From: Rhizobium sp. Pop5 | Lineage (GTDB): Bacteria > Pseudomonadota > Alphaproteobacteria > Rhizobiales > Rhizobiaceae | Assembly: GCF_024721175.1 (NCBI RefSeq) | Contig: NZ_CP099399.1 | Location: 3,704,001 to 3,768,000, forward strand | Direction: 5' to 3' | DNA: 64,000 nucleotides | Shown: positions 1 to 64,000 of the stretch, piece by piece | Layout of the letters: each line of letters begins with the position of its first letter | Numbering within the stretch: position 1 is the stretch's first letter | Notes under the pieces: generated by a model | What the model was told of the DNA's origin: nothing | The model's database searches: none | What the model saw: the letters and a program-made list of their open reading frames with translations, nothing else | Program-made: the position numbers and the translations under genes

Positions 1-248
1 CCAATTTTGGCGTCTTCATAGTTACTGATTTATTATGTATACCGATGACAAATCGTGTTCGAGCATGTATTTGTCCCGATACGATTCAGAGTCATGCATA
101 AACTTGTGGGCCTCGCGTAATGAATGCTTTTACTTCGAAGAGGAATTCGCGCTTCGATGTCTCTCAACGTCAGAACAAAAACAAGGCACTCGTTGTAGCG
201 AACTCCAACATTCGCCAGCCGGAAAGTTTTTCCGGTGAGGAAAGAAAG

Positions 249-857
249 ATGGCCCTGCGGTTAGTCGTCAAGCGGCTGATCGACATTATCGGTTCGGCCA
301 GCGCTCTCATCGTGCTGGCGCCGCTCTTTCTGGCAATCGCCCTTTTCATCAAACTGGACGATGGCGGCCCGGTGTTCTTCCGCCAGATCCGCTGGGGGCT
401 GAACGGCCGGAAGATTACGGTCTTCAAGTTCCGCTCGATGCGCGCGGAAGCCTGCGATCCGTCGGGCATTCAACAGACAATCAAGGGCGACAGCCGGGTG
501 ACGGGCATCGGCGCCGTGCTCCGCAAGACCAATGTCGACGAATTGCCGCAGCTTCTGAACGTTCTTAAGGGTGACATGTCGCTGGTCGGTCCGCGCTGCC
601 ACGCCATCAACATGCAGGCAGCCGGCCGGCTCTACGAGGAGCTCGTTCCGGACTACCATCGCCGTCACATCATGCGCCCCGGCATTACCGGTCTTGCCCA
701 GACGCGCGGCTGGCGCGGCCCGACGGCGCGGCCATTGCAGGCCCGCGCCCGCATTGCCAGCGATATCTATTACGTCAGAAATTTCAGCCTGCTGCTCGAC
801 ATGAAGATTCTGCTCAATACACTGGTCATCGAGCTGCGCGGCGGCACCGGCTTCTGA
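249..857 (+). CDS. Bacterial sugar transferase (ExoY/PglC-like priming glycosyltransferase)
   Basis: Probably transfers a sugar-1-phosphate to undecaprenyl phosphate at the inner membrane, the first step of a surface polysaccharide repeat unit. A short basic N-terminus (VVKRLID) leads into one hydrophobic segment, then the family motifs [26 protein letters not shown] and [12 protein letters not shown], and a C-terminal [13 protein letters not shown] block. I chose ATG 249 because GAGGAAAG lies just upstream and PglC-type enzymes begin this close to the membrane segment. The same frame is open from ATG 120 (245 aa), but that start has no clear ribosome site and the extra 43 codons have weaker GC3 bias. 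The sugar is unknown. It stands alone, facing atpC across a shared terminator. Confidence 0.85.
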
Positions 858-971
858 GGCGCTCCGCAATCGCGGCGCACCAAACAGCCATGACGGGCCG
901 TTTTTTCATTTCAAGCCATATATAATATGCCGGGATCATTTCCCGAATGCATGCAGTGCAGCTAGAAACAA

Positions 972-998
972 AAAAAGCGGCCGTTCAGGCCGCTTTTT
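972..998. terminator. Bidirectional rho-independent terminator
   Basis: An 11-bp perfect stem (972-982 with 988-998, loop gttca) is flanked by an A-run on the left and a T-run on the right. It reads as a terminator on both strands, ending the sugar-transferase transcript on plus and the atp operon on minus. Confidence 0.9.
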
Positions 999-1017
999 AT
1001 TGAGGCTGTCGCCGCAA

Positions 1018-1425
1018 TCAGTCCTGACCGACCATGCCCTGCAGATGGGTCATCTCCATGATGAAGTGCTCAAGCTTGGACTTGTGCTCGTGATGCACGA
1101 CATCCTCAAGTTCCCTCTTCGCAGCTTCGATGCGGCGAGTGAGTTCGTCCTTGTTGAGCTCTTCGACTGGCACGGCGGATTCGGCAAGCAGCGTGCAGCC
1201 GGTCGGCAGGATATCGGCAAAGCCGCCGAACACGACGTAGTCCTGCTTCGAGCCGGAAGAGGAGCGAACGCTGACGAGGCCCGGCTTGATGGTCGTCATC
1301 GTCGGGGCATGGTGCGCCATAACGGTCATCTCGCCTTCGGTGGCGGGAATGACGACCTCGGTCACCATTTCCGACAGCAGCAGGCGCTCCGGCGAAACGA
1401 GCTCAAAGTTGAAATTGTCAGCCAT
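1018..1425 (-). CDS. atpC: F1Fo ATP synthase epsilon subunit
   Basis: Epsilon subunit of the F1 central stalk, which couples rotation and restrains ATP hydrolysis. The 135-aa product begins MADNFNFELVSPERLLL, which matches the N-terminal beta-sandwich of AtpC, followed by a charged helical C-terminus. It is the last gene of atpH-atpA-atpG-atpD-(small ORF)-atpC. Its ATG overlaps the stop of the preceding small ORF by one base (TGATG), which suggests coupled translation. A strong bidirectional hairpin 20 nt downstream ends the operon. Confidence 0.96.
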   Translation of the reverse strand: MADNFNFELVSPERLLLSEMVTEVVIPATEGEMTVMAHHAPTMTTIKPGLVSVRSSSGSKQDYVVFGGFADILPTGCTLLAESAVPVEELNKDELTRRIEAAKRELEDVVHHEHKSKLEHFIMEMTHLQGMVGQD

Positions 1426-1663
1426 CAGTGACTTACCTTCTCGGCTAAGGCTTTTGCATCTTGCAATTTGGTCCCGCAGAACGGGCAGTGCATTACCGCC
1501 TGGTCGAGATAACCGAGACCTTCCTCGGTCTGAACCAGCCCGACGACCATCATCAGCACGCCGTTATCGGCCCGGTAGATGGTCGGCGCCGCCGGTTCAG
1601 GAAGCTCTGCCACGGCTCCCTTGAGGGAGTCGCAGCAGAATCTCTCGTCCTGAGCGTCGCTCA

Positions 1664-1664
<1 letters not shown>
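1425..1664 (-). CDS. Small CxxC protein embedded in the atp operon
   Basis: A 79-aa hypothetical protein between atpD and atpC. It carries a vicinal Cys pair near the N-terminus (C10, C11) and a C-terminal HCPFCGTKLQ motif (C60, C63), typical of one half of a zinc ribbon. The four cysteines could form one metal site, but this is inference. Its ATG overlaps the atpD stop (TGATG) and its own stop overlaps the atpC start (TGATG), so it is translationally locked into the operon. An upstream TTG at 1667 is possible. I do not recognise it as an ATP synthase subunit; an accessory, redox or zinc-sensing role is open. Confidence 0.75.
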
Positions 1665-3998
<2,334 letters not shown>

Positions 3999-4024
3999 CC
4001 GTTATCCGTCCTAACTAGGCCCGA

Positions 4025-5554
4025 TTACTGGAAAGACTTGGCGAAGCTATCGAGAGCAGCAGTGAGCTTGCCCCTGGTATCGTCGCTGATTGCCTTTTCC
4101 GTGCGGATCGCGTCGAGGATGGCCGAGCCTTCCGAACGCAGGTACGAAAGCAGACCCTGCTCGAACTTGCCGACCTGAGCGACCGGCAGCTTGTCGAGGT
4201 AGCCATTGACGCCGGCGAAGATCACGGCGACCTGCTCTTCCGTCTTCAGCGGCGAGAACTGCGGCTGCTTCAGGAGTTCGGTCAGGCGTGCACCGCGGTT
4301 CAGCAGGCGCTGCGTTGCAGCGTCGAGGTCCGAACCGAACTGGGCGAAGGCGGCCATTTCGCGATACTGGGCGAGTTCACCCTTGATCGAGCCGGCAACC
4401 TGCTTCATCGCCTTGATCTGAGCCGAAGAACCGACGCGGGAAACCGACAGACCGACGTTAACGGCCGGACGGATGCCCTGGTAGAACAGGTCGGTTTCGA
4501 GGAAGATCTGGCCATCGGTGATCGAGATCACGTTGGTCGGGATGAAGGCCGAAACGTCGTTGCCCTGGGTTTCGATAACCGGCAGAGCGGTGAGCGAACC
4601 AGCGCCCTTATCGTCGTTCATCTTTGCAGCGCGCTCGAGGAGACGCGAGTGCAGGTAGAAAACGTCGCCCGGATAGGCTTCGCGGCCCGGCGGACGACGC
4701 AGCAGCAGCGACATCTGACGATAAGCGACAGCCTGCTTGGACAGGTCGTCATAGCCGATCAGGGCGTGCTGGGCGTTATCACGGAAGTATTCGCCCATTG
4801 CGCAGCCTGCGAACGGAGCGAGGAACTGCATCGGAGCCGGATCGGAAGCGGTCGCAGCAACGATGATCGAGTATTTCAGGGCGCCGCGCTCTTCGAGGAC
4901 CTTGACGAACTGGGCAACCGTGGAGCGCTTCTGGCCGACGGCGACATAGACGCAGTAGAGCTTGTCGTTGTCAGGGCCGTTGTCGTGGATCGGCTTCTGG
5001 TTCAGGAAGGTGTCGAGCAGGATCGCGGTCTTGCCGGTCTGGCGGTCGCCAATGACAAGCTCGCGCTGGCCGCGGCCGACCGGGATGAGCGCGTCGATGG
5101 CCTTGAGGCCGGTCGACATCGGCTCATGAACCGACTTGCGCGGAATGATGCCCGGAGCCTTGACGTCGACGCGCGCACGGCGGGTCGCGTTGATCGGGCC
5201 CTTGCCGTCGATCGGGTTGCCGAGAGCGTCGACGACACGGCCGAGCAGCTCCGGACCGACCGGAACGTCAACGATGGCCCCGGTCCGCTTGACGGTGTCG
5301 CCTTCCTTGATGTCGCGGTCGGAGCCGAAAATAACGACACCGACGTTGTCGGATTCAAGGTTCAGAGCCATGCCGCGGATGCCGCCGGGGAACTCGACCA
5401 TTTCACCAGCCTGAACATTGTCCAGACCGTAAACACGAGCGATACCGTCACCGACGGAGAGAACCTGGCCGACTTCCGAGACTTCTGCCTCTTTGCCGAA
5501 ATTTTTGATCTGGTCTTTGAGAATTGCGGAAATTTCCGCGGCGCGGATATCCAT
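4025..5554 (-). CDS. atpA: F1Fo ATP synthase alpha subunit
   Basis: Non-catalytic nucleotide-binding subunit of F1, 509 aa, full family length. The Walker A motif GDRQTGKT is at residues 169-176, and the [10 protein letters not shown] and [17 protein letters not shown] segments are typical of AtpA. Its ATG shares one base with the stop of atpH (TGATG), so the two are probably translationally coupled. Confidence 0.98.
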
Positions 5555-6120
5555 CAGCCGACCTCTTTCAATGCAAGCTTAAGGGTAGAGAGTTTGGTAC
5601 GAAGAGACGTATCAATCTGACGGGACCCGACCTTGACGATCAGACCACCAAGAATTGACGGATCAACCGTGACAGCAATTGCCACGTCTTTGCCGGTGAC
5701 GCCCTTCAGCGCCGCCTTCAATTCATTTTCCTGCTCTGCGGAGAGAGCATGGGCCGAAGTGACTTCGGCAGAAATTTCGCCGCGATGATTGGCAGCAATG
5801 ATGCGGAAGGCCTTGATCATGCCCGGCAGGGCAAACAGGCGGCGGTTACGCGCCACGACCTTCAGGAAATTGGCGAAGAAGCCCGAAATGCCAGCCTTTT
5901 CGCTGATGGCGACGATGGCCTTCAGCTGGTCCTCAGCGGAGAAAACCGGGCTCAGGATGAAGCGCTTCAGATCGTCGCTCTCATCCAGCATCGCCTGGAA
6001 ACGGTCAAGATCTGCAGTTACGGTAGCAACTGCGCCCTCTTCGAGCGCCAGCTCGAAAAGCGACGAGGCATAGCGCTCTGCAACACCAGAAGTAAGCTGG
6101 GACGTGTCTGCCACTGGCAC
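5554..6120 (-). CDS. atpH: F1Fo ATP synthase delta subunit
   Basis: Peripheral-stalk subunit linking F1 to the Fo b subunits. It is 188 aa when read from the GTG at 6120 ([20 protein letters not shown]), which is the usual length. The GTG is preceded by CAGGGAAA at good spacing; the longer open frame to 6345 adds 75 low-complexity residues and is rejected. First gene of the F1 operon. No Fo genes are in this window, as expected for alphaproteobacteria, where atpBEF are encoded elsewhere. The 255 bp upstream should hold the operon promoter, though I saw no convincing consensus. Confidence 0.95.
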
Positions 6121-6375
6121 AAATTTCCCTGATTTCAACCCAAAATCCGGCTCTCGGCGGGCGCCGAACCTATGATCTTGAATTCGTTTTGATTTCCCCC
6201 AGAAATCACAAGAGAAGCCTCTTGCTTCTTCCGAAATTCGGGGTCCGTCTAACATAGGATGTTCGGACTCGCAACACGCGTAATGCCCGAATAAGCCATT
6301 CACATGAATTTCTGTCCGCAAAATTGCGGAATGACCTGCAGCCATGCATGAGAAGCCGGCCGCCGGCCGTAAAAA

Positions 6376-6765
6376 TTACGTCTGGATGAAGCCGAAAACA
6401 TAAAGCAGCGGCAATGCCGCCAAAGCAATCTGCACAACCAAAAGTAAATAGTTGACGAGATTGCTCCCCTTATCGGACAGAATCGAGATGATGCGGGCAA
6501 AGGCGGCCATCACGAAGGAGGCGCCGAGCGCCATATAGATCCAGCTCTGAGCGAGCATGATCGCCGACAGCCCGAAGCCGAGATAAAACCCGCCCATTGA
6601 GCGCCCTTCGCCATAACCTTCCGGCCGCCCTTCCCGCGCTTGAAGGCCGAGAAGACGCAGGGCATGGCCCGGCGCAAACATCATGACGAAACCCACCAAT
6701 GCCGTGAAGGCTGCGGAGCAGAACGCCAGCTGCTCGCCAAGCTCGGTCGGAAAATAGAACTCCAT
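6376..6765 (-). CDS. Small four-helix inner-membrane protein (DUF4345-like)
   Basis: A 129-aa protein with about four hydrophobic helices (roughly residues 12-34, 55-75, 78-94 and 104-126), separated by a short charged loop REGRPEGYGEGRS. It looks like the DUF4345-type membrane proteins. It lies on the minus strand between priA and atpH, 111 nt after priA, and could share the priA transcript. Function unknown. From memory, one Agrobacterium inner-membrane protein of similar size was linked to phage 7-7-1 infection; I cannot confirm that this is its homologue. Confidence 0.75.
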   Translation of the reverse strand: MEFYFPTELGEQLAFCSAAFTALVGFVMMFAPGHALRLLGLQAREGRPEGYGEGRSMGGFYLGFGLSAIMLAQSWIYMALGASFVMAAFARIISILSDKGSNLVNYLLLVVQIALAALPLLYVFGFIQT

Positions 6766-6876
6766 GCATCAGCCCCAAATCACTTGTGAATCGGTGTTTT
6801 ATGGCATGGGCCGAAAAAGGAGGAAATGGTGGCGGGCCAGAAAAGCGACCCCAGAAAATCCGCAGCAGACGAGCGG

Positions 6877-9093
6877 CTACAGAAAACTCTGCGGATCGAT
6901 GTCGAGCTGCACCTGCACCGATCCGCGCTCTTTCGGCGATTGCGACAGCATCGCCCGCAGGAACCCCTGCATGTCCGAATTCCGCCGTCCATGCACCAGA
7001 AGACGGAAGCGGTGGCGGCCGCGCACCAGCGCAAGCGGCGCTTCCGCCGGGCCGAGCACTGAGATACCGGAGACCTGCGGTGCCGCGTTGCGCATGCCGC
7101 GTGCATGGTTTTCGGCATCGTGGCGGGTCTCGGCGGAAACGATGATCGAGGCGAGCCTGCCGAAGGGCGGCAGGGCGGCGCGCTCGCGCTCGGTGATCTC
7201 GCGCTCGTAGAAGGCGCCAGAATCGCCTGATACAATCGCCTGCATGACCGGATGCTGCGGCTGGTAGGTCTGCAGCAGCCCATGGCTCTTGAGGCCGGTG
7301 CGTCCGGCGCGCCCCGTCACCTGCGACAGAAGCTGGAAGGTGCGCTCGGCCGCGCGCGGATCGCCGTTGGCGAGGCCGAGATCGGCATCGACGATGCCGA
7401 CCAGCGTCATCAGCGGAAAATTGTGCCCCTTGGCGACGAGCTGCGTGCCGATGACGATATCGGCCTCGCCCTTGGCGATCGCTTCCAGTTCCAGCCGCAG
7501 CCGCTTCACCCCGCCCATGATATCTGAGGAGAGAACGATCGTCCGCGCCTCGGGGAAATGCCGCTCCACCTCTTCGGCGATGCGTTCGACACCCGGCCCG
7601 CAGGCAACGAGATGGTCGAGCGTGCCGCATTCCGGGCAGGCCTCCGGCGTGCGCTCGGCATGGCCGCATTGGTGGCATTGCAGCTGCTTGCGGAAGCGAT
7701 GCTCCACCAGCCAGCTCGAACATTGCGGGCATTGGAAGCGATGGCCGCACACACGGCAGAGCGTCAACGGCGCATAACCGCGCCGATTGAGGAAGAGCAG
7801 CGCCTGCTCGCGCCTTTCCACCGTCTTGCCGATCGCCCGGATCAGCACCGGCGACAGGAAGCCGCCCCGCTCCGGCGCGTGCCTGCGCATATCGATGAGA
7901 TGCAGGTCCGGCAACGCGGCGTCGCCGAATCGTGTCGGCAGATGCACCGTACTGTAGCGCCCGCTCTGCCCGTTGACCTGGCTTTCGACCGATGGTGTCG
8001 CCGACACCAGAATGACAGGAAAATCGCCGATGCGGCCGCGCACCACAGCCATGTCGCGGGCATTGTAGAAGACGCGATCCTCCTGCTTGTAGGCGGGATC
8101 GTGCTCCTCGTCGACGATGATGAGGCCAAGGTCCTCGAAAGGCAGGAACAGTGCCGAGCGGGCGCCGGCCACGACCCTGACTTCGCCGGTCACCGCCTGG
8201 CGCCACACCTTTTCACGCATGCGCGAGGCGAGATCGGAGTGCCATTCGGCAGGCTTCGCCCCGAAGCGATCCTGGAAACGCTCCAGGAAACTTGCCGTAA
8301 GCGCGATCTCCGGCAGCAGGATCAGCACCTGCTTGCCGCGTTTCAGCGTTTCGGCGATCGCCTCGAAATAAACCTCCGTCTTGCCAGAGCCCGTCACTCC
8401 GTCGATCAAGGACACCGAGAATTCTTGCCTGCGGATCTCAGAGACGATCTCCTCCGCCGCCTCTTTCTGAGGCCCTTCGAGACGCGCGGCGGCAAAATCC
8501 GGATCCGGCATCGCGACGACAGGCGGTGGCGGCAGGAACACCGTCTCGAAGATGCCGAGTGTGATCAGCCCGTCGACGACACTCGTCGACACACCCGCCG
8601 CGTGCGCCAGACCACTGCGCGTCCACGAAAAACCGTCAGACGCCGTATCTAGCACCCGGGCACGCGCCGGCGTCATCCGCTCCGGCTCGCCGCCCACGAG
8701 CTTCAGCCCCTCCACCATCGGTTCCGGCTCGAAGGCGTTAGGCGCCCGTAGCGCCATGCGGGCGACGAGGCCGGGCGGGGAGAGCGTGTAGGTCGCTACC
8801 CAGTCGATGAAATCCCGCATTTCCCTGGAGAGCGGCGGACAGTCGAAGACATGGCTGATCGGCCGGAGCTTCTTCGGATCGACGCCATCCTCGCCGCCGT
8901 CCCAGACGACGCCGATCACCTGCCGCGGCCCGAGCGGCACCTGCACGACCGAGCCGGGCTCGACCGCCATGCCATCAGGCACCGAATAGGAATAGGGTTT
9001 CGGCGCCGGCATTGGCACCAGCACCGGAACCGTTCGGTTCGCGGGCGGTGCCTCGAAAAGCGCGCCAAAGAGATCGGACGAATCTGTGCTCAT
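6877..9093 (-). CDS. priA: Primosomal protein N', replication restart helicase
   Basis: PriA helicase reloads the replisome at stalled forks. The 738-aa product has Walker A GVTGSGKT, the DEEH box (LIIVDEEHDPAYKQED), helicase motif SATPS, and a zinc module with four CxxC-type pairs (CRVCGHRFQCPQC, CHQCGH, CPECG) between the helicase lobes. GTQLVAKGHNFP and TGRAGR lie in the second lobe. The start MSTDSSDLFG at 9093 fits the family; the frame is open 71 codons further upstream. Divergent from the DapA-like gene. Confidence 0.96.
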   Translation of the reverse strand: MSTDSSDLFGALFEAPPANRTVPVLVPMPAPKPYSYSVPDGMAVEPGSVVQVPLGPRQVIGVVWDGGEDGVDPKKLRPISHVFDCPPLSREMRDFIDWVATYTLSPPGLVARMALRAPNAFEPEPMVEGLKLVGGEPERMTPARARVLDTASDGFSWTRSGLAHAAGVSTSVVDGLITLGIFETVFLPPPPVVAMPDPDFAAARLEGPQKEAAEEIVSEIRRQEFSVSLIDGVTGSGKTEVYFEAIAETLKRGKQVLILLPEIALTASFLERFQDRFGAKPAEWHSDLASRMREKVWRQAVTGEVRVVAGARSALFLPFEDLGLIIVDEEHDPAYKQEDRVFYNARDMAVVRGRIGDFPVILVSATPSVESQVNGQSGRYSTVHLPTRFGDAALPDLHLIDMRRHAPERGGFLSPVLIRAIGKTVERREQALLFLNRRGYAPLTLCRVCGHRFQCPQCSSWLVEHRFRKQLQCHQCGHAERTPEACPECGTLDHLVACGPGVERIAEEVERHFPEARTIVLSSDIMGGVKRLRLELEAIAKGEADIVIGTQLVAKGHNFPLMTLVGIVDADLGLANGDPRAAERTFQLLSQVTGRAGRTGLKSHGLLQTYQPQHPVMQAIVSGDSGAFYEREITERERAALPPFGRLASIIVSAETRHDAENHARGMRNAAPQVSGISVLGPAEAPLALVRGRHRFRLLVHGRRNSDMQGFLRAMLSQSPKERGSVQVQLDIDPQSFL

Positions 9094-9280
9094 CGCGCGA
9101 GACCATGCCCGCAAATTGCAGGAATTGGAACCGCAAAGACAAAGCAGCGCATCGGGCGGAGACGGTGATGACGAAGGTTTGCCGAGATTGCGCGCGCCCA
9201 TAGGAAAAGGTTGCTGGGCGAGTGATTGGCTGCATACATTCGCTGAGAATTCTATTCGACGCTGAATGGGAGAGGAACGA

Positions 9281-10213
9281 ATGGCCAGACTGACGGAAGA
9301 TGCCAAGGGTGTTTATGTGATCGCCGTCACACCCTTTGCCGACGACGGCGCGCTCGATGTCGCCAGCATCGACAGCATGGTCGATTTCTATGAGAGCGCC
9401 GGCGTCACCGGCCTGACGGTGCTCGGTCAGCTGGGCGAAGCACCGAAGCTGACCGCGGAGGAATCGCGGACCGTGGTCGAGCGAGTGCTGAAGCGCCTCG
9501 ACGGCCGCCTTCCCGTCGTCGTCGGCGTGTCGGCGCCGGGACTTGCCCCGATGCGCGAACTTGCCCAAGCCGTCATGGGCGCGGGTGCCGCCGGCGTCAT
9601 GGTTGCGCCGCCCTGGACCGTCAAGACCGACGACCAGGCCTTCGCCTTCTACCAGTCCGTCGGCGAAGCATTGGGCGAAACACCCTTTGTCCTGCAGGAT
9701 TATCCGCTCACCACCAACGTCACGATTGCGCCCAGGGTCATCGAGCGCATCGTCAACGAGGTGCCCAATTGCGTTATGCTCAAGCACGAGGATTGGCCGG
9801 GTCTTGCGAAGATATCAGCCCTTCGCGCCGCCAGCGATAGCGGCGCCATGCGGCGCATCTCGATCCTCTGCGGCAACGGCGGGCTTTTCCTACCGGAAGA
9901 AATGGGACGCGGCGCCGACGGCGCCATGACCGGCTTCTGTTACCCCGAGATGATGGTCGGCGTCGTCAAAGCCCACACTGCCGGCAATTCCGATCGCGCC
10001 CATGAGATCTTCGACGCCTATCTGCCGCTCGCCCGCTACGAACAGCAGCAAGGCATTGGCCTCGCCTGCCGCAAATACGTCCTTGCCAAGCGCGGCGTCA
10101 TCAAGTCCGCCGCTCTGCGCAAGCCGGGCGCCAAACTCTCCACACTGGATATTGCCGATGTCGAGCGGCTGTTGGCGCGCCAGGCCATCCGCCTCAAGGA
10201 GATCGGCGCCTGA
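9281..10213 (+). CDS. DapA-family lyase/synthase (not clearly DHDPS)
   Basis: A 310-aa TIM-barrel of the dihydrodipicolinate synthase/N-acetylneuraminate lyase family. The Schiff-base lysine is in CVMLKHEDWP and the nearby tyrosine in LQDYPL. The canonical GTTGE substrate loop of DHDPS reads GQLGE here, so both threonines that act in DapA catalysis are replaced. Lysine biosynthesis is therefore unlikely; an aldolase or dehydratase acting on another 2-oxo acid fits better. Start ATG 9281 follows GGGAGAGGAACG; an upstream GTG/ATG-type start at 9266 is less likely. Single gene, divergent from priA. Confidence 0.85.
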   Translation: MARLTEDAKGVYVIAVTPFADDGALDVASIDSMVDFYESAGVTGLTVLGQLGEAPKLTAEESRTVVERVLKRLDGRLPVVVGVSAPGLAPMRELAQAVMGAGAAGVMVAPPWTVKTDDQAFAFYQSVGEALGETPFVLQDYPLTTNVTIAPRVIERIVNEVPNCVMLKHEDWPGLAKISALRAASDSGAMRRISILCGNGGLFLPEEMGRGADGAMTGFCYPEMMVGVVKAHTAGNSDRAHEIFDAYLPLARYEQQQGIGLACRKYVLAKRGVIKSAALRKPGAKLSTLDIADVERLLARQAIRLKEIGA

Positions 10214-10345
10214 CGCTTCGCTCTGACAGATCAACCGTCATCTCCGCGCCGCCGCCACTCCTTTACCGGTTAAGCGATACCCGCGCCGGCGATGGAAAAG
10301 CGGCAAACATGATTGCCGAGGACGATCGATAATGGTGTAGCAACT

Positions 10346-10798
10346 TCAAGCGGAGGCCGAACCGTCGAGATAAAAGACATGAGTATGGCCGTCCTGCACG
10401 CGAGGCTGAAATCCGAGCGATTCCCAGAATTTGGCCGCACCATCGTTTCCCGCATGAACGGTGACGATGCAGCAGAAGGACCGTGCATGGTCAAGCAGAG
10501 CTAGCACAAGCATCCGTCCGATGCCACGCCGACGCATTGGGCGACGAATATAGAACCGCCGCATCCGCAACGCTCCCGGCATGGCTGTTTCGACGGTCAT
10601 GCCTCCGATCCCGGCGAGCGCTCCACCGACATAAGCGGCGAGCAGCCTTTCGCCATCGCGCTCGAACCTGACAGCACCAACCGCCCATTCGTCGATGAGG
10701 CGGGTGATATGAAGATAATCTTCCCGCCGCGCCTCGCTCGCGAGATCGGCAATCTCCGCAGGCAACCGATCGCGATGTATGCGGATGTCGATCGTCAT
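10346..10798 (-). CDS. GNAT-family N-acetyltransferase
   Basis: A 150-aa acetyl-CoA-dependent acyltransferase of unknown substrate. The acetyl-CoA pyrophosphate-binding motif is RPMRRRGIGRMLV (R/QxxGxG), followed by the beta-5/alpha-4 region and FWESLGFQPR near the C-terminus. The start MTIDIRIHRDRLP at 10798 was preferred to the longer open frame, which would overlap the acyltransferase gene. It follows that gene by 16 nt on the same strand. Confidence 0.85.
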   Translation of the reverse strand: MTIDIRIHRDRLPAEIADLASEARREDYLHITRLIDEWAVGAVRFERDGERLLAAYVGGALAGIGGMTVETAMPGALRMRRFYIRRPMRRRGIGRMLVLALLDHARSFCCIVTVHAGNDGAAKFWESLGFQPRVQDGHTHVFYLDGSASA

Positions 10799-10814
10799 GG
10801 CGATCCCGCCTTGT

Positions 10815-11768
10815 CTAGACCGCAGGAACCGGAATCTCGCGACCCTGCGCTGCTGCAACTGGCAAGCCGACCGGCGCGAACGTCGCATCGCCATCCGCTG
10901 CGAGATCGTACACCGTATGCTTCTCCAGCGCCTTCGTCACATCGTTGAGGTCGCCGTCCAGATGTTCGGCAGGAATGAGATTGCCGATGACGAAATCGAA
11001 GCGGTCGCCGCGTTTGTTCAGCAGCTCGTGAAAAACGGTCATGTCGCGAAGTTCCGTCGACCATTTCGCCAGCCAATAGAACAGGCCGGAATTGCGCGCC
11101 GTCATGTGCACGGGCAGGATCGGCAGATTGTATTTGCGCGCCAGCCCGACAGCCGAGGTTTTCCAGGGACGTTCGTTCAGCCGTCCGTTCGCCCAGTAGG
11201 CGATACGGCCCGAGGGAAAGAGCACCGTCGCCTTGCCTTCCTTCACCGCATGGTTCGTCAGGTGCAGCGTCTCGCGCGCCTTGAGCTTGCTCTTGTGCTC
11301 CTCCCGCCATTCCACAGGAATGATCATCTCGGCAAAGCGCGGATTGACGCGGATCGCATCACGATTGGCGAAGAACATCATATCCGGCCGGCGCGATTTC
11401 AGGAGATCGAACACCGCGACGCCATCGGCAATCCCTGTGGGATGATTGCTAACGAGGATGAAGCCGCCGGAAGCGGGAATGCGTTCGCCATTGGCAACGC
11501 TGATGTCGAGCTTCAGCACGTCGCTCAGATATTCGAACGACTGGAAGCCTGGCATCTTGGCGACGGCATTGGCGAATTCGATCGCCTTGTTATAGCGCAG
11601 AAGCGTGTAGAGGAACGGTCGCATGACAGGCCAGAGCGGATGTCTCACGATCCTCTGGCCGCGTTCGGCAATCAGCGTATCGACGATATGACCGGGCTTT
11701 CCCTGTGAGACGAGAACAATCGCTTCCGCGAGTTGTCCGAAAGCCGTCATGGAGTCGCGCCGTGCCAT
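10815..11768 (-). CDS. Lysophospholipid-acyltransferase-like protein
   Basis: A 317-aa member of the PlsC/hemolysin-like acyltransferase group. The acceptor block reads NHPTGIADG, with five residues rather than four between His and Asp (HX5D), as in the hemolysin-like branch, and VLFPSGRIAYW corresponds to the FPEG-type block. It likely acylates a glycerophospholipid or lipid A-like acceptor at the inner membrane; the ornithine-lipid pathway is another possibility. ATG 11768 is preceded by AGGATC. Followed by the GNAT gene. Confidence 0.8.
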   Translation of the reverse strand: MARRDSMTAFGQLAEAIVLVSQGKPGHIVDTLIAERGQRIVRHPLWPVMRPFLYTLLRYNKAIEFANAVAKMPGFQSFEYLSDVLKLDISVANGERIPASGGFILVSNHPTGIADGVAVFDLLKSRRPDMMFFANRDAIRVNPRFAEMIIPVEWREEHKSKLKARETLHLTNHAVKEGKATVLFPSGRIAYWANGRLNERPWKTSAVGLARKYNLPILPVHMTARNSGLFYWLAKWSTELRDMTVFHELLNKRGDRFDFVIGNLIPAEHLDGDLNDVTKALEKHTVYDLAADGDATFAPVGLPVAAAQGREIPVPAV

Positions 11769-11906
11769 GAAAGATCCTGTCTATGGGGAATAAGCTATCG
11801 CAGTACAATATGATCTAAGGATGACAAGGCTCGGCGGGCATTAGCAATTCCATAACCGTTCCTGCTTCAAATTGGCGGACTTGAAGGCAAATTCAAGGCC
11901 AGTGAC

Positions 11907-12842
11907 GTGAATGAACTCTTGATCATCGCCGACTCGAGCCTGATGGCGGAACGGGCCGCTTGGCTCGAAAACCTCGCCCGCGAGCGCCGTCTTTCCGAGC
12001 ACACGCTCGACGCTTACGAACGCGACACTCGCCAGTTCCTGACCTTCCTGACCGGCCATCTTGCCGGCCCGGCGACGCTCGGCGATATCAGGGAATTGCG
12101 CCCGGCCGATTTCCGCGCATTCCTCGCGGCCCGCCGCAAGCAGGGTTCCGGCGCCCGTTCGCTCGGCCGCAATCTCGCCGGTCTTCGCTCACTGCTGCGC
12201 CACCTTGAAAAGAAGGGACTGGTCAATGCCGCCGGTGCTGGCGCGATACGCTCGCCGAAGCAGCCGAAATCGCTGCCCAAACCGCTATCGGACACGCAGG
12301 CGATCACCGTCGTCAGCGACGAGGCCCAACTCCATGACGAACCCTGGATCGCCGCGCGCGACGCGGCGGTCATGACGCTGCTCTACGGCTGTGGGCTGCG
12401 CATCTCCGAGGCCCTGGATCTCGTCCCCGCCGATCTGCCAAGCGGCGCAACGGCACTGCGTATCACCGGCAAGGGCAACAAGACGCGGCTGGTGCCGCTG
12501 CTACCGGTGGTTTTCGATGCCGTCGAGAAATATCGCGCGCTCTGCCCTTACGATCTCGAAAGCGGCGAGCCGCTGTTTCGCGGCGCTCGCGGCGGCAAGC
12601 TGCAGCCGGCGATCATCCAGCGCGCCATGCAGAAGCTGCGCAGCGCCTTCGGCCTGCCGGAGACGGCGACACCCCATGCGTTGCGCCACTCCTTCGCCAC
12701 GCACCTGCTTGCGGGCGGCGGCGATCTGCGCACCATTCAGGAATTGCTCGGCCATGCGAGCCTTTCCACAACCCAGGTCTATACCGGCGTCGATGCGTCG
12801 CGGCTGCTCGAGGTGTATGATCGGGCGCATCCGCGCGCGTAA
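11907..12842 (+). CDS. xerC: Tyrosine recombinase XerC
   Basis: Resolves chromosome dimers at dif together with XerD at the division site. The 311-aa product has an N-terminal SAM-like core-binding domain and a C-terminal catalytic domain with the full R-K-H-R-H-Y set: Arg in GLRISEAL, HALRHSFATHLL, GHASLSTTQVY with Tyr nucleophile. The start is GTG 11907; ATG 11943 is the alternative. XerC rather than XerD is my reading from recalled rhizobial gene order near lpd. There is no integrase-type extension or mobile context, so this is the housekeeping enzyme. Confidence 0.9.
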   Translation: MNELLIIADSSLMAERAAWLENLARERRLSEHTLDAYERDTRQFLTFLTGHLAGPATLGDIRELRPADFRAFLAARRKQGSGARSLGRNLAGLRSLLRHLEKKGLVNAAGAGAIRSPKQPKSLPKPLSDTQAITVVSDEAQLHDEPWIAARDAAVMTLLYGCGLRISEALDLVPADLPSGATALRITGKGNKTRLVPLLPVVFDAVEKYRALCPYDLESGEPLFRGARGGKLQPAIIQRAMQKLRSAFGLPETATPHALRHSFATHLLAGGGDLRTIQELLGHASLSTTQVYTGVDASRLLEVYDRAHPRA

Positions 12843-12926
12843 ACTTTTGTTAACCCATTCTCTTAAAGGAATATGCGCAAGCCGCGCGTAGAGCATGACA
12901 CGCAAGGGCATGTGGGGAATACCATC

Positions 12927-14003
12927 ATGACGACATCTATCGGCCGCCGAACGTTTCAGCTTGCAGCGCCGGGCAATCTGCTGCTCGGGTTGATCGCGGC
13001 CTTTCACATGCTGTTACTGGCAGCTCTGCTTGTCGCGCTCCTGGCCGCACGGCCGGCAACGGCTGCCGACGAGACCTGCACCGGCCGTAACCTAATGGTC
13101 GAGCTGCAGCAGAACGACCCCGCCCGCTACGCCGAGGCGCTGAAGGAAGCCGACGCGACGCCGAACGGCAAGGGCATCTTCTGGAAGATCGAGAAGCCGG
13201 GAATTCAGCCGTCGTGGCTGCTCGGCAGCATGCATGTCACCGACCCGCGCGTGCTGGCCCTGCCGCCGCGCGCCCAGGCCGCCCATGACGCCGCCAACAC
13301 GATCATCATCGAATCCGACGAGATCCTCGACGAACGCAAAGCGACGGCAGCGCTGCTCGCAAGACCGGAGCTGACGATGTTCACCGACGGCACGACGATC
13401 GACAAGCTGCTCTCGCCCGAGGATTACAAGCGCCTCGAAGCCGGCCTCAAGCAGCGCGGCATCCCGCTCGCCGCTGTCTCCCGCATGCGGCCCTGGATGA
13501 TATCAAGCGCCGTCGCCCTGCCGGCATGCGAACTCGCCCGCAAGGCCAAAGGCGTGCAGTTCCTCGACCAGAAGATCGCCACCGACGCCCTTGCCGAAGG
13601 CAAGGAGGTCAAGGGGCTGGAGACGCTTGCCGAGCAGATCCAGGCCATGGCCGACCTGCCGGTGGAATTCCATGTAAAATCGCTGATCGAGACGCTGGAA
13701 CTCGGCGACAAGATGAGCGACGTCGTGGAAACGATGACCGATCTCTATCTCTCCGGCGATATCGGCATGACCATGCCGATGCTGAAGACCGTGACGCCGC
13801 AGGAGAAGGACGAAAGCAGCGACTACGCCGCCTTCGAACAGCGCGTCATCCTCGACCGCAACAAGGTGATGGCCGAGCGTGCGGCACCCATTCTTGAGAG
13901 CGGCAACGTCTTCATGGCCGTAGGCGCTCTGCACCTGCCCGGCGAGCAGGGCGTCATCGAACTGCTGCGCAAGCAGGGCTTTACCGTCACCGCGGTCAAC
14001 TGA
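12927..14003 (+). CDS. TraB/GumN family protein, exported
   Basis: A 358-aa protein with an N-terminal hydrophobic signal ending near ARPATAADE. It shows the two halves of the TraB/GumN fold: LLGSMHVTDPR near the N-terminus and FMAVGALHLPGEQGV near the C-terminus, with GxxH motifs thought to form a metal-dependent active site. GumN-like proteins occur in polysaccharide clusters and Tiki-like relatives are proteases, but the substrate here is unknown. The start MTTSIGRRTF at 12927 follows GGGGAAT. It converges on the cytochrome b561 gene. Confidence 0.85.
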   Translation: MTTSIGRRTFQLAAPGNLLLGLIAAFHMLLLAALLVALLAARPATAADETCTGRNLMVELQQNDPARYAEALKEADATPNGKGIFWKIEKPGIQPSWLLGSMHVTDPRVLALPPRAQAAHDAANTIIIESDEILDERKATAALLARPELTMFTDGTTIDKLLSPEDYKRLEAGLKQRGIPLAAVSRMRPWMISSAVALPACELARKAKGVQFLDQKIATDALAEGKEVKGLETLAEQIQAMADLPVEFHVKSLIETLELGDKMSDVVETMTDLYLSGDIGMTMPMLKTVTPQEKDESSDYAAFEQRVILDRNKVMAERAAPILESGNVFMAVGALHLPGEQGVIELLRKQGFTVTAVN

Positions 14004-14015
14004 GCCGACCCGCGG

Positions 14016-14516
14016 TCAGCCGAGCGTCATGCGGCGCAGCACGTTGCTTTTCCAATAGAAGTGATGGAGGAGAGCGCCGGCGACATGGGCCGCGATCAGC
14101 GCCCAGAGAATGACCTTCAGGACGTCTGCGTGAACCGACCCGGCAGAATGGATGCCGAAGTAATATGCGGCGACGCCGGTAAGAGGCATCGCGAAGATCA
14201 GGATATAAAGCCCTGCATGGGCAAGCTTGGCTGCAAGACGGAAGATCGCTGGCTCCTCCGAGACCTCGGGCGGAACGCCGTTGATGAAGCGCAGACAGAG
14301 CCTGAGGACGGCGAAGACCAGGATGGCGATGCCGACATAAGCATGGATATTCGCCGACGAAATCTGCTCGGGCGTCGGCACCTCCCCCCTGCGAATGAGC
14401 CGGTGCCAAATATTCATTCCGTCGGGAAACAGCAGATTGAAGAAGATCAGCAGCGCCACCGTCCAGTGAAGGAAACGCTGGCTGACACTGTAAGTCATGT
14501 TGGACGGCTGCTGCAT
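14016..14516 (-). CDS. Cytochrome b561-type membrane protein
   Basis: A 166-aa four-helix di-heme cytochrome of the bacterial b561 family, probably passing electrons between quinol and a periplasmic acceptor such as superoxide. Histidines suited to heme ligation occur in RFLHWTVAL, NIHAYVGIA, LAHAGLYIL and AHVAGALLHHFYWK. The start MQQPSNMTYSV at 14516 has GGAG seven nt upstream; MTYSV at 14498 is the alternative. It lies beyond the lpd terminator and ends 12 nt from the convergent GumN-like gene. Confidence 0.88.
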   Translation of the reverse strand: MQQPSNMTYSVSQRFLHWTVALLIFFNLLFPDGMNIWHRLIRRGEVPTPEQISSANIHAYVGIAILVFAVLRLCLRFINGVPPEVSEEPAIFRLAAKLAHAGLYILIFAMPLTGVAAYYFGIHSAGSVHADVLKVILWALIAAHVAGALLHHFYWKSNVLRRMTLG

Positions 14517-14567
14517 TCCCGATCTCCGTGGGATACCCCCAAACTCTGCGATACCAGACAACTAAAA

Positions 14568-14595
14568 CAGCCGCTCACCTCTCGGCAAGCGGCTG
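14568..14595 (-). terminator. Terminator of the suc-lpd operon
   Basis: An 8-bp perfect stem (14568-14575 with 14588-14595, 12-nt loop) is followed on the minus strand by TTTTAG. It lies 25 nt after the lpd stop and before the cytochrome b561 gene, so it probably ends the TCA transcript. Confidence 0.75.
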
Positions 14596-14620
14596 CGCGC
14601 TTCATTACGAAGATGTAAGC

Positions 14621-16027
14621 TTACATATGGATCGGCTTGAAGAAGGTTGCGAGCGCGGCCTCCTTGACCGCTTCCGACATCGTCGGATGGGCGTGGCAGG
14701 TCCGGCCGAGATCCTCCGACGACCCACCGAATTCCATCAGCACGGCGATCTCGTGGATCATCTCGCCGGCGCCGAAGCCAACGATATGGCCGCCGAGCAC
14801 GCGGTCGGTTTCCTTGTCGGCGAGAATCTTGACGAAACCGTCGGTCGCCAACATCGCGCGGGCGCGGCCATTCGCCGTGAACGGGAACTTGCCGGCCTTG
14901 TAGGCGATGCCTGCCGCCTTCAGCTCTTCCTCGGTCTTGCCGACGGAGGCGATTTCCGGCTGCGTATAGACGACGCTCGGAATGACCTCGTAATTGACGT
15001 GGCCGTGCTGGCCTGCGAGGATTTCGGCAAGCGCCACACCCTCGTCTTCCGCCTTGTGCGCCAGCATCGGACCCTTCACCACGTCGCCGATCGCATAGAT
15101 GCCGGCGACACTGGTCTTGAAGTGGCCGTCGATCTCGACGCGGCCGCGATTGTCGAGCGCCACACCTGCTTCTTCGAGGCCGAGGCCGGCGGTATAGGGT
15201 TTGCGACCGGTGGCGATCAGCACGACCTCGGCTTCGAGCGTCATCTTATCGCCGCCCTTGACCGGTTCGAACGTGACCTTGGCGCCCCTGCCGCCCTTTT
15301 CGACGCCGGTGACCTTGGCGCTAAGGTTGAAATCGATGCCCTGTTTGGCGAGCATGCGCTGGAACTGCTTGGAGACTTCGCCGTCCATGCCGCCGAGAAT
15401 GGTGTCGAGATATTCGACGACAGTGACCTTGGCGCCAAGGCGCGACCAGACCGAGCCGAGTTCGAGGCCGATGACGCCGCCGCCGACGACGATCAGCGTC
15501 TCCGGCACCTTCTCCAGAGCAATGCCGCCGGTGGAGGAAATGATGGTTTTCTCATCAATCTCGACCTGCACGCCGGGAATGCCGGCAACGTCGGAGCCGG
15601 TGGCGATGACGATATTCTTGCCCTCGATCTCCTGCACCGTGCCGTCCTCGGCAGTGACGGAAACCTTGCCGGCCGAGACGATCCTGCCGGTGCCCTTGAT
15701 GGCATCGATCTTGTTCTTCTTGAAGAGGAAGGCGACGCCGTCGACATTCGACTTCACCGTCGCATCCTTGTGCGCCATCATGTTACCGAGGTTGAGCGTC
15801 GGCGCCGGCACGTCGATGCCGAGCGCGCCCAGTCCGTGACCGGCCTGATGGAACATTTCGGAAGCATGCAGCAGTGCCTTCGACGGAATGCAGCCGACGT
15901 TCAGGCAGGTGCCGCCATAGGTCGCGCGCTTTTCGACGACGGCAACCTTGAGGCCGAGCTGGGCCGCTTTGACGGCGCAGACATAGCCGCCCGGGCCGGT
16001 TCCGATAATGATCACATCGTAAGACAT
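14621..16027 (-). CDS. lpdA: Dihydrolipoyl dehydrogenase (E3)
   Basis: FAD disulfide oxidoreductase that reoxidises lipoamide on the E2 core, producing NADH. The 468-aa product has the FAD-binding GTGPGGYVCA motif, redox-active CLNVGC (C41, C46), an NAD-binding GGGVIGLELGSVW motif, and the C-terminal His/Glu pair in TCHAHPTMSEA. Its place at the end of the suc operon suggests it serves 2-oxoglutarate dehydrogenase. A terminator follows. Confidence 0.96.
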   Translation of the reverse strand: MSYDVIIIGTGPGGYVCAVKAAQLGLKVAVVEKRATYGGTCLNVGCIPSKALLHASEMFHQAGHGLGALGIDVPAPTLNLGNMMAHKDATVKSNVDGVAFLFKKNKIDAIKGTGRIVSAGKVSVTAEDGTVQEIEGKNIVIATGSDVAGIPGVQVEIDEKTIISSTGGIALEKVPETLIVVGGGVIGLELGSVWSRLGAKVTVVEYLDTILGGMDGEVSKQFQRMLAKQGIDFNLSAKVTGVEKGGRGAKVTFEPVKGGDKMTLEAEVVLIATGRKPYTAGLGLEEAGVALDNRGRVEIDGHFKTSVAGIYAIGDVVKGPMLAHKAEDEGVALAEILAGQHGHVNYEVIPSVVYTQPEIASVGKTEEELKAAGIAYKAGKFPFTANGRARAMLATDGFVKILADKETDRVLGGHIVGFGAGEMIHEIAVLMEFGGSSEDLGRTCHAHPTMSEAVKEAALATFFKPIHM

Positions 16028-16052
16028 TGCTTTTTTCCCTTTGGATTATCGT

Positions 16053-16691
16053 TTAGTCAGCCGCGCGCGCCAGCGCGAGGCGGAAGCCGAAGCCGACAAG
16101 TGCCGCTCCGGTGATGCGGTTGAACCATTTGCCGCTGGCGATGAAGCGGTCACGGATCGCCTTGACCGTGAAGAAATAGGAGACGCCGGCAAACCAGGCG
16201 ACGAGCGCCGTCGCCATGCCGATGCCGTAGGAGAACTGGATCAGCGCAGGCGTATCGTGATGCACCAGCGTCGAAAACAAGGACAGGAAGAACAGCACCG
16301 GCTTCGGGTTCAGCGCATTGGTGATGAAGCCCATGCCGAGGCATTTCAGCATCGAGACCGGCTTGCGGTCCTCGGCTGTCACCTCGATCTCCCGCACCTT
16401 GAAGCCCGGCTCGCGGAAGGACTTGATGCCGAGATAGATGAGATAGGCCACACCTGCCCATTTGACCGTCGCAAACAGCATCAGCGATTGCGACACGATG
16501 AGGCCGAGACCGAGGATCGTGTAGCTGACATGGAAGAGCAGCGAGATGCCCATGCCGAGCCCGGTCATGATGGCGGCACGGCGCCCATGAACGATACTCT
16601 GGCGCAGAATGACAGCGAAATCGGCGCCCGGCGCGACGATGAAGATCGAGAAGACGGCCATCAGGCCGAGAAATTCGAATATATATGGCAT
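16053..16691 (-). CDS. LysE/RhtB-family exporter
   Basis: A 212-aa inner-membrane protein with about six hydrophobic helices. The family signature near the N-terminus is VAPGADFAVILRQSIVHGRRA, and NALNPKPVLFFLSLF is the conserved central motif. Members export amino acids or related small molecules; the substrate here is unknown. It lies between the short-chain dehydrogenase and lpd with gaps of only 21 and 25 nt, so it is probably cotranscribed with the TCA genes. Confidence 0.9.
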   Translation of the reverse strand: MPYIFEFLGLMAVFSIFIVAPGADFAVILRQSIVHGRRAAIMTGLGMGISLLFHVSYTILGLGLIVSQSLMLFATVKWAGVAYLIYLGIKSFREPGFKVREIEVTAEDRKPVSMLKCLGMGFITNALNPKPVLFFLSLFSTLVHHDTPALIQFSYGIGMATALVAWFAGVSYFFTVKAIRDRFIASGKWFNRITGAALVGFGFRLALARAAD

Positions 16692-16712
16692 GCAGTGTTT
16701 CGTCCTGTCGCT

Positions 16713-17465
16713 CTAGCGGCCGCCGCTCACGTTGAGGATTGTTCCCGTGACATAGGAGGCGGAAGAAGACAGAAGATAGAGGATCGCGTCCGCCACCTCC
16801 TCGGCCGTTCCCGCGCGCTGCATCGGGATCGATGACGCCATCTCGCGCGCCCGGTCCGGCAACCCGCCTGAGGCATGCAGCTCGGTTTCGATGATGCCGG
16901 GCCGGATGGCATTCACGCGGATGCCCTCGGCAGCAACCTCGCGCGCAAGCCCGATCGTGAACGTATCGATAGCCGCCTTCGAGGCGGCATAGTCGACGTA
17001 CTGCGTCGCTGAACCCAGAACCGCCGCCATCGAAGAGACATTGACGATCGCGCCGCCCCGTCCGCCATGTCGGCTCGACATGCGTCGCACGGCTTCTCCC
17101 GCACAAAGGATTGAGCCGGTCACATTGATGCGCAGCATTCGTTCGATCCGCTCCGCCGACATCTCGTCGACCCGCTGCGGATAGTCGACGACCCCGGCAT
17201 TGTTGACGAGCCCGTCCAGCCGGCCGAAATGACGATCGACGGCGCCAAACATCGAGGCGATATCGGCGGCCTTGCCGACGTCGCCCTCGATCGCAACCGC
17301 TTCACCGCCGGCCTCGGTGATCGCCGCGACGACGGCCTCTGCCGCCTCGCGGCTGGAAGCGTAGTTGACCGCGACGCGCCAGCCCTGACGCGCGGCAAGC
17401 CGCGCGACGGCGGCGCCAATGCCCCGGCTTCCGCCGGTCACGAGAACAACAGGTGCATCACTCAT
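16713..17465 (-). CDS. Short-chain dehydrogenase/reductase (SDR)
   Basis: A 250-aa classical SDR. The Rossmann motif is TGGSRGIG, with NNAGVV at strand 4, catalytic Ser in VNVSSMAA, the YxxxK pair in YVDYAASKAA, and RVNAIRPG after it. An acidic residue is not obvious after strand 2 (VNYASSREA), which suggests NADP(H). ATG 17465 overlaps the preceding stop as ATGA, a sign of translational coupling. Substrate unknown. Confidence 0.92.
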   Translation of the reverse strand: MSDAPVVLVTGGSRGIGAAVARLAARQGWRVAVNYASSREAAEAVVAAITEAGGEAVAIEGDVGKAADIASMFGAVDRHFGRLDGLVNNAGVVDYPQRVDEMSAERIERMLRINVTGSILCAGEAVRRMSSRHGGRGGAIVNVSSMAAVLGSATQYVDYAASKAAIDTFTIGLAREVAAEGIRVNAIRPGIIETELHASGGLPDRAREMASSIPMQRAGTAEEVADAILYLLSSSASYVTGTILNVSGGR

Positions 17466-17992
17466 GTCGCGCACTCCTTGAAGGTCAACACATCCCAGGG
17501 CGCCACGGAAGCCTTGCCCTCGCCCCAGGCGCTCGATTCGCGGATGGCGGGGCCGAGGCCAGGAAGCACGAGCTTTTCGGCCGCCTCCGCGCCTTCCGGC
17601 TGCAGATTATCGATCTCACCCTTTGCATCCATGCCGAAGACGGCGCCCTGCCAGACCGTGCAGGCGTCGAGATCGGCGCCGGTCGCGTCGCCTTCCGGGC
17701 AATTGAACATCAGAATGCCGATCGCGCGCACCGGATCTTCCGATGGCATGACATAGCCTTCCATGATGACGGATGTCTTGAGCGCGCTGATCTTGAACTG
17801 GTTGCTGGCGGCGGCCGAGGGAGAATTCAACGGTGCAAAGCGCAATTCATAAGCGCCGTCGCGGTCGACGTAGACGGCTCGTTCCTGCTTGCACTCGGCG
17901 CCGGATGTGGCGGCAGGCACGGCGAAAAACGCGGCGGCCGCGATTGCAGCCACGCCTTTTCGTCTCGTCATGATGCCGATCCGTGCGCTCAT
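17462..17992 (-). CDS. Exported hypothetical protein
   Basis: A 176-aa protein with a predicted signal peptide (basic MTRRKGV, then an Ala-rich core ending near ATSGAEC). Three or four Cys in the mature part (ECKQER, FNCPEG, DACTVW, FKECAT) could form periplasmic disulfides. I do not recognise a family. Both ends are ATGA overlaps, with the gene before it and the SDR after it, which supports ATG 17992 and a three-gene translational unit. Confidence 0.75.
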   Translation of the reverse strand: MSARIGIMTRRKGVAAIAAAAFFAVPAATSGAECKQERAVYVDRDGAYELRFAPLNSPSAAASNQFKISALKTSVIMEGYVMPSEDPVRAIGILMFNCPEGDATGADLDACTVWQGAVFGMDAKGEIDNLQPEGAEAAEKLVLPGLGPAIRESSAWGEGKASVAPWDVLTFKECAT

Positions 17993-18738
17993 TGTCCCGT
18001 CGGCTTTCTCCGCCCGTCGGCGTTCCCGATCACGCCGAAATCCGTCAGCAACACCAGCGGCCGGCCGTCCTTGTCGAGTCCCCAGAAGACCGGATAGAAC
18101 CCGTCACCCCAGCCGCTCCAGAAGACAGCGACATTGCCCTTCTTGCCGGCGACCGGCCGGTGAAGCGCATAATGGCCCTTGGTAGCATCGAGTTCCGAAG
18201 CCAGCACGTCGTCGTAATAATTGATGTCGGCGTCAGGTTTTTGCGCCTGGACCTGCGCTTCACGCTCGCCGATCAGCGCGAGCGTGTCGGCATCCATGTA
18301 GCAGCCAAGGCCGGCATCGACGGGATAACCGAAGATCTCGCCCTCCTTCAGCGTCGCCGGATCCTGCCCGGGAACGACGGCGAGCTCCCAGTGATCCGGC
18401 TTGCCCTCGGCAAAGCGCATGCTGGCGGCGGCGACGCGCCCGGAGGCCTGATAGAGCGTGACCGGATATTCGCCCGGCGCGACCGTCCTTGTGAGCGCGG
18501 GCCGATCCGGCTGGGCGAGCGGATCAGCCGCAACGATGCGACCCGAAGTCAGCTCGACGTTGCCCATATGGATTACGCCGATCGACCGTCCTGAGAGTTC
18601 GGCGTCACTGAGCGCCACCAACTCGAAATTGCTGCCGGCCTTGCCGACATCCCAGCCAGCGACCGATGCGGAGACCGGAGCATGCGCGGCGGCAGCGCAA
18701 AGAAGGAGGCGCGCCGCTCGCAAGATCCCGTTCCGCAT
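17989..18738 (-). CDS. DUF4241-family exported protein
   Basis: A 249-aa protein with a short signal-like N-terminus (MRNGILRAARLLLCAAAAHA). The segment YPVTLYQASGR, the WELAVVPGQD region and VDAGLGCYMD look like DUF4241, whose function is unknown. It starts 11 nt after sucB and overlaps the next gene by ATGA, so it is part of the TCA operon. No catalytic residues can be assigned. Confidence 0.75.
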   Translation of the reverse strand: MRNGILRAARLLLCAAAAHAPVSASVAGWDVGKAGSNFELVALSDAELSGRSIGVIHMGNVELTSGRIVAADPLAQPDRPALTRTVAPGEYPVTLYQASGRVAAASMRFAEGKPDHWELAVVPGQDPATLKEGEIFGYPVDAGLGCYMDADTLALIGEREAQVQAQKPDADINYYDDVLASELDATKGHYALHRPVAGKKGNVAVFWSGWGDGFYPVFWGLDKDGRPLVLLTDFGVIGNADGRRKPTGQ

Positions 18739-18749
18739 CGAAGCGCTCC

Positions 18750-19985
18750 TTAGAGATCGAGAACCAGGCGTTCCGGATCTTCGAGGCTCTCCTTGACGCG
18801 CACGAGGAAGGTAACCGCTTCCTTGCCGTCGACGATGCGGTGATCGTAGGAAAGCGCCAGATACATCATCGGGCGGATGACCACCTGGCCGCCGATAGCG
18901 ACCGGCCGCTCCTGGATCTTGTGCATGCCGAGGATGCCGGACTGCGGCGCGTTGAGGATCGGCGAAGACATGAGCGAACCGTAGACGCCACCATTCGAGA
19001 TGGTGAAGGTGCCGCCCTGCATGTCGGCCATCGAAAGCTGGCCGTCACGGGCTGCCTTGCCGAGGCGGCCGATTTCCTTTTCGATCTCGGCGATCGACAT
19101 CTGGTCGGCATCGCGCACGATCGGAACCACGAGACCTTTGTCGGTGCCGACGGCGACGCCAATATGGCAGTAGTTCTTGTAGATGATATCGGTGCCGTCG
19201 ATCTCGGCATTGACGGCCGGAAGCTCCTTCAGCGCATGCGTCACCGCCTTGGTGAAGAAGCCCATGAAGCCGAGCTTGACGCCATGCTTCTTCTCGAAGA
19301 CGTCCTTGTACTTGTTGCGCAGGTCCATGACCGCTTTCATGTCCACCTCGTTATAGGTGGTCAGCATGGCAGCGGTGTTCTGCGCGTCCTTCAGGCGCTT
19401 GGCGATTGTCTGGCGCAGGCGCGTCATCTTCACGCGCTCTTCGCGCGAGGCGTCCTCGACCGTCGACGGGCCGCGTGCAGCCACGGGCGCTGCAGCGGGT
19501 GCGGCGGCCGGAGCGGAAATGCCCTTGGCGACGGCGGCGATGACATCGCCCTTCAGCACCTGGCCGCGCTTGCCGCTGCCGTCGACCTGGTCGGCGGAAA
19601 GATTGTTTTCAGCCAGCATCTTCGCAGCCGCCGGTGCTGCCGGCATGCTGGAAACGGAAGCGCTCGCCGACGCCGCAGCAGCGGCAGGCGCCGGAGCAGC
19701 AGGGGCGGCGGCCGGAGCAGCAGCGGCAGGCGCTGCGCTGGCGCCAGCACCTTCGGCGATCTGGCCGAGCAGTGCACCGAGACCAACGGTCTCGCCGGCC
19801 GCGGCGACGATTTCCGAAAGCGTGCCGGAGGTCGGTGCGGGAACTTCGATGGTCACCTTGTCGGTTTCAAGCTCCAGAATCGGCTCGTCAGCCTTGATGG
19901 CGTCGCCGACCTTCTTGAACCAGGTGCCGACGGTTGCCTCGCTGACGGATTCACCGAGAGTTGGAACGCGGATTTCTGTGGCCAT
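18750..19985 (-). CDS. sucB: 2-oxoglutarate dehydrogenase E2, dihydrolipoyl succinyltransferase
   Basis: E2 core of the 2-oxoglutarate dehydrogenase complex, 411 aa. It has one lipoyl domain with the modified Lys in ETDKVTIE (K43), an Ala/Pro-rich linker, a peripheral-subunit-binding domain ([21 protein letters not shown]), and a C-terminal catalytic domain with the active-site His in [11 protein letters not shown] (about residue 382). It follows sucA with a YciI-like gene in between. Confidence 0.97.
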
Positions 19986-20024
19986 TGTTCAAATCCTGAT
20001 TTCGTGTGTGTTCGTTTATGCGTT

Positions 20025-20333
20025 TCAGACGGCGGGCGGCCGCAAAATGATCGAGGGCATCGGCAAAATATCGAAACGGAAACCGAAACCGGAAGTGATG
20101 ATCGGGTCGGCATCAACAAGAGCTTGTGCTGCCATTTGATCCTCGACTTCGACGACCGCCATGCCGAAGGCGCCCTCACCCTCGAAGACGGGACCGACGA
20201 CGATTGCCGATCCCGCAAGGGCATGCCGGTGCCAATATTCAGCATGGCGTTTCATCGCCGCCATTTCCTCCCCGGTCCCGTCATGCGGGAAAGTCGGGCG
20301 CGGCGGCAGCAGTCTCAAGAAGAAATAAGCCAT
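20025..20333 (-). CDS. YciI-like protein between sucA and sucB
   Basis: A 102-aa protein of the YCII/dimeric alpha-beta-barrel type: MAYFFLRLLPPRPTF at the start, HAEYWHRH, VVGPVFEG and ALVDADPI as in YciI domains. The conserved HxxHxxY-like histidines may bind a ligand, but no reaction is known. It sits 15 nt after sucA and 39 nt before sucB, splitting two subunits that are normally adjacent. A role in OGDH activity is only a guess from position. Confidence 0.82.
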   Translation of the reverse strand: MAYFFLRLLPPRPTFPHDGTGEEMAAMKRHAEYWHRHALAGSAIVVGPVFEGEGAFGMAVVEVEDQMAAQALVDADPIITSGFGFRFDILPMPSIILRPPAV

Positions 20334-20348
20334 TGCGCCCTCCTTTGT

Positions 20349-23333
20349 TTAACCGCCCAGGGCATCCTCGAGGAATGCCGAAAGCTGCGACAGATGCTTG
20401 GACATCAGGCCGGTGGCCGGCGAGGCGGCGGCAGGACGGCCGGTGTAACGGACGCGCTGATATTTCGCATCGATATGGGCAAGCACCCATTCAAGGAACG
20501 GGTCGATGAACGACCAGGCGCCCATGTTCTTCGGCTCTTCCTGGCACCAGACCATCTCGGCATTGCGGAAGCGCGACAGCTCGTTAATGAGCGCCTTTGC
20601 CGGGAACGGATAGAGCTGCTCGACGCGCAGGAGATAGATGTCGTCGATGCCGCGCTTTTCACGCTCTTCGAGAAGATCGTAATAGACCTTACCGGAGCAC
20701 ATGACGACACGGCGGATCTTGTTGTCCTTCTGCAGCTTGATCGGACCGTCCTTGATCACTTCCGCATCGTCCCAGAGCAGGCGATGGAAGGCGGATTCGC
20801 CGGCCAGTTCGGCAAGCGTGGACACTGCCCGCTTGTGGCGCAGCAGCGACTTCGGCGTCATCAGGATCAGCGGCTTGCGGAAGTCGCGCTTCAGCTGCCG
20901 GCGCAGGATGTGGAAGTAGTTAGCCGGCGTCGTGACGTTGGCGACCTGCATGTTATCTTCCGCACAGAGCTGCAGGAAGCGTTCCAGGCGAGCCGAAGAG
21001 TGTTCCGGACCCTGGCCCTCATAGCCGTGTGGCAGCAGGCAGACGAGGCCCGACATGCGCAGCCACTTGCGTTCGCCCGACGAGATGAACTGGTCGAAGA
21101 CCACCTGCGCGCCGTTGGCGAAGTCGCCGAACTGCGCTTCCCAAAGCGTCAGCGCGTTCGGCCGGGCAAGCGAATAGCCATATTCGAAACCGAGAACGGC
21201 CTCTTCCGAAAGCATCGAGTTGATGACTTCGTAGCGTGCCTGCGTCGGCGCGAGATTGGCGAGCGGAATATAGCGCTCTTCGGTCTCCTGATCGTAGAGG
21301 ACCGAATGGCGCTGCGAGAAGGTGCCGCGTTCGCAATCCTGACCGGAGAGGCGGATCTTATGGCCGTCGACGACCAGCGAACCGAAAGCAAGCGCTTCGC
21401 CCATCGCCCAGTCGATGCCCTCGCCGGTGGCTATCATGTTAGCGCGGTTTTCCATGAAGCGCTGGATCGTGCGATGCGCATTGAAGCCAGCCGGGATCTC
21501 CGAGAGCTTCCGGCCGATCTCCTTCAGCGTCTTCATCGGCATGGCGGTCTTGCCGCGGCGCTGCTCGTCGGCATTATCGGCCGTGCGCAGGCCTGACCAT
21601 TCACCGTCAAGCCAGTCGGCCTTATTAGGCTTGTAGTGCTGGCCGGCCTCGAACTCCTGCTCGAGATGCGCGCGCCAGTCGGCCTTCATCTTCTCGACTT
21701 CGCCGTCGGTGAGCAGGCCTTCGCGGACCAGACGTTCCGCATAGAGCTGCAGGACCGTCTTGTGGCTGCGGATCACCTTGTACATCTTCGGCTGCGTGAA
21801 GGACGGTTCGTCGCCTTCATTGTGGCCGTAGCGGCGGTAGCAGAACATGTCGAGCACCACAGGCTTGTGGAACTTCATGCGGAATTCGGTGGCGATCTTG
21901 GCGCCGTAAACGACCGCTTCCGGATCGTCGCCATTGACGTGCAGGATCGGTGCTTCGATCATCTTGGCGACGTCGGACGGGTAGGGCGACGAGCGCGAGA
22001 AGGCCGGGTTCGTGGTGAAGCCAATCTGGTTGTTGATGATAACGTGCATCGTACCGGCGACGCGGTGGCCGCGCAGACCGGAAAGACCCAGGATTTCAGC
22101 AATGACGCCCTGGCCGGCAAAAGCCGCGTCGCCGTGGATCAGGAGCGGCAGAACCTTTGCGCGTTCGGAAAGCGGAATGATGTCGCCGTCCCAGACGGTG
22201 GCGCTCATATCCTGCTTGGCGCGAGCCTTGCCCATGACGACGGGGTCGACGATTTCGAGATGCGAGGGGTTCGCGGTCAGCGAGACGTGCACCTTGTTGC
22301 CGTCGAACTCACGGTCGGAGGAGGCGCCGAGATGGTATTTGACATCGCCGGAACCTTCGACTTCGTCAGGCGCGTAAGAGCCGCCCTTGAATTCGTGGAA
22401 GATGGCGCGGTGCGGCTTGCCCATAACCTGGGAAAGCACGTTCAGACGGCCGCGATGGGCCATGCCGAACACGGCTTCCTTGAGGCCGAGATGGCCGCCG
22501 CGCTTCAGGATCTGCTCCAGAGCCGGGATCAGCGATTCACCGCCGTCGAGGCCGAAGCGCTTGGTGCCCTTGAACTTGACGTCGAGGAACTGCTCGTAAC
22601 CTTCGGCTTCGACGAGCTTGGCAAGGATCGCCTTCTTGCCTTCGGCCGAGAAAGCCACGCCCTTGTCCGGACCTTCGATGCGTTCCTGAATCCATGCCTT
22701 CTCCTCAGGATTGGAGATATGCATGAATTCGACGCCGAGTGTCGAGCAGTAGGTGCGCTCGAGAATCTCGATCATCTCGCGGATGGTCGCGTATTCCAGG
22801 CCGAGCACGTTGTCGATGAAGATCTTGCGGTCGTAGTCGGCGGCCGTGAAGCCGTAATTTTCCGGCGACAGCTCGCGATAGTCGTCAACGGCCGCGGCAA
22901 TGCCGAGCGGATCGAGCTTGGCATGCAGGTGGCCGCGCATGCGGTAGGCGCGGATCATCATGATGGCGCGCACGGAATCGCGCGTCGCCTGCAGCACGTC
23001 GGTGCTGTCGGCGGGCTTGCCCTCAGCGGCGGTCTTCGCCTTCACCTTGGTCTCGATGACCTTCTCGACGATGCCCCAGTCGCCGTCGAGAGCCGACACC
23101 AGATCACCGCTTGCCTGCAGCGGCCAGTTCTTCTTGCGCCAGGAAGCACCCTTGGCCGCCTTCTTCACATCGGCAGGATCCTCTTCCAGCGCCTTGAAGA
23201 AGGTGCGCCACTGATCGTCCACCGACGCCGGATCCTCTTCGTAGCGCGCATATAGCTGCTCGATATAGGCCGCGTTGGCGCCATCCAGAAACGAGGTGAT
23301 CTGAAACTGCTCGTTGGCTTCTTGCCGTGCCAT
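20349..23333 (-). CDS. sucA: 2-oxoglutarate dehydrogenase E1
   Basis: Thiamine-diphosphate-dependent E1 that decarboxylates 2-oxoglutarate and succinylates the E2 lipoyl group. The product is 994 aa when started at MARQEANEQFQ (23333). The N-terminus contains the E2-binding type segment (FLDGANAAYIEQLYARYE); GMAHRGRLNVL and the ThDP fold GDAAFAGQGV...NNQIGFTTNP are present; the C-terminal half carries LPHGYEGQGPEHSSARLERFL. The frame is open a further 33 codons, but these fall in a structured leader (23334-23501). Confidence 0.97.
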   Translation of the reverse strand: MARQEANEQFQITSFLDGANAAYIEQLYARYEEDPASVDDQWRTFFKALEEDPADVKKAAKGASWRKKNWPLQASGDLVSALDGDWGIVEKVIETKVKAKTAAEGKPADSTDVLQATRDSVRAIMMIRAYRMRGHLHAKLDPLGIAAAVDDYRELSPENYGFTAADYDRKIFIDNVLGLEYATIREMIEILERTYCSTLGVEFMHISNPEEKAWIQERIEGPDKGVAFSAEGKKAILAKLVEAEGYEQFLDVKFKGTKRFGLDGGESLIPALEQILKRGGHLGLKEAVFGMAHRGRLNVLSQVMGKPHRAIFHEFKGGSYAPDEVEGSGDVKYHLGASSDREFDGNKVHVSLTANPSHLEIVDPVVMGKARAKQDMSATVWDGDIIPLSERAKVLPLLIHGDAAFAGQGVIAEILGLSGLRGHRVAGTMHVIINNQIGFTTNPAFSRSSPYPSDVAKMIEAPILHVNGDDPEAVVYGAKIATEFRMKFHKPVVLDMFCYRRYGHNEGDEPSFTQPKMYKVIRSHKTVLQLYAERLVREGLLTDGEVEKMKADWRAHLEQEFEAGQHYKPNKADWLDGEWSGLRTADNADEQRRGKTAMPMKTLKEIGRKLSEIPAGFNAHRTIQRFMENRANMIATGEGIDWAMGEALAFGSLVVDGHKIRLSGQDCERGTFSQRHSVLYDQETEERYIPLANLAPTQARYEVINSMLSEEAVLGFEYGYSLARPNALTLWEAQFGDFANGAQVVFDQFISSGERKWLRMSGLVCLLPHGYEGQGPEHSSARLERFLQLCAEDNMQVANVTTPANYFHILRRQLKRDFRKPLILMTPKSLLRHKRAVSTLAELAGESAFHRLLWDDAEVIKDGPIKLQKDNKIRRVVMCSGKVYYDLLEEREKRGIDDIYLLRVEQLYPFPAKALINELSRFRNAEMVWCQEEPKNMGAWSFIDPFLEWVLAHIDAKYQRVRYTGRPAAASPATGLMSKHLSQLSAFLEDALGG

Positions 23334-23501
23334 GGTGATATGCGAACGCTTCCGTCCGCCTCCTGACTTTGATGATTTTGCCGGATCGATCGCCGGCTGC
23401 CGCATTCCGATCGCCGCCTGTCCGCGGCGCATCTGCTGGTCTCGTGTGCGAGCCGGGCGGAAGGCGCAGATGCCGTTCCTCCGCCCGGTCTATGGGTGGC
23501 T
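23334..23501 (-). promoter_or_regulatory. Structured sucD-sucA intergenic leader with possible pseudoknot
   Basis: This is the only sizeable gap inside the suc genes (168 nt). On the minus-strand RNA, stem 1 pairs 23480-23488 with 23453-23461 (9 bp, perfect). Its loop contains 23466-23473, which can pair perfectly over 8 bp with 23429-23436, giving an H-type pseudoknot. A small CTCG/CGAG hairpin (23441-23452) lies between. Two more stems follow: 23412-23417 with 23424-23429, and 23380-23384 with 23393-23397. No T-run follows stem 1, so it is not a plain terminator. A cis-regulatory RNA is inference. Confidence 0.45.
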
Positions 23502-24404
23502 TCAGCCCTTGAGGACTTCAACCAGCGTCTTGCCGAGGCGGGCCGGCGACGGCGACACCTTGATGCCTGCCGATTCCATTGCCGCGATCTTCGATTCCGC
23601 ATCGCCCTTGCCGCCTGAAACCACGGCACCGGCATGGCCCATGGTGCGGCCCTTCGGCGCCGTGCGGCCGGCAATGAAGCCTGCCATCGGCTTCTTGCGG
23701 CCCTTCTTGGCTTCGTCCTTCAGGAACTGGGCCGCGTCTTCTTCAGCCGAGCCGCCGATTTCGCCGATCATGATGATCGAAGTCGTGGCTTCGTCGGCGA
23801 GGAACATCTCGAGCACGTCGATGAACTCGGTGCCCTTGACCGGGTCGCCGCCGATGCCGACGGCCGTCGTCTGGCCGAGGCCCTCGTTGGAAGTCTGGAA
23901 GACGGCTTCGTAGGTCAGCGTGCCCGAACGGGAAACGATGCCGACCGAACCCTTGCGGAAGATCGAGCCCGGCATGATGCCGATCTTGCATTCTTCAGGC
24001 GTCAGGATGCCTGGGCAGTTCGGCCCAAGCAGGCGCGACTTGGAGCGGTCGAGGCGAGCCTTGACGCGTACCATGTCCATGACCGGGATGCCTTCGGTGA
24101 TGCAGGTGATGAACGGGATCTCGGCGTCGATCGCTTCGATGATCGCATCGGCGGCACCGGCCGGCGGAACGTAGATGACGGTTGCGTCGGCGCCCGTCTT
24201 TTCCTTGCCTTCGGCAACGGTTGCGAAGATCGGCAGGCTTTCGCCCTTCGCGCCGGTCCAGGTTTCACCGCCCTTCTTCGGGTGGATACCGCCAACCATC
24301 TGGGTGCCGTAATAAGCGAGCGCCTGTTCGGTGTGGAAGGTGCCGGTCTTGCCGGTCAGGCCCTGAACGAGAACCTTGGTGTCTTTGTTGACGAGAATGG
24401 ACAT
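23502..24404 (-). CDS. sucD: Succinyl-CoA synthetase alpha subunit
   Basis: Alpha subunit of succinyl-CoA synthetase, 300 aa. It has the CoA-binding Rossmann motif [15 protein letters not shown], the [10 protein letters not shown] segment, [12 protein letters not shown], and the phosphohistidine loop at [17 protein letters not shown]. Start [11 protein letters not shown] at 24404. Instead of following sucC directly, it is separated from it by a DUF1579-like gene. Confidence 0.97.
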
Positions 24405-24417
24405 GCGAGGCCTTTGT

Positions 24418-24909
24418 TTAGGAGAGGTTGGAAGACGTGAGGGACGCGCGACGATAGGTGCCGCTGACGACCTCCTGCCAAGTATCGCTGCCTGCAGGCG
24501 AAAAGCTGACGCCCATCCGGTAGCAGTCTTCATTTTCGAATGCGAATACGGTGCGCTGTCTGCCGCGCGGTGAGGTCTTCATCAATACGAGTTCATTGCC
24601 GTTCCACTGGCCGGAAGCCGGCGAAGGCGGCGCAAAACCCGCAGTATCGAACTGGTAGAGCTTGTAGGCCTGGTCCGAACCATCGAAGCCGAAAACATTG
24701 CGGGCTTCGAACGAGACTTCGCCGTCGCGTATCTGGCGGTAGCACTGCTCGAGGAAAAATCCACCGAACAGCGTCTCGCCCGAAAGCTCGGCGCTGGCCT
24801 TGCCTTCCCTGGTCCACGCCGATGCCGCAACATCTTCCTCCCCTTCCCAGACGCCGGCAAAGGCGTTGAGGCGGAGATGAGCAGCCGATGGCGTGGACTG
24901 GAAAGCCAT
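24418..24909 (-). CDS. DUF1579-like protein between sucC and sucD
   Basis: A 163-aa cytosolic protein (no signal) that looks like the DUF1579 beta-barrel family: [13 protein letters not shown] at the N-terminus, [32 protein letters not shown] and FEFEN-like FAFENEDCY. Such lipocalin-like barrels bind small ligands, but function is unknown. Gaps are 8 nt from sucC and 13 nt to sucD, so it must be cotranscribed and it splits the two subunits of one enzyme. Confidence 0.8.
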
Positions 24910-24917
24910 GACCGTCC

Positions 24918-26111
<1,194 letters not shown>

Positions 26112-26148
26112 GGGTTTATCCCTATTTCGATAACGTCAGCGCACCGGA

Positions 26149-27207
<1,059 letters not shown>

Positions 27208-27250
27208 TTAATTTTGATGCAGCGTTTTCAATCGTTTAGATACTAAAATT

Positions 27251-27266
27251 CTTACGTAAACGTAAG
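27251..27266. promoter_or_regulatory. Exact inverted repeat upstream of mdh
   Basis: CTTACGT-aa-ACGTAAG is a perfect 7-bp inverted repeat with a 2-nt centre, 140 nt before the mdh start and 20 nt after the zapE stop. It resembles the operators described for MerR-family LiuR-type regulators of branched-chain and fatty-acid catabolism (a match from memory). The regulator in this genome is unknown. Confidence 0.5.
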
Positions 27267-27285
27267 ATATTATGTCATCAGATTG

Positions 27286-28449
27286 TTACTCGGCGGCATG
27301 CTTCTCATGGTGCAGCGCAAGATATTCCGCGGTGCGCATTTCAAATAAGCGCGAGGCGGTGCGGTCGAATTCGAAGCCCTCAGTGCCCCGGCGATTGACA
27401 AGCAATTCCTCCGGCATCGCCGCTGCGGAAACATAAAGCCGTACGGCGTGATCGTAGAGCGTATCGACCAGAATGATGAACCGCTTGATCTGGTTCCGTT
27501 TTTCCGGCCCGAGCAAAGGAACGTGATCAAGGAAGACCGTATCGAAGCGTTTGGCGATCGCGAGAAAATCGGTCGCCCCGAGCGGCTTGTCGCAAAGATC
27601 GGCGAAAGAAAACCGCGCCATGCGGTCGGCGGCGAGCGGCACATGAATCGAGCGCCCCTTCATCGGAATCTCAAGCGGCTGCGCTTTGCGTCCGTGCAGT
27701 GCCTGCGTCCAGGAGGCTTCCATCGCCATGTCGTTATGTTCGCTGATCGGCACCAGGTAGACCGGCTGGCTGTTCAGTTTCTCCATCCGGTAGTCGGTGG
27801 GGGAATCCAGCGTGACGATATCGACATGCTGCTTGAGCAGAGCGACGAAGGGCAGGAAAAGGCCGCGATTGAGACCGTCCCTATAGAGATTGTCCGGCTC
27901 GACGTTCGAGGTCGCCACCAGCACGCACCCCCGCGCGAAGAGTTCGGAGAACAGCCGCGACAGGATCATCGCATCGGCAATGTCGGTGACCGTGAACTCG
28001 TCGAAGCAAAGCAGCTCCGCTTCCTCGTAAAGCGCTGCGGCAACCGGCGGCATCGGATCGGCCTGCTTGGTCTCGCCGTTCTTGAGCTTCAACCTGTGCG
28101 CCGCGATGCGGTTGTGCACATCGGCCATGAATTCGTGGAAATGCGCCCGCCGCTTCTTCCTGCATGGCGCCATCGAGAAGAACATGTCCATCAGCATGGT
28201 CTTGCCGCGCCCGACGCTGCCGTGGATATAAAGTCCCTTGACGCCGCCCACGGCCTTCTTCTTCGAAGCGAACAGCCAGCCGAGCGCGCTCGATTTTGCC
28301 GCCGGCCGTTGCTGCTTCAGCCCGGCAAGCACCCGGTCCAGACTTTTCGCCACATCCATCTGGGCGGAATCGACCTGCAGCGCACCTGAGATCGTCAGCG
28401 ACTTGAGCTGTTCGCAGACGCTGAGCGCATAATCTGGCATTGGCTGCAT
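27286..28449 (-). CDS. zapE: Cell division protein ZapE (AFG1-like ATPase)
   Basis: AFG1/LACE1-type AAA ATPase associated with the FtsZ ring and protein quality control. The 387-aa product has Walker A GSVGRGKT at about residue 77, Walker B LLCFDEF, and the typical VATSNVEPDNLY sensor region. Adjacent to mdh as in many alphaproteobacteria. Its start may be ATG 28449 or ATG 28440 (MPDYALSV). Confidence 0.93.
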   Translation of the reverse strand: MQPMPDYALSVCEQLKSLTISGALQVDSAQMDVAKSLDRVLAGLKQQRPAAKSSALGWLFASKKKAVGGVKGLYIHGSVGRGKTMLMDMFFSMAPCRKKRRAHFHEFMADVHNRIAAHRLKLKNGETKQADPMPPVAAALYEEAELLCFDEFTVTDIADAMILSRLFSELFARGCVLVATSNVEPDNLYRDGLNRGLFLPFVALLKQHVDIVTLDSPTDYRMEKLNSQPVYLVPISEHNDMAMEASWTQALHGRKAQPLEIPMKGRSIHVPLAADRMARFSFADLCDKPLGATDFLAIAKRFDTVFLDHVPLLGPEKRNQIKRFIILVDTLYDHAVRLYVSAAAMPEELLVNRRGTEGFEFDRTASRLFEMRTAEYLALHHEKHAAE

Positions 28450-28490
28450 GAGGGCATATCCGCCTGGGATCGTTTACCGCGCCGGCTGGT

Positions 28491-29006
28491 TTACCGGCTG
28501 AGGCTGATCTGCTGGCCGGTGCTGGTCTGTCCCTCGAAACGGTTGTCGGCCGTCTTAAAGACGCTGCCGATCTGGTTGCCCGAGCGGTCCTTGAGCAGCA
28601 CCTGCTTGCCGGCAACCTCCCAGGAGCCCATCGCCGTCAGCTCACCGACGCAGCCGCGCGTGCCTCCGCGCGAACCGCTGCCGAGATTCGTGAGCGTCAG
28701 GAACATGTCGCAGCTGCCGTTGACGCGCCAGCTTCCGACCATCGATTCCTTGGTGACGTCGAGCGCATTGGCGGCCATTGCGCCCGGCTGCGCACCCGAT
28801 ACCGGCGCCGTCGCTGTCGGCGCGGCCGGAAACTGCGAGCTGCCGGTCGGCGGCGGAAGTTGCCCGCCCTGCACGGAGGGAACCGGCTGCGCCGTCAGCG
28901 GCGTCGGCACCGAATTTGGGCTGGAGTTGTAATTGTATGCCGTCCGATCACAACCGGCTAGCGCGAGAGTCACCACCAGACCGGTCATCGCATATCGCAA
29001 CTGCAT
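28491..29006 (-). CDS. Omp19-like lipoprotein (AprI/Inh domain)
   Basis: A 171-aa lipoprotein: N-terminal signal with lipobox LALAGC, then a Pro-rich linker, then a C-terminal AprI/Inh-type beta-barrel ([14 protein letters not shown]...[13 protein letters not shown]...[15 protein letters not shown]). It closely resembles Brucella Omp19, an outer-membrane lipoprotein reported to inhibit host proteases. Three ATGs stand in a row at 29012, 29009 and 29006; AGGAG lies only one base before the first, so the third (7-nt spacing) is the likely start. Confidence 0.88.
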
Positions 29007-29012
29007 CATCAT

Positions 29013-29389
29013 ACTCCTGAATTCGGCTATCGCCGCAAAGAAACGGGCGTGAGACAAGTCCGATTATCGTAATTCGCTTTGGTTAATCAAGTCAGGCGAC
29101 ATAAATTGCCCGCGACAACCACTAACCGAAAAACGATACAGTTCAACTGTCTCGTTGCAGAACTTCCTGCACATAGAATTTGTCAGCAAGGTGTTGCGCG
29201 CGTCCATCTCTGTCAGGATCCCAGTCAAAGTCTCGTGTCGTCTTGGAATAGTATGTGAACGACTTTGCAGGAGGGATAGCAGCGGCTCGACGCGAATACC
29301 CTGCTCGCGCACCGAGGCGCGCCGCGGCCTGATTTCTTTGACGGCTTCGGGATCGAAGCCGCCTATTCCGCCATCGTCTTGCGGGTGGA
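29013..29389. other. Intergenic region without a supported gene
   Basis: 377 nt between sdhB and the Omp19-like gene, AT-richer than its surroundings. It holds the ribosome site of the Omp19-like gene (AGGAG within 29014-29018) and an 8-bp hairpin (29342-29349 with 29354-29361) about 30 nt after the sdhB stop. The hairpin has no clean T-run. Short frames on both strands have poor codon bias. Confidence 0.6.
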
Positions 29390-30169
29390 TCAGACCCGGC
29401 GTTCGACCATCATCTTCTTGATTTCTGCGATCGCCTTAGCAGGGTTGAGGCCCTTCGGGCAGGTCTGCGCGCAGTTCATGATCGTGTGGCAGCGATAGAG
29501 GCGGAACGGATCCTCGAGATTGTCGAGGCGTTCGCCGGTCGCTTCGTCTCTGGAATCGATCAGCCAGCGATAGGCCTGCAGCAAGACGGCCGGGCCGAGG
29601 TAGCGGTCGCCGTTCCACCAGTAGCTCGGACAGGAAGTCGAGCAGCAGGCGCAGAGAATGCATTCATAGAGACCGTCGAGCTTCTGGCGATCCTCGTGGC
29701 TCTGCTTCCATTCCTTGGCCGGCGCCGGCGACACCGTCTTCAGCCACGGCTCGATCGAACGATGCTGGGCATAGAAGTTGGTGAGATCGGGAACTAGATC
29801 CTTGACGACAGGCAGATGCGGCAGCGGATAGATCTTCACCGCACCCTTGATATCGTCGAGGCCCTTGGTGCAGGCAAGCGTGTTCGTGCCGTCGATGTTC
29901 ATCGCGCAGGAGCCGCAGATACCTTCGCGACAGGAGCGGCGCAGCGTCAGCGTCGGATCGATCTTGTTCTTGATGTAGAGCAAGCCGTCGAGCACCATCG
30001 GGCCGCAATCATCGACATCGATGTAGAAAGTGTCGATCGACGGGTTCTGACCATCGTCAGGGCTCCAGCGGTAGACGCGGAACTCACGGGTGTTCTTGGC
30101 ACCCGCCGGCTTCGGCCAGACCTTGCCTTCGCGCATCTGAGAATTCTTGGGGAGGGCGAGTTCAACCAT
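29390..30169 (-). CDS. sdhB: Succinate dehydrogenase iron-sulfur subunit
   Basis: SdhB, 259 aa, passes electrons from FAD to ubiquinone. The [2Fe-2S] ligands lie in CREGICGSC plus a later Cys (NTLACT), and the [4Fe-4S] and [3Fe-4S] clusters use [34 protein letters not shown]. Last gene of sdhC-sdhD-sdhA-sdhB, 18 nt after sdhA. Confidence 0.97.
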
Positions 30170-30187
30170 GCCAGGTTCCTCTTGAGA

Positions 30188-32029
30188 TCAGTAGACGCGG
30201 GCTTTGGGCTCGATCTTGTGCGGATCGATGCCTTCGGCAATCAAGTCGGTATGAACAGGCCGGTATTCCAGTTTCACGTCGCCTGCCTCGTTCACCCAGG
30301 CAAGCGTGTGCTTGCGCCAGTTGACGTCGTCGCGGCCGCCGAAGGGGCCGGAGGTGAAGTCTTCGCGGGCATGCGAGCCGCGGCTTTCCTTGCGGGCCTC
30401 GGCACCGTAGATCGTCGTGATGGCATTGGCCATCAGGTTCTGTAGCTCCAGCGTCTCGACCAGGTCCGAGTTCCAGACCATCGAACGGTCGGTGACCTTG
30501 ATGTCGCGCATTTCCTGCCAGATCGCCGAAATGCGCCGGCAACCGGATTCCAGCGATTCCTGCGTGCGGAAGACGGCCGCGTCTTCCTGCATGGCACGCT
30601 GCATTTTTTCGCGCAGTACCGCCGTCGGCGTGCCCCCGCTGGCATGACGCAGACCGTCGAAACGATCCATGATCTTGTCGCAGGCGGCAACGTTCAACGC
30701 CGGAACCGGCGCTGCGCGGTCGATGACTTCGCCTGCGCGGATCGCAGCGGCGCGGCCGAAGACGACAAGGTCGATCAGCGAGTTCGAGCCGAGACGGTTG
30801 GCACCGTGCACCGAGGCGCAGCCGGCTTCACCGACCGCCATCAGGCCCGGGATGATCCGTTCCGGATTGGCGCTGTCGGCGTTCAGCACTTCGCCCCAAT
30901 AGTTGGTGGGAATGCCGCCCATATTGTAGTGGACGGTCGGCAGGACCGGGATCGGCTCGCGGGTGACGTCGACGCCGGCAAAGATCTTGGCGCTCTCGGA
31001 AATGCCCGGCAGCCGCTCGTGCAGCACGGCCGGGTCGAGATGGTCGAGATGCAGGAAGATGTGATCCTTGTTCTTGCCGACGCCGCGGCCTTCGCGGATT
31101 TCAAGCGTCATGCAGCGCGAGACGACATCGCGCGAGGCGAGGTCCTTGGCCGAAGGCGCATAGCGCTCCATAAAGCGCTCGCCTTCGGCATTGACGAGAT
31201 AGCCGCCCTCGCCGCGTGCGCCCTCGGTGATCAGACATCCCGAACCGTAGATGCCTGTGGGGTGGAACTGCACGAACTCCATGTCCTGCAACGGCAGGCC
31301 GGCGCGCGCCACCATGCCGCCGCCGTCGCCGGTGCAGGTATGGGCCGAGGTCGCGGAGAAATAGGCGCGGCCGTAGCCGCCGGTCGCCAGCACCACCATC
31401 TTGGCGGCGAAGCGATGGATCGAGCCGTCATCAAGACACCAGGCGACGACGCCGGTGCAGCGGCTGCCGTCTTCCGACATGATCAGGTCGAGGGCGAAAT
31501 ATTCGACGAAGAATTCGGCGTTGTTGCGAAGCGATTGGCCGTAGAGCGTGTGCAGGATCGCGTGGCCGGTGCGGTCGGCGACGGCGCAGGTACGCTGCAC
31601 CGGCGGGCCTTCGCCATAATTCTGCATATGGCCGCCGAACGGTCGCTGGTAGATCTTGCCTTCCTCGTTGCGCGAGAACGGCACGCCGTAATGCTCGAGC
31701 TCATAGACGGCCTTCGGCGCTTCCATGGCGAGATATTGCATGGCGTCGACGTCGCCGAGCCAGTCCGAGCCCTTGACGGTGTCGTAGAGGTGCCATTGCC
31801 AGCTGTCGGGCGTCATATTCTGCAGCGAAGCGGCAATGCCGCCCTGGGCTGCGACCGTATGCGAGCGGGTCGGGAAAACCTTGGTGATGCAGGCCGTGCG
31901 GAAACCCTGCTCGGCCATGCCGAGCGTGGCGCGCAGTCCGGCGCCGCCGGCGCCGACGACGATCACGTCATAGGAATGATCGACATATTTGTAGGCCTTG
32001 CCATTCTGGGCGGGGGAGGTCGGTGCCAT
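30188..32029 (-). CDS. sdhA: Succinate dehydrogenase flavoprotein subunit
   Basis: SdhA, 613 aa, oxidises succinate to fumarate. Dinucleotide motif [11 protein letters not shown], covalent FAD attachment His in SHTVAAQGG (H57), substrate motif [21 protein letters not shown], and [21 protein letters not shown] near the C-terminal third. It follows sdhD by 7 nt. Confidence 0.98.
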
Positions 32030-32036
32030 GTCGAGC

Positions 32037-32417
32037 TTATCCTACGAATGCGATTTTCAGAATGGCGAAGAGACAGAGGCCGGCGATCAGGATCGCAAAG
32101 AACGTGTTCAGCATCAGCAGGGCGATCTTGCCGAACTCGCCGTGCGCGTAATCCTCGATGATGGCCTGCATGCCGAGCTTCATGTGGATCACGCCTGATA
32201 TCACCATCAGCCCCATGACGACGGCGACGAAGGGGTTCGACAGTGCGCGAACCACATCAGCATAGGGCGCGCCCGCATAGGTGATCATGAAGATGACGAA
32301 GAAGAGGATGAGCGGAATGTTGGCGACGGCCGTCAGCCGCTGGCGCCAGAAATGATCCGTGCCATCCTTGGCGGAGCCGAGCCCGCGAACCTTGCCGAGG
32401 GGGGTGCGCATATCCAT
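32037..32417 (-). CDS. sdhD: Succinate dehydrogenase membrane anchor subunit
   Basis: SdhD, 126 aa, with three transmembrane helices. Heme/quinone-site residues are suggested by [15 protein letters not shown] and by [15 protein letters not shown], with the conserved His in helix 2 and the D-Y pair after it. Forms the quinone-binding membrane domain with SdhC, 10 nt upstream. Confidence 0.95.
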
Positions 32418-32427
32418 GAGACGACCT

Positions 32428-32823
32428 TCAGAAGCGAATGAGGAAGCCGATCACCCAGACCAGAACGGTCAGACAGAGCGAACCGACGATATTGGCGATG
32501 GCGAGCTTGGTCGAAAATTCCTTCTCGAAGCCGTGGCCAAGGTCCCACATCAGATGACGGAAACCGCCGAGCATATGGTGCAGCAATGCCCAGGTATAGC
32601 CGAGGAGCACAAGCTTGCCGATAAGGCTGCCGAACACCCAGTTGGCCCAATCATAGGAACCCTGGCCGCTTGCCGCCGCGATCAGCCACCAGGCGACCAG
32701 CAGCGTGCCCACATACAGCGCGCCGCCGGTGATGCGGTGGACGATGGACATGACCATGGTGGGAATAGGTTTGTAAATTTGCAAATGCGGCGACAGGGGC
32801 CGATTATTTGTCACGTTCGCCAT
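32428..32823 (-). CDS. sdhC: Succinate dehydrogenase cytochrome b556 subunit
   Basis: SdhC, 131 aa, starting at [19 protein letters not shown], a family hallmark. Three membrane helices; the heme-ligand His is in [15 protein letters not shown]. The signature [11 protein letters not shown] follows the first loop. First gene of the sdh operon; its promoter should lie in the 315-bp gap shared with the divergent exported protein gene. Confidence 0.96.
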
Positions 32824-33138
32824 CAGAACCTCGCGGCGGCTTCTCTGCGCTCCCGGATTTCGGAGCATGCTCAGTCAACCACACGAATGACAAAATTCTC
32901 TGTGTGCGTTGCATCAATTGCGACGTTTACTCACCGGAAAGGCAGACGACAAGCACAATCGCTGTCTGCATTTAATTTAATCGATTCGGATTACCGGGAA
33001 GTTTGCGGGCCAACCAAACTGGCCTTTTGCGCTCAATATTTATGCCGATCGTCCCGCGCGAATGGACAAGCTGCCGCTTTTGGCGCAATCTGCCGTTAAC
33101 GATTTGTTAACGATCGGAATTCCGAAGGCCGGTATCCC
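32824..33138. other. Divergent promoter region of sdhC and the exported protein
   Basis: 315 nt, AT-rich around 32880-33050, with no coding frame worth calling. It should hold promoters for sdhCDAB (minus) and the exported protein (plus). The clearest signal is the CtrA-type box at 33096-33111. Confidence 0.6.
33096..33111 (+). promoter_or_regulatory. CtrA-type box
   Basis: Exact TTAA-N7-TTAAC (spacer cgatttg), 27 nt before ATG 33139. It forms part of a direct repeat of GTTAACGAT. CtrA is the cell-cycle master regulator of alphaproteobacteria. The close spacing to the start codon would suit either a short leader or repression. Confidence 0.6.
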
Positions 33139-33630
33139 ATGTTTCGCAGTCTGTCTGCAGTCACCCTGCTTGCTCTCGCAGCACTTGCCGCGCTCCCCGC
33201 GTCTGCAGGCGAGCGCGGCTATGATCATCGCTTTCCCGGCCATCGCCACGGTTTCCACAACGGGTTGCTTCTCGGCGAGCGCTTGAGCTGGCGCAACCGC
33301 GGCCTGCGCTTCGACAACATTTACAGTCACCGAGGCAGGAACAGGATGCCGATGCTGACGCAGTTTTCGTCGCCGGCAACAAATCGCGTCGCCTACAGCA
33401 ATCTGGTCTTCCTCGCACCCCAGGCCTCGGGTTGGGATGGCGGCGGAACCTATTCCGGCTCCTCCTACGTCTATCAGGTCGATGGCGGAACCTATGTCGG
33501 CGGCAATGGCTACGGCTACTATCCCGAAGCGCGGCCCGAGCCGATGGCGCCGAAGGCGAAGGTCATCGACGTCGCCGTCCAGGACGACCCTTGCACTTAC
33601 GAAGCCAATGTCTGCGTCATCCGGCCCTAG
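33139..33630 (+). CDS. Exported His/Tyr/Gly-rich protein
   Basis: A 163-aa protein with a clear signal peptide (MFRSLSAVTLLALAALAALPASAGE). The mature part starts with a His/Arg-rich stretch (YDHRFPGHRHGFHNG), has a Gly/Tyr-rich middle (around residues 97-130) and two Cys near the C-terminus (DPCTYEANVCVI). It is probably periplasmic or surface-exposed; family not recognised. Its TAG stop overlaps the stop of the convergent methyltransferase gene within a single CTAG. Confidence 0.8.
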   Translation: MFRSLSAVTLLALAALAALPASAGERGYDHRFPGHRHGFHNGLLLGERLSWRNRGLRFDNIYSHRGRNRMPMLTQFSSPATNRVAYSNLVFLAPQASGWDGGGTYSGSSYVYQVDGGTYVGGNGYGYYPEARPEPMAPKAKVIDVAVQDDPCTYEANVCVIRP

Positions 33631-34274
33631 AAGCCGAAGCGCCAGACCGTCGTTTTCTTGATTTCGCTATCCTCCAGCGCCCGCGTCACCGGCACCTGGT
33701 AGACCGCGCGGAATTCCAGCCGTTCCCGAGGCAGGTAGCTCCGCCCGGGATCGCCGACGAGAATAGTTTTGCCCTCCGCCGAAAGCCGCGCAAACCACGG
33801 AACGAGCGCATCGGCGAAAGCGCGGTCGTAGAAGACATCGCCGGCAAGCACGATATCCGTATCGACATCCCGTCCGATGAGATCGGCGCCGGTAAATCCG
33901 AGCGAAACGCTGTTGATCCCGGCATTCAGCCGGATCGCCGTTTCCGCCCAGGGATCGATATCGGCTGCCGTCACCTCGCGGGCACCGGCCATGACAGCTG
34001 CAATGCCGACAAGGCCGGAACCGCTGGCGAAATCCAGCACGCGTTTGCCGCGCACCGTTTCCGGATGATCGAGAATATAGCGCGCCAGCCCCTGCCCACC
34101 CGCCCAGGCGAAAGCCCAGAAGGGCGGCGGCAGACTAATCGCTTCCAGCTCCTCTTCCGTCTTCAGCCAGAGCTCATGCGCCTCGCTTGCCAGATGCAGC
34201 GAAATCTCCGGCACGTGCGGCGGCGCCATCAGGCTGGCATTGGCGCGGATGAAGGCTTCGGGATCGGTTTTCAA
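33627..34274 (-). CDS. Class I SAM methyltransferase (ETFB lysine methyltransferase-like)
   Basis: A 215-aa methyltransferase. Motif I is VLDFASGSGLVGI; PPPFWAFAWAGGQGLARYI and LAGDVFYDR match the ETFB-lysine methyltransferase group, which in alphaproteobacteria modifies electron-transfer flavoprotein beta. The start is TTG 34274, which overlaps the preceding stop (TTGA) and keeps the conserved N-terminus FIRANASL...VPEISLHLA; the next ATG would remove most of it. Substrate is inferred. Confidence 0.85.
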   Translation of the reverse strand: MKTDPEAFIRANASLMAPPHVPEISLHLASEAHELWLKTEEELEAISLPPPFWAFAWAGGQGLARYILDHPETVRGKRVLDFASGSGLVGIAAVMAGAREVTAADIDPWAETAIRLNAGINSVSLGFTGADLIGRDVDTDIVLAGDVFYDRAFADALVPWFARLSAEGKTILVGDPGRSYLPRERLEFRAVYQVPVTRALEDSEIKKTTVWRFGF

Positions 34275-34702
34275 CGCGGCGGATTGTCCAGCCCGCCCAT
34301 GCGGCAGACTTCAGCCCATTCTTCCTCCGTCACCGGCTGCACCGAAAGCCGCATTGAGGTGACGAGCGACATCTTGGCAAGCTTCTCGCTCGCCTTGACG
34401 TCCTTCAGCGTCACCGGCTTCGGAATATCCATGACGGCGCGGATATCAACGCAATCCCACTTCGGGTCGCCCTTGGCGGTGGAATCGGGATGCGACAGCG
34501 CGCAGACCTCGACGATACCGACGATCTCCAACCCGTCATTGGAGTGGTAGAAGAAGCCCTTGTCGCCGATCTGCATCGCCCGCATGTTGTTGCGCGCCAG
34601 ATAGTTGCGCACGCCGGTCCATTCCGTACCCTTTTCGCCGGCGGCCTTCTGCTGCTCCCACGACCAGGAAGCGGGCTCGGACTTATAGAGCCAATGCGCC
34701 AT
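34271..34702 (-). CDS. EVE domain protein
   Basis: A 143-aa single EVE domain (PUA-like fold), starting MAHWLYKSEPASWSWEQ with WTGVRNYLARNNMRAMQIGDKGFFYHS, the family core. EVE domains bind modified bases in nucleic acids; the cellular role of stand-alone bacterial proteins is not settled. It overlaps the methyltransferase start (TTGA) and follows the YciI-like gene by 2 nt. Confidence 0.92.
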   Translation of the reverse strand: MAHWLYKSEPASWSWEQQKAAGEKGTEWTGVRNYLARNNMRAMQIGDKGFFYHSNDGLEIVGIVEVCALSHPDSTAKGDPKWDCVDIRAVMDIPKPVTLKDVKASEKLAKMSLVTSMRLSVQPVTEEEWAEVCRMGGLDNPPR

Positions 34703-34704
34703 GT

Positions 34705-34998
34705 TTACGCCTCCGGCTTGTTGAATACCCAGTTGAAGGCCTTTACCTCGACGCTTTCGAACAATCCGGCCTTGGCATAGGGATCAGCATCGGCAAGCGC
34801 ACGCGCGGCCTCTTTCGATTCCGCTTCGACGACGATCAGGCTGCCGCAGGCCTTGCCCTCGTCATCGAGAAACGGCCCGGCAATCTTCAGCGTGCCCTCG
34901 GCATTCAGCCCGTTGAGATAATCGAGATGCGTCGGCCGCGTCTCCATGCGCACATTCAGATGCTCAGGCTTGTCCTTGCAGAGAAGGGCGAAAAGCAT
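34705..34998 (-). CDS. YciI family protein
   Basis: A 97-aa YciI-type protein (MLFALLCKDKPEHLNVR, HLDYLNG, IAGPFLDDEG, ALADADPYAKAGLF). The His-Asp pair of the fold is present. It sits 10 nt after gpsA and 2 nt before the EVE gene, in the run tsaD-gpsA-yciI-EVE-methyltransferase. Reaction unknown. Confidence 0.9.
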   Translation of the reverse strand: MLFALLCKDKPEHLNVRMETRPTHLDYLNGLNAEGTLKIAGPFLDDEGKACGSLIVVEAESKEAARALADADPYAKAGLFESVEVKAFNWVFNKPEA

Positions 34999-35008
34999 GT
35001 CTGTTCTC

Positions 35009-35992
35009 CTATTCGGTGGTGATTGGTCGCGTCATCAGCTGCTCGATGGCATCCGATATGTCGAGGCTGCCGTCGATGATCGCGGAAACGGCCTCGGTGA
35101 TCGGCATGCTGATCGCAAGCTCCGCCGCCAGCCGCGAGGCAACAGAGGCGGCGAGCGCGCCTTCCACCAATGCGCCCTGGAGCGGATCGACCTTTTCGCC
35201 GCGTCCGAGCGCGATGCCGAAACGCAGGTTTCGCGATTGGTGGCTCGTTCCCGTTAACACCAGATCGCCGAGGCCGGAAAGCCCGCGCACCGTATCCGCT
35301 TTCCCGCCCTTGGCGACGACGAAACGCGACATTTCCGCAAGCCCGCGCGCGATCAGCGCCGCACGCGCGGAATCGCCGATGCCCCCGCCTTCGACGATGC
35401 CGCAGGCGATTGCCAGCACGTTCTTGAGAGCGCCGCCGAGCTGCACGCCGATACGGTCGTCGGAGGCGTAGAGCCGGAAGGTCCGGCCTGATATCGCCTG
35501 GGCGAGCCGCTCCGCGGTCTCCATATCAGCCGCCGCGATCGCCATCGCCGTCGGCAGGCCTTTGGCGATATCGGCGGCAAAACCCGGACCGGAAAGCACG
35601 GCAACCGGATGGTCCGGCAGTTCCCGCTCCAGCATATCCGTCAAAAGATTGCCCGTCGCCCGCTCGATGCCTTTGGCGCAGGTGACGACGACGGCATCTC
35701 TGGAGAGATAGGGGCCGTATTGGCGCGCCGCATCGGCCTGCGCCTGCGACGGCATGGCAAAGAGCACGATCGAAGCGGCGGTGATCGCGTCCGCCTCGGC
35801 GGAAAATTTTAGCGATTCCGGCAGCGGAATACCAGGCAGCACCGCATCATGCAGCCGCTCGGCTTTCAGATCCGCAATCAGCGACGGATCGCGCCCGACG
35901 AGGGTCACCGCACTTCGTCCGGCAAGAGCGATAACGGCGGCGAGCGCGGTCCCGAAAGCGCCCGATCCAACGACGGCGATGTTTTCGCTCAT
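35009..35992 (-). CDS. gpsA: Glycerol-3-phosphate dehydrogenase [NAD(P)+]
   Basis: Makes sn-glycerol 3-phosphate for phospholipids. The 327-aa product has the NAD-binding motif [12 protein letters not shown], the substrate region [10 protein letters not shown], the catalytic Lys in [14 protein letters not shown], and the [12 protein letters not shown] block. ATG 35992 overlaps the tsaD stop by ATGA. Confidence 0.96.
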
Positions 35993-37086
35993 GCCTTGGC
36001 TCCTCTCTTTCCGAAACCGATCAGCGTTTGCGCCTTGGAATCGAGCGGCCAGCGCGAGCGTGGCTGCACGTCGAGCGTGTCAGGCTGAACGCCCGTCGCC
36101 ATCCGCTCCAACCCCGCCCAGGCGATCATCACCGCATTGTCCGTGCAGAGGCTGAGCGGCGGCGCGATGAAGCGGAAACCGTTCTTGTCGCAGAGCGCCT
36201 GCAGCGTGCCACGCAGTTCGAGATTGGCGGCGACACCGCCGGCAACGACGAGCGCCGGCTTATCGTCGGTCACAGGAAATTCCGTTTTGAACCGCTGCAG
36301 CCCACGGCCGATACGGTCCTTCAGCGTGCGCGAGATCGCCTTCTGGAACGAGGCGCAGATATCGGCAACATCCTGATCGCTGAGCGGCGCGATCTCCTGT
36401 GCGGCCTGCCGCACCGCCGTTTTCAGGCCGGAGAAGGAAAAGTCGAGCCGCGCCTCGCCGACGAGCGGCCGCGGGAAATCGAAACGGTCGGGGTTGCCGC
36501 CCCGCGCCATCCGCTCCACGGCCGGGCCGCCGGGGTATGGCAGGCCGAGCAGCTTTGCCGTCTTGTCGAAGGCCTCGCCGAGCGCATCGTCGATCGTCGT
36601 GCCCCAGCGCTCATATTCTCCAACGCCGCGCACCAGGATGAGCTGGGTATGGCCGCCCGAAACGAGCAGCATCAAATAGGGAAAGGTAAGCCCATCCGTC
36701 AGCCGCGCCGTCAGCGCATGGCCTTCGAGATGGTTGACCGCGTAAAGTGGCTTGCCGGCGGCTCTGGCAATCGCCTTGCCGGTCATCAACCCGACGAGGA
36801 GCCCGCCGATCAGCCCCGGCCCCGAAGTGGCGGCGATAGCGTCGACATCATCAAGCGACACATTGGCGCGCGTCAGCGCCTCCTCGATCAGCTCGTCCAG
36901 CGCCTCGACATGGGCGCGCGCGGCGATCTCCGGCACCACGCCACCATAGGCGCTATGCTCGTCGAGCTGGGAAAGCACCACGTCGGACAGCACCTTGGCA
37001 TGCCCCTCCGCATCGCGCTCGACGACGGCCGCGGCGGTCTCGTCGCAGCTTGTTTCGATGCCGAGAATGCGCAGAAAGGGAACCAT
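35989..37086 (-). CDS. tsaD: tRNA N6-adenosine threonylcarbamoyltransferase
   Basis: TsaD transfers threonylcarbamoyl to A37 of ANN-decoding tRNAs. The 365-aa product starts at [17 protein letters not shown]; the metal-binding HLEGH motif and the ASHD-type ATP-binding fold with [10 protein letters not shown] and [10 protein letters not shown] follow. The open frame runs far upstream opposite hemC, but conservation begins at 37086. Divergent from hemC with 72 nt between. Confidence 0.96.
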
Positions 37087-37158
37087 GAAGCCTGTTCGTT
37101 GATTGCGATGGTACGGAAACCCGTTTACGAGAACTCCGGTAACAACGGAACAGAGCTG

Positions 37159-38088
37159 ATGCAAACAAAACCTTTCCGGATCGGCACGCGAGGCAGCCCG
37201 CTGGCGCTTGCCCAGGCGCATGAGGCGCGCGACAGGCTGATGGCGGCGCACAATCTGCCCGAGGAAATGTTCGAAATCGTCGTGCTGACGACCAAGGGCG
37301 ACCGCATCACCGACCGGTCGCTCGCCGAGATCGGCGGCAAAGGCCTCTTCACAGAGGAACTCGAACAGCGGCTTACATCCGGCGAGCTGGATTTCGCCGT
37401 GCACTCCACCAAGGACATGCCGACGAACCTGCCCGATGGGCTTTATCTCTCCGCTTATCTGCCGCGCGAAGACATCCGCGACGCCGTCATCGGCCGTACC
37501 GCGCCCAAGCTGATCGACCTGCCGCATGGTGCGACCGTCGGCTCCTCGTCGCTGCGCCGCCAGGCACTGATCCGCCGCATGCGGCCGGATATCAACGTCA
37601 TTACTTTCCGCGGCGCGGTCGAAACACGCCTGCGCAAACTCGAAGAGGGCCAGGTGGACGCAACCCTGCTGGCGCTTGCCGGCCTGAAGCGCCTCGGCAA
37701 GGTCGAGGTGATTACCGATATCCTCGATCCCGACACTTTCCCGCCGGCACCGGCCCAGGGGGCGATCTGCATCGAAAGCCGTATCGGAGACACGGGGATT
37801 GATGATCTTCTGGCCCCGATCAACGACGCGCCAACCTATGACACCGTTTCCTGCGAACGCGCCTTCCTCGCCGCTCTCGACGGCTCCTGCCGTACACCGA
37901 TTGGGGGTTACGCCGTCTGCGAAGGCGATCTGATCCGGTTTTCCGGCCTCATCATCACCCCTGACGGCCGCAGCCAGCATGCGGTGACGACCGACGGCCA
38001 CCGTCGCGATGCGGCAGCCCTCGGCACCCGCGCGGGCCAGGACGTGCGCGCAAGGGCCGGCAGCGCCTTCTTCGACGACTGGCGCTGA
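37159..38088 (+). CDS. hemC: Porphobilinogen deaminase (hydroxymethylbilane synthase)
   Basis: Polymerises four porphobilinogens in tetrapyrrole synthesis. The 309-aa product has [14 protein letters not shown] at the N-terminus, the catalytic Asp region HSTKDMPT, the arginine-rich [10 protein letters not shown] loop, and the dipyrromethane cofactor Cys in [12 protein letters not shown]. Start MQTKPFRIG at 37159. First gene of a heme operon, 7 nt before hemD. Confidence 0.96.
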
Positions 38089-38095
38089 GGCAGCG

Positions 38096-38803
38096 ATGCG
38101 CGTGCTCGTCACCCGCCCCGCGCATTCGGCGACAAGAACCGCACAACGTCTGCGCGATATGGGCCACGAGCCCCTGCTCATGCCCCTGCGCCGGCCGCTG
38201 CACGATAGCGCCGAAGCCGCCCGCGCGCTGGCAGCCACCAGCGGTCCGATCGCCGTAACCAGCGCCGAAGCGATCCGGGTCGTTGCCGCCCTCTGCGACG
38301 AACTTCGCCCCTATCTCGGCCGCCCACTTTTTGCGGTCGGCGAGGCGACGGCGAAGGAAGCGGAGAGCATCGGCTTCCGATCCATCTCCTCATCCTTGGG
38401 CAACGGCGGCGACCTCGCCGATCTCGTCGCGGCCCAGGGAGCGGACGGGTTGCTCTACCTTGCCGGCCTGCCGCGGGCCGAAACATTCGAAGCAAGATTG
38501 CGCGAACTCGGCATCCGCTTCTCGGTCGCCGAATGTTATCGCATGCAGCCGGTCGCGCCCGCCCCGGCCGAAATCGAAGCGCTTTTCTCGGACGGCTGGC
38601 CTGACACCATCCTCTTATATTCCAGGCAGACGGCCGACGATTTCTTTCACCTGCCGGATCTCCGGGCGACCCTATCGGAACGGGGCGAAATCCGCATTCT
38701 CTGCCTCAGCGAGGCGGTGGCGCAAGCCGTTCCGGCGGCCCTGAAAAAAAATGTAACGATCTCACCGATGCCGGATGAGAAAAGTCTTTTGTCGCTGCTT
38801 TGA
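38096..38803 (+). CDS. hemD: Uroporphyrinogen-III synthase
   Basis: Cyclises hydroxymethylbilane to uroporphyrinogen III. The 235-aa product fits the poorly conserved HemD fold: [19 protein letters not shown] at the start, [23 protein letters not shown], and [12 protein letters not shown]. Identity rests on these plus position right after hemC. Confidence 0.9.
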
Positions 38804-38892
38804 ATGCTCTGGCCGCCCAAATTTGATCTAACCTCTTCCCTTAATTGGCATCACTGTCTAGTTTCGTTGCAATGCAGGATAAAGAGGACCTC

Positions 38893-40137
38893 ATGGTATC
38901 GGGAAACCCGCCACGCCATTCCAAGAGCGCCGACGAACCGGTCACGATCGACCTCGATTCACAGGATTTCGCCTCTGCAGCCGATACCCAAAAGCCGGTA
39001 ACTCATGAGGCCGGCGACGACGACAGCACCGACACCGATGTCGCGGCGCCCTCCGGAACGGACGCCGCATCGCATGCAGAGCCTGAAAGCGAGTCTGCGG
39101 AAGACAGGCTGGAAGAGCCGGCAGCCCCTGAGCCTTGCTTCACGCCTCCTCCTGAACAATCCGCGCCGCGCGGCGCCGGCACATCGGGTCTCATCGCCGC
39201 CGGCATCTTCGGCGGTCTCGTTGCCCTGATCGGCGCGGGCGCGATTCAATATGCCGGTTACCTTCCGGGTTCCTCCTCACAACAGCGGTCCTCGCCTGAG
39301 ATCGCCGACCTTTCCGGCGAGATCGACGGGCTGAAACAGACCGTCGCCAACCTTGCCGCCAAGCCGGCGAGCGGCGGCGATGCCGCGCTTGAAAAGCGTA
39401 TCGCCGCGCTGGAGGCATCTGCAGGCGCTGCCGCATCAGGCGCACCGGCCGATTCGGCAAATGTCGAGGCGCTCAACCAGAAGATTGCGGAGCTGAGTGG
39501 CCAGGTCGATCAGCTGCGCTCTACGCTCGCCCAGTCCTCCGAGCAGCAGACGACCAGCGACACAGATATCGCCAAGCGCCTCGCCGAAGCCGAAAAGAAA
39601 CTCAACGAACCGCGCGAGGACGTCGCCGTCGCCAAGGCGATCGCGGCAGCCGCCCTCAAGGCAGCGATCGATCGCGGCGGCCCCTTCCTTGCCGAACTCG
39701 ATACTTTCGCCGGCGTCGCGCCCGACGATCCGGCTGTCGCCGACCTGCGCTCCTTTGCCGAAACCGGCATTCCCTCGCGAGCCGAGCTGGTGCGCGAGGT
39801 TCCCGACGTTGCGACTGCGATCGTCGAAGCCGTCAACCAGCCGGACCCGAACCAGAGCTGGTCGGACCGACTGATGGCAAGCGCGAAATCGCTGGTAACG
39901 GTCCGTCCCGTCGGCAATATCGAGGGCGAGAGCGTCGAAGCGATTGCTGCGCGCATGGAGGACAAGGTGAAGAACGGCGATCTGCCCGGCGCTTCCTCCG
40001 AATGGAACAATCTGCCCGCTCCCGGCAAGCAGGCGTCATCAGCCTTCAAGCAGTCGCTGGAGGCGCGCATTCGCGTCGAGGAACTGGTCGGTGGGGCGCT
40101 GTCGAAAGCGGTCACCGGCACCGGCAAGGAGGGGTGA
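38893..40137 (+). CDS. Mitofilin/Mic60-like inner-membrane protein
   Basis: A 414-aa protein of the alphaproteobacterial Mic60 type (COG4223-like). An acidic, Pro-rich cytoplasmic N-terminus of about 95 residues precedes one transmembrane helix (GLIAAGIFGGLVALIGAGA), a coiled-coil region of roughly residues 130-240, and a C-terminal mitofilin-like domain (AIAAAALKAAIDRGGPFLAEL). Mic60 shapes inner-membrane invaginations in relatives and is commonly found between hemD and hemY. ATG 38893 follows AAGAGG; MQDKEDL at 38872 is possible. Confidence 0.85.
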   Translation: MVSGNPPRHSKSADEPVTIDLDSQDFASAADTQKPVTHEAGDDDSTDTDVAAPSGTDAASHAEPESESAEDRLEEPAAPEPCFTPPPEQSAPRGAGTSGLIAAGIFGGLVALIGAGAIQYAGYLPGSSSQQRSSPEIADLSGEIDGLKQTVANLAAKPASGGDAALEKRIAALEASAGAAASGAPADSANVEALNQKIAELSGQVDQLRSTLAQSSEQQTTSDTDIAKRLAEAEKKLNEPREDVAVAKAIAAAALKAAIDRGGPFLAELDTFAGVAPDDPAVADLRSFAETGIPSRAELVREVPDVATAIVEAVNQPDPNQSWSDRLMASAKSLVTVRPVGNIEGESVEAIAARMEDKVKNGDLPGASSEWNNLPAPGKQASSAFKQSLEARIRVEELVGGALSKAVTGTGKEG

Positions 40138-40141
40138 GACC

Positions 40142-41749
40142 ATGATCAGGCTTGTCGTCTTCGCCGTCCTCGTCCTGCTTCTCGCCTATGGCTTCTCCTG
40201 GTTTGCCGATCGTCCCGGCGACCTGTCGCTGATCTGGGAAGGCCAGATCTATCAGACAAAGCTGATCGTCGCGGTGAGCGCGATCATCGCTCTTATCGCC
40301 GCCGTGATGATCGCCTGGTGGTTCGTCCGGCTGATCTGGACCTCGCCGCATTCGGTGACCCGCTATTTCCGCGCCCGCAAGCGCGATCGCGGCTACCAGG
40401 CGCTGTCGACTGGCCTGATTGCCGCCGGCGCCGGCAATGCCTTGCTCGCCCGCAAGATGGCCGCCCGCTCGCGCGGCCTCATTCGCGCCGATCAGGAGCC
40501 TTTGATCAACCTGCTCGAGGCCCAGGCCGCCCTGATCGAAGGGCGCCATGACGAGGCGCGCGCCAAATTCGAGGCCATGGCCAATGATCCCGAGACGCGC
40601 GAACTCGGTCTGCGCGGCCTCTATCTGGAAGCCCGCCGCCTCGGGGCCAACGAAGCCGCCCGTCAATATGCCGAAAAGGCTGCTGACAATGCGCCTTACC
40701 TGCCTTGGGCCGCGCAAGCGACGCTCGAATATCGCAGCCAGGCCGGCCGCTGGGACGATGCCATCCGCCTGCTCGAACAGCAGAAGGCTGCCCGCGTCGT
40801 CGAAAAGGCCGAAGCCAACCGCCTGCACGCCGTCCTCCTGACCGCGCGCGCCGGCGAAAAACTGGAGGGCGACCCGGCCGGTGCTCGCGACGATGCCTTG
40901 CAGGCGCTGAAGCTGGCCGCCGATTTCATTCCGGCCGCCCTCATTGCCGCAAAGGCTCTCTTCCGCGAAGGCGGCCTGCGCAAGGCCGCCTCGATCCTCG
41001 AACAGGCTTGGAAAGCGGAACCTCATCCCGAAATCGGCCGCGTCTATGTCAGGGCCCGCAGCGGCGATTCCACGCTTGACCGGCTGAAGCGCGCCGAGCG
41101 ACTGGAAGGAATGCGTCCGAACAACGTCGAATCCCTTCTCGTCGTCGCACAGGCAGCACTGGATGCGCAGGAATTCGCCAAGGCCCGCGCCAAGGCGGAG
41201 GCCGCGGCTCGCATCGAGCCGCGCGAGGCCGCCTTCCTGCTGCTTGCCGACATCGAGGAAGCCGAAACCGGCGACCAGGGCCGTGTGCGCCATTGGCTCG
41301 CCCAGGCGCTCAAGGCGCCGCGCGATCCGGCCTGGGTGGCGGATGGTTTCGTATCGGACAAATGGCTGCCGGTATCACCCGTGACCGGCCGCCTCGACGC
41401 CTTCGAATGGAAGGCGCCCTTCGGCCAGATCGAAGGTCCGGTCGAAGAGGGTTCACAGCCGGCCTCGATCGAAACCGCCCTGAAAACGCTGCCGCCGCTG
41501 CGCGATGTCAGGCCCGAAAGCCCGGTCAACGATCATCGCATCATCGAACTCGAACGCGCGGCGACCATTGCCGAGGCCGTGCGCCCGGCGCCAGCACCGG
41601 CGCCGGCAAAATCAAAACCTGAACCCGTGAGTGATCGGGCGCCCGCAGCAAACGAGGGAAGGCCTTTCTTCGGCGGACTCCCTGATGATCCCGGCGTTCG
41701 CGATCCCAGGGCGGAACCGGGACCCAAGACGCGGCTCCGCCTTTTCTGA
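40142..41749 (+). CDS. HemY-like membrane protein with TPR repeats
   Basis: A 535-aa protein: two transmembrane helices at about residues 1-20 and 40-65, the HemY_N segment (WEGQIYQTKLIVAVSAI), then helical TPR-like repeats to about residue 400 and a Pro/Ala-rich tail. HemY in this sense is not the protoporphyrinogen oxidase; its exact function in heme metabolism is unclear. It starts 4 nt after the mitofilin gene. Confidence 0.88.
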   Translation: MIRLVVFAVLVLLLAYGFSWFADRPGDLSLIWEGQIYQTKLIVAVSAIIALIAAVMIAWWFVRLIWTSPHSVTRYFRARKRDRGYQALSTGLIAAGAGNALLARKMAARSRGLIRADQEPLINLLEAQAALIEGRHDEARAKFEAMANDPETRELGLRGLYLEARRLGANEAARQYAEKAADNAPYLPWAAQATLEYRSQAGRWDDAIRLLEQQKAARVVEKAEANRLHAVLLTARAGEKLEGDPAGARDDALQALKLAADFIPAALIAAKALFREGGLRKAASILEQAWKAEPHPEIGRVYVRARSGDSTLDRLKRAERLEGMRPNNVESLLVVAQAALDAQEFAKARAKAEAAARIEPREAAFLLLADIEEAETGDQGRVRHWLAQALKAPRDPAWVADGFVSDKWLPVSPVTGRLDAFEWKAPFGQIEGPVEEGSQPASIETALKTLPPLRDVRPESPVNDHRIIELERAATIAEAVRPAPAPAPAKSKPEPVSDRAPAANEGRPFFGGLPDDPGVRDPRAEPGPKTRLRLF

Positions 41750-41766
41750 AATGGAATGAAAACTGC

Positions 41767-42252
41767 ATGTTCGAACGCTTTCAGGCATTCTTCCAGAAGC
41801 TTACCGCCGATCACTCCCGGAAAGCTTTCGCCCCGGATGATCCGCGCATCGCGGTGGCGGCGCTCTGCATGCAGGTCATGGAGGCCGACGGCCAGATCAA
41901 GGCCAGCGAAAAGAAGCGGCTGCGCAAACTCTTAAAGGAGCAATATGCGCTCGACGGCAAACAGCTCGATGCCCTGATAGCCGCAGGCCTCGAGGCAGAA
42001 AGCTCCGCGGTCGATTATTATCGGTTCACCTCCGACCTGAAACGCCATCTCAATACCGAGCAGCGGCTCGAGCTGATCGGCATCCTCTGGGACATCGTCT
42101 ATGCCGATGGTGAGCGCAGCGAAATGGAAGACCACGTGATCTGGCGCATCGCCGACCTGCTCGGCGTTTCCTCACGCGAGCGCATCCAGAAACGGCAGGA
42201 GGCAGCCGCCAGGGTCACCGATGTCCAGGTTGTGCAAGATGACAGCGACTGA
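41767..42252 (+). CDS. TerB/DjlA-like domain protein
   Basis: A 161-aa all-helical protein with the acidic repeated motif of the TerB superfamily: VMEADGQIKASEKKRL and VYADGERSEMEDHVI, the two symmetrical metal-binding loops seen in TerB. Tellurite resistance is not implied, since single TerB-like domains are common. It lies 17 nt after hemY and overlaps the amidotransferase start by 14 nt. Confidence 0.88.
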   Translation: MFERFQAFFQKLTADHSRKAFAPDDPRIAVAALCMQVMEADGQIKASEKKRLRKLLKEQYALDGKQLDALIAAGLEAESSAVDYYRFTSDLKRHLNTEQRLELIGILWDIVYADGERSEMEDHVIWRIADLLGVSSRERIQKRQEAAARVTDVQVVQDDSD

Positions 42253-42994
42253 GCACGAACTAAACCGCGACAGGCGCCCGATCCTCATCGTCCTGCACCA
42301 GGAGCGGTCGAGCCCCGGCCGTGTCGGCCAGTTGCTCGTCGAAAAGGGCTACCACCTGGATATCCGTCGACCGGTTCTTGGCGAACCGCTTCCGACGACG
42401 CTCGAAGATCATGCCGGCGCCGTCGTTTTCGGCGGGCCGATGAGCGCCAACGATCCCGATGACTTCATCAAGAAGGAGATCGACTGGATCGAAATTCCAC
42501 TCCGGGAGAAACGCCCCTATCTCGGCATCTGCCTCGGCGCGCAGATGCTGGTCCATCATCTCGGCGGCAAGGTGCAGTCGAATGCCGACGGGTCGACGGA
42601 AATCGGCTGGTATCCGTTACGGCCGACGGAACGTGGTCGCCTGCTGATGCACTGGCCGAAGATGGTCTATCACTTCCATCGGGAAGGCTTCGAGCTGCCG
42701 CACGGCGCCGATCTGCTGGCCGAAGGCGATACCTATCCGAACCAGGCCTTCCGCTATGACGGCAACGCATGGGGCCTGCAATTCCATGCCGAACTCACTC
42801 GGGCGATGATGCATCGTTGGGTCGTGCACGGCGCCCACCGCTTCATTCTGCCGAACGCCCAGCAGGGCCGCGAACATCTCGAAGGCCGCATGCTGTTCGA
42901 CGCGCCGTTGAAAGCCTGGCTGACCGAATTCCTCGACATCGTCTTCGAAGGCAAGACGGCGAAGGCGGCCTCCCCGGTTACCCTTCCCGCATAG
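42239..42994 (+). CDS. Class I glutamine amidotransferase
   Basis: A 251-aa stand-alone GATase1 domain. The nucleophile Cys lies in LGICLGAQML and the His-x-Glu pair in GLQFHAEL, so the hydrolase triad is complete. The synthase partner or acceptor is unknown; it resembles GMP-synthase-type amidotransferases that act alone. Last gene of the hemC operon by overlap with terB. Confidence 0.9.
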   Translation: MTATEHELNRDRRPILIVLHQERSSPGRVGQLLVEKGYHLDIRRPVLGEPLPTTLEDHAGAVVFGGPMSANDPDDFIKKEIDWIEIPLREKRPYLGICLGAQMLVHHLGGKVQSNADGSTEIGWYPLRPTERGRLLMHWPKMVYHFHREGFELPHGADLLAEGDTYPNQAFRYDGNAWGLQFHAELTRAMMHRWVVHGAHRFILPNAQQGREHLEGRMLFDAPLKAWLTEFLDIVFEGKTAKAASPVTLPA

Positions 42995-43009
42995 GTCTGT
43001 CAGCGGCCG

Positions 43010-44251
43010 TCACGCTTGTGCGCTGGGCGCATCGAGCGTATCGATTGCGCGCAGTTTCGGGAAACTTGAGGCCCAGATCGCCGCGACCACCAGCGTTCCG
43101 ATCCCGCCGATGACGACCGCGGGTACCGCGCCGAAGATCGATGCCATCGTACCCGCCCTGAATTCCCCGAGCTCGTTCGAAGCGCCGACGAAGACCATGT
43201 TGACCGCGTTGACACGGCCGCGTAGCTCGTCCGGCGTCCAGAGTGCGATCAGGCTCTCGCGCACATAGACCGACACCATGTCGGCTGCTCCCATCAAGGC
43301 GAGTGCCGCAATCGAGACCTCGGTATTGGTCGAGACACCGAAGATAATGGTCCCGACGCCGAACAGCGCGACGCCGATGAACATGTAGAGGCCTGCGCGG
43401 TGCTTCAGCGGATAGGCAGCGAGGAAGATCGCCATGACGATCGCTCCAAGCCCTGGCGCGGCACGCAGCAATCCGAGCCCCCAGGGGCCGAGCGTCAGGA
43501 TGTCGCGGGCGAAGATCGGCATCAGGGCGGTCGCGCCGCCGAGCAACACGGCGAAGAGATCGAGCGAGATCGCGCCGAGCACCACCCTTTCCGCGCGGAT
43601 GAAACTGAAGCCGCCGAGGATCATCGCCCAGCTCTTGGTCTCACCCGTCGTCTTCTGTTCCGGCTTCGGGATCATGTAGAGAAGAGCCGCGCCGAGGACG
43701 GAAAAGATCACTGCCACCGTATAGGCCGTCGCCGCGCTGATGCCGTAGAGCAGACCGCCGAGCACCGGTCCGGTGATCGCGGCGAGCTGCCAGGACGACG
43801 AATTCCAGGCGATCGCATTGGAAAGAGCGTGCTCCGGCACGAGATTGGGTGCGAGAGACTGCACCGCCGGCGACATGAATGCCCGTTCGATGCCGAAGAT
43901 CAGAAGCACCGCAAAAACAGGCCACGGCGCGAAGGTGCCCGTCGCCGTCATAACAAGCAGCGCCAGCGTGCAGAGCGCGCTCACCAGCGAGCAGAGTGCC
44001 GCGATTGCCCGGCGATTATGCCGATCGGCCACCGAGCCGGTGACGAGGATGAGCAGCAGCGACGGCAAGAACTGCACCAGGCCGATCAGGCCGAGATAGA
44101 TCGCCTTGCCCGTCTGATCGTACATCTGCCAGCCGACGGCGACGCTGACGATCTGCTGAGAGAAGGACAGCAGGAAACGCGCGAAGAAGAAGCGGGTGTA
44201 GGACGAATGCCGGAACGCGGCAAATCGGTCTCCGGTGGGCGAAAACGACAT
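43010..44251 (-). CDS. MFS transporter (EntS-like)
   Basis: A 413-aa 12-helix major-facilitator protein. The loop motif GSVADRHNRR (A-motif) follows helix 2 and LRGRVNAVNMVF lies in the equivalent loop of the second half; the overall pattern is that of the EntS/enterobactin-exporter branch. Substrate unknown. Convergent with the amidotransferase, 15 nt between stops. Confidence 0.88.
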   Translation of the reverse strand: MSFSPTGDRFAAFRHSSYTRFFFARFLLSFSQQIVSVAVGWQMYDQTGKAIYLGLIGLVQFLPSLLLILVTGSVADRHNRRAIAALCSLVSALCTLALLVMTATGTFAPWPVFAVLLIFGIERAFMSPAVQSLAPNLVPEHALSNAIAWNSSSWQLAAITGPVLGGLLYGISAATAYTVAVIFSVLGAALLYMIPKPEQKTTGETKSWAMILGGFSFIRAERVVLGAISLDLFAVLLGGATALMPIFARDILTLGPWGLGLLRAAPGLGAIVMAIFLAAYPLKHRAGLYMFIGVALFGVGTIIFGVSTNTEVSIAALALMGAADMVSVYVRESLIALWTPDELRGRVNAVNMVFVGASNELGEFRAGTMASIFGAVPAVVIGGIGTLVVAAIWASSFPKLRAIDTLDAPSAQA

Positions 44252-44333
44252 GACTGTTTTCCGAGAAGACGGGCGCGGAATTGCCTGCGAAGCCGCCCGT
44301 TAAACATGATTTACCATGCGTTTCCACACGGCT

Positions 44334-44362
44334 CTTGCTCGTTTAATCGCCAATGTCTACAT
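44334..44362 (+). promoter_or_regulatory. Promoter for yggT-DUF167
   Basis: CTTGCT (44334-44339), 17-nt spacer, CTACAT (44357-44362), close to the alphaproteobacterial housekeeping pattern CTTGAC-N17-CTATAT. The -10 ends 28 nt before ATG 44391. Confidence 0.5.
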
Positions 44363-44390
44363 ATCTGTCAACAACGAACTGGAGACGGTA

Positions 44391-44705
44391 ATGGCAGGAA
44401 TTTTTCAAGCCATATTTATAATCATCCACATGGCTTTGAACATTTATTGGTACGTGATCATTGCCAGCGCCATTTTCTCGTGGCTTTACGCATTCAACGT
44501 CATCAATTCGCACAACCAGTTTGTGAACCAGCTGGGTATGTTCTTCTACAACGCGACCGAGCCTGCGCTCCGGCCGATACGCCGCTTTATGCCCAATCTG
44601 GGCGGCATCGACATCTCGCCGATCATCCTGCTGCTGATCATCGCCTTCATACAGTTGATCCTCAACAATCCGATCGAGCCTTTCATCTTCTCGCTGGTCT
44701 CTTGA
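44391..44705 (+). CDS. YggT family membrane protein
   Basis: A 104-aa protein with two hydrophobic segments, the YggT motif NPxxxxxR-like [23 protein letters not shown], and a hydrophobic C-terminal helix. YggT proteins are associated with osmotic stress and membrane biology but lack a known reaction. ATG 44391 follows GGAGACGGTA. Overlaps the DUF167 start as TTGA. Confidence 0.92.
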
Positions 44706-45013
44706 ACCCTCCCTGGAGGTCTTTCGGCGATCACCTGCGCCTTGCCGTTCGGCTGACACCGAATGGCGGGCGTGATGCGATCGACGATATCGAAGCGGAT
44801 GGCAAGGGCGAGACCCATCTGAAGGCGCGCGTCACATCAGTGCCGGAGAAGGGCAAGGCCAATAAGGCTCTAATCGTCCTGATATCGAAATGTCTCGGCA
44901 TTCCCAAATCTTCCATCAGCCTTATTTCCGGCGAGACGGCACGCAAAAAAATCCTCCGGATCGACGGCGACCCGGAGGATTTGGCAAGAAAGCTCGAAGC
45001 GTTTCTCAGCTGA
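44702..45013 (+). CDS. DUF167 (YggU) protein
   Basis: A 103-aa DUF167 protein ([48 protein letters not shown]). It starts at TTG 44702, overlapping the yggT stop as TTGA; no in-frame ATG is near. Its 3' end contains the rho-independent terminator of the convergent ppa gene, so the coding sequence carries a perfect inverted repeat that it must also translate. Confidence 0.9.
44945..44982 (-). terminator. ppa terminator inside the DUF167 coding sequence
   Basis: An 11-bp perfect stem (44949-44959 with 44972-44982, 12-nt loop) followed on the minus strand by seven T (44945-44951). It ends 36 nt after the ppa stop and lies inside the last 70 nt of the convergent DUF167 coding sequence. Confidence 0.88.
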
Positions 45014-45017
45014 ACGG

Positions 45018-45554
45018 TCAGGCCTTCGCCTTCTTGGCGCGCTCGACGGCTTCGAGGATGAGCTGGCCGGCTTCCTTGGAATCGCCCCAGCCGAAGATCT
45101 TCACCCACTTGCCGGGTTCCAGATCCTTGTAGTGCTCGAAGAAATGCTCGATCTGCTTCAGTGTGATTTCCGGAAGATCGGTGTAATCCTTCACCTTCTC
45201 ATAGCGCAGCGTCAGCTTCGGCGACGGCACGGCGATGATCTTCTCGTCCTTGCCGGAATTATCTTCCATCTTCAGGACGCCGATCGGGCGCACATTGATG
45301 ACGCAGCCCGGAACGAGCGGGCGAGTGCTCGCAATCAGAACGTCTATCGGATCGCCGTCTTCCGACAGCGTATGCGGCACGAAACCGTAATTGCCGGGAT
45401 ACGTCATCGGCGTATAGAGGAAACGATCGACCACCAGCGTACCGGCTTCCTTGTCCATCTCGTACTTGATCGGATGACCGCCGACCGGAACCTCGACGAT
45501 AACGTTGACGTCTTCAGGGGGATTCTTACCGATGGAAACGGCGTCAATGCGCAT
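45018..45554 (-). CDS. ppa: Inorganic pyrophosphatase
   Basis: Family I soluble pyrophosphatase, 178 aa. The metal-binding signature DGDPIDVLI is present, with the substrate Lys in KYEMDKEAG, Tyr in [11 protein letters not shown] and the later DxxKD-like KVKDYTD. Start [12 protein letters not shown] at 45554. Its terminator sits inside the convergent DUF167 gene. Confidence 0.96.
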
Positions 45555-45698
45555 AGGAAACTCCTGCGGGGTTAGATTACTCGCAGCCAGATAATCAGTT
45601 TCATGTCGCGACGCAACATTTGAGATCACCAATGCGTGATGGCACCGGTACAATGACGTCACAACGAACAGGTGATAGGCGACTACCGGCCGAACCGG

Positions 45699-46205
45699 TC
45701 AGTTCCAGATGAAACCGATCTTCTTCAACTGCCTATGGTCGAAGTTCTCCATGCCTTCACAGAAATCGATGCCGCCGTGACTGCGGTAAAACCGGCTGGC
45801 GGTCTCGTTTTCCTCGAGGCACCAGACGACCAGTCCGTTGCAGCCGAGCGACTTTAGGAGACGGCGCGCCTCGCCGAACAGCATCCTGCCGAGCCCGATG
45901 CCCTGATATTCAGGGCGAAGGTAGAGTTCGTAGATTTCGCCTTCCTGCGGCAGGGCGCGGGCGCGGTTCAGGCCAAGCGTCGCGTAGCCGGCGACTGTTC
46001 CCGCAACGTCGAGTACCAGCAGCGTCGCAGGTCCGCGCGTCGCCTTGCGCCACCAGTTTTCGCCACGCCGCTCGATCATCTGCGTCAGCGCGCGGTGCGG
46101 AATGATGCCTGCATAGGTGTGCTGCCAGGCGAGCCTGTGCGTTTCCGAAATGGCTCGGGCATCGTGCGGCTCAGCCCGCCGGACATCGATCGACAACGTC
46201 TTCAT
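45699..46205 (-). CDS. GNAT-family N-acetyltransferase
   Basis: A 168-aa GNAT protein. Acetyl-CoA motif RPEYQGIGLGRMLF, followed by NGLVVWCLEENETASRFYRSHGG, the usual C-terminal strands. The start MKTLSIDVRRAEP at 46205 was preferred to the longer frame. Substrate unknown. A CtrA-type box lies about 98 nt upstream. Confidence 0.88.
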   Translation of the reverse strand: MKTLSIDVRRAEPHDARAISETHRLAWQHTYAGIIPHRALTQMIERRGENWWRKATRGPATLLVLDVAGTVAGYATLGLNRARALPQEGEIYELYLRPEYQGIGLGRMLFGEARRLLKSLGCNGLVVWCLEENETASRFYRSHGGIDFCEGMENFDHRQLKKIGFIWN

Positions 46206-46302
46206 AACGTTTACTCTGGTCCTGCCAGGGACAATTAACCATATGCAATGACGCATTCCGGTCGATTGCCCACAGACTTAACATGTGGACGACGATCAAA
46301 AT

Positions 46303-46318
46303 TTAACGCTTTTTTAAC
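46303..46318 (+). promoter_or_regulatory. CtrA-type box
   Basis: Exact TTAA-N7-TTAAC (spacer cgctttt), 98 nt upstream of the GNAT start, in the gap between it and the typA terminator. The box reads on the plus strand, which is opposite to the GNAT gene. Confidence 0.5.
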
Positions 46319-46356
46319 GATTGTCACAAGCTGGAATCGACGCAGCGCACAATAAA

Positions 46357-46382
46357 AAACCCCGGCACGAAGGCCGGGGTTT
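46357..46382 (-). terminator. typA terminator
   Basis: A 10-bp perfect stem (46357-46366 with 46373-46382, loop acgaag) followed on the minus strand by a T-run, 22 nt after the typA stop. Confidence 0.9.
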
Positions 46383-46403
46383 CAAACGGATATCTTGAGG
46401 TTT

Positions 46404-48224
46404 TTAGAGAGCAGCCTTCGACTTTTCGAAGCGCTTGCGGTCGTTGGCGTCAAGATACATCTTGCGCAGGCGAATATTCTTCGGCGTCACTTCCATCAGT
46501 TCGTCGTCCTGGATCCAGGAGAGCGCACGATCAAGCGTCATGCGAATCGGCGGCGTCAGCTTCACCGCTTCGTCCTTGCCGGCGGCGCGGATGTTGGTGA
46601 GCTGCTTGCCCTTCAGGACGTTCACTTCAAGGTCGTTGTCGCGCGAATGGATGCCGATGATCATGCCGGCATAGACCTTTTCGCCCGGCTCGATGATCAT
46701 CGGGCCGCGATCTTCCAGGTTGAACATCGCATAGGCGACGGCTTCGCCGGAAGCATTGGCGAGCAGCACGCCATTGACGCGGCCACCGATCACACCCTTG
46801 TAGGGCTGGTAGTCGTGGAACAGGCGGTTCATGATCGCCGTGCCACGCGTATCCGTCAGCAGCTCCGACTGGTAACCGATCAGGCCCCGGGTCGGAGCGT
46901 AGAAACGCAGGCGAAGACGATTGCCGCCCGACGGACGCAGCTCGACCATTTCGGCCTTGCGCTCAGACATCTTCTGCACGACGACACCGGAATGTTCTTC
47001 GTCGACGTCGACGACGACTTCCTCGATCGGCTCCAGAAGCTGGCCGCTTTCATCCTTGTGCATGACGACGCGCGGACGCGACACGGCAAGCTCGAAGCCT
47101 TCGCGACGCATGGTTTCGATGAGAACGGCGAGCTGAAGTTCGCCGCGGCCGGAGACGTAGAACGAATCCTTGCCTTCGGCTTCTTCGATCTTCAGGGCGA
47201 CGTTGCCCTCAGCTTCCTTGAAGAGACGGTCGCGGATGACACGGCTCGTCACCTTGTCGCCTTCGGTGCCCGCCAGCGGGCTGTCGTTGACGATAAAGGA
47301 CATGGTGACCGTCGGCGGATCGATCGGCTGCGCTTTCATGGCCTCCGAGACGGCCGGATCGCAGAAGGTATCGGCGACGGTCCCCTTGGAGAGGCCGGCG
47401 ATCGCGACGATGTCGCCCGCATGTGCTTCTTCGATCGCCGTGCGCTCGATGCCGCGGAAGGCGAGGATCTTGGAGATGCGGCCGGTTTCGATCAGCTTGC
47501 CATCCTGGCCGAGAACCTTGACGGCCTGGTTCGGCTTGATCGAGCCCGATGCGATGCGGCCGGTGATGATACGGCCGAGGAAGGGATTGGCTTCGAGGAT
47601 CGTACCGATCATACGGAACGGGCCTTCTTCGACGGTCGGCTCCGGAACATGCTTGAGCACCAGGTCGAGAAGCGGTGCAAGACCCTGATCCTTCGGGCCT
47701 TCCGGATTGACGTTCATCCAGCCGTCACGGCCGGAACCGTAGAGGATCGGGAAGTCGAGCTGCTCGTCGGTCGCGTCGAGATTTGCAAAAAGGTCGAAGA
47801 CTTCGTTGATGACTTCTTCGTGGCGGCCGTCCGGACGGTCGATCTTGTTGATCGCGACGATCGGACGAAGGCCGACCTTCAGAGCCTTGCCGACCACGAA
47901 CTTGGTCTGCGGCATCGGACCTTCGGAGGCATCGACGAGAACGATCGCGCCATCCACCATCGACAGAATACGCTCGACTTCACCGCCGAAGTCGGCGTGG
48001 CCGGGGGTGTCGACGATGTTGATACGGACACCCTTCCATTCCACCGAGGTCGCCTTGGCGAGAATGGTAATGCCGCGTTCCTTTTCGAGGTCGTTCGAGT
48101 CCATCACGCGTTCCGCAACGCGCTGGTTCTCGCGGAACGAACCGGACTGTTTCAGGAGCTCGTCAACGAGGGTCGTTTTGCCATGGTCAACGTGCGCGAT
48201 GATCGCGATGTTGCGAAGTGCCAT
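46404..48224 (-). CDS. typA: Translational GTPase TypA/BipA
   Basis: Ribosome-associated GTPase that aids 50S assembly at low temperature and in stress. The 606-aa product has G1 AHVDHGKTTLVD, G3 DTPGHADFGGEV, G4 NKIDRPDGR, then EF-G-like domains and the BipA-specific C-terminus. A strong terminator follows. Confidence 0.97.
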   Translation of the reverse strand: MALRNIAIIAHVDHGKTTLVDELLKQSGSFRENQRVAERVMDSNDLEKERGITILAKATSVEWKGVRINIVDTPGHADFGGEVERILSMVDGAIVLVDASEGPMPQTKFVVGKALKVGLRPIVAINKIDRPDGRHEEVINEVFDLFANLDATDEQLDFPILYGSGRDGWMNVNPEGPKDQGLAPLLDLVLKHVPEPTVEEGPFRMIGTILEANPFLGRIITGRIASGSIKPNQAVKVLGQDGKLIETGRISKILAFRGIERTAIEEAHAGDIVAIAGLSKGTVADTFCDPAVSEAMKAQPIDPPTVTMSFIVNDSPLAGTEGDKVTSRVIRDRLFKEAEGNVALKIEEAEGKDSFYVSGRGELQLAVLIETMRREGFELAVSRPRVVMHKDESGQLLEPIEEVVVDVDEEHSGVVVQKMSERKAEMVELRPSGGNRLRLRFYAPTRGLIGYQSELLTDTRGTAIMNRLFHDYQPYKGVIGGRVNGVLLANASGEAVAYAMFNLEDRGPMIIEPGEKVYAGMIIGIHSRDNDLEVNVLKGKQLTNIRAAGKDEAVKLTPPIRMTLDRALSWIQDDELMEVTPKNIRLRKMYLDANDRKRFEKSKAAL

Positions 48225-48383
48225 ATGTCATAATCTCTGAGGCTGGGGCGCTACGCCAAGTGGACGCGCCATTTACGTTTGGCGCGCTCATACCGGTTTT
48301 TTCGCGATTGCGAAAGGGGGTGGCACGCGAAAGCTGCGGCATGGTTGCCACCATACCGCTTTGCTCCGTGTCATCAAACTGTC

Positions 48384-50471
48384 TTAAGCGTCGCTGCCTG
48401 TCAATTCCTCGAAGGTCGCAAGCCCCTTCTTCACCAGCATCGCATCCGGGCTCGGCAGCTTGCCGCGGAAGCCCTTGTAGGCGTCCTCGGGATCGACGGA
48501 ACCGCCGCTGGAATAGATGTTTTCCTTGAGTTTCTTTGCCATCTCGCCGTTGAAGGCGTCTCCGGTCTCCTCGAAAGCGGCGAAGGCATCGGCATCGAGC
48601 ACCTCCGACCACATGTAAGAGTAATAGCCGGCCGAATAGCCGCCGGAGAAAATATGCTGGAAGTGCGGTGTGGCATGGCGCATGACGATCGATTTCGGCA
48701 TGCCGATCTCGGCCAGCACCTCGGCCTGCACCGCCATCGGATCCTCGACGGTGTCACGCGTGTGAAACGCCATATCTACCAACGCCGAGGAAGTGAATTC
48801 GACGGTATTGAAGCCGGCGTTGAAGGTGCGGGCTGCCAGCACCTTGTCGAGCAGAACCTGCGGCATCGGCTCGCCGGTTTCGAAGTGCACGGCATATTGC
48901 TTGAGGATGGCAGGAACCGTGAGCCAGTGCTCGTAGAGCTGCGAGGGCAGCTCCACGAAATCGCGCGAAACGCCGGTGCCGGACACTGAGGGGTAGGTGA
49001 CATCGGAAAGCATGCCGTGCAGCGCGTGGCCGAATTCGTGGAACAGCGTGCGGGCATCGTCGAGCGACAGCAGCGCCGGCTTGCCTTCAGCGGGCTTCGC
49101 GAAATTGCAGACATTGTAGATGATCGGCAATTCGCCGTGGCGCCCATTCTTGAGCTCCAGCTTGTGCTGCGATTGCAGCGAACTCATCCAGGCGCCGGAG
49201 CGTTTCGAACTGCGGGCGAAATAGTCGCCGAGGAAAAGGGCGACCAACCTGTTGTCGCGATCCCTGATTTCGAAGACCCTGACATCCGGGTGATAGGCCG
49301 GCACGTCCTTCTTCTCGACCGCGCGAATGCCGAACAGCCGGCCGGCCACGTCGAAGCAGGCGTCGATGATCTTCTCCAGCTGCAGATAGGGCTTGAGCTC
49401 GGCCTCGGAGAAATCGAACTTCCGCGCCCGGATCTTTTCGGCGTAGTGCCGCCAGTCCCAAGGCATCACCTCGTGGTTCCGGCCTTCCTCGGTGATCAGC
49501 GCCGCGATGTCGATCTCTTCCTCGCCGGCGCGTTTCACTGCCCGTGCCCAGACGGCCTTGAGCAGGTCGTTCACCGCATCGGCCGTCTTGGCCATCGTGT
49601 TGTCGAGCTTCAGTTCGGCGAAATTGCCGTAGCCGAGCAGCCTCGCCACCTCATGGCGTAGCGCCAGCGTTTCCTTGATGACGGCACGGTTGTCCGTCTC
49701 CCCGTCGTTTGCACCACGCGCCGCCCACGCCTTGAAAGCCTGTTCGCGCAGGTCCCGGCGTTCCGAAAAGGTGAGGAACGGCTCGATGATCGAGCGCGAC
49801 AGCGTCACCGCATATTTGCCCTCTTCGCCGCGTTCGCGCGCCGCCGCCGCCATTGCGTCGCGCAGAAATTCCGGCAGCCCGTCGAGTTCGGCGCCCTCGG
49901 TAAGCGTGAGTGCCCAGGCCGTCTCGTCGGCCAGCACGTTCTGGCCAAACTGCGTGCCGAGCCCGGCCAGCTTTTCGTTGATCGCGGCAAGCTGTTCCTG
50001 CTCGGCCTTCTCGAGCTTGGCGCCCGACTTGACGAAGCCTTTCCAGTGGCGTTCCAACACGCGCGTCTGTTCGAGCGTCAGGCCGAGGCTCTCGCGTTTC
50101 TCCCAGAGCGTATCTATGCGGGAGAAAAGCGCGGCGTTCATGCCGATCTTCGAATAGTGGCGCGACATCTTCGGCGAGATCTCCCGCTCCAGCGCCTGGA
50201 TGACATCGTTGGTATGGGCACCCGCTCTGTTCCAGAACAGCGCCGAGACCCGCGACAGCGCATCGCCCGCGATCTCCAGCGCCACGACCGTATTCTCGAA
50301 TGTCGGCGCATCGCCGTTTCCGGCGATCTCGTCGATCTCCCTTTCATGCTCGGCCAGCGCCGCCTCGAAGGCGGCGGCAAAATCGCCGTCGTTCAAGGCA
50401 TCGAAACGCGGCAGGCCGTGAAGGCCATCCCAGTTGACGACAGCCGGATTGAAATCATGGGAAGAGGGCAT
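48384..50471 (-). CDS. M3 family oligopeptidase / peptidyl-dipeptidase
   Basis: A 695-aa zinc metallopeptidase of the M3 (thimet oligopeptidase/Dcp) family. The HEFGHALHGM motif with the downstream Glu (RDFVELPSQLYEHW) gives the metal site. It degrades cytosolic peptides. No signal peptide; start MPSSHDFNPAVV at 50471. Dcp versus OpdA identity cannot be decided here. A LysE gene and an orphan small protein lie beyond it. Confidence 0.92.
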   Translation of the reverse strand: MPSSHDFNPAVVNWDGLHGLPRFDALNDGDFAAAFEAALAEHEREIDEIAGNGDAPTFENTVVALEIAGDALSRVSALFWNRAGAHTNDVIQALEREISPKMSRHYSKIGMNAALFSRIDTLWEKRESLGLTLEQTRVLERHWKGFVKSGAKLEKAEQEQLAAINEKLAGLGTQFGQNVLADETAWALTLTEGAELDGLPEFLRDAMAAAARERGEEGKYAVTLSRSIIEPFLTFSERRDLREQAFKAWAARGANDGETDNRAVIKETLALRHEVARLLGYGNFAELKLDNTMAKTADAVNDLLKAVWARAVKRAGEEEIDIAALITEEGRNHEVMPWDWRHYAEKIRARKFDFSEAELKPYLQLEKIIDACFDVAGRLFGIRAVEKKDVPAYHPDVRVFEIRDRDNRLVALFLGDYFARSSKRSGAWMSSLQSQHKLELKNGRHGELPIIYNVCNFAKPAEGKPALLSLDDARTLFHEFGHALHGMLSDVTYPSVSGTGVSRDFVELPSQLYEHWLTVPAILKQYAVHFETGEPMPQVLLDKVLAARTFNAGFNTVEFTSSALVDMAFHTRDTVEDPMAVQAEVLAEIGMPKSIVMRHATPHFQHIFSGGYSAGYYSYMWSEVLDADAFAAFEETGDAFNGEMAKKLKENIYSSGGSVDPEDAYKGFRGKLPSPDAMLVKKGLATFEELTGSDA

Positions 50472-50590
50472 CGGAGAATCCTTTTTGGCATGCGAACGGA
50501 CGGTCAATATAGGAGAGCGGCCGCGGAATTGGTATGTCGCCGGCAAGCCCTTTTGCCTCGTCCGCGAAACTGATGGGCGCGGCTAAATCC

Positions 50591-50618
50591 GGTGGACAGG
50601 CCGAAAATCTGGTGGACA
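50591..50618. repeat. Direct repeat GGTGGACA, 20-nt period
   Basis: Two copies of GGTGGACA start at 50591 and 50611, exactly 20 nt apart (two helical turns), ending 19 nt before a CtrA-type box. This could be a tandem regulator-binding site, but no regulator is known. Confidence 0.4.
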
Positions 50619-50636
50619 AAATTTGACGCACCAAAA

Positions 50637-50652
50637 TTAACCATTTGTTAAC
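50637..50652 (+). promoter_or_regulatory. CtrA-type box in a promoter
   Basis: Exact TTAA-N7-TTAAC (spacer ccatttg), 64 nt before ATG 50717. A possible -35 TTGACG (50623-50628) with 17-nt spacing to TGTTAA (50646-50651) would place the box over the spacer and -10, which would favour repression; activation is equally untested. Confidence 0.6.
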
Positions 50653-50716
50653 GATTGACCCGAATCAGGCGCGAGAGCTAATTTCCCGCTGTTCTTCTTG
50701 TAAGGGGACATGCGCC

Positions 50717-51148
50717 ATGGAAATTTTTTCTGTGCGGTCTTCTCAGAGTTTGCTATTTAAAAACAATCCTAATAACGCAAAAAGTTCGAAGACCTCTCAT
50801 ATTGAAATCGAGACCAGAGCTCCGGCCCCGGTCTCGTTCCAGATTGAAGACAACCTTGATGACGGGCTCGATTTTACCGCGGTCAGTCCCGGAGAATTGC
50901 GAAATTACGCGCGCCAGAGCTTCGATAGCGGCCTGATCGATCAGAACACATACGCCGCCATCTCCGAGCCGCTGCCGATGCACGCGATCGATCCGCTCGG
51001 CAACGTCATCGATCTCTCCAGCGTCACCGACGGCACGAGTTTCAATTTCCTCGACTATTACAAGAACCAGCTGCAGGTCGCCATGTCGATCGGCGATCCG
51101 GATGAAGTTCAGACGCTGAAATCGATCGTCAACTTCCTGGATGGGTGA
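50717..51148 (+). CDS. Hypothetical protein with CtrA-type upstream box
   Basis: A 143-aa soluble protein of no family I recognise. The N-terminus is Ser/Asn-rich (MEIFSVRSSQSLLFKNNPNN); the C-terminal part is an ordered, acidic alpha/beta-looking region (LRNYARQSFDSGLID, FNFLDYYKNQLQVAMSIGD). ATG 50717 follows GGGGACATGCGCC. Codon use differs from its neighbours in the first 30 codons. The CtrA-type box in its promoter suggests cell-cycle, motility or envelope control. Confidence 0.7.
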   Translation: MEIFSVRSSQSLLFKNNPNNAKSSKTSHIEIETRAPAPVSFQIEDNLDDGLDFTAVSPGELRNYARQSFDSGLIDQNTYAAISEPLPMHAIDPLGNVIDLSSVTDGTSFNFLDYYKNQLQVAMSIGDPDEVQTLKSIVNFLDG

Positions 51149-51152
51149 GTGG

Positions 51153-51794
51153 TCAGGCCCTGCGCCAACCAAGAAGACCGGGGGTCGCGTGCCATAGCGC
51201 CTGGGCGGCAAATCCCATGAAGAGCACGCCGGAGCAACGCACGATCAGCCGCTCATGCGCGCGATAGAAACGGCGGACCGCGCCAGCGCCGATGATGCCG
51301 ATCAGGATGATATCGGCGGTTACGAAACCCACGAAGGATACACCGAGAAGCACCGGCAAGGCCTCGAAATCGAGCGCGCCGGCTGAGCCCGCAACCAGCG
51401 CCGTGAAGGTGGCGAGAGCCACCGGATAACCCTTCGGATTGGTGACGCCGAAAATCAGCCCGCGGCGAAACGGTCGCTCGACCATGACAAGGCCCTGCCC
51501 CTCCGCTTTCGGCTTGGCATTGACGGCGCTCCAGCCGATCCAGGCAAGATAGAAGCCGCATGCAAGGCCGAGCAGGTCGAAGACGAAGGTTCCGATCGTC
51601 TTGGCCCCAACGATCGCGATCAGCGCCAGCGACGACCAGATGATATCTCCGACCAGATGCCCCATCATGAAGAAGGCGCCAGCCTTGCGCCCCTGCCCGG
51701 CGCCGATGCCGAGCAGCTGCAGGAAAGCCGGTCCAGGGATGAGCACATAGAAAAGCGCCGCCAGGAAGGCGCCGAAGAGCAGAGACTGCGTCAT
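51153..51794 (-). CDS. LysE/RhtB-family exporter
   Basis: A 213-aa exporter with about six helices; the signature YVLIPGPAFLQLLGIGAGQGRKA is near the N-terminus and VTNPKGYPVALATF takes the place of the NPK motif. It probably exports amino acids or metabolites. It converges on the orphan gene with 4 nt between stops. Confidence 0.88.
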   Translation of the reverse strand: MTQSLLFGAFLAALFYVLIPGPAFLQLLGIGAGQGRKAGAFFMMGHLVGDIIWSSLALIAIVGAKTIGTFVFDLLGLACGFYLAWIGWSAVNAKPKAEGQGLVMVERPFRRGLIFGVTNPKGYPVALATFTALVAGSAGALDFEALPVLLGVSFVGFVTADIILIGIIGAGAVRRFYRAHERLIVRCSGVLFMGFAAQALWHATPGLLGWRRA

Positions 51795-52061
51795 GGAGAT
51801 GCTCCGAGGATGATCGTGACAGAGTAAGAGATCGCGGGCATCCGTCAAGGGTGGTTGCGCCGCCACGAAAAGCGGGGCCAGGTCGCAATGACCACCGGCG
51901 GCGCTTCGCGAAGATATCATCGGATGCAGCGCATGTGGACAATCCAGGCGGATCGGGAAGCGAACACTATCGGCGCCTATAGATTTCTATTGGGAAACTC
52001 CCATGTTATCATGCATTAACGGCGTCGCTTGCCGTAGGTTCTGCGCACAGAGATTTGTCTG

Positions 52062-53468
52062 ATGAGCGAAGTGGACGTGCTTTTTGCCACATTACGACAA
52101 GCGGCCGACCCGCGGACGGTTGAATGCATCGAGAACGTGGTCATGCATGGCTTGGATCGCGATCTCAATCGCATCAATGCGCTCGCCTTTGCAGCTAAGC
52201 ACCACCTCGACGAAGAGAAAACGATCGCAGCGTTTCTCCATGCCGCGCGCATAGGCGCGTTCGAGATGACGTGGAATGTCCTCTGCCCAGGATGCGGCGG
52301 CGTCCTCGACAGCGGCGCAACCCTCAAAGGGGTCGTCCAGGACACTTACCATTGCGCGCTCTGCGCGGCCGGATACGAGCCGACCCTCGACGAGATGGTC
52401 GAGGTGACCTTCACGGTCAGTCCGCGCGTGCGCAGGATTGCCGCCCATGACCCCGATCGATTGTCTCCGCCTGAGTATTATCGTCAGATCTTTTTCAGCT
52501 CCGGTGTCGACTTGCCGGAGGATCTGGAAGCGAAATTCGAACGCATTATGCTGGAGATGATCGAACTGGCTCCGGGCGAGAAGGCTTTCGTCTCACTGCA
52601 ACTGCCGGCGCAATTCGTCATCATCTTCGATGCGGTAACACACTCGGCACAATTCATCGACGTGAAAGGCGAGCCGACCAGCGAGCGCCAGAACCTCTCG
52701 ATGGTCATCAGTCGCGCGCATGCGCTGAACGAAACGCTGACGCTGCGCCCCGGCCTGCTACGGCTCACCCTCGAAAACCACACCGATCGCAGAGTGGTGC
52801 CGAACGTCTGTATCGCAGGAGATGAGCTGCATGATCTGCTCGGCCGCAGGCGGCCTTTTCTGACAGCCAAGCGTCTGCTGACGAACCAGAGCTTCCGGGA
52901 TATCTACCGGACCGACACTCTCGACGTCGATCAACGCCTCAAGATCACAAGCCTGACGTTCCTCTTCACTGACCTGCGCGGTTCGACGGCTCTTTACGAG
53001 CGCGTCGGAGACCTTGCCGCTTTCGATCTGGTGAGAGCGCATTTCAGGGTTCTTCATGAAATTGTCGCGACAGAGGCCGGAGCGGTCGTCAAAACTATCG
53101 GCGATGCGGTCATGGCGACCTTTCCGAGTCCGGACCGCGCGGTAGCGGCGGCGCTGCGGATGCGCCAGGCGATGCTCCGATTGAATACCGAACACGGCAG
53201 CGACGACCTTCTCCTGAAGATCGGCATTCATGAGGGGCCATGCCTGGCGGTCAACCTGAACGACCGGCAAGACTACTTCGGCCAGACCGTCAACATCGCC
53301 TCCCGCGTCCAGGGCCTTGCCGATCCGAATGTGATCATGACGACGGAAGCGATTGTCGGGGACGCCCGAGTTTCAGATATCCTGCGCGACAGCGGCATTT
53401 CATCGGCCTCCCGAATGGAAGAGCTTCAGGGCATCGGGAGAGAGGTAAGAATCTTCGCCCTGTCCTAA
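52062..53468 (+). CDS. Class III adenylate/guanylate cyclase with N-terminal DUF5939-like domain
   Basis: A 468-aa cyclase. The C-terminal catalytic domain (about residues 295-465) has the metal-binding Asp in FTDLRGST (D304), the second Asp in KTIGDAVMATF (D348), and the transition-state Asn/Arg segment NIASRVQG (N411, R415). The N-terminal half carries two CxxC pairs (C75/C78 and C98/C101), likely a zinc ribbon within a DUF5939-type sensor domain. It makes cAMP (or cGMP). Signal sensed unknown; no membrane helix. Confidence 0.9.
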   Translation: MSEVDVLFATLRQAADPRTVECIENVVMHGLDRDLNRINALAFAAKHHLDEEKTIAAFLHAARIGAFEMTWNVLCPGCGGVLDSGATLKGVVQDTYHCALCAAGYEPTLDEMVEVTFTVSPRVRRIAAHDPDRLSPPEYYRQIFFSSGVDLPEDLEAKFERIMLEMIELAPGEKAFVSLQLPAQFVIIFDAVTHSAQFIDVKGEPTSERQNLSMVISRAHALNETLTLRPGLLRLTLENHTDRRVVPNVCIAGDELHDLLGRRRPFLTAKRLLTNQSFRDIYRTDTLDVDQRLKITSLTFLFTDLRGSTALYERVGDLAAFDLVRAHFRVLHEIVATEAGAVVKTIGDAVMATFPSPDRAVAAALRMRQAMLRLNTEHGSDDLLLKIGIHEGPCLAVNLNDRQDYFGQTVNIASRVQGLADPNVIMTTEAIVGDARVSDILRDSGISSASRMEELQGIGREVRIFALS

Positions 53469-53546
53469 GCTGCATCCGTTCTTCGGCGTCGGCCGACCTG
53501 GGCAGCCAGCGCCGGCGCTGAATTTATGCTGACATTCTCAGCCCAC

Positions 53547-53580
53547 GAAAAAGCCCGCACGGCACAAATGCCGGCGGGCT
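53547..53580 (-). terminator. argG terminator
   Basis: Stem 53552-53564 with 53569-53580 (one bulged base, loop caaa), followed on the minus strand by TTTTTC. It lies 27 nt after the argG stop. Confidence 0.85.
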
Positions 53581-53606
53581 CATATCCGTTCAAGGGCGAA
53601 GCAAGA

Positions 53607-54830
<1,224 letters not shown>

Positions 54831-54940
54831 GGTGATGAGGTCCGTTACATAAAGCCCGGCAAAAACCCGGTGTCGCGGCACTTTTAGCGAGATTGGCGCG
54901 TGACGCAAGGGCAAGTGCGAGGCCACCGGCGCGATAGCAT

Positions 54941-54969
54941 TTGACAGGGCAAAAGCGGAGCCCATATTC
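54941..54969 (+). promoter_or_regulatory. Sigma-70-type promoter of the SDR gene
   Basis: TTGACA (54941-54946), 17-nt spacer, ATATTC (54964-54969). A start site would fall near 54976, inside the following palindrome. Confidence 0.55.
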
Positions 54970-54970
54970 G

Positions 54971-54988
54971 CCATCGTCCGGACGATGG
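54971..54988. promoter_or_regulatory. 18-bp perfect palindrome, likely operator
   Basis: CCATCGTCCGGACGATGG has two 9-bp arms with no spacer. It sits directly after the -10 hexamer and before the ribosome site, the usual place for a repressor operator. The regulator is unknown. Confidence 0.55.
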
Positions 54989-55005
54989 TCGAGGAGGAGT
55001 TCCCC

Positions 55006-55857
55006 GTGACGAATATTCAAGACATTTTCAAGAAGTCCAATGTTGCCGTGATCACCGGCGGCGCTTCCGGCATCGGCTTTGCCGCTGCAAAACACTTTGC
55101 CAAGGCCGGCATGAGCGTCGTCATCGCCGACCTCGGCGGCGATCGGCTGGCAGCGGCCGCCGACGAGCTCAAGGCGATTGCCGGCGAGGAAGATGTGATG
55201 GCGGTCGAGACCGATGTCGCCAGCAGGGACTCGCTGGAGGCGCTCGAGCGGGCCGTCATTCAGCGTTTCGGCCGCGTGCATGTGCTGATGAACAATGCCG
55301 GCATCGGCCCGGAAACCTCGATCTTCAGCCCGCAGGCGAACTGGGACCATATCTTCGCCGTCAACCTGATGGGCGTCATCAACGGCACGCGCACCTTCGG
55401 CCCGAAGATGCTGTCGCACGGCGAGCCCGGCCTCATCATCAATACCGGCTCCAAGCAGGGCATCACCACGCCGCCCGGCAATCCCGCCTACAACATCTCC
55501 AAGGCAGGTGTGAAGGTGTTTACCGAGGCGTTGGAGCACGAGCTGCGCAACACCGAAGGCGCGAAGATCTCGGCGCATCTCCTCATCCCAGGCTTCGTCT
55601 TCACCGGCCTCACCAAGGGCGACCGCGCGGATAAGCCGGCTGGTGCCTGGACGCCGGAGCAGACCATCGACTTCATGGTCGAAAGCCTCGAACGCGGCGA
55701 TTTCTACATTCTCTGCCCCGACAACGACGTTGCCCGCCCGGTCGACGAGCGCCGCATGGCCTGGGCTGCCGGCGACATCATCGAAAACCGTCCGCCGCTG
55801 TCACGCTGGCACAAGGACTATGCCGATAAGTTCAAGGCCTTCCTGGAACAGAAGTGA
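55006..55857 (+). CDS. Short-chain dehydrogenase/reductase (SDR)
   Basis: A 283-aa SDR. Rossmann motif TGGASGIG, acidic IADLGGD after strand 2 (NAD preference), NNAGIG, the GSKQG region and the YxxxK pair in [15 protein letters not shown] 55006 is the likely start, six nt after GGAGGAG; ATG 54985 lies inside the palindrome. The C-terminus is longer than minimal SDRs. Substrate unknown. Its promoter has a strong palindrome. Confidence 0.9.
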
Positions 55858-55884
55858 TCAGCGGTAATGCCTGTCGCTCGGAAG

Positions 55885-55920
55885 TGTGCAGCGGTTCCGA
55901 GATAACGACATGCATAAAAC
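55885..55920 (+). repeat. Intergenic repeat, copy 1
   Basis: A 36-nt sequence identical at about 29 of 36 positions to 62513-62548, followed by an imperfect inverted repeat (55930-55942 with 55955-55967, one mismatch). Such a module beside a palindrome resembles the dispersed intergenic elements known in rhizobia (RIME type); the exact family is uncertain. Confidence 0.6.
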
Positions 55921-56036
55921 AAGCGGCGAATGCGCGTCGCATGAATCAAGTTTAATGCGACACGCATGAGCAGGTTTGATTGGTAATTTACTGAAAGCCG
56001 GGTAAGAGATCGTCAGGTCTTTCCGGCTTTCAGAGT

Positions 56037-56684
56037 ATGCCCATGGATTTCCTGCCCAGCCTGCCGACCCTCCTCGCCTTTGCCGCAGCGACGCTCCTGC
56101 TCGCGGCGACCCCGGGGCCCGACATGACGCTGTCGATCAGCCGTGCGCTGGCCCAGGGCAAGAAGGCTGCCCTCTTCGTCGTCGTCGGCACCAGTCTTGG
56201 CATCGTCGTCCACACCATGCTGGTCGCCTTTGGCATTTCGGCGCTGATCACCGCTTCGCCGACCGCCTTCCTGATGCTGAAGACCGGCGGCGCGGCCTAT
56301 CTGTTCTGGCTGGCTGTGCAGGCGATCCGCTTCGGCTCGAAGCTCACCGTCGCCAAGGTCGAGGGGCAGAAGGGCACCGCGCTTGCCAACATCTCCTCCG
56401 GCTTCTGGGTCAACCTTCTAAACCCGAAGGTCATCATCTTCTTCATGACCTTTCTGCCGCAATTCGTCAGCGCCGGCGATCCCGCCGTCACGCAGAAGCT
56501 GCTTTTCCTTGGGCTTTGCTTCATACTGATCGGCATGCCCGTCAATGCCAGCGTGATCTTTGCCGCCGACTGGCTCACTTCCTGGCTGCAGAGCAATAAG
56601 AAGGTGCTGCGCGGCATGGACTATACCTTCGCCGGCGTCTTCTCGATCTTCGCAGCCAAGATCCTGCTCACCCAGGCAAAATAG
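56037..56684 (+). CDS. LysE/RhtB-family exporter
   Basis: A 215-aa exporter with six helices. The signature is LAATPGPDMTLSISRALAQGKKA and the central motif is NLLNPKVIIFFMTFLPQF. Start may be ATG 56037 or ATG 56043. Lone gene after the SDR and repeat. Substrate unknown. Confidence 0.92.
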   Translation: MPMDFLPSLPTLLAFAAATLLLAATPGPDMTLSISRALAQGKKAALFVVVGTSLGIVVHTMLVAFGISALITASPTAFLMLKTGGAAYLFWLAVQAIRFGSKLTVAKVEGQKGTALANISSGFWVNLLNPKVIIFFMTFLPQFVSAGDPAVTQKLLFLGLCFILIGMPVNASVIFAADWLTSWLQSNKKVLRGMDYTFAGVFSIFAAKILLTQAK

Positions 56685-56763
56685 CCCGCGGTCGGCATAG
56701 CCGGTGATCGGTGGGTAGCCAGTCAGCACGCTGTCGGCGTAAGCAGATCAGCTCGCTGTTGGC

Positions 56764-57558
56764 TCAGCCAATCAGCAAAGCATCGTCATCCAGCGTCTGG
56801 CCGCGCATCTTGCGGAACATGGCGATCAGATCCTCGACCTGCAGGTTCTTTCTGTTATCGCCTGCCACGTCGAGGACGATCTCGCCGCCATGCAGCATGA
56901 TCGTGCGGTGGCCGTAATCCAGCGCCTGACGCATGGAGTGCGTCACCATCATCGTCGTCAGCTTGCGCTCGGCGACGATCTTCTGCGTAAGGTTCATCAC
57001 GAACTCGGCCATCCCAGGATCGAGCGCCGCCGTATGTTCGTCGAGCAGCAGAACTTCCGATCCGGCAAGCGTTGCCATGACAAGGGAAACGGCCTGCCGC
57101 TGCCCGCCCGAAAGCAGATCCATGCGGTCCTTCAGCCGGTTTTCCAGCCCGAGATTGAGCTCGGCAATCCGCCCCCTGAAGTCGTCGCGTCTGACACCAC
57201 CGAGCGCCGGCGCAAGCCCTCGCCTTTCGCCGCGCCGCGCAGCCAGAGCGAGGTTTTCCTCGATCGACAACGAGCCGCAGCTTCCCGTCAGCGGATCCTG
57301 GAACACACGCGCCACCAGACCGGCGCGCGCCGCCGTCGATTTGCGCGTGACGTCGTTCTTGCCGATCAGCACCTGCCCTTCGCTCGGAATGACGTCGCCG
57401 GCGAGTACGCCGAGCAATGTCGATTTGCCCGCGCCGTTCGAGCCGATGACGGTGACAAAGGAGCCTTGCTCGATGGTCAGGCTGACGCCGTTCAGCGCCT
57501 GCTTCTGCAGCGGCGTGCCGCGCCCGAAAACGACCTTGATGTCCTTGACGCTGATCAT
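56764..57558 (-). CDS. ABC transporter ATP-binding protein
   Basis: A 264-aa ATPase: Walker A GSNGAGKST, signature LSGGQRQAVSL, Walker B VLLLDEHTA, and a His in VTHSMRQA. It belongs with the permease and binding protein upstream, an arrangement like TrpXYZ or the COG2984/4120/1101 transporters. ATG 57558 overlaps the permease stop by four bases. Confidence 0.93.
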   Translation of the reverse strand: MISVKDIKVVFGRGTPLQKQALNGVSLTIEQGSFVTVIGSNGAGKSTLLGVLAGDVIPSEGQVLIGKNDVTRKSTAARAGLVARVFQDPLTGSCGSLSIEENLALAARRGERRGLAPALGGVRRDDFRGRIAELNLGLENRLKDRMDLLSGGQRQAVSLVMATLAGSEVLLLDEHTAALDPGMAEFVMNLTQKIVAERKLTTMMVTHSMRQALDYGHRTIMLHGGEIVLDVAGDNRKNLQVEDLIAMFRKMRGQTLDDDALLIG

Positions 57559-58433
57559 GATGCGGCACCTCGGCGAAGACGGGGAAGAATGAGTGCCACG
57601 GTCACCAGCACCGCCGTGACGAAATTGAGGTCGGAGGCCTGCAAGCCGATGACGTCACTCGAAAGCGCCAGTTGGATGGCGATGCGATAGACGATCGAGC
57701 CGAGTACGCAGCCGATCAACGCCATCAGCAGCCCCCGGCGCCCCAGCAGCGTCTCGCCGATGATGACGGCGGCAAGCCCCACGACGATCGTACCGACGCC
57801 CGAGGTGACGTCGGCAAAGCCGTTCGTCTGGGCAAACAATGCGCCGCCGAGCGCCACCAGCGCGTTGGAAATCGCCATGCCGAGGTAGATCTGCCGGCTG
57901 GTGTCGACGCCTTGCGCACGCGCCATTCTGGCATTGGCGCCGGTCGCCCGCATGGCAAGCCCGGCATCGCTTTCGAGAAAGCGCCAGACCAGGATGAGGG
58001 CAACGACCACAAGCACGCCAACGAAGAGCGGCCGCACGTAGAAATCGCGAAGCCCGTGGCCGAAGAACGGGCTGATCATCGTATCGGCATTGATGAGCGC
58101 GACGTTGGGTTTGCCCATCACCCTCAGGTTGACGGAAAAGAGCGCGATCATCGTCAGGATCGAGGCGAGCAGGTTGAGGATCTTGAAGCGCACATTGAGC
58201 AGCGCCGTCACCATGCCTGCACCGGCACCCGCCGCCATGGCGATCAGCGCCGCAAGCCATGCATTGACGCCGGCAATGATCAGCACCGCGGTTACCGCCG
58301 CACCGAGCGGAAAGGAGCCGTCCACCGTCAGATCAGGAAAATCGAGGACGCGGAAGGCGAGATAGACGCCGAGAGCGACGAAGGAATAGACCAAGCCGAG
58401 CTCGACGGCCCCCCAGAATGCGATTTGGCTCAA
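57555..58433 (-). CDS. ABC transporter permease
   Basis: A 292-aa multi-helix permease of the BPD_transp_2 type (ribose/branched-chain amino-acid class), with the EAA-like loop ATGANARMARAQGVDTSRQIYLGMAI. It starts at TTG 58433 (MSQIAFWGAVEL); no better ATG is near. It is the second gene of a binding protein-permease-ATPase operon, with a 119-nt gap and a stable hairpin before it. Confidence 0.9.
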   Translation of the reverse strand: MSQIAFWGAVELGLVYSFVALGVYLAFRVLDFPDLTVDGSFPLGAAVTAVLIIAGVNAWLAALIAMAAGAGAGMVTALLNVRFKILNLLASILTMIALFSVNLRVMGKPNVALINADTMISPFFGHGLRDFYVRPLFVGVLVVVALILVWRFLESDAGLAMRATGANARMARAQGVDTSRQIYLGMAISNALVALGGALFAQTNGFADVTSGVGTIVVGLAAVIIGETLLGRRGLLMALIGCVLGSIVYRIAIQLALSSDVIGLQASDLNFVTAVLVTVALILPRLRRGAAS

Positions 58434-58492
58434 GGCTTTCAGCCCCTTTTTGTTTCCGTTCCGCCCGTCGCGAAACCGCAGCCTTGTAATAC

Positions 58493-58526
58493 TTCAGCCG
58501 CCCCCGTGCAAACGAGAGCGGCTGAA
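58493..58526 (-). other. Intercistronic hairpin between binding protein and permease
   Basis: A 9-bp perfect stem (58493-58501 with 58518-58526, 16-nt loop) without a T-run. In many ABC operons such stems protect the upstream binding-protein mRNA and so raise its level relative to the permease; that role is inferred here. Confidence 0.5.
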
Positions 58527-58552
58527 TGTGAACAGGCCGATGGAACTACGGA

Positions 58553-59506
58553 TTATTCGATGACCTTGTTGGCGCGCGACAGCACGCTTTCAGGTAGGGT
58601 GACGCCCATCTTGGCCGCAGCGGCCTTATTGACCACGAGGTCGCTTCCGGCGGCAGTCTTGACTGCGATATCGCCGGGGTTCTCGCCCTTCAGCACGCGC
58701 ACGACGATTTCGCCGGTCTGCTTGCCGACATCGTAATAGTTGAAGCCGAGGGCAGCGATCGAACCGCGCGAAACCGAATCCGTATCGGCGGTGAAGAGCG
58801 GCAGCTTGCTCTCTTCGGCAACCGCGACGGCGCCTTCGAGCGCGGAGATAATCGTGTTGTCGGTCGGAATGTAAATCGCATCGGCGCGGCCGACCAGGGC
58901 GCGCGCAGCACCCTGAACCTCGGCCGATTTCGTTGCTGCCGATTCGACCACGGTCAGGCCTGCCTTTTCGGCTTCGGCCTTCAGCACCGCGAGCAGCGAA
59001 ACCGAGTTCGCCTCACCTGAGTTGTAGAGATAGCCGATCGTTTTCACCTTTGGCAGGATTTCCTTGATCAGCGCCAGGTGCTCGGCGACCGGCGACATGT
59101 CGGAAAGGCCGGTGACATTGCCGCCTGGTTTGTCCATGTTTTTGACGAGCTGGGCGCCGAGCGGATCGGAGACGGCCGTGAAGACGACGGGAATGTCGCG
59201 CGTCGCGGAAACGACGGCCTGGGCCGAAGGCGTGGAGATCGGGACGATGACATTGGGCTCGTCGCCGGCGAACTTGCGGGCGATCTGAGCTGCCGTCGCC
59301 GGATTGCCCTGCGCCGATTCGAACACGAATTTCAGGTTCTCGCCTTCCTTGTAGCCGGCCGCCGTCAGCACATCGAGAACGCCCTTGCGGGCCGCATCCA
59401 GCGCCGGATGCTCGACGATCGCCGTCACGGCAACGGTCACGTTGTCAGCCTTTGCAGGTAGGGAAAGGGCCAAAGTGGCGGCAAGAGCGAGCAGAATCGG
59501 GCGCAT
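58553..59506 (-). CDS. ABC transporter substrate-binding protein
   Basis: A 317-aa periplasmic binding protein (ABC_sub_bind, PF04392-like) with a signal peptide (MRPILLALAATLALSLPAKAD). The fold recalls TrpX: VAVTAIVEHPALDAARKG, VFESAQGNP, IPVVFTAVSDPLGAQLV, VGRADAIYIPTDNTI. Tryptophan has been linked to such systems in Gram-positives; the ligand here is unknown. ATG 59506 follows AGGAGGATACAA. Confidence 0.93.
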   Translation of the reverse strand: MRPILLALAATLALSLPAKADNVTVAVTAIVEHPALDAARKGVLDVLTAAGYKEGENLKFVFESAQGNPATAAQIARKFAGDEPNVIVPISTPSAQAVVSATRDIPVVFTAVSDPLGAQLVKNMDKPGGNVTGLSDMSPVAEHLALIKEILPKVKTIGYLYNSGEANSVSLLAVLKAEAEKAGLTVVESAATKSAEVQGAARALVGRADAIYIPTDNTIISALEGAVAVAEESKLPLFTADTDSVSRGSIAALGFNYYDVGKQTGEIVVRVLKGENPGDIAVKTAAGSDLVVNKAAAAKMGVTLPESVLSRANKVIE

Positions 59507-59599
59507 TTGTATCCTCCTGATTGATTTTGGCCGCACTATTAGGAAAAGCGCATGCTTAAATCAATGCAGGAGAATTGTAGCGAGGATCAAACTTGCTGA

Positions 59600-60829
59600 T
59601 CAGTCGTCGGCGCCGTGATTGGCGATCATCATCGCCTCGAAGGCCAGACGCTCGGTCTTGCGCATGCGTTCGGATTCCGATTTCAGCTGGCCGCAGGCGG
59701 CCAGAATATCGCGGCCGCGCGGCGTGCGGATCGGCGAGGCGTAGCCGGCCGAATTGATGAAATCGGCGAACTTCTCGATCTGTTCCCAGTCGGAACACTG
59801 GTAATTGGTGCCGGGCCAGGGATTGAAGGGGATGAGGTTGATCTTGGCCGGCACGCCCTTCAGGAGCTTGATCAGCCCCTTGGCGTCCTCCAGGCTGTCG
59901 TTGACGTCTTTCAGCATCACATATTCGAAGGTGATGCGCCGCGCGTTAGACAGGCCGGGATAGGCCTTGCACGCCTCGATCAGTTCCTTCAGCGGATATT
60001 TCTTGTTGATCGGCACCAGGATATCGCGCAGGTCATCGCGCACCGCATGCAGCGAGATCGCCAGCATCACGCCGATTTCCTCGCCGGTGCGGAAGATCTC
60101 CGGCACCACGCCCGAGGTGGAAAGCGTCACGCGGCGCTTGGACAGCGACAGGCCGTCACCATCTGTGGCAATCAGCAATGCCTGCTTGACGGCATCGAAG
60201 TTATAGAGCGGCTCGCCCATGCCCATCATGACGATATTGCTGACCTTGCGTCCTTCCGCAGGCATGATCGTACCCTGCGGCGCTTCTCGGTCCGGGAAGT
60301 CCCCAAGCCGGTCGCGGGCGAGCAACAACTGCGACAGAATTTCCTCCGCCGTCAGGTTGCGCACCAGACGCTGTGTCCCGGTATGACAGAAGGAACAGGT
60401 GAGCGTGCAGCCGACCTGGCTGGAAATGCAGAGCGTGCCGCGGCCCTCTTCTGGAATGTAGACAGCCTCGATCTCGACAGGACGCCCGGCGCCCCGCGGG
60501 GGAAAGCGCAGCAGCCATTTGCGTGTGCCATCATTGGAGACCTGCTCCTCGACGATTTCAGGACGCGCGATGGTGAAATGCTGCTTCAGCATCTCGCGCA
60601 TGTCCTTGGCCACATTCGTCATGTGATCGAAGTCGGAAACCCCGCGCACATAGATCCAGTTCCAGAGCTGGGAGACGCGCATCTTGATCTGCTTCTCGGC
60701 GACGCCCTTGTCACGAAGCGCTGCTCCCATTTCTTCGCGGGACATGCCGATCAGAGACGGTTTCTCGACGCCGGCAGAAACACTCGCGGCCTGAGGCTTG
60801 GTAACATCAAACGCATCCATGACGGACAT
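59600..60829 (-). CDS. rlmN: Dual-specificity RNA methyltransferase RlmN
   Basis: Radical SAM enzyme that methylates C2 of A2503 in 23S rRNA and A37 of tRNA. The CxxxCxxC cluster is in [12 protein letters not shown]; the methyl-carrying C-terminal Cys is in ILAACGQLK, and [10 protein letters not shown] is the GEP motif. I placed the start at ATG 60829 (MSVMDAFDV); ATG 60856 and 60820 are alternatives and the frame is open to 61042. It gives about 409 aa. Confidence 0.94.
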
Positions 60830-61029
60830 GGTCTTTTTCATCCCGAAGTCGAACATGTGACCGCTCTGCAAGCTCAGGGTCTTACCGGGATAAGCCGGAA
60901 GACTTGCGAACACATGACGGCACATTGGCAGAAATTGATGGCGGACGGCGAGCGATATCGCGATCTGTCCGCTGTTTGCGCGGCCTTTAGCATCATTTTG
61001 GCCGCGCGTCACTATAGATGGAAATAACG

Positions 61030-61054
61030 AAGGCCGGCGCAAGGCCGGCCTTTT
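61030..61054. terminator. Hairpin terminator between rlmN and the IalB-like gene
   Basis: A 9-bp perfect stem (61030-61038 with 61044-61052) followed by TTTT on the plus strand. It lies 24 nt after the IalB-like stop and would serve that minus-strand gene only weakly, since the minus-strand T-run is short. Confidence 0.55.
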
Positions 61055-61077
61055 GAACTCTATCGACGAAATCCTGC

Positions 61078-61599
61078 TTATTTGCAGGTTTCGATCTGTT
61101 TCAGCGCGGCGGAGATACCCGAGAGCGAATAGCTGTAGGAGGTGCCGGTGCCCTTGCGCGAAACCGCATTCACCGTCATCGAATGACCCGTTTTCATCGC
61201 CGCGACGAGGGCCGGTTCCTGGGCGGCGTTCTCGACCCAGCCAGCCTTGTCCTTGGTGAACATCACGAAGGTCTTGTTATCGATGACGACGTTGATCTTC
61301 GAATTTTCCTTCACCGTATAGCCCATCATCGCCTGCGGCTCATACGAGATGTTCTGGCCGGGGCGCTGCGAGACGATGAAGAAATTATCGCCGTGGTCGA
61401 CGCTTGCCGGCTGTTTTGCCGTCGGTACGGACAGGACGTAGCAGACGGTGCTGTTGCCCGACTTGTAGGAATAGGCGCCCCAGGCCTGGAACTGCTGAAT
61501 ACGAGTCGGCGCGGCTGCGGTCGCAGGCTGCTGCGCTGCCGCCACTCCTGTCATAGCAAGGGTGAGTGCGAGAGCTGATACGATACTTTTTACAAACAT
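61078..61599 (-). CDS. Invasion-associated locus B (IalB) family protein
   Basis: A 173-aa exported protein: signal peptide [23 protein letters not shown], then the IalB core ([65 protein letters not shown]). The family is named after Bartonella IalB; its molecular role is unknown in free-living rhizobia. ATG 61599 follows AGGAATCC. Confidence 0.9.
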
Positions 61600-61934
61600 G
61601 GATTCCTGCCGGTTCTTGCGATTCAAGGCCCGAAGCGATCATAGCGGGCAGCGCATAATCACGATCTGCTTTATTTTGACTTAATTCAGGTTACCAAATG
61701 GTCAACAATAGCTGCGATTTGTATCTGCCTGTGTCATTTCAACTCGGGTGTCAATTTTGGCCCCTTCGACGGGATCTGTCGTGCCATCTTGTCGCGATGG
61801 CACCGACCGTCCGTTCGGCTGAATTTAAGACACAAAGATTCAGGCAAGAGTTTGACCTTTCCCAATTCCGTGTACCTCATTAAGACTTGGAAATCCGGGA
61901 CGAAATTTTCGCCGCAGGGGGCTCGTGAGAGGAC
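61600..61934. other. Intergenic region without a supported gene
   Basis: 335 nt between the IalB-like gene and the divergent ECF sigma factor gene. It holds both promoters; I found no consensus worth calling. Only GAGAGGAC just before ATG 61935, a good ribosome site, is clear. Small frames have poor codon use. Confidence 0.6.
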
Positions 61935-62495
61935 ATGGATGCCGAGGAAAGACAGCGTTTCGCTGCCCTCGCGGAGGCCGTCGCCAGGGATCGCGACCAG
62001 CAGGCCTTTTCCATCCTGTTCGATTATTTCGCGCCGCGCCTGAAGGCCTGGCTGCTGCGCCAGAAAATGACGAACGCCGAGGCCGAGGAACTGGTACAGG
62101 AGATCATGATCGTGCTTTGGCACAAGGCCGCTCTCTACGATGCCACGCGATCTTCGCTTTCGACCTGGCTTTTCCGCATCGCCCGCAACCGCCGGATCGA
62201 CCTGCAGCGCCGCACCAACACCCACACCTTCGACGAAACCGACCCGGCCCTGCAACCGCCGGCCGAGATCGGCGCGGATGAAATGATCGCCAACGACGAC
62301 CGGGACGCCAAGATACGCGCTGCCGTCGGCCAGCTGCCGGAAGAACAGCGCGACATGCTCCGCGCCGCCTTCTTCCTCGGTCAATCGCATTCGGAGATCG
62401 CCGAGGCGACCGGGCTGCCGCTCGGCACGGTGAAATCGCGCATCCGGCTTGCCTTCGGCAAACTCCGGAAAGTGCTGGAGCAGGAGATCGCCTAA
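61935..62495 (+). CDS. ECF-type RNA polymerase sigma factor
   Basis: A 186-aa sigma-70 family ECF factor. Region 2 (FDYFAPRLKAWLLR through SLSTWLFRIARNRRID) and region 4 (LPEEQRDMLRAAFFLGQSHSEIAEATGLPLGTVKSRIRL) are complete. The sequence resembles the RpoE/ChrR-type group, but no anti-sigma gene is next to it: downstream comes a palindromic repeat, then a convergent DUF1232 gene. Regulation is therefore unclear. Confidence 0.92.
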   Translation: MDAEERQRFAALAEAVARDRDQQAFSILFDYFAPRLKAWLLRQKMTNAEAEELVQEIMIVLWHKAALYDATRSSLSTWLFRIARNRRIDLQRRTNTHTFDETDPALQPPAEIGADEMIANDDRDAKIRAAVGQLPEEQRDMLRAAFFLGQSHSEIAEATGLPLGTVKSRIRLAFGKLRKVLEQEIA

Positions 62496-62512
62496 AGCAC
62501 GCCGCCCAAAAC

Positions 62513-62548
62513 TGTGCAGCGGTTTTTGGAAAACGACATGCGCAAAAC
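62513..62548 (+). repeat. Intergenic repeat, copy 2
   Basis: Second copy of the 36-nt element at 55885-55920 (about 29 of 36 identical), followed by a 12-bp inverted repeat (62553-62564 with 62568-62579, one mismatch) that contains the TAA stop of the DUF1232 gene (62573-62575). Confidence 0.6.
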
Positions 62549-62572
62549 CAGGGATCTAGAGCGCAGCGCGCT

Positions 62573-62965
62573 TTAGATCGTTCTCATCGTCTCTTCCGGC
62601 CCATCGGCGAGAACCCGGTCAGCCGCCTCATAGTGGATCGGCCGAATATGGCCGCGCACCATGGCGAAGGCGGCCGAGAGCACGGCAATGTCGTCGGAAA
62701 AACCGATGACGGCGAAAACGTCGGGGATCATGTCGATCGGCATGACGAAATAGGCGAGCGCCGCGAGCAGCACACCACGTACCTTGGTCGGCGTCAGCGG
62801 ATCGAGCGCACAGTAGAAACCAGCGACAACATCACGGGAAAACGGAATCTGCCGTACAGCCCGCCGGAAGGTCGGCCAGAATTTCTGCCGCACGGTCTTT
62901 TCCCGGCGGCTCTGTGTGTCCTCGTCGCCCGGCAACAGGATTTCCCCGAATTTGACGTCGTCCAT
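62573..62965 (-). CDS. DUF1232 (YkvA) membrane protein
   Basis: A 130-aa protein with the DUF1232 core (AYFVMPIDMIPDVFAVIGFSDDIAVL), which contains the family D-x-IPD motif in a membrane-associated helix pair. Its function is unknown. ATG 62965 follows GGATAGAGGG. Its stop lies inside the inverted repeat described at 62553-62579. Confidence 0.9.
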   Translation of the reverse strand: MDDVKFGEILLPGDEDTQSRREKTVRQKFWPTFRRAVRQIPFSRDVVAGFYCALDPLTPTKVRGVLLAALAYFVMPIDMIPDVFAVIGFSDDIAVLSAAFAMVRGHIRPIHYEAADRVLADGPEETMRTI

Positions 62966-63030
62966 CCCTCTATCCTTTCGTCCATGCGAACATATGGTGA
63001 TGGCGTCTCGGCTTTCAATCGGCCCCGCTT

Positions 63031-63336
63031 TCAAGCGGCGCGTCGCGCCGCCGCCTTTTCCATCGCCCTGGCGAGCTTGAAATCCAGCTCCGTCAGTCCG
63101 CCGGCATCATGCGTGTTCAGCGTCACCTCCACCTTGGAATAGACATTGAACCATTCGGGATGGTGGTTGAGCTTTTCAGCCGTAATCGCTGCTTCCGTCA
63201 TGAAGCCGAAAGCCTCGATGAAATTGGAAAACTTGAAGGTCTTCGATATCGCGGAGGCTCCATCGTTGAGCGTCCAGCCCGCAAGTTTGGTCAGTTCAGC
63301 CTCGGCCGCTGCCCGTTCCAGTCTTTCCCATTTCAT
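63031..63336 (-). CDS. phhB: 4a-hydroxytetrahydrobiopterin dehydratase
   Basis: Pterin-4a-carbinolamine dehydratase, 101 aa, recycles tetrahydrobiopterin for aromatic amino-acid hydroxylases. The active-site block [21 protein letters not shown] is followed by [10 protein letters not shown], matching the family. ATG 63336 lies 8 nt after AGGAGG. It is divergent from the phosphatase, with 35 nt between. Confidence 0.93.
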
Positions 63337-63371
63337 GCCATGTTCCTCCTATCTATCCGACGGATCTACCG

Positions 63372-63872
63372 ATGAAACGCATCAGCATCCTGTTCGTTTG
63401 CATGGGCAATATATGCCGTTCTCCGCTCGCGGAAGGAATTTTTGGCCATCTCGTCGCGCAGGCGAGCCTTGCCGGCCATTTTACGATCGATTCCGCCGGC
63501 ACCGGCGGCTGGCATGAAGGCGATCCGCCCGACCAGCGTTCGATCGCCGTCGCCAAAAGTCATGGCGTCGATATATCCGGGCAGCGTGCCCGCCGCATCC
63601 GTCCGACGGATTTCAAGGATTTTGATCTGATACTGGCGATGGACCGCGCCAACGTGGCGGCGCTTGGCAGCATCGCGCCGCCCGAGGCAAATATCCGTCT
63701 CTTCGGCGATACCGCCCTTGGAACCGGAGAAGATATCCCCGATCCCTATTACGGCGGCCAAGACGGTTTCGAGCTGGTCTATACCAGGCTCTTGACCGGC
63801 TGCAGCAATCTGCTTGAAACGCTGGGCGTCGAGCGCGCTTCGTGCAGTGGAAATACTTCCTCGGTGAGGTAA
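63372..63872 (+). CDS. Low-molecular-weight protein-tyrosine phosphatase
   Basis: A 166-aa LMW-PTP. The P-loop VCMGNICRSPL (C10, R16) and the general-acid segment DIPDPYYGG are intact. In rhizobia such enzymes can act on exopolysaccharide-regulating tyrosine kinases, but it may also be an arsenate-type or general phosphatase. The 3' end overlaps a doubtful minus-strand frame. Confidence 0.92.
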   Translation: MKRISILFVCMGNICRSPLAEGIFGHLVAQASLAGHFTIDSAGTGGWHEGDPPDQRSIAVAKSHGVDISGQRARRIRPTDFKDFDLILAMDRANVAALGSIAPPEANIRLFGDTALGTGEDIPDPYYGGQDGFELVYTRLLTGCSNLLETLGVERASCSGNTSSVR

Positions 63873-64000
63873 GGCCCACCGCCAACCGATTCGCGCGACG
63901 AGAGCAGCACGAAACGCGGCGCCGTGAAAGTCGCGGTGTGGAAATTGCCGCGTCCTGACAAATATTGCACGACGTCGTCGAGGCGCGAGGATTTGAGCCG
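63779..64000 (-). CDS. Possible 3' end of a minus-strand gene (partial)
   Basis: An open frame entering from the right edge (RLKSSRLDDVVQYLSGRG...SVGGGPYLTEEVFPLHEARS) and ending at 63779. It has reasonable codon bias but overlaps the phosphatase 3' end by 94 nt. I do not recognise the family. It may be a real convergent gene or a shadow frame. Confidence 0.3.
   Translation of the reverse strand, partial: RLKSSRLDDVVQYLSGRGNFHTATFTAPRFVLLSSRESVGGGPYLTEEVFPLHEARSTPSVSSRLLQPVKSLV

Follow-up and report, generated by a model that had tools for sequence, protein, structure and literature searches.

A conserved hairpin between the Shine-Dalgarno sequence and the start codon in the structured sucD-sucA leader of Rhizobium and its relatives, a candidate split ribosome-binding site

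The suc operon of Rhizobium sp. Pop5 raises the question of what its one long intercistronic gap, located directly in front of sucA, is for. The window analyzed here (the whole stretch of DNA, 64,000 nt) carries on its minus strand, to which all features below belong, the upstream cistron sucD (23502..24404, stop codon 23504-23502, Pfam domains CoA_binding and Ligase_CoA) and sucA for the 2-oxoglutarate dehydrogenase E1 (20349..23333), whose product displays the Pfam domains 2-oxogl_dehyd_N, E1_dh, Transket_pyr and OxoGdeHyase_C and whose start is served by the gap. Between the two genes lie 168 nt, compared with 8-39 nt for the remaining gaps from mdh to sucB, in agreement with a preliminary description of this DNA that called it the only large gap between the suc genes. 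The same description placed in the gap a candidate structured RNA with an H-type pseudoknot.

A structured leader between sucD and sucA

The DNA of the gap was matched in all 148 genomes of the genus, the Pop5 genome included, with gap lengths of 150-181 nt and a single exception of 260 nt. For comparison, 117 gaps were taken from the genus and 86 leaders, representing 70 genera, from the rest of the family. The other families of the order are represented by 51 loci from 33 families, two of these loci being repeats of the same genome (49 distinct). Of 68 loci given for other alphaproteobacteria, 52 were scored, and a further comparison set comprised 80 named loci.

Folding of the single genome (23320-23510) yields a z of -2.1, with 6 of 200 shuffles equally good, which is mildly above the shuffled background; it is the comparative data that lift the leader above chance. 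Gap bodies without P5, the hairpin closest to sucA, display a mean z of -4.05 across 83 family gaps (72 of them below -2) and of -2.88 within the genus (39 of the 117 gaps). The sucD coding controls reach a mean z of -0.55, with 4 of 83 below -2. A structured leader that is conserved does precede sucA.

The preliminary description had named missing conservation or covariation of the stems, or an unstructured gap of variable length, as signs that would speak against its proposal. The gap length does vary, as given above, whereas the alignments reveal conserved stems, with compensatory changes in the intercistronic hairpin P1 and support for the pseudoknot within its clade. The structured leader was thereby confirmed by its presence throughout the genus and by the compensation in P1; the pseudoknot as its conserved core was not, being limited to a clade.

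The P5 hairpin and the spacing of the sucA start

The AUG start codon of sucA (23331..23333), at which the conserved N-terminus MARQEANEQF begins, has no nearer Shine-Dalgarno sequence (SD) than the AGGAGG at 23359..23364, whose GGAG core shows a conservation of 90% or more over 102 aligned leaders. The final G of this SD (23359) doubles as the first base of the P5 hairpin, GCGGACG-GAAG-CGUUCGC (23342..23359, arms 23359-23353 and 23348-23342), which we propose as the bridge in a split ribosome-binding site. A single-stranded tail of 8 nt (23334..23341) connects P5 to the start codon. P5 forms a perfect 7-bp stem of -9.8 kcal/mol on its own, with a pairing probability of 0.97 in a context of 351 nt. 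This best-supported element of the leader is absent from the preliminary description.

To count as P5 under our strict script, a perfect stem had to span at least 5 bp, with at most one G-U and at least four G-C pairs, and had to be preceded immediately by an SD-like tetramer and followed by 5-12 nt to the AUG. Such a hairpin was detected in 76 of the 86 family loci and 62 of the 70 genera, at a shuffled rate of 1.5%. In the other families of the order it was present at 21 of 51 loci (20 of the 49 distinct ones; shuffled 2.3%), distributed over 11 of the 33 families sampled. Among the other alphaproteobacteria only 1 of the 52 scored leaders passed (shuffled 0.8%); this sole pass outside the order, L065, may be due to chance at such a rate. 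Ten family loci were missed by the script (L224, L226, L227, L260, L264, L277, L283, L286, L292 and L298); inspection by eye places the hairpin barely outside the limits in L283 and L286, and finds none in L298. Bradyrhizobium-type leaders display an ordinary SD without such a hairpin. Across the 2105 ATGs of the 64-kb window, the succession of SD, hairpin and AUG occurs at one real gene start, that of sucA. The loops of P5 are variable in alignment A1, and neither a conserved loop nor a conserved flanking binding sequence was seen at P5. It is P5, rather than the pseudoknot, that forms the deeply conserved part of the leader.

Covariation offers a further level of detail. In the model-fitted alignment A2 the covariation score for P5 is 0.395 against 0.140 for shuffles, a value that includes a false place, L300. 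With A2 fitted to the model structure and affected by this false place, covariation was also counted in the structure-blind alignment A1. Here 83.6% of the P5 cells are paired, compared with 68.2% after shuffling, and the score of 0.351 exceeds both the shuffled value (0.160) and the values obtained when one arm is slid (at most 0.135). Under an R-scape-like null based on the tree, with L300 removed, the top four of 561 column pairs are all P5 pairs. Sequences of the genus by themselves vary too little in P5 for significant covariation.

A covariance model of 34 positions, R1, gave 9 matches on 85 held-out loci, each ending at a sucA AUG, and no others in 464 kb. Going by record titles, the matches belong to Ensifer, Shinella (two), Rhizobium wenxiniae, Phyllobacterium, Mesorhizobium (two), Bartonella and an unclassified member of Hyphomicrobiales; the held-out loci L034, L035 and L084 (titled Hoeflea or Rhizobiaceae) were without an R1 match. 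Over the Pop5 genome, R1 finds sucA at E 0.001 and its second-best match at E 2.8, and none of the next three matches lies where a plausible gene begins. Compensatory changes have kept the P5 hairpin in place between the sucA AUG and its strong SD.

The distances around P5 follow a distinct pattern. In 75 family leaders the linear distance from SD to AUG averages 26.0 nt (SD 1.92, range 23-33), while with P5 folded it averages 9.3 nt (SD 1.22, range 8-13), making the folded spacing the tighter quantity. The length of the tail in the same leaders is 8.7 +/- 1.05 nt and unrelated to hairpin length (rho 0.005), indicating that longer hairpins merely extend the linear distance. This is the pattern expected if the folded spacing matters.

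A near SD is lacking in 63 of the 76 hairpin-bearing family leaders and in the Pop5 genome. An SD-like tetramer close to the AUG despite the hairpin was observed in 13 family leaders and in 2 leaders from other families. In those other families a near SD accompanies 2 of 21 loci with the hairpin versus 18 of 30 loci without it (Fisher p 3.6e-4, over 51 loci that include the two duplicates), and the remaining 12 of the 30 are without a near SD too. Leaders of these families tend not to have the hairpin and a near SD together.

The predicted probability that the SD is unpaired in context is low (mean 0.34-0.39, 27 leaders), and in many Rhizobium leaders the G's of the SD are predicted to pair with the CC in front of the AUG, which may count against an easy use of the SD. 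A conserved switch between the SD and the 3' arm of P5 was considered and rejected: by eye, GGAG/CUCC pairing is possible in some Mesorhizobium-type leaders, not in Rhizobium.

Split sites of this kind are described for genes 25 and 38 of phage T4: structure there shortens the distance from 27 to 11 nt and from 22 to 5 nt; destabilizing the structure lowers initiation, and intact stems raise translation (PMC3014915). The leader studied here likewise combines a distant SD, without a nearer one, and an intervening stem that would restore a working spacing. From this match we infer that P5 probably places SD and AUG at a usable distance from each other, as a split ribosome-binding site. With P5 unfolded, ~26 nt would separate the SD from the AUG, more than normal use allows. 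Folding of P5 would remove ~17 nt and leave ~9 nt, so that one 30S subunit could hold both SD and AUG, and P5 could then set the initiation rate of sucA independently of sucCD.

P1, the pseudoknot and the remaining stems

Shortly after the sucD stop, the leader forms a strong stem, the P1 hairpin (23453..23488, arms 23488-23478 and 23463-23453). Its core consists of 9 exact base pairs between CCGGGCGGA (23488-23480) and UCCGCCCGG (23461-23453), just as the preliminary description had proposed, and can be extended by script to 11 bp with one G-U pair. The script located a stem of 6-16 bp in all 117 genus gaps, one of them mis-assigned (L018). The P1 covariation test drew on 113 of 116 rows (L022, L195 and L199 were not found; L120 was left out for its insertion). 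The five highest covarying pairs all belong to P1, with compensatory double changes on 8 branches; the 97.8% of paired cells is inflated by construction, as the script itself chose the pairing arms. In the rest of the family, 78 of 83 gaps contain a stem of at least 7 bp within their first 110 nt, with a median length of 11 bp and a median start 19 nt past the stop. Most family gaps, as well as those of the genus, have a strong GC hairpin after sucD.

P1 was rejected as an intrinsic terminator, with no terminator-like site (GC stem and T run) in 23250-23600, and a consensus scan for sigma-70-type sites found no promoter in the gap. P1 would separate sucCD from sucAB in the transcript through 3' protection, processing or insulation. 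Intercistronic stem-loops give segmental mRNA stability, for example in puf of Rhodobacter and in REP elements, and P1 resembles these in forming a strong GC stem after the upstream cistron. Given its position and this general knowledge, P1 is most likely an intercistronic separator serving mRNA stability or insulation. As a side observation, the family gaps L256, L261, L267, L270, L274, L281 and L291 contain long near-perfect hairpins of repeated words, such as TATTCGCTACTCACTATTCGC and CTCCCCTACTCCC, which resemble locally grown inverted repeats after sucD.

The segment 23466..23473 inside the P1 loop pairs with 23429..23436 in a helix of 8 exact base pairs, GCAUCUGC (23473-23466) with GCAGAUGC (23436-23429), reproducing the crossing helix of the preliminary description. 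In a clade of 47 sequences, 99.2% of the P1 cells and 90.4% of the pseudoknot cells are paired, and two pseudoknot pairs swap both sides from U-A to C-G (15 and 4 sequences). Among the pairs formed by all 175 columns, the highest rank goes to one from the pseudoknot (E 0.017, tree-based null). The helix adopts 8 bp in part of the clade and 6 bp in another, the last two pairs failing in 17 of 46 sequences. When loops are shuffled, the pseudoknot taken alone reaches p <0.05 in 32 of 117 gaps. In a second clade, some 'GGUCGCCGG' sequences appear by eye to use another register (L186 p 0.01, L188 p 0.04), and other clades, such as L162-L164, lack the pseudoknot. The pseudoknot filter let through 3 of 83 family gaps from outside the genus, with the same helix in L216 only; the candidates in L268 and L293 look like chance and were rejected. 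Joint support for both helices of the H-type layout comes from the 47-sequence clade and not from other clades; the H-type pseudoknot proposed earlier holds for one clade of Rhizobium and fails elsewhere through change of register or loss. Judged by these alignments, the pseudoknot is real where present, but apparently young.

The small hairpin in the crossing region and the two further stems before the sucA ribosome site, also part of the preliminary description, were all recovered. The linker hairpin CUCG-CACA-CGAG (23441..23452, -2.4 kcal/mol alone) differs in sequence among relatives in alignment A3 and is not conserved. P3, GCCGC-GGACAG-GCGGC (23413..23428), has a pairing probability of 0.97; 92.5% of its cells are paired in 79 sequences, with one pair at the 0.045 level. 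P4, GCCGG...CCGGC (23380..23397), is conserved in the genus and nearly invariant, hence without covariation evidence, and its pairing probability in context is only 0.22. The pseudoknot, P3 and P4 would be later acquisitions of Rhizobium and its closest relatives.

Within 23387-23428, the 5' strand of P3 could pair either with its own 3' strand or with a segment just before P4, an alternative seen by eye in both main Rhizobium groups and weak given the flexibility of G-U pairing. A clean deletion of ~20 nt takes out P4 in L150 (G067), where P4 seems dispensable. The 260-nt gap belongs to L120 (G035), which carries ~90 extra nt between P3 and P4 with intact flanks.

Rival readings and relation to known systems

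Taken together, we consider it rather probable that the gap serves as a structured leader between cistrons and has two functions, P5 providing a split ribosome-binding site and P1 separating sucCD from sucAB. The bridge might also be regulated, with folding of P5 and translation of sucA answering polyamines, Mg2+, temperature, an sRNA or a protein. A split site lends itself to control, and in E. coli bulged stems of OppA, RMF, RpoE and CpxR, located between a distant SD and the AUG, are stabilized by spermidine, whereupon translation goes up (PMC4191411). These stems of the polyamine modulon resemble P5 in being placed between or near SD and AUG and in being thought to reposition the SD. However, they are bulged and spermidine-responsive, whereas P5 of the Pop5 genome is perfect, GC-rich and very stable, which sets it outside that class; its variable loops and the lack of any conserved loop or flanking binding sequence seen at P5 also count against regulation. 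Moreover, a fully paired OppA stem is reported to have lost most of the polyamine effect (PMC4191411). The perfect GC stem, compared with the bulged E. coli stems, points to a mainly constitutive bridge, and we regard a regulated one as unlikely. A quite improbable reading makes the whole gap an element of mRNA stability or processing, in which P1 caps the sucCD mRNA, cleavage occurs in the unpaired stretch before the SD, P5 guards the 5' end of sucAB, and the spacing is a side effect. The strong stems of the family gaps and the lack of promoter- or terminator-like sites in the consensus scan would agree with it, but it leaves unexplained why P5 is situated between SD and AUG with a fixed tail of 8-9 nt, and why a near SD is usually lacking beside it.

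A metabolite riboswitch with the H-type pseudoknot as aptamer, toward which the preliminary description leaned, is very improbable. The layout is present, and a pseudoknot pair leads the covariation ranking; yet the pseudoknot is confined to one clade and a near relative and has been lost in others. No unpaired core common across genera was seen by eye (A3, A4 and family folds), and no Rfam family reached threshold, both of which argue against a riboswitch. Rfam covariance models, sucA-type motifs included, gave no match at gathering score over the whole window; the only matches below threshold were to P10, CC1840 and L20-Deltaproteobacteria, chance-like at E 0.095-6.6. We assign still less probability to chance folding of GC-rich sequence. 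It would fit the modest z of the single genome, the lack of covariation in P4 and the several 6-bp versions of the pseudoknot that are singly non-significant (p 0.1-0.3), but is at odds with the covariation of P5 and P1, with the z of the coding controls and with the held-out R1 matches. Chance folding is strongly disfavored for P5 and P1, a verdict that does not cover P4.

A split ribosome-binding site at sucA would belong to a kind known from T4. The split, or 'accommodated', sites of T4 and P5 are alike in that a stem shortens the distance from SD to AUG, for P5 from ~26 to ~9 nt. In contrast to the T4 sites, which belong to phage genes, P5 resides in a chromosomal operon of central metabolism. 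The T4 type is reported for close T-even phages (PMC3014915), whereas P5 extends over most of the genera sampled in the family and a third of the other families sampled. In searches of the open-licence literature, a scope outside which most subscription papers fall, we came upon no description of a hairpin between SD and AUG at sucA, and within that scope a wide, covarying, chromosomal case at a TCA-cycle gene appears new. The sucA RNA motif is a further candidate structured RNA linked to a suc gene. Other suc-linked motifs are sucA-II (RF01758, Pseudomonadales) and sucC (RF01759, gammaproteobacteria), described in PMC2864571. The likeness of all three to the present leader is one of suc-gene name; the window is without an Rfam match at gathering threshold.

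A more far-reaching proposal, which we hold to be conceivable though doubtful, is that in much of the order the sucA start no longer has an ordinary ribosome-binding site and relies on a folded RNA bridge. Initiation of a central TCA-cycle enzyme would then hang on RNA folding, and between sucCD and sucAB the cell would gain a point of control open to tuning by helicases, polyamines, temperature or small RNAs, with the pseudoknot of Rhizobium as an extra layer. If the bridge works, it would offer a cellular, order-wide case of an initiation mode known mainly from two genes of phage T4, at an enzyme placed where rhizobial metabolism branches between carbon and nitrogen. Genes of this type would be misread by RBS calculators and start-site predictors built around an SD 4-12 nt ahead of the start. 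The contrast between P5-bearing lineages and those whose sucA has an ordinary SD would then offer a natural experiment on folded spacers.

Two observations concern the surroundings of the leader. A repeat or second copy of the motif was considered and rejected: secondary matches to query positions 144-174 lie in or antisense to long ORFs (L112-L114, L117, L118) or comprise just 11 nt (L115, L116, L119), and the Pop5 genome holds one copy of this query stretch within 3 mismatches. The suc operon itself carries two additional genes on the minus strand of the window, a DUF1579 gene between sucC and sucD (24418-24909) and a YCII-domain gene between sucA and sucB (20025-20333).
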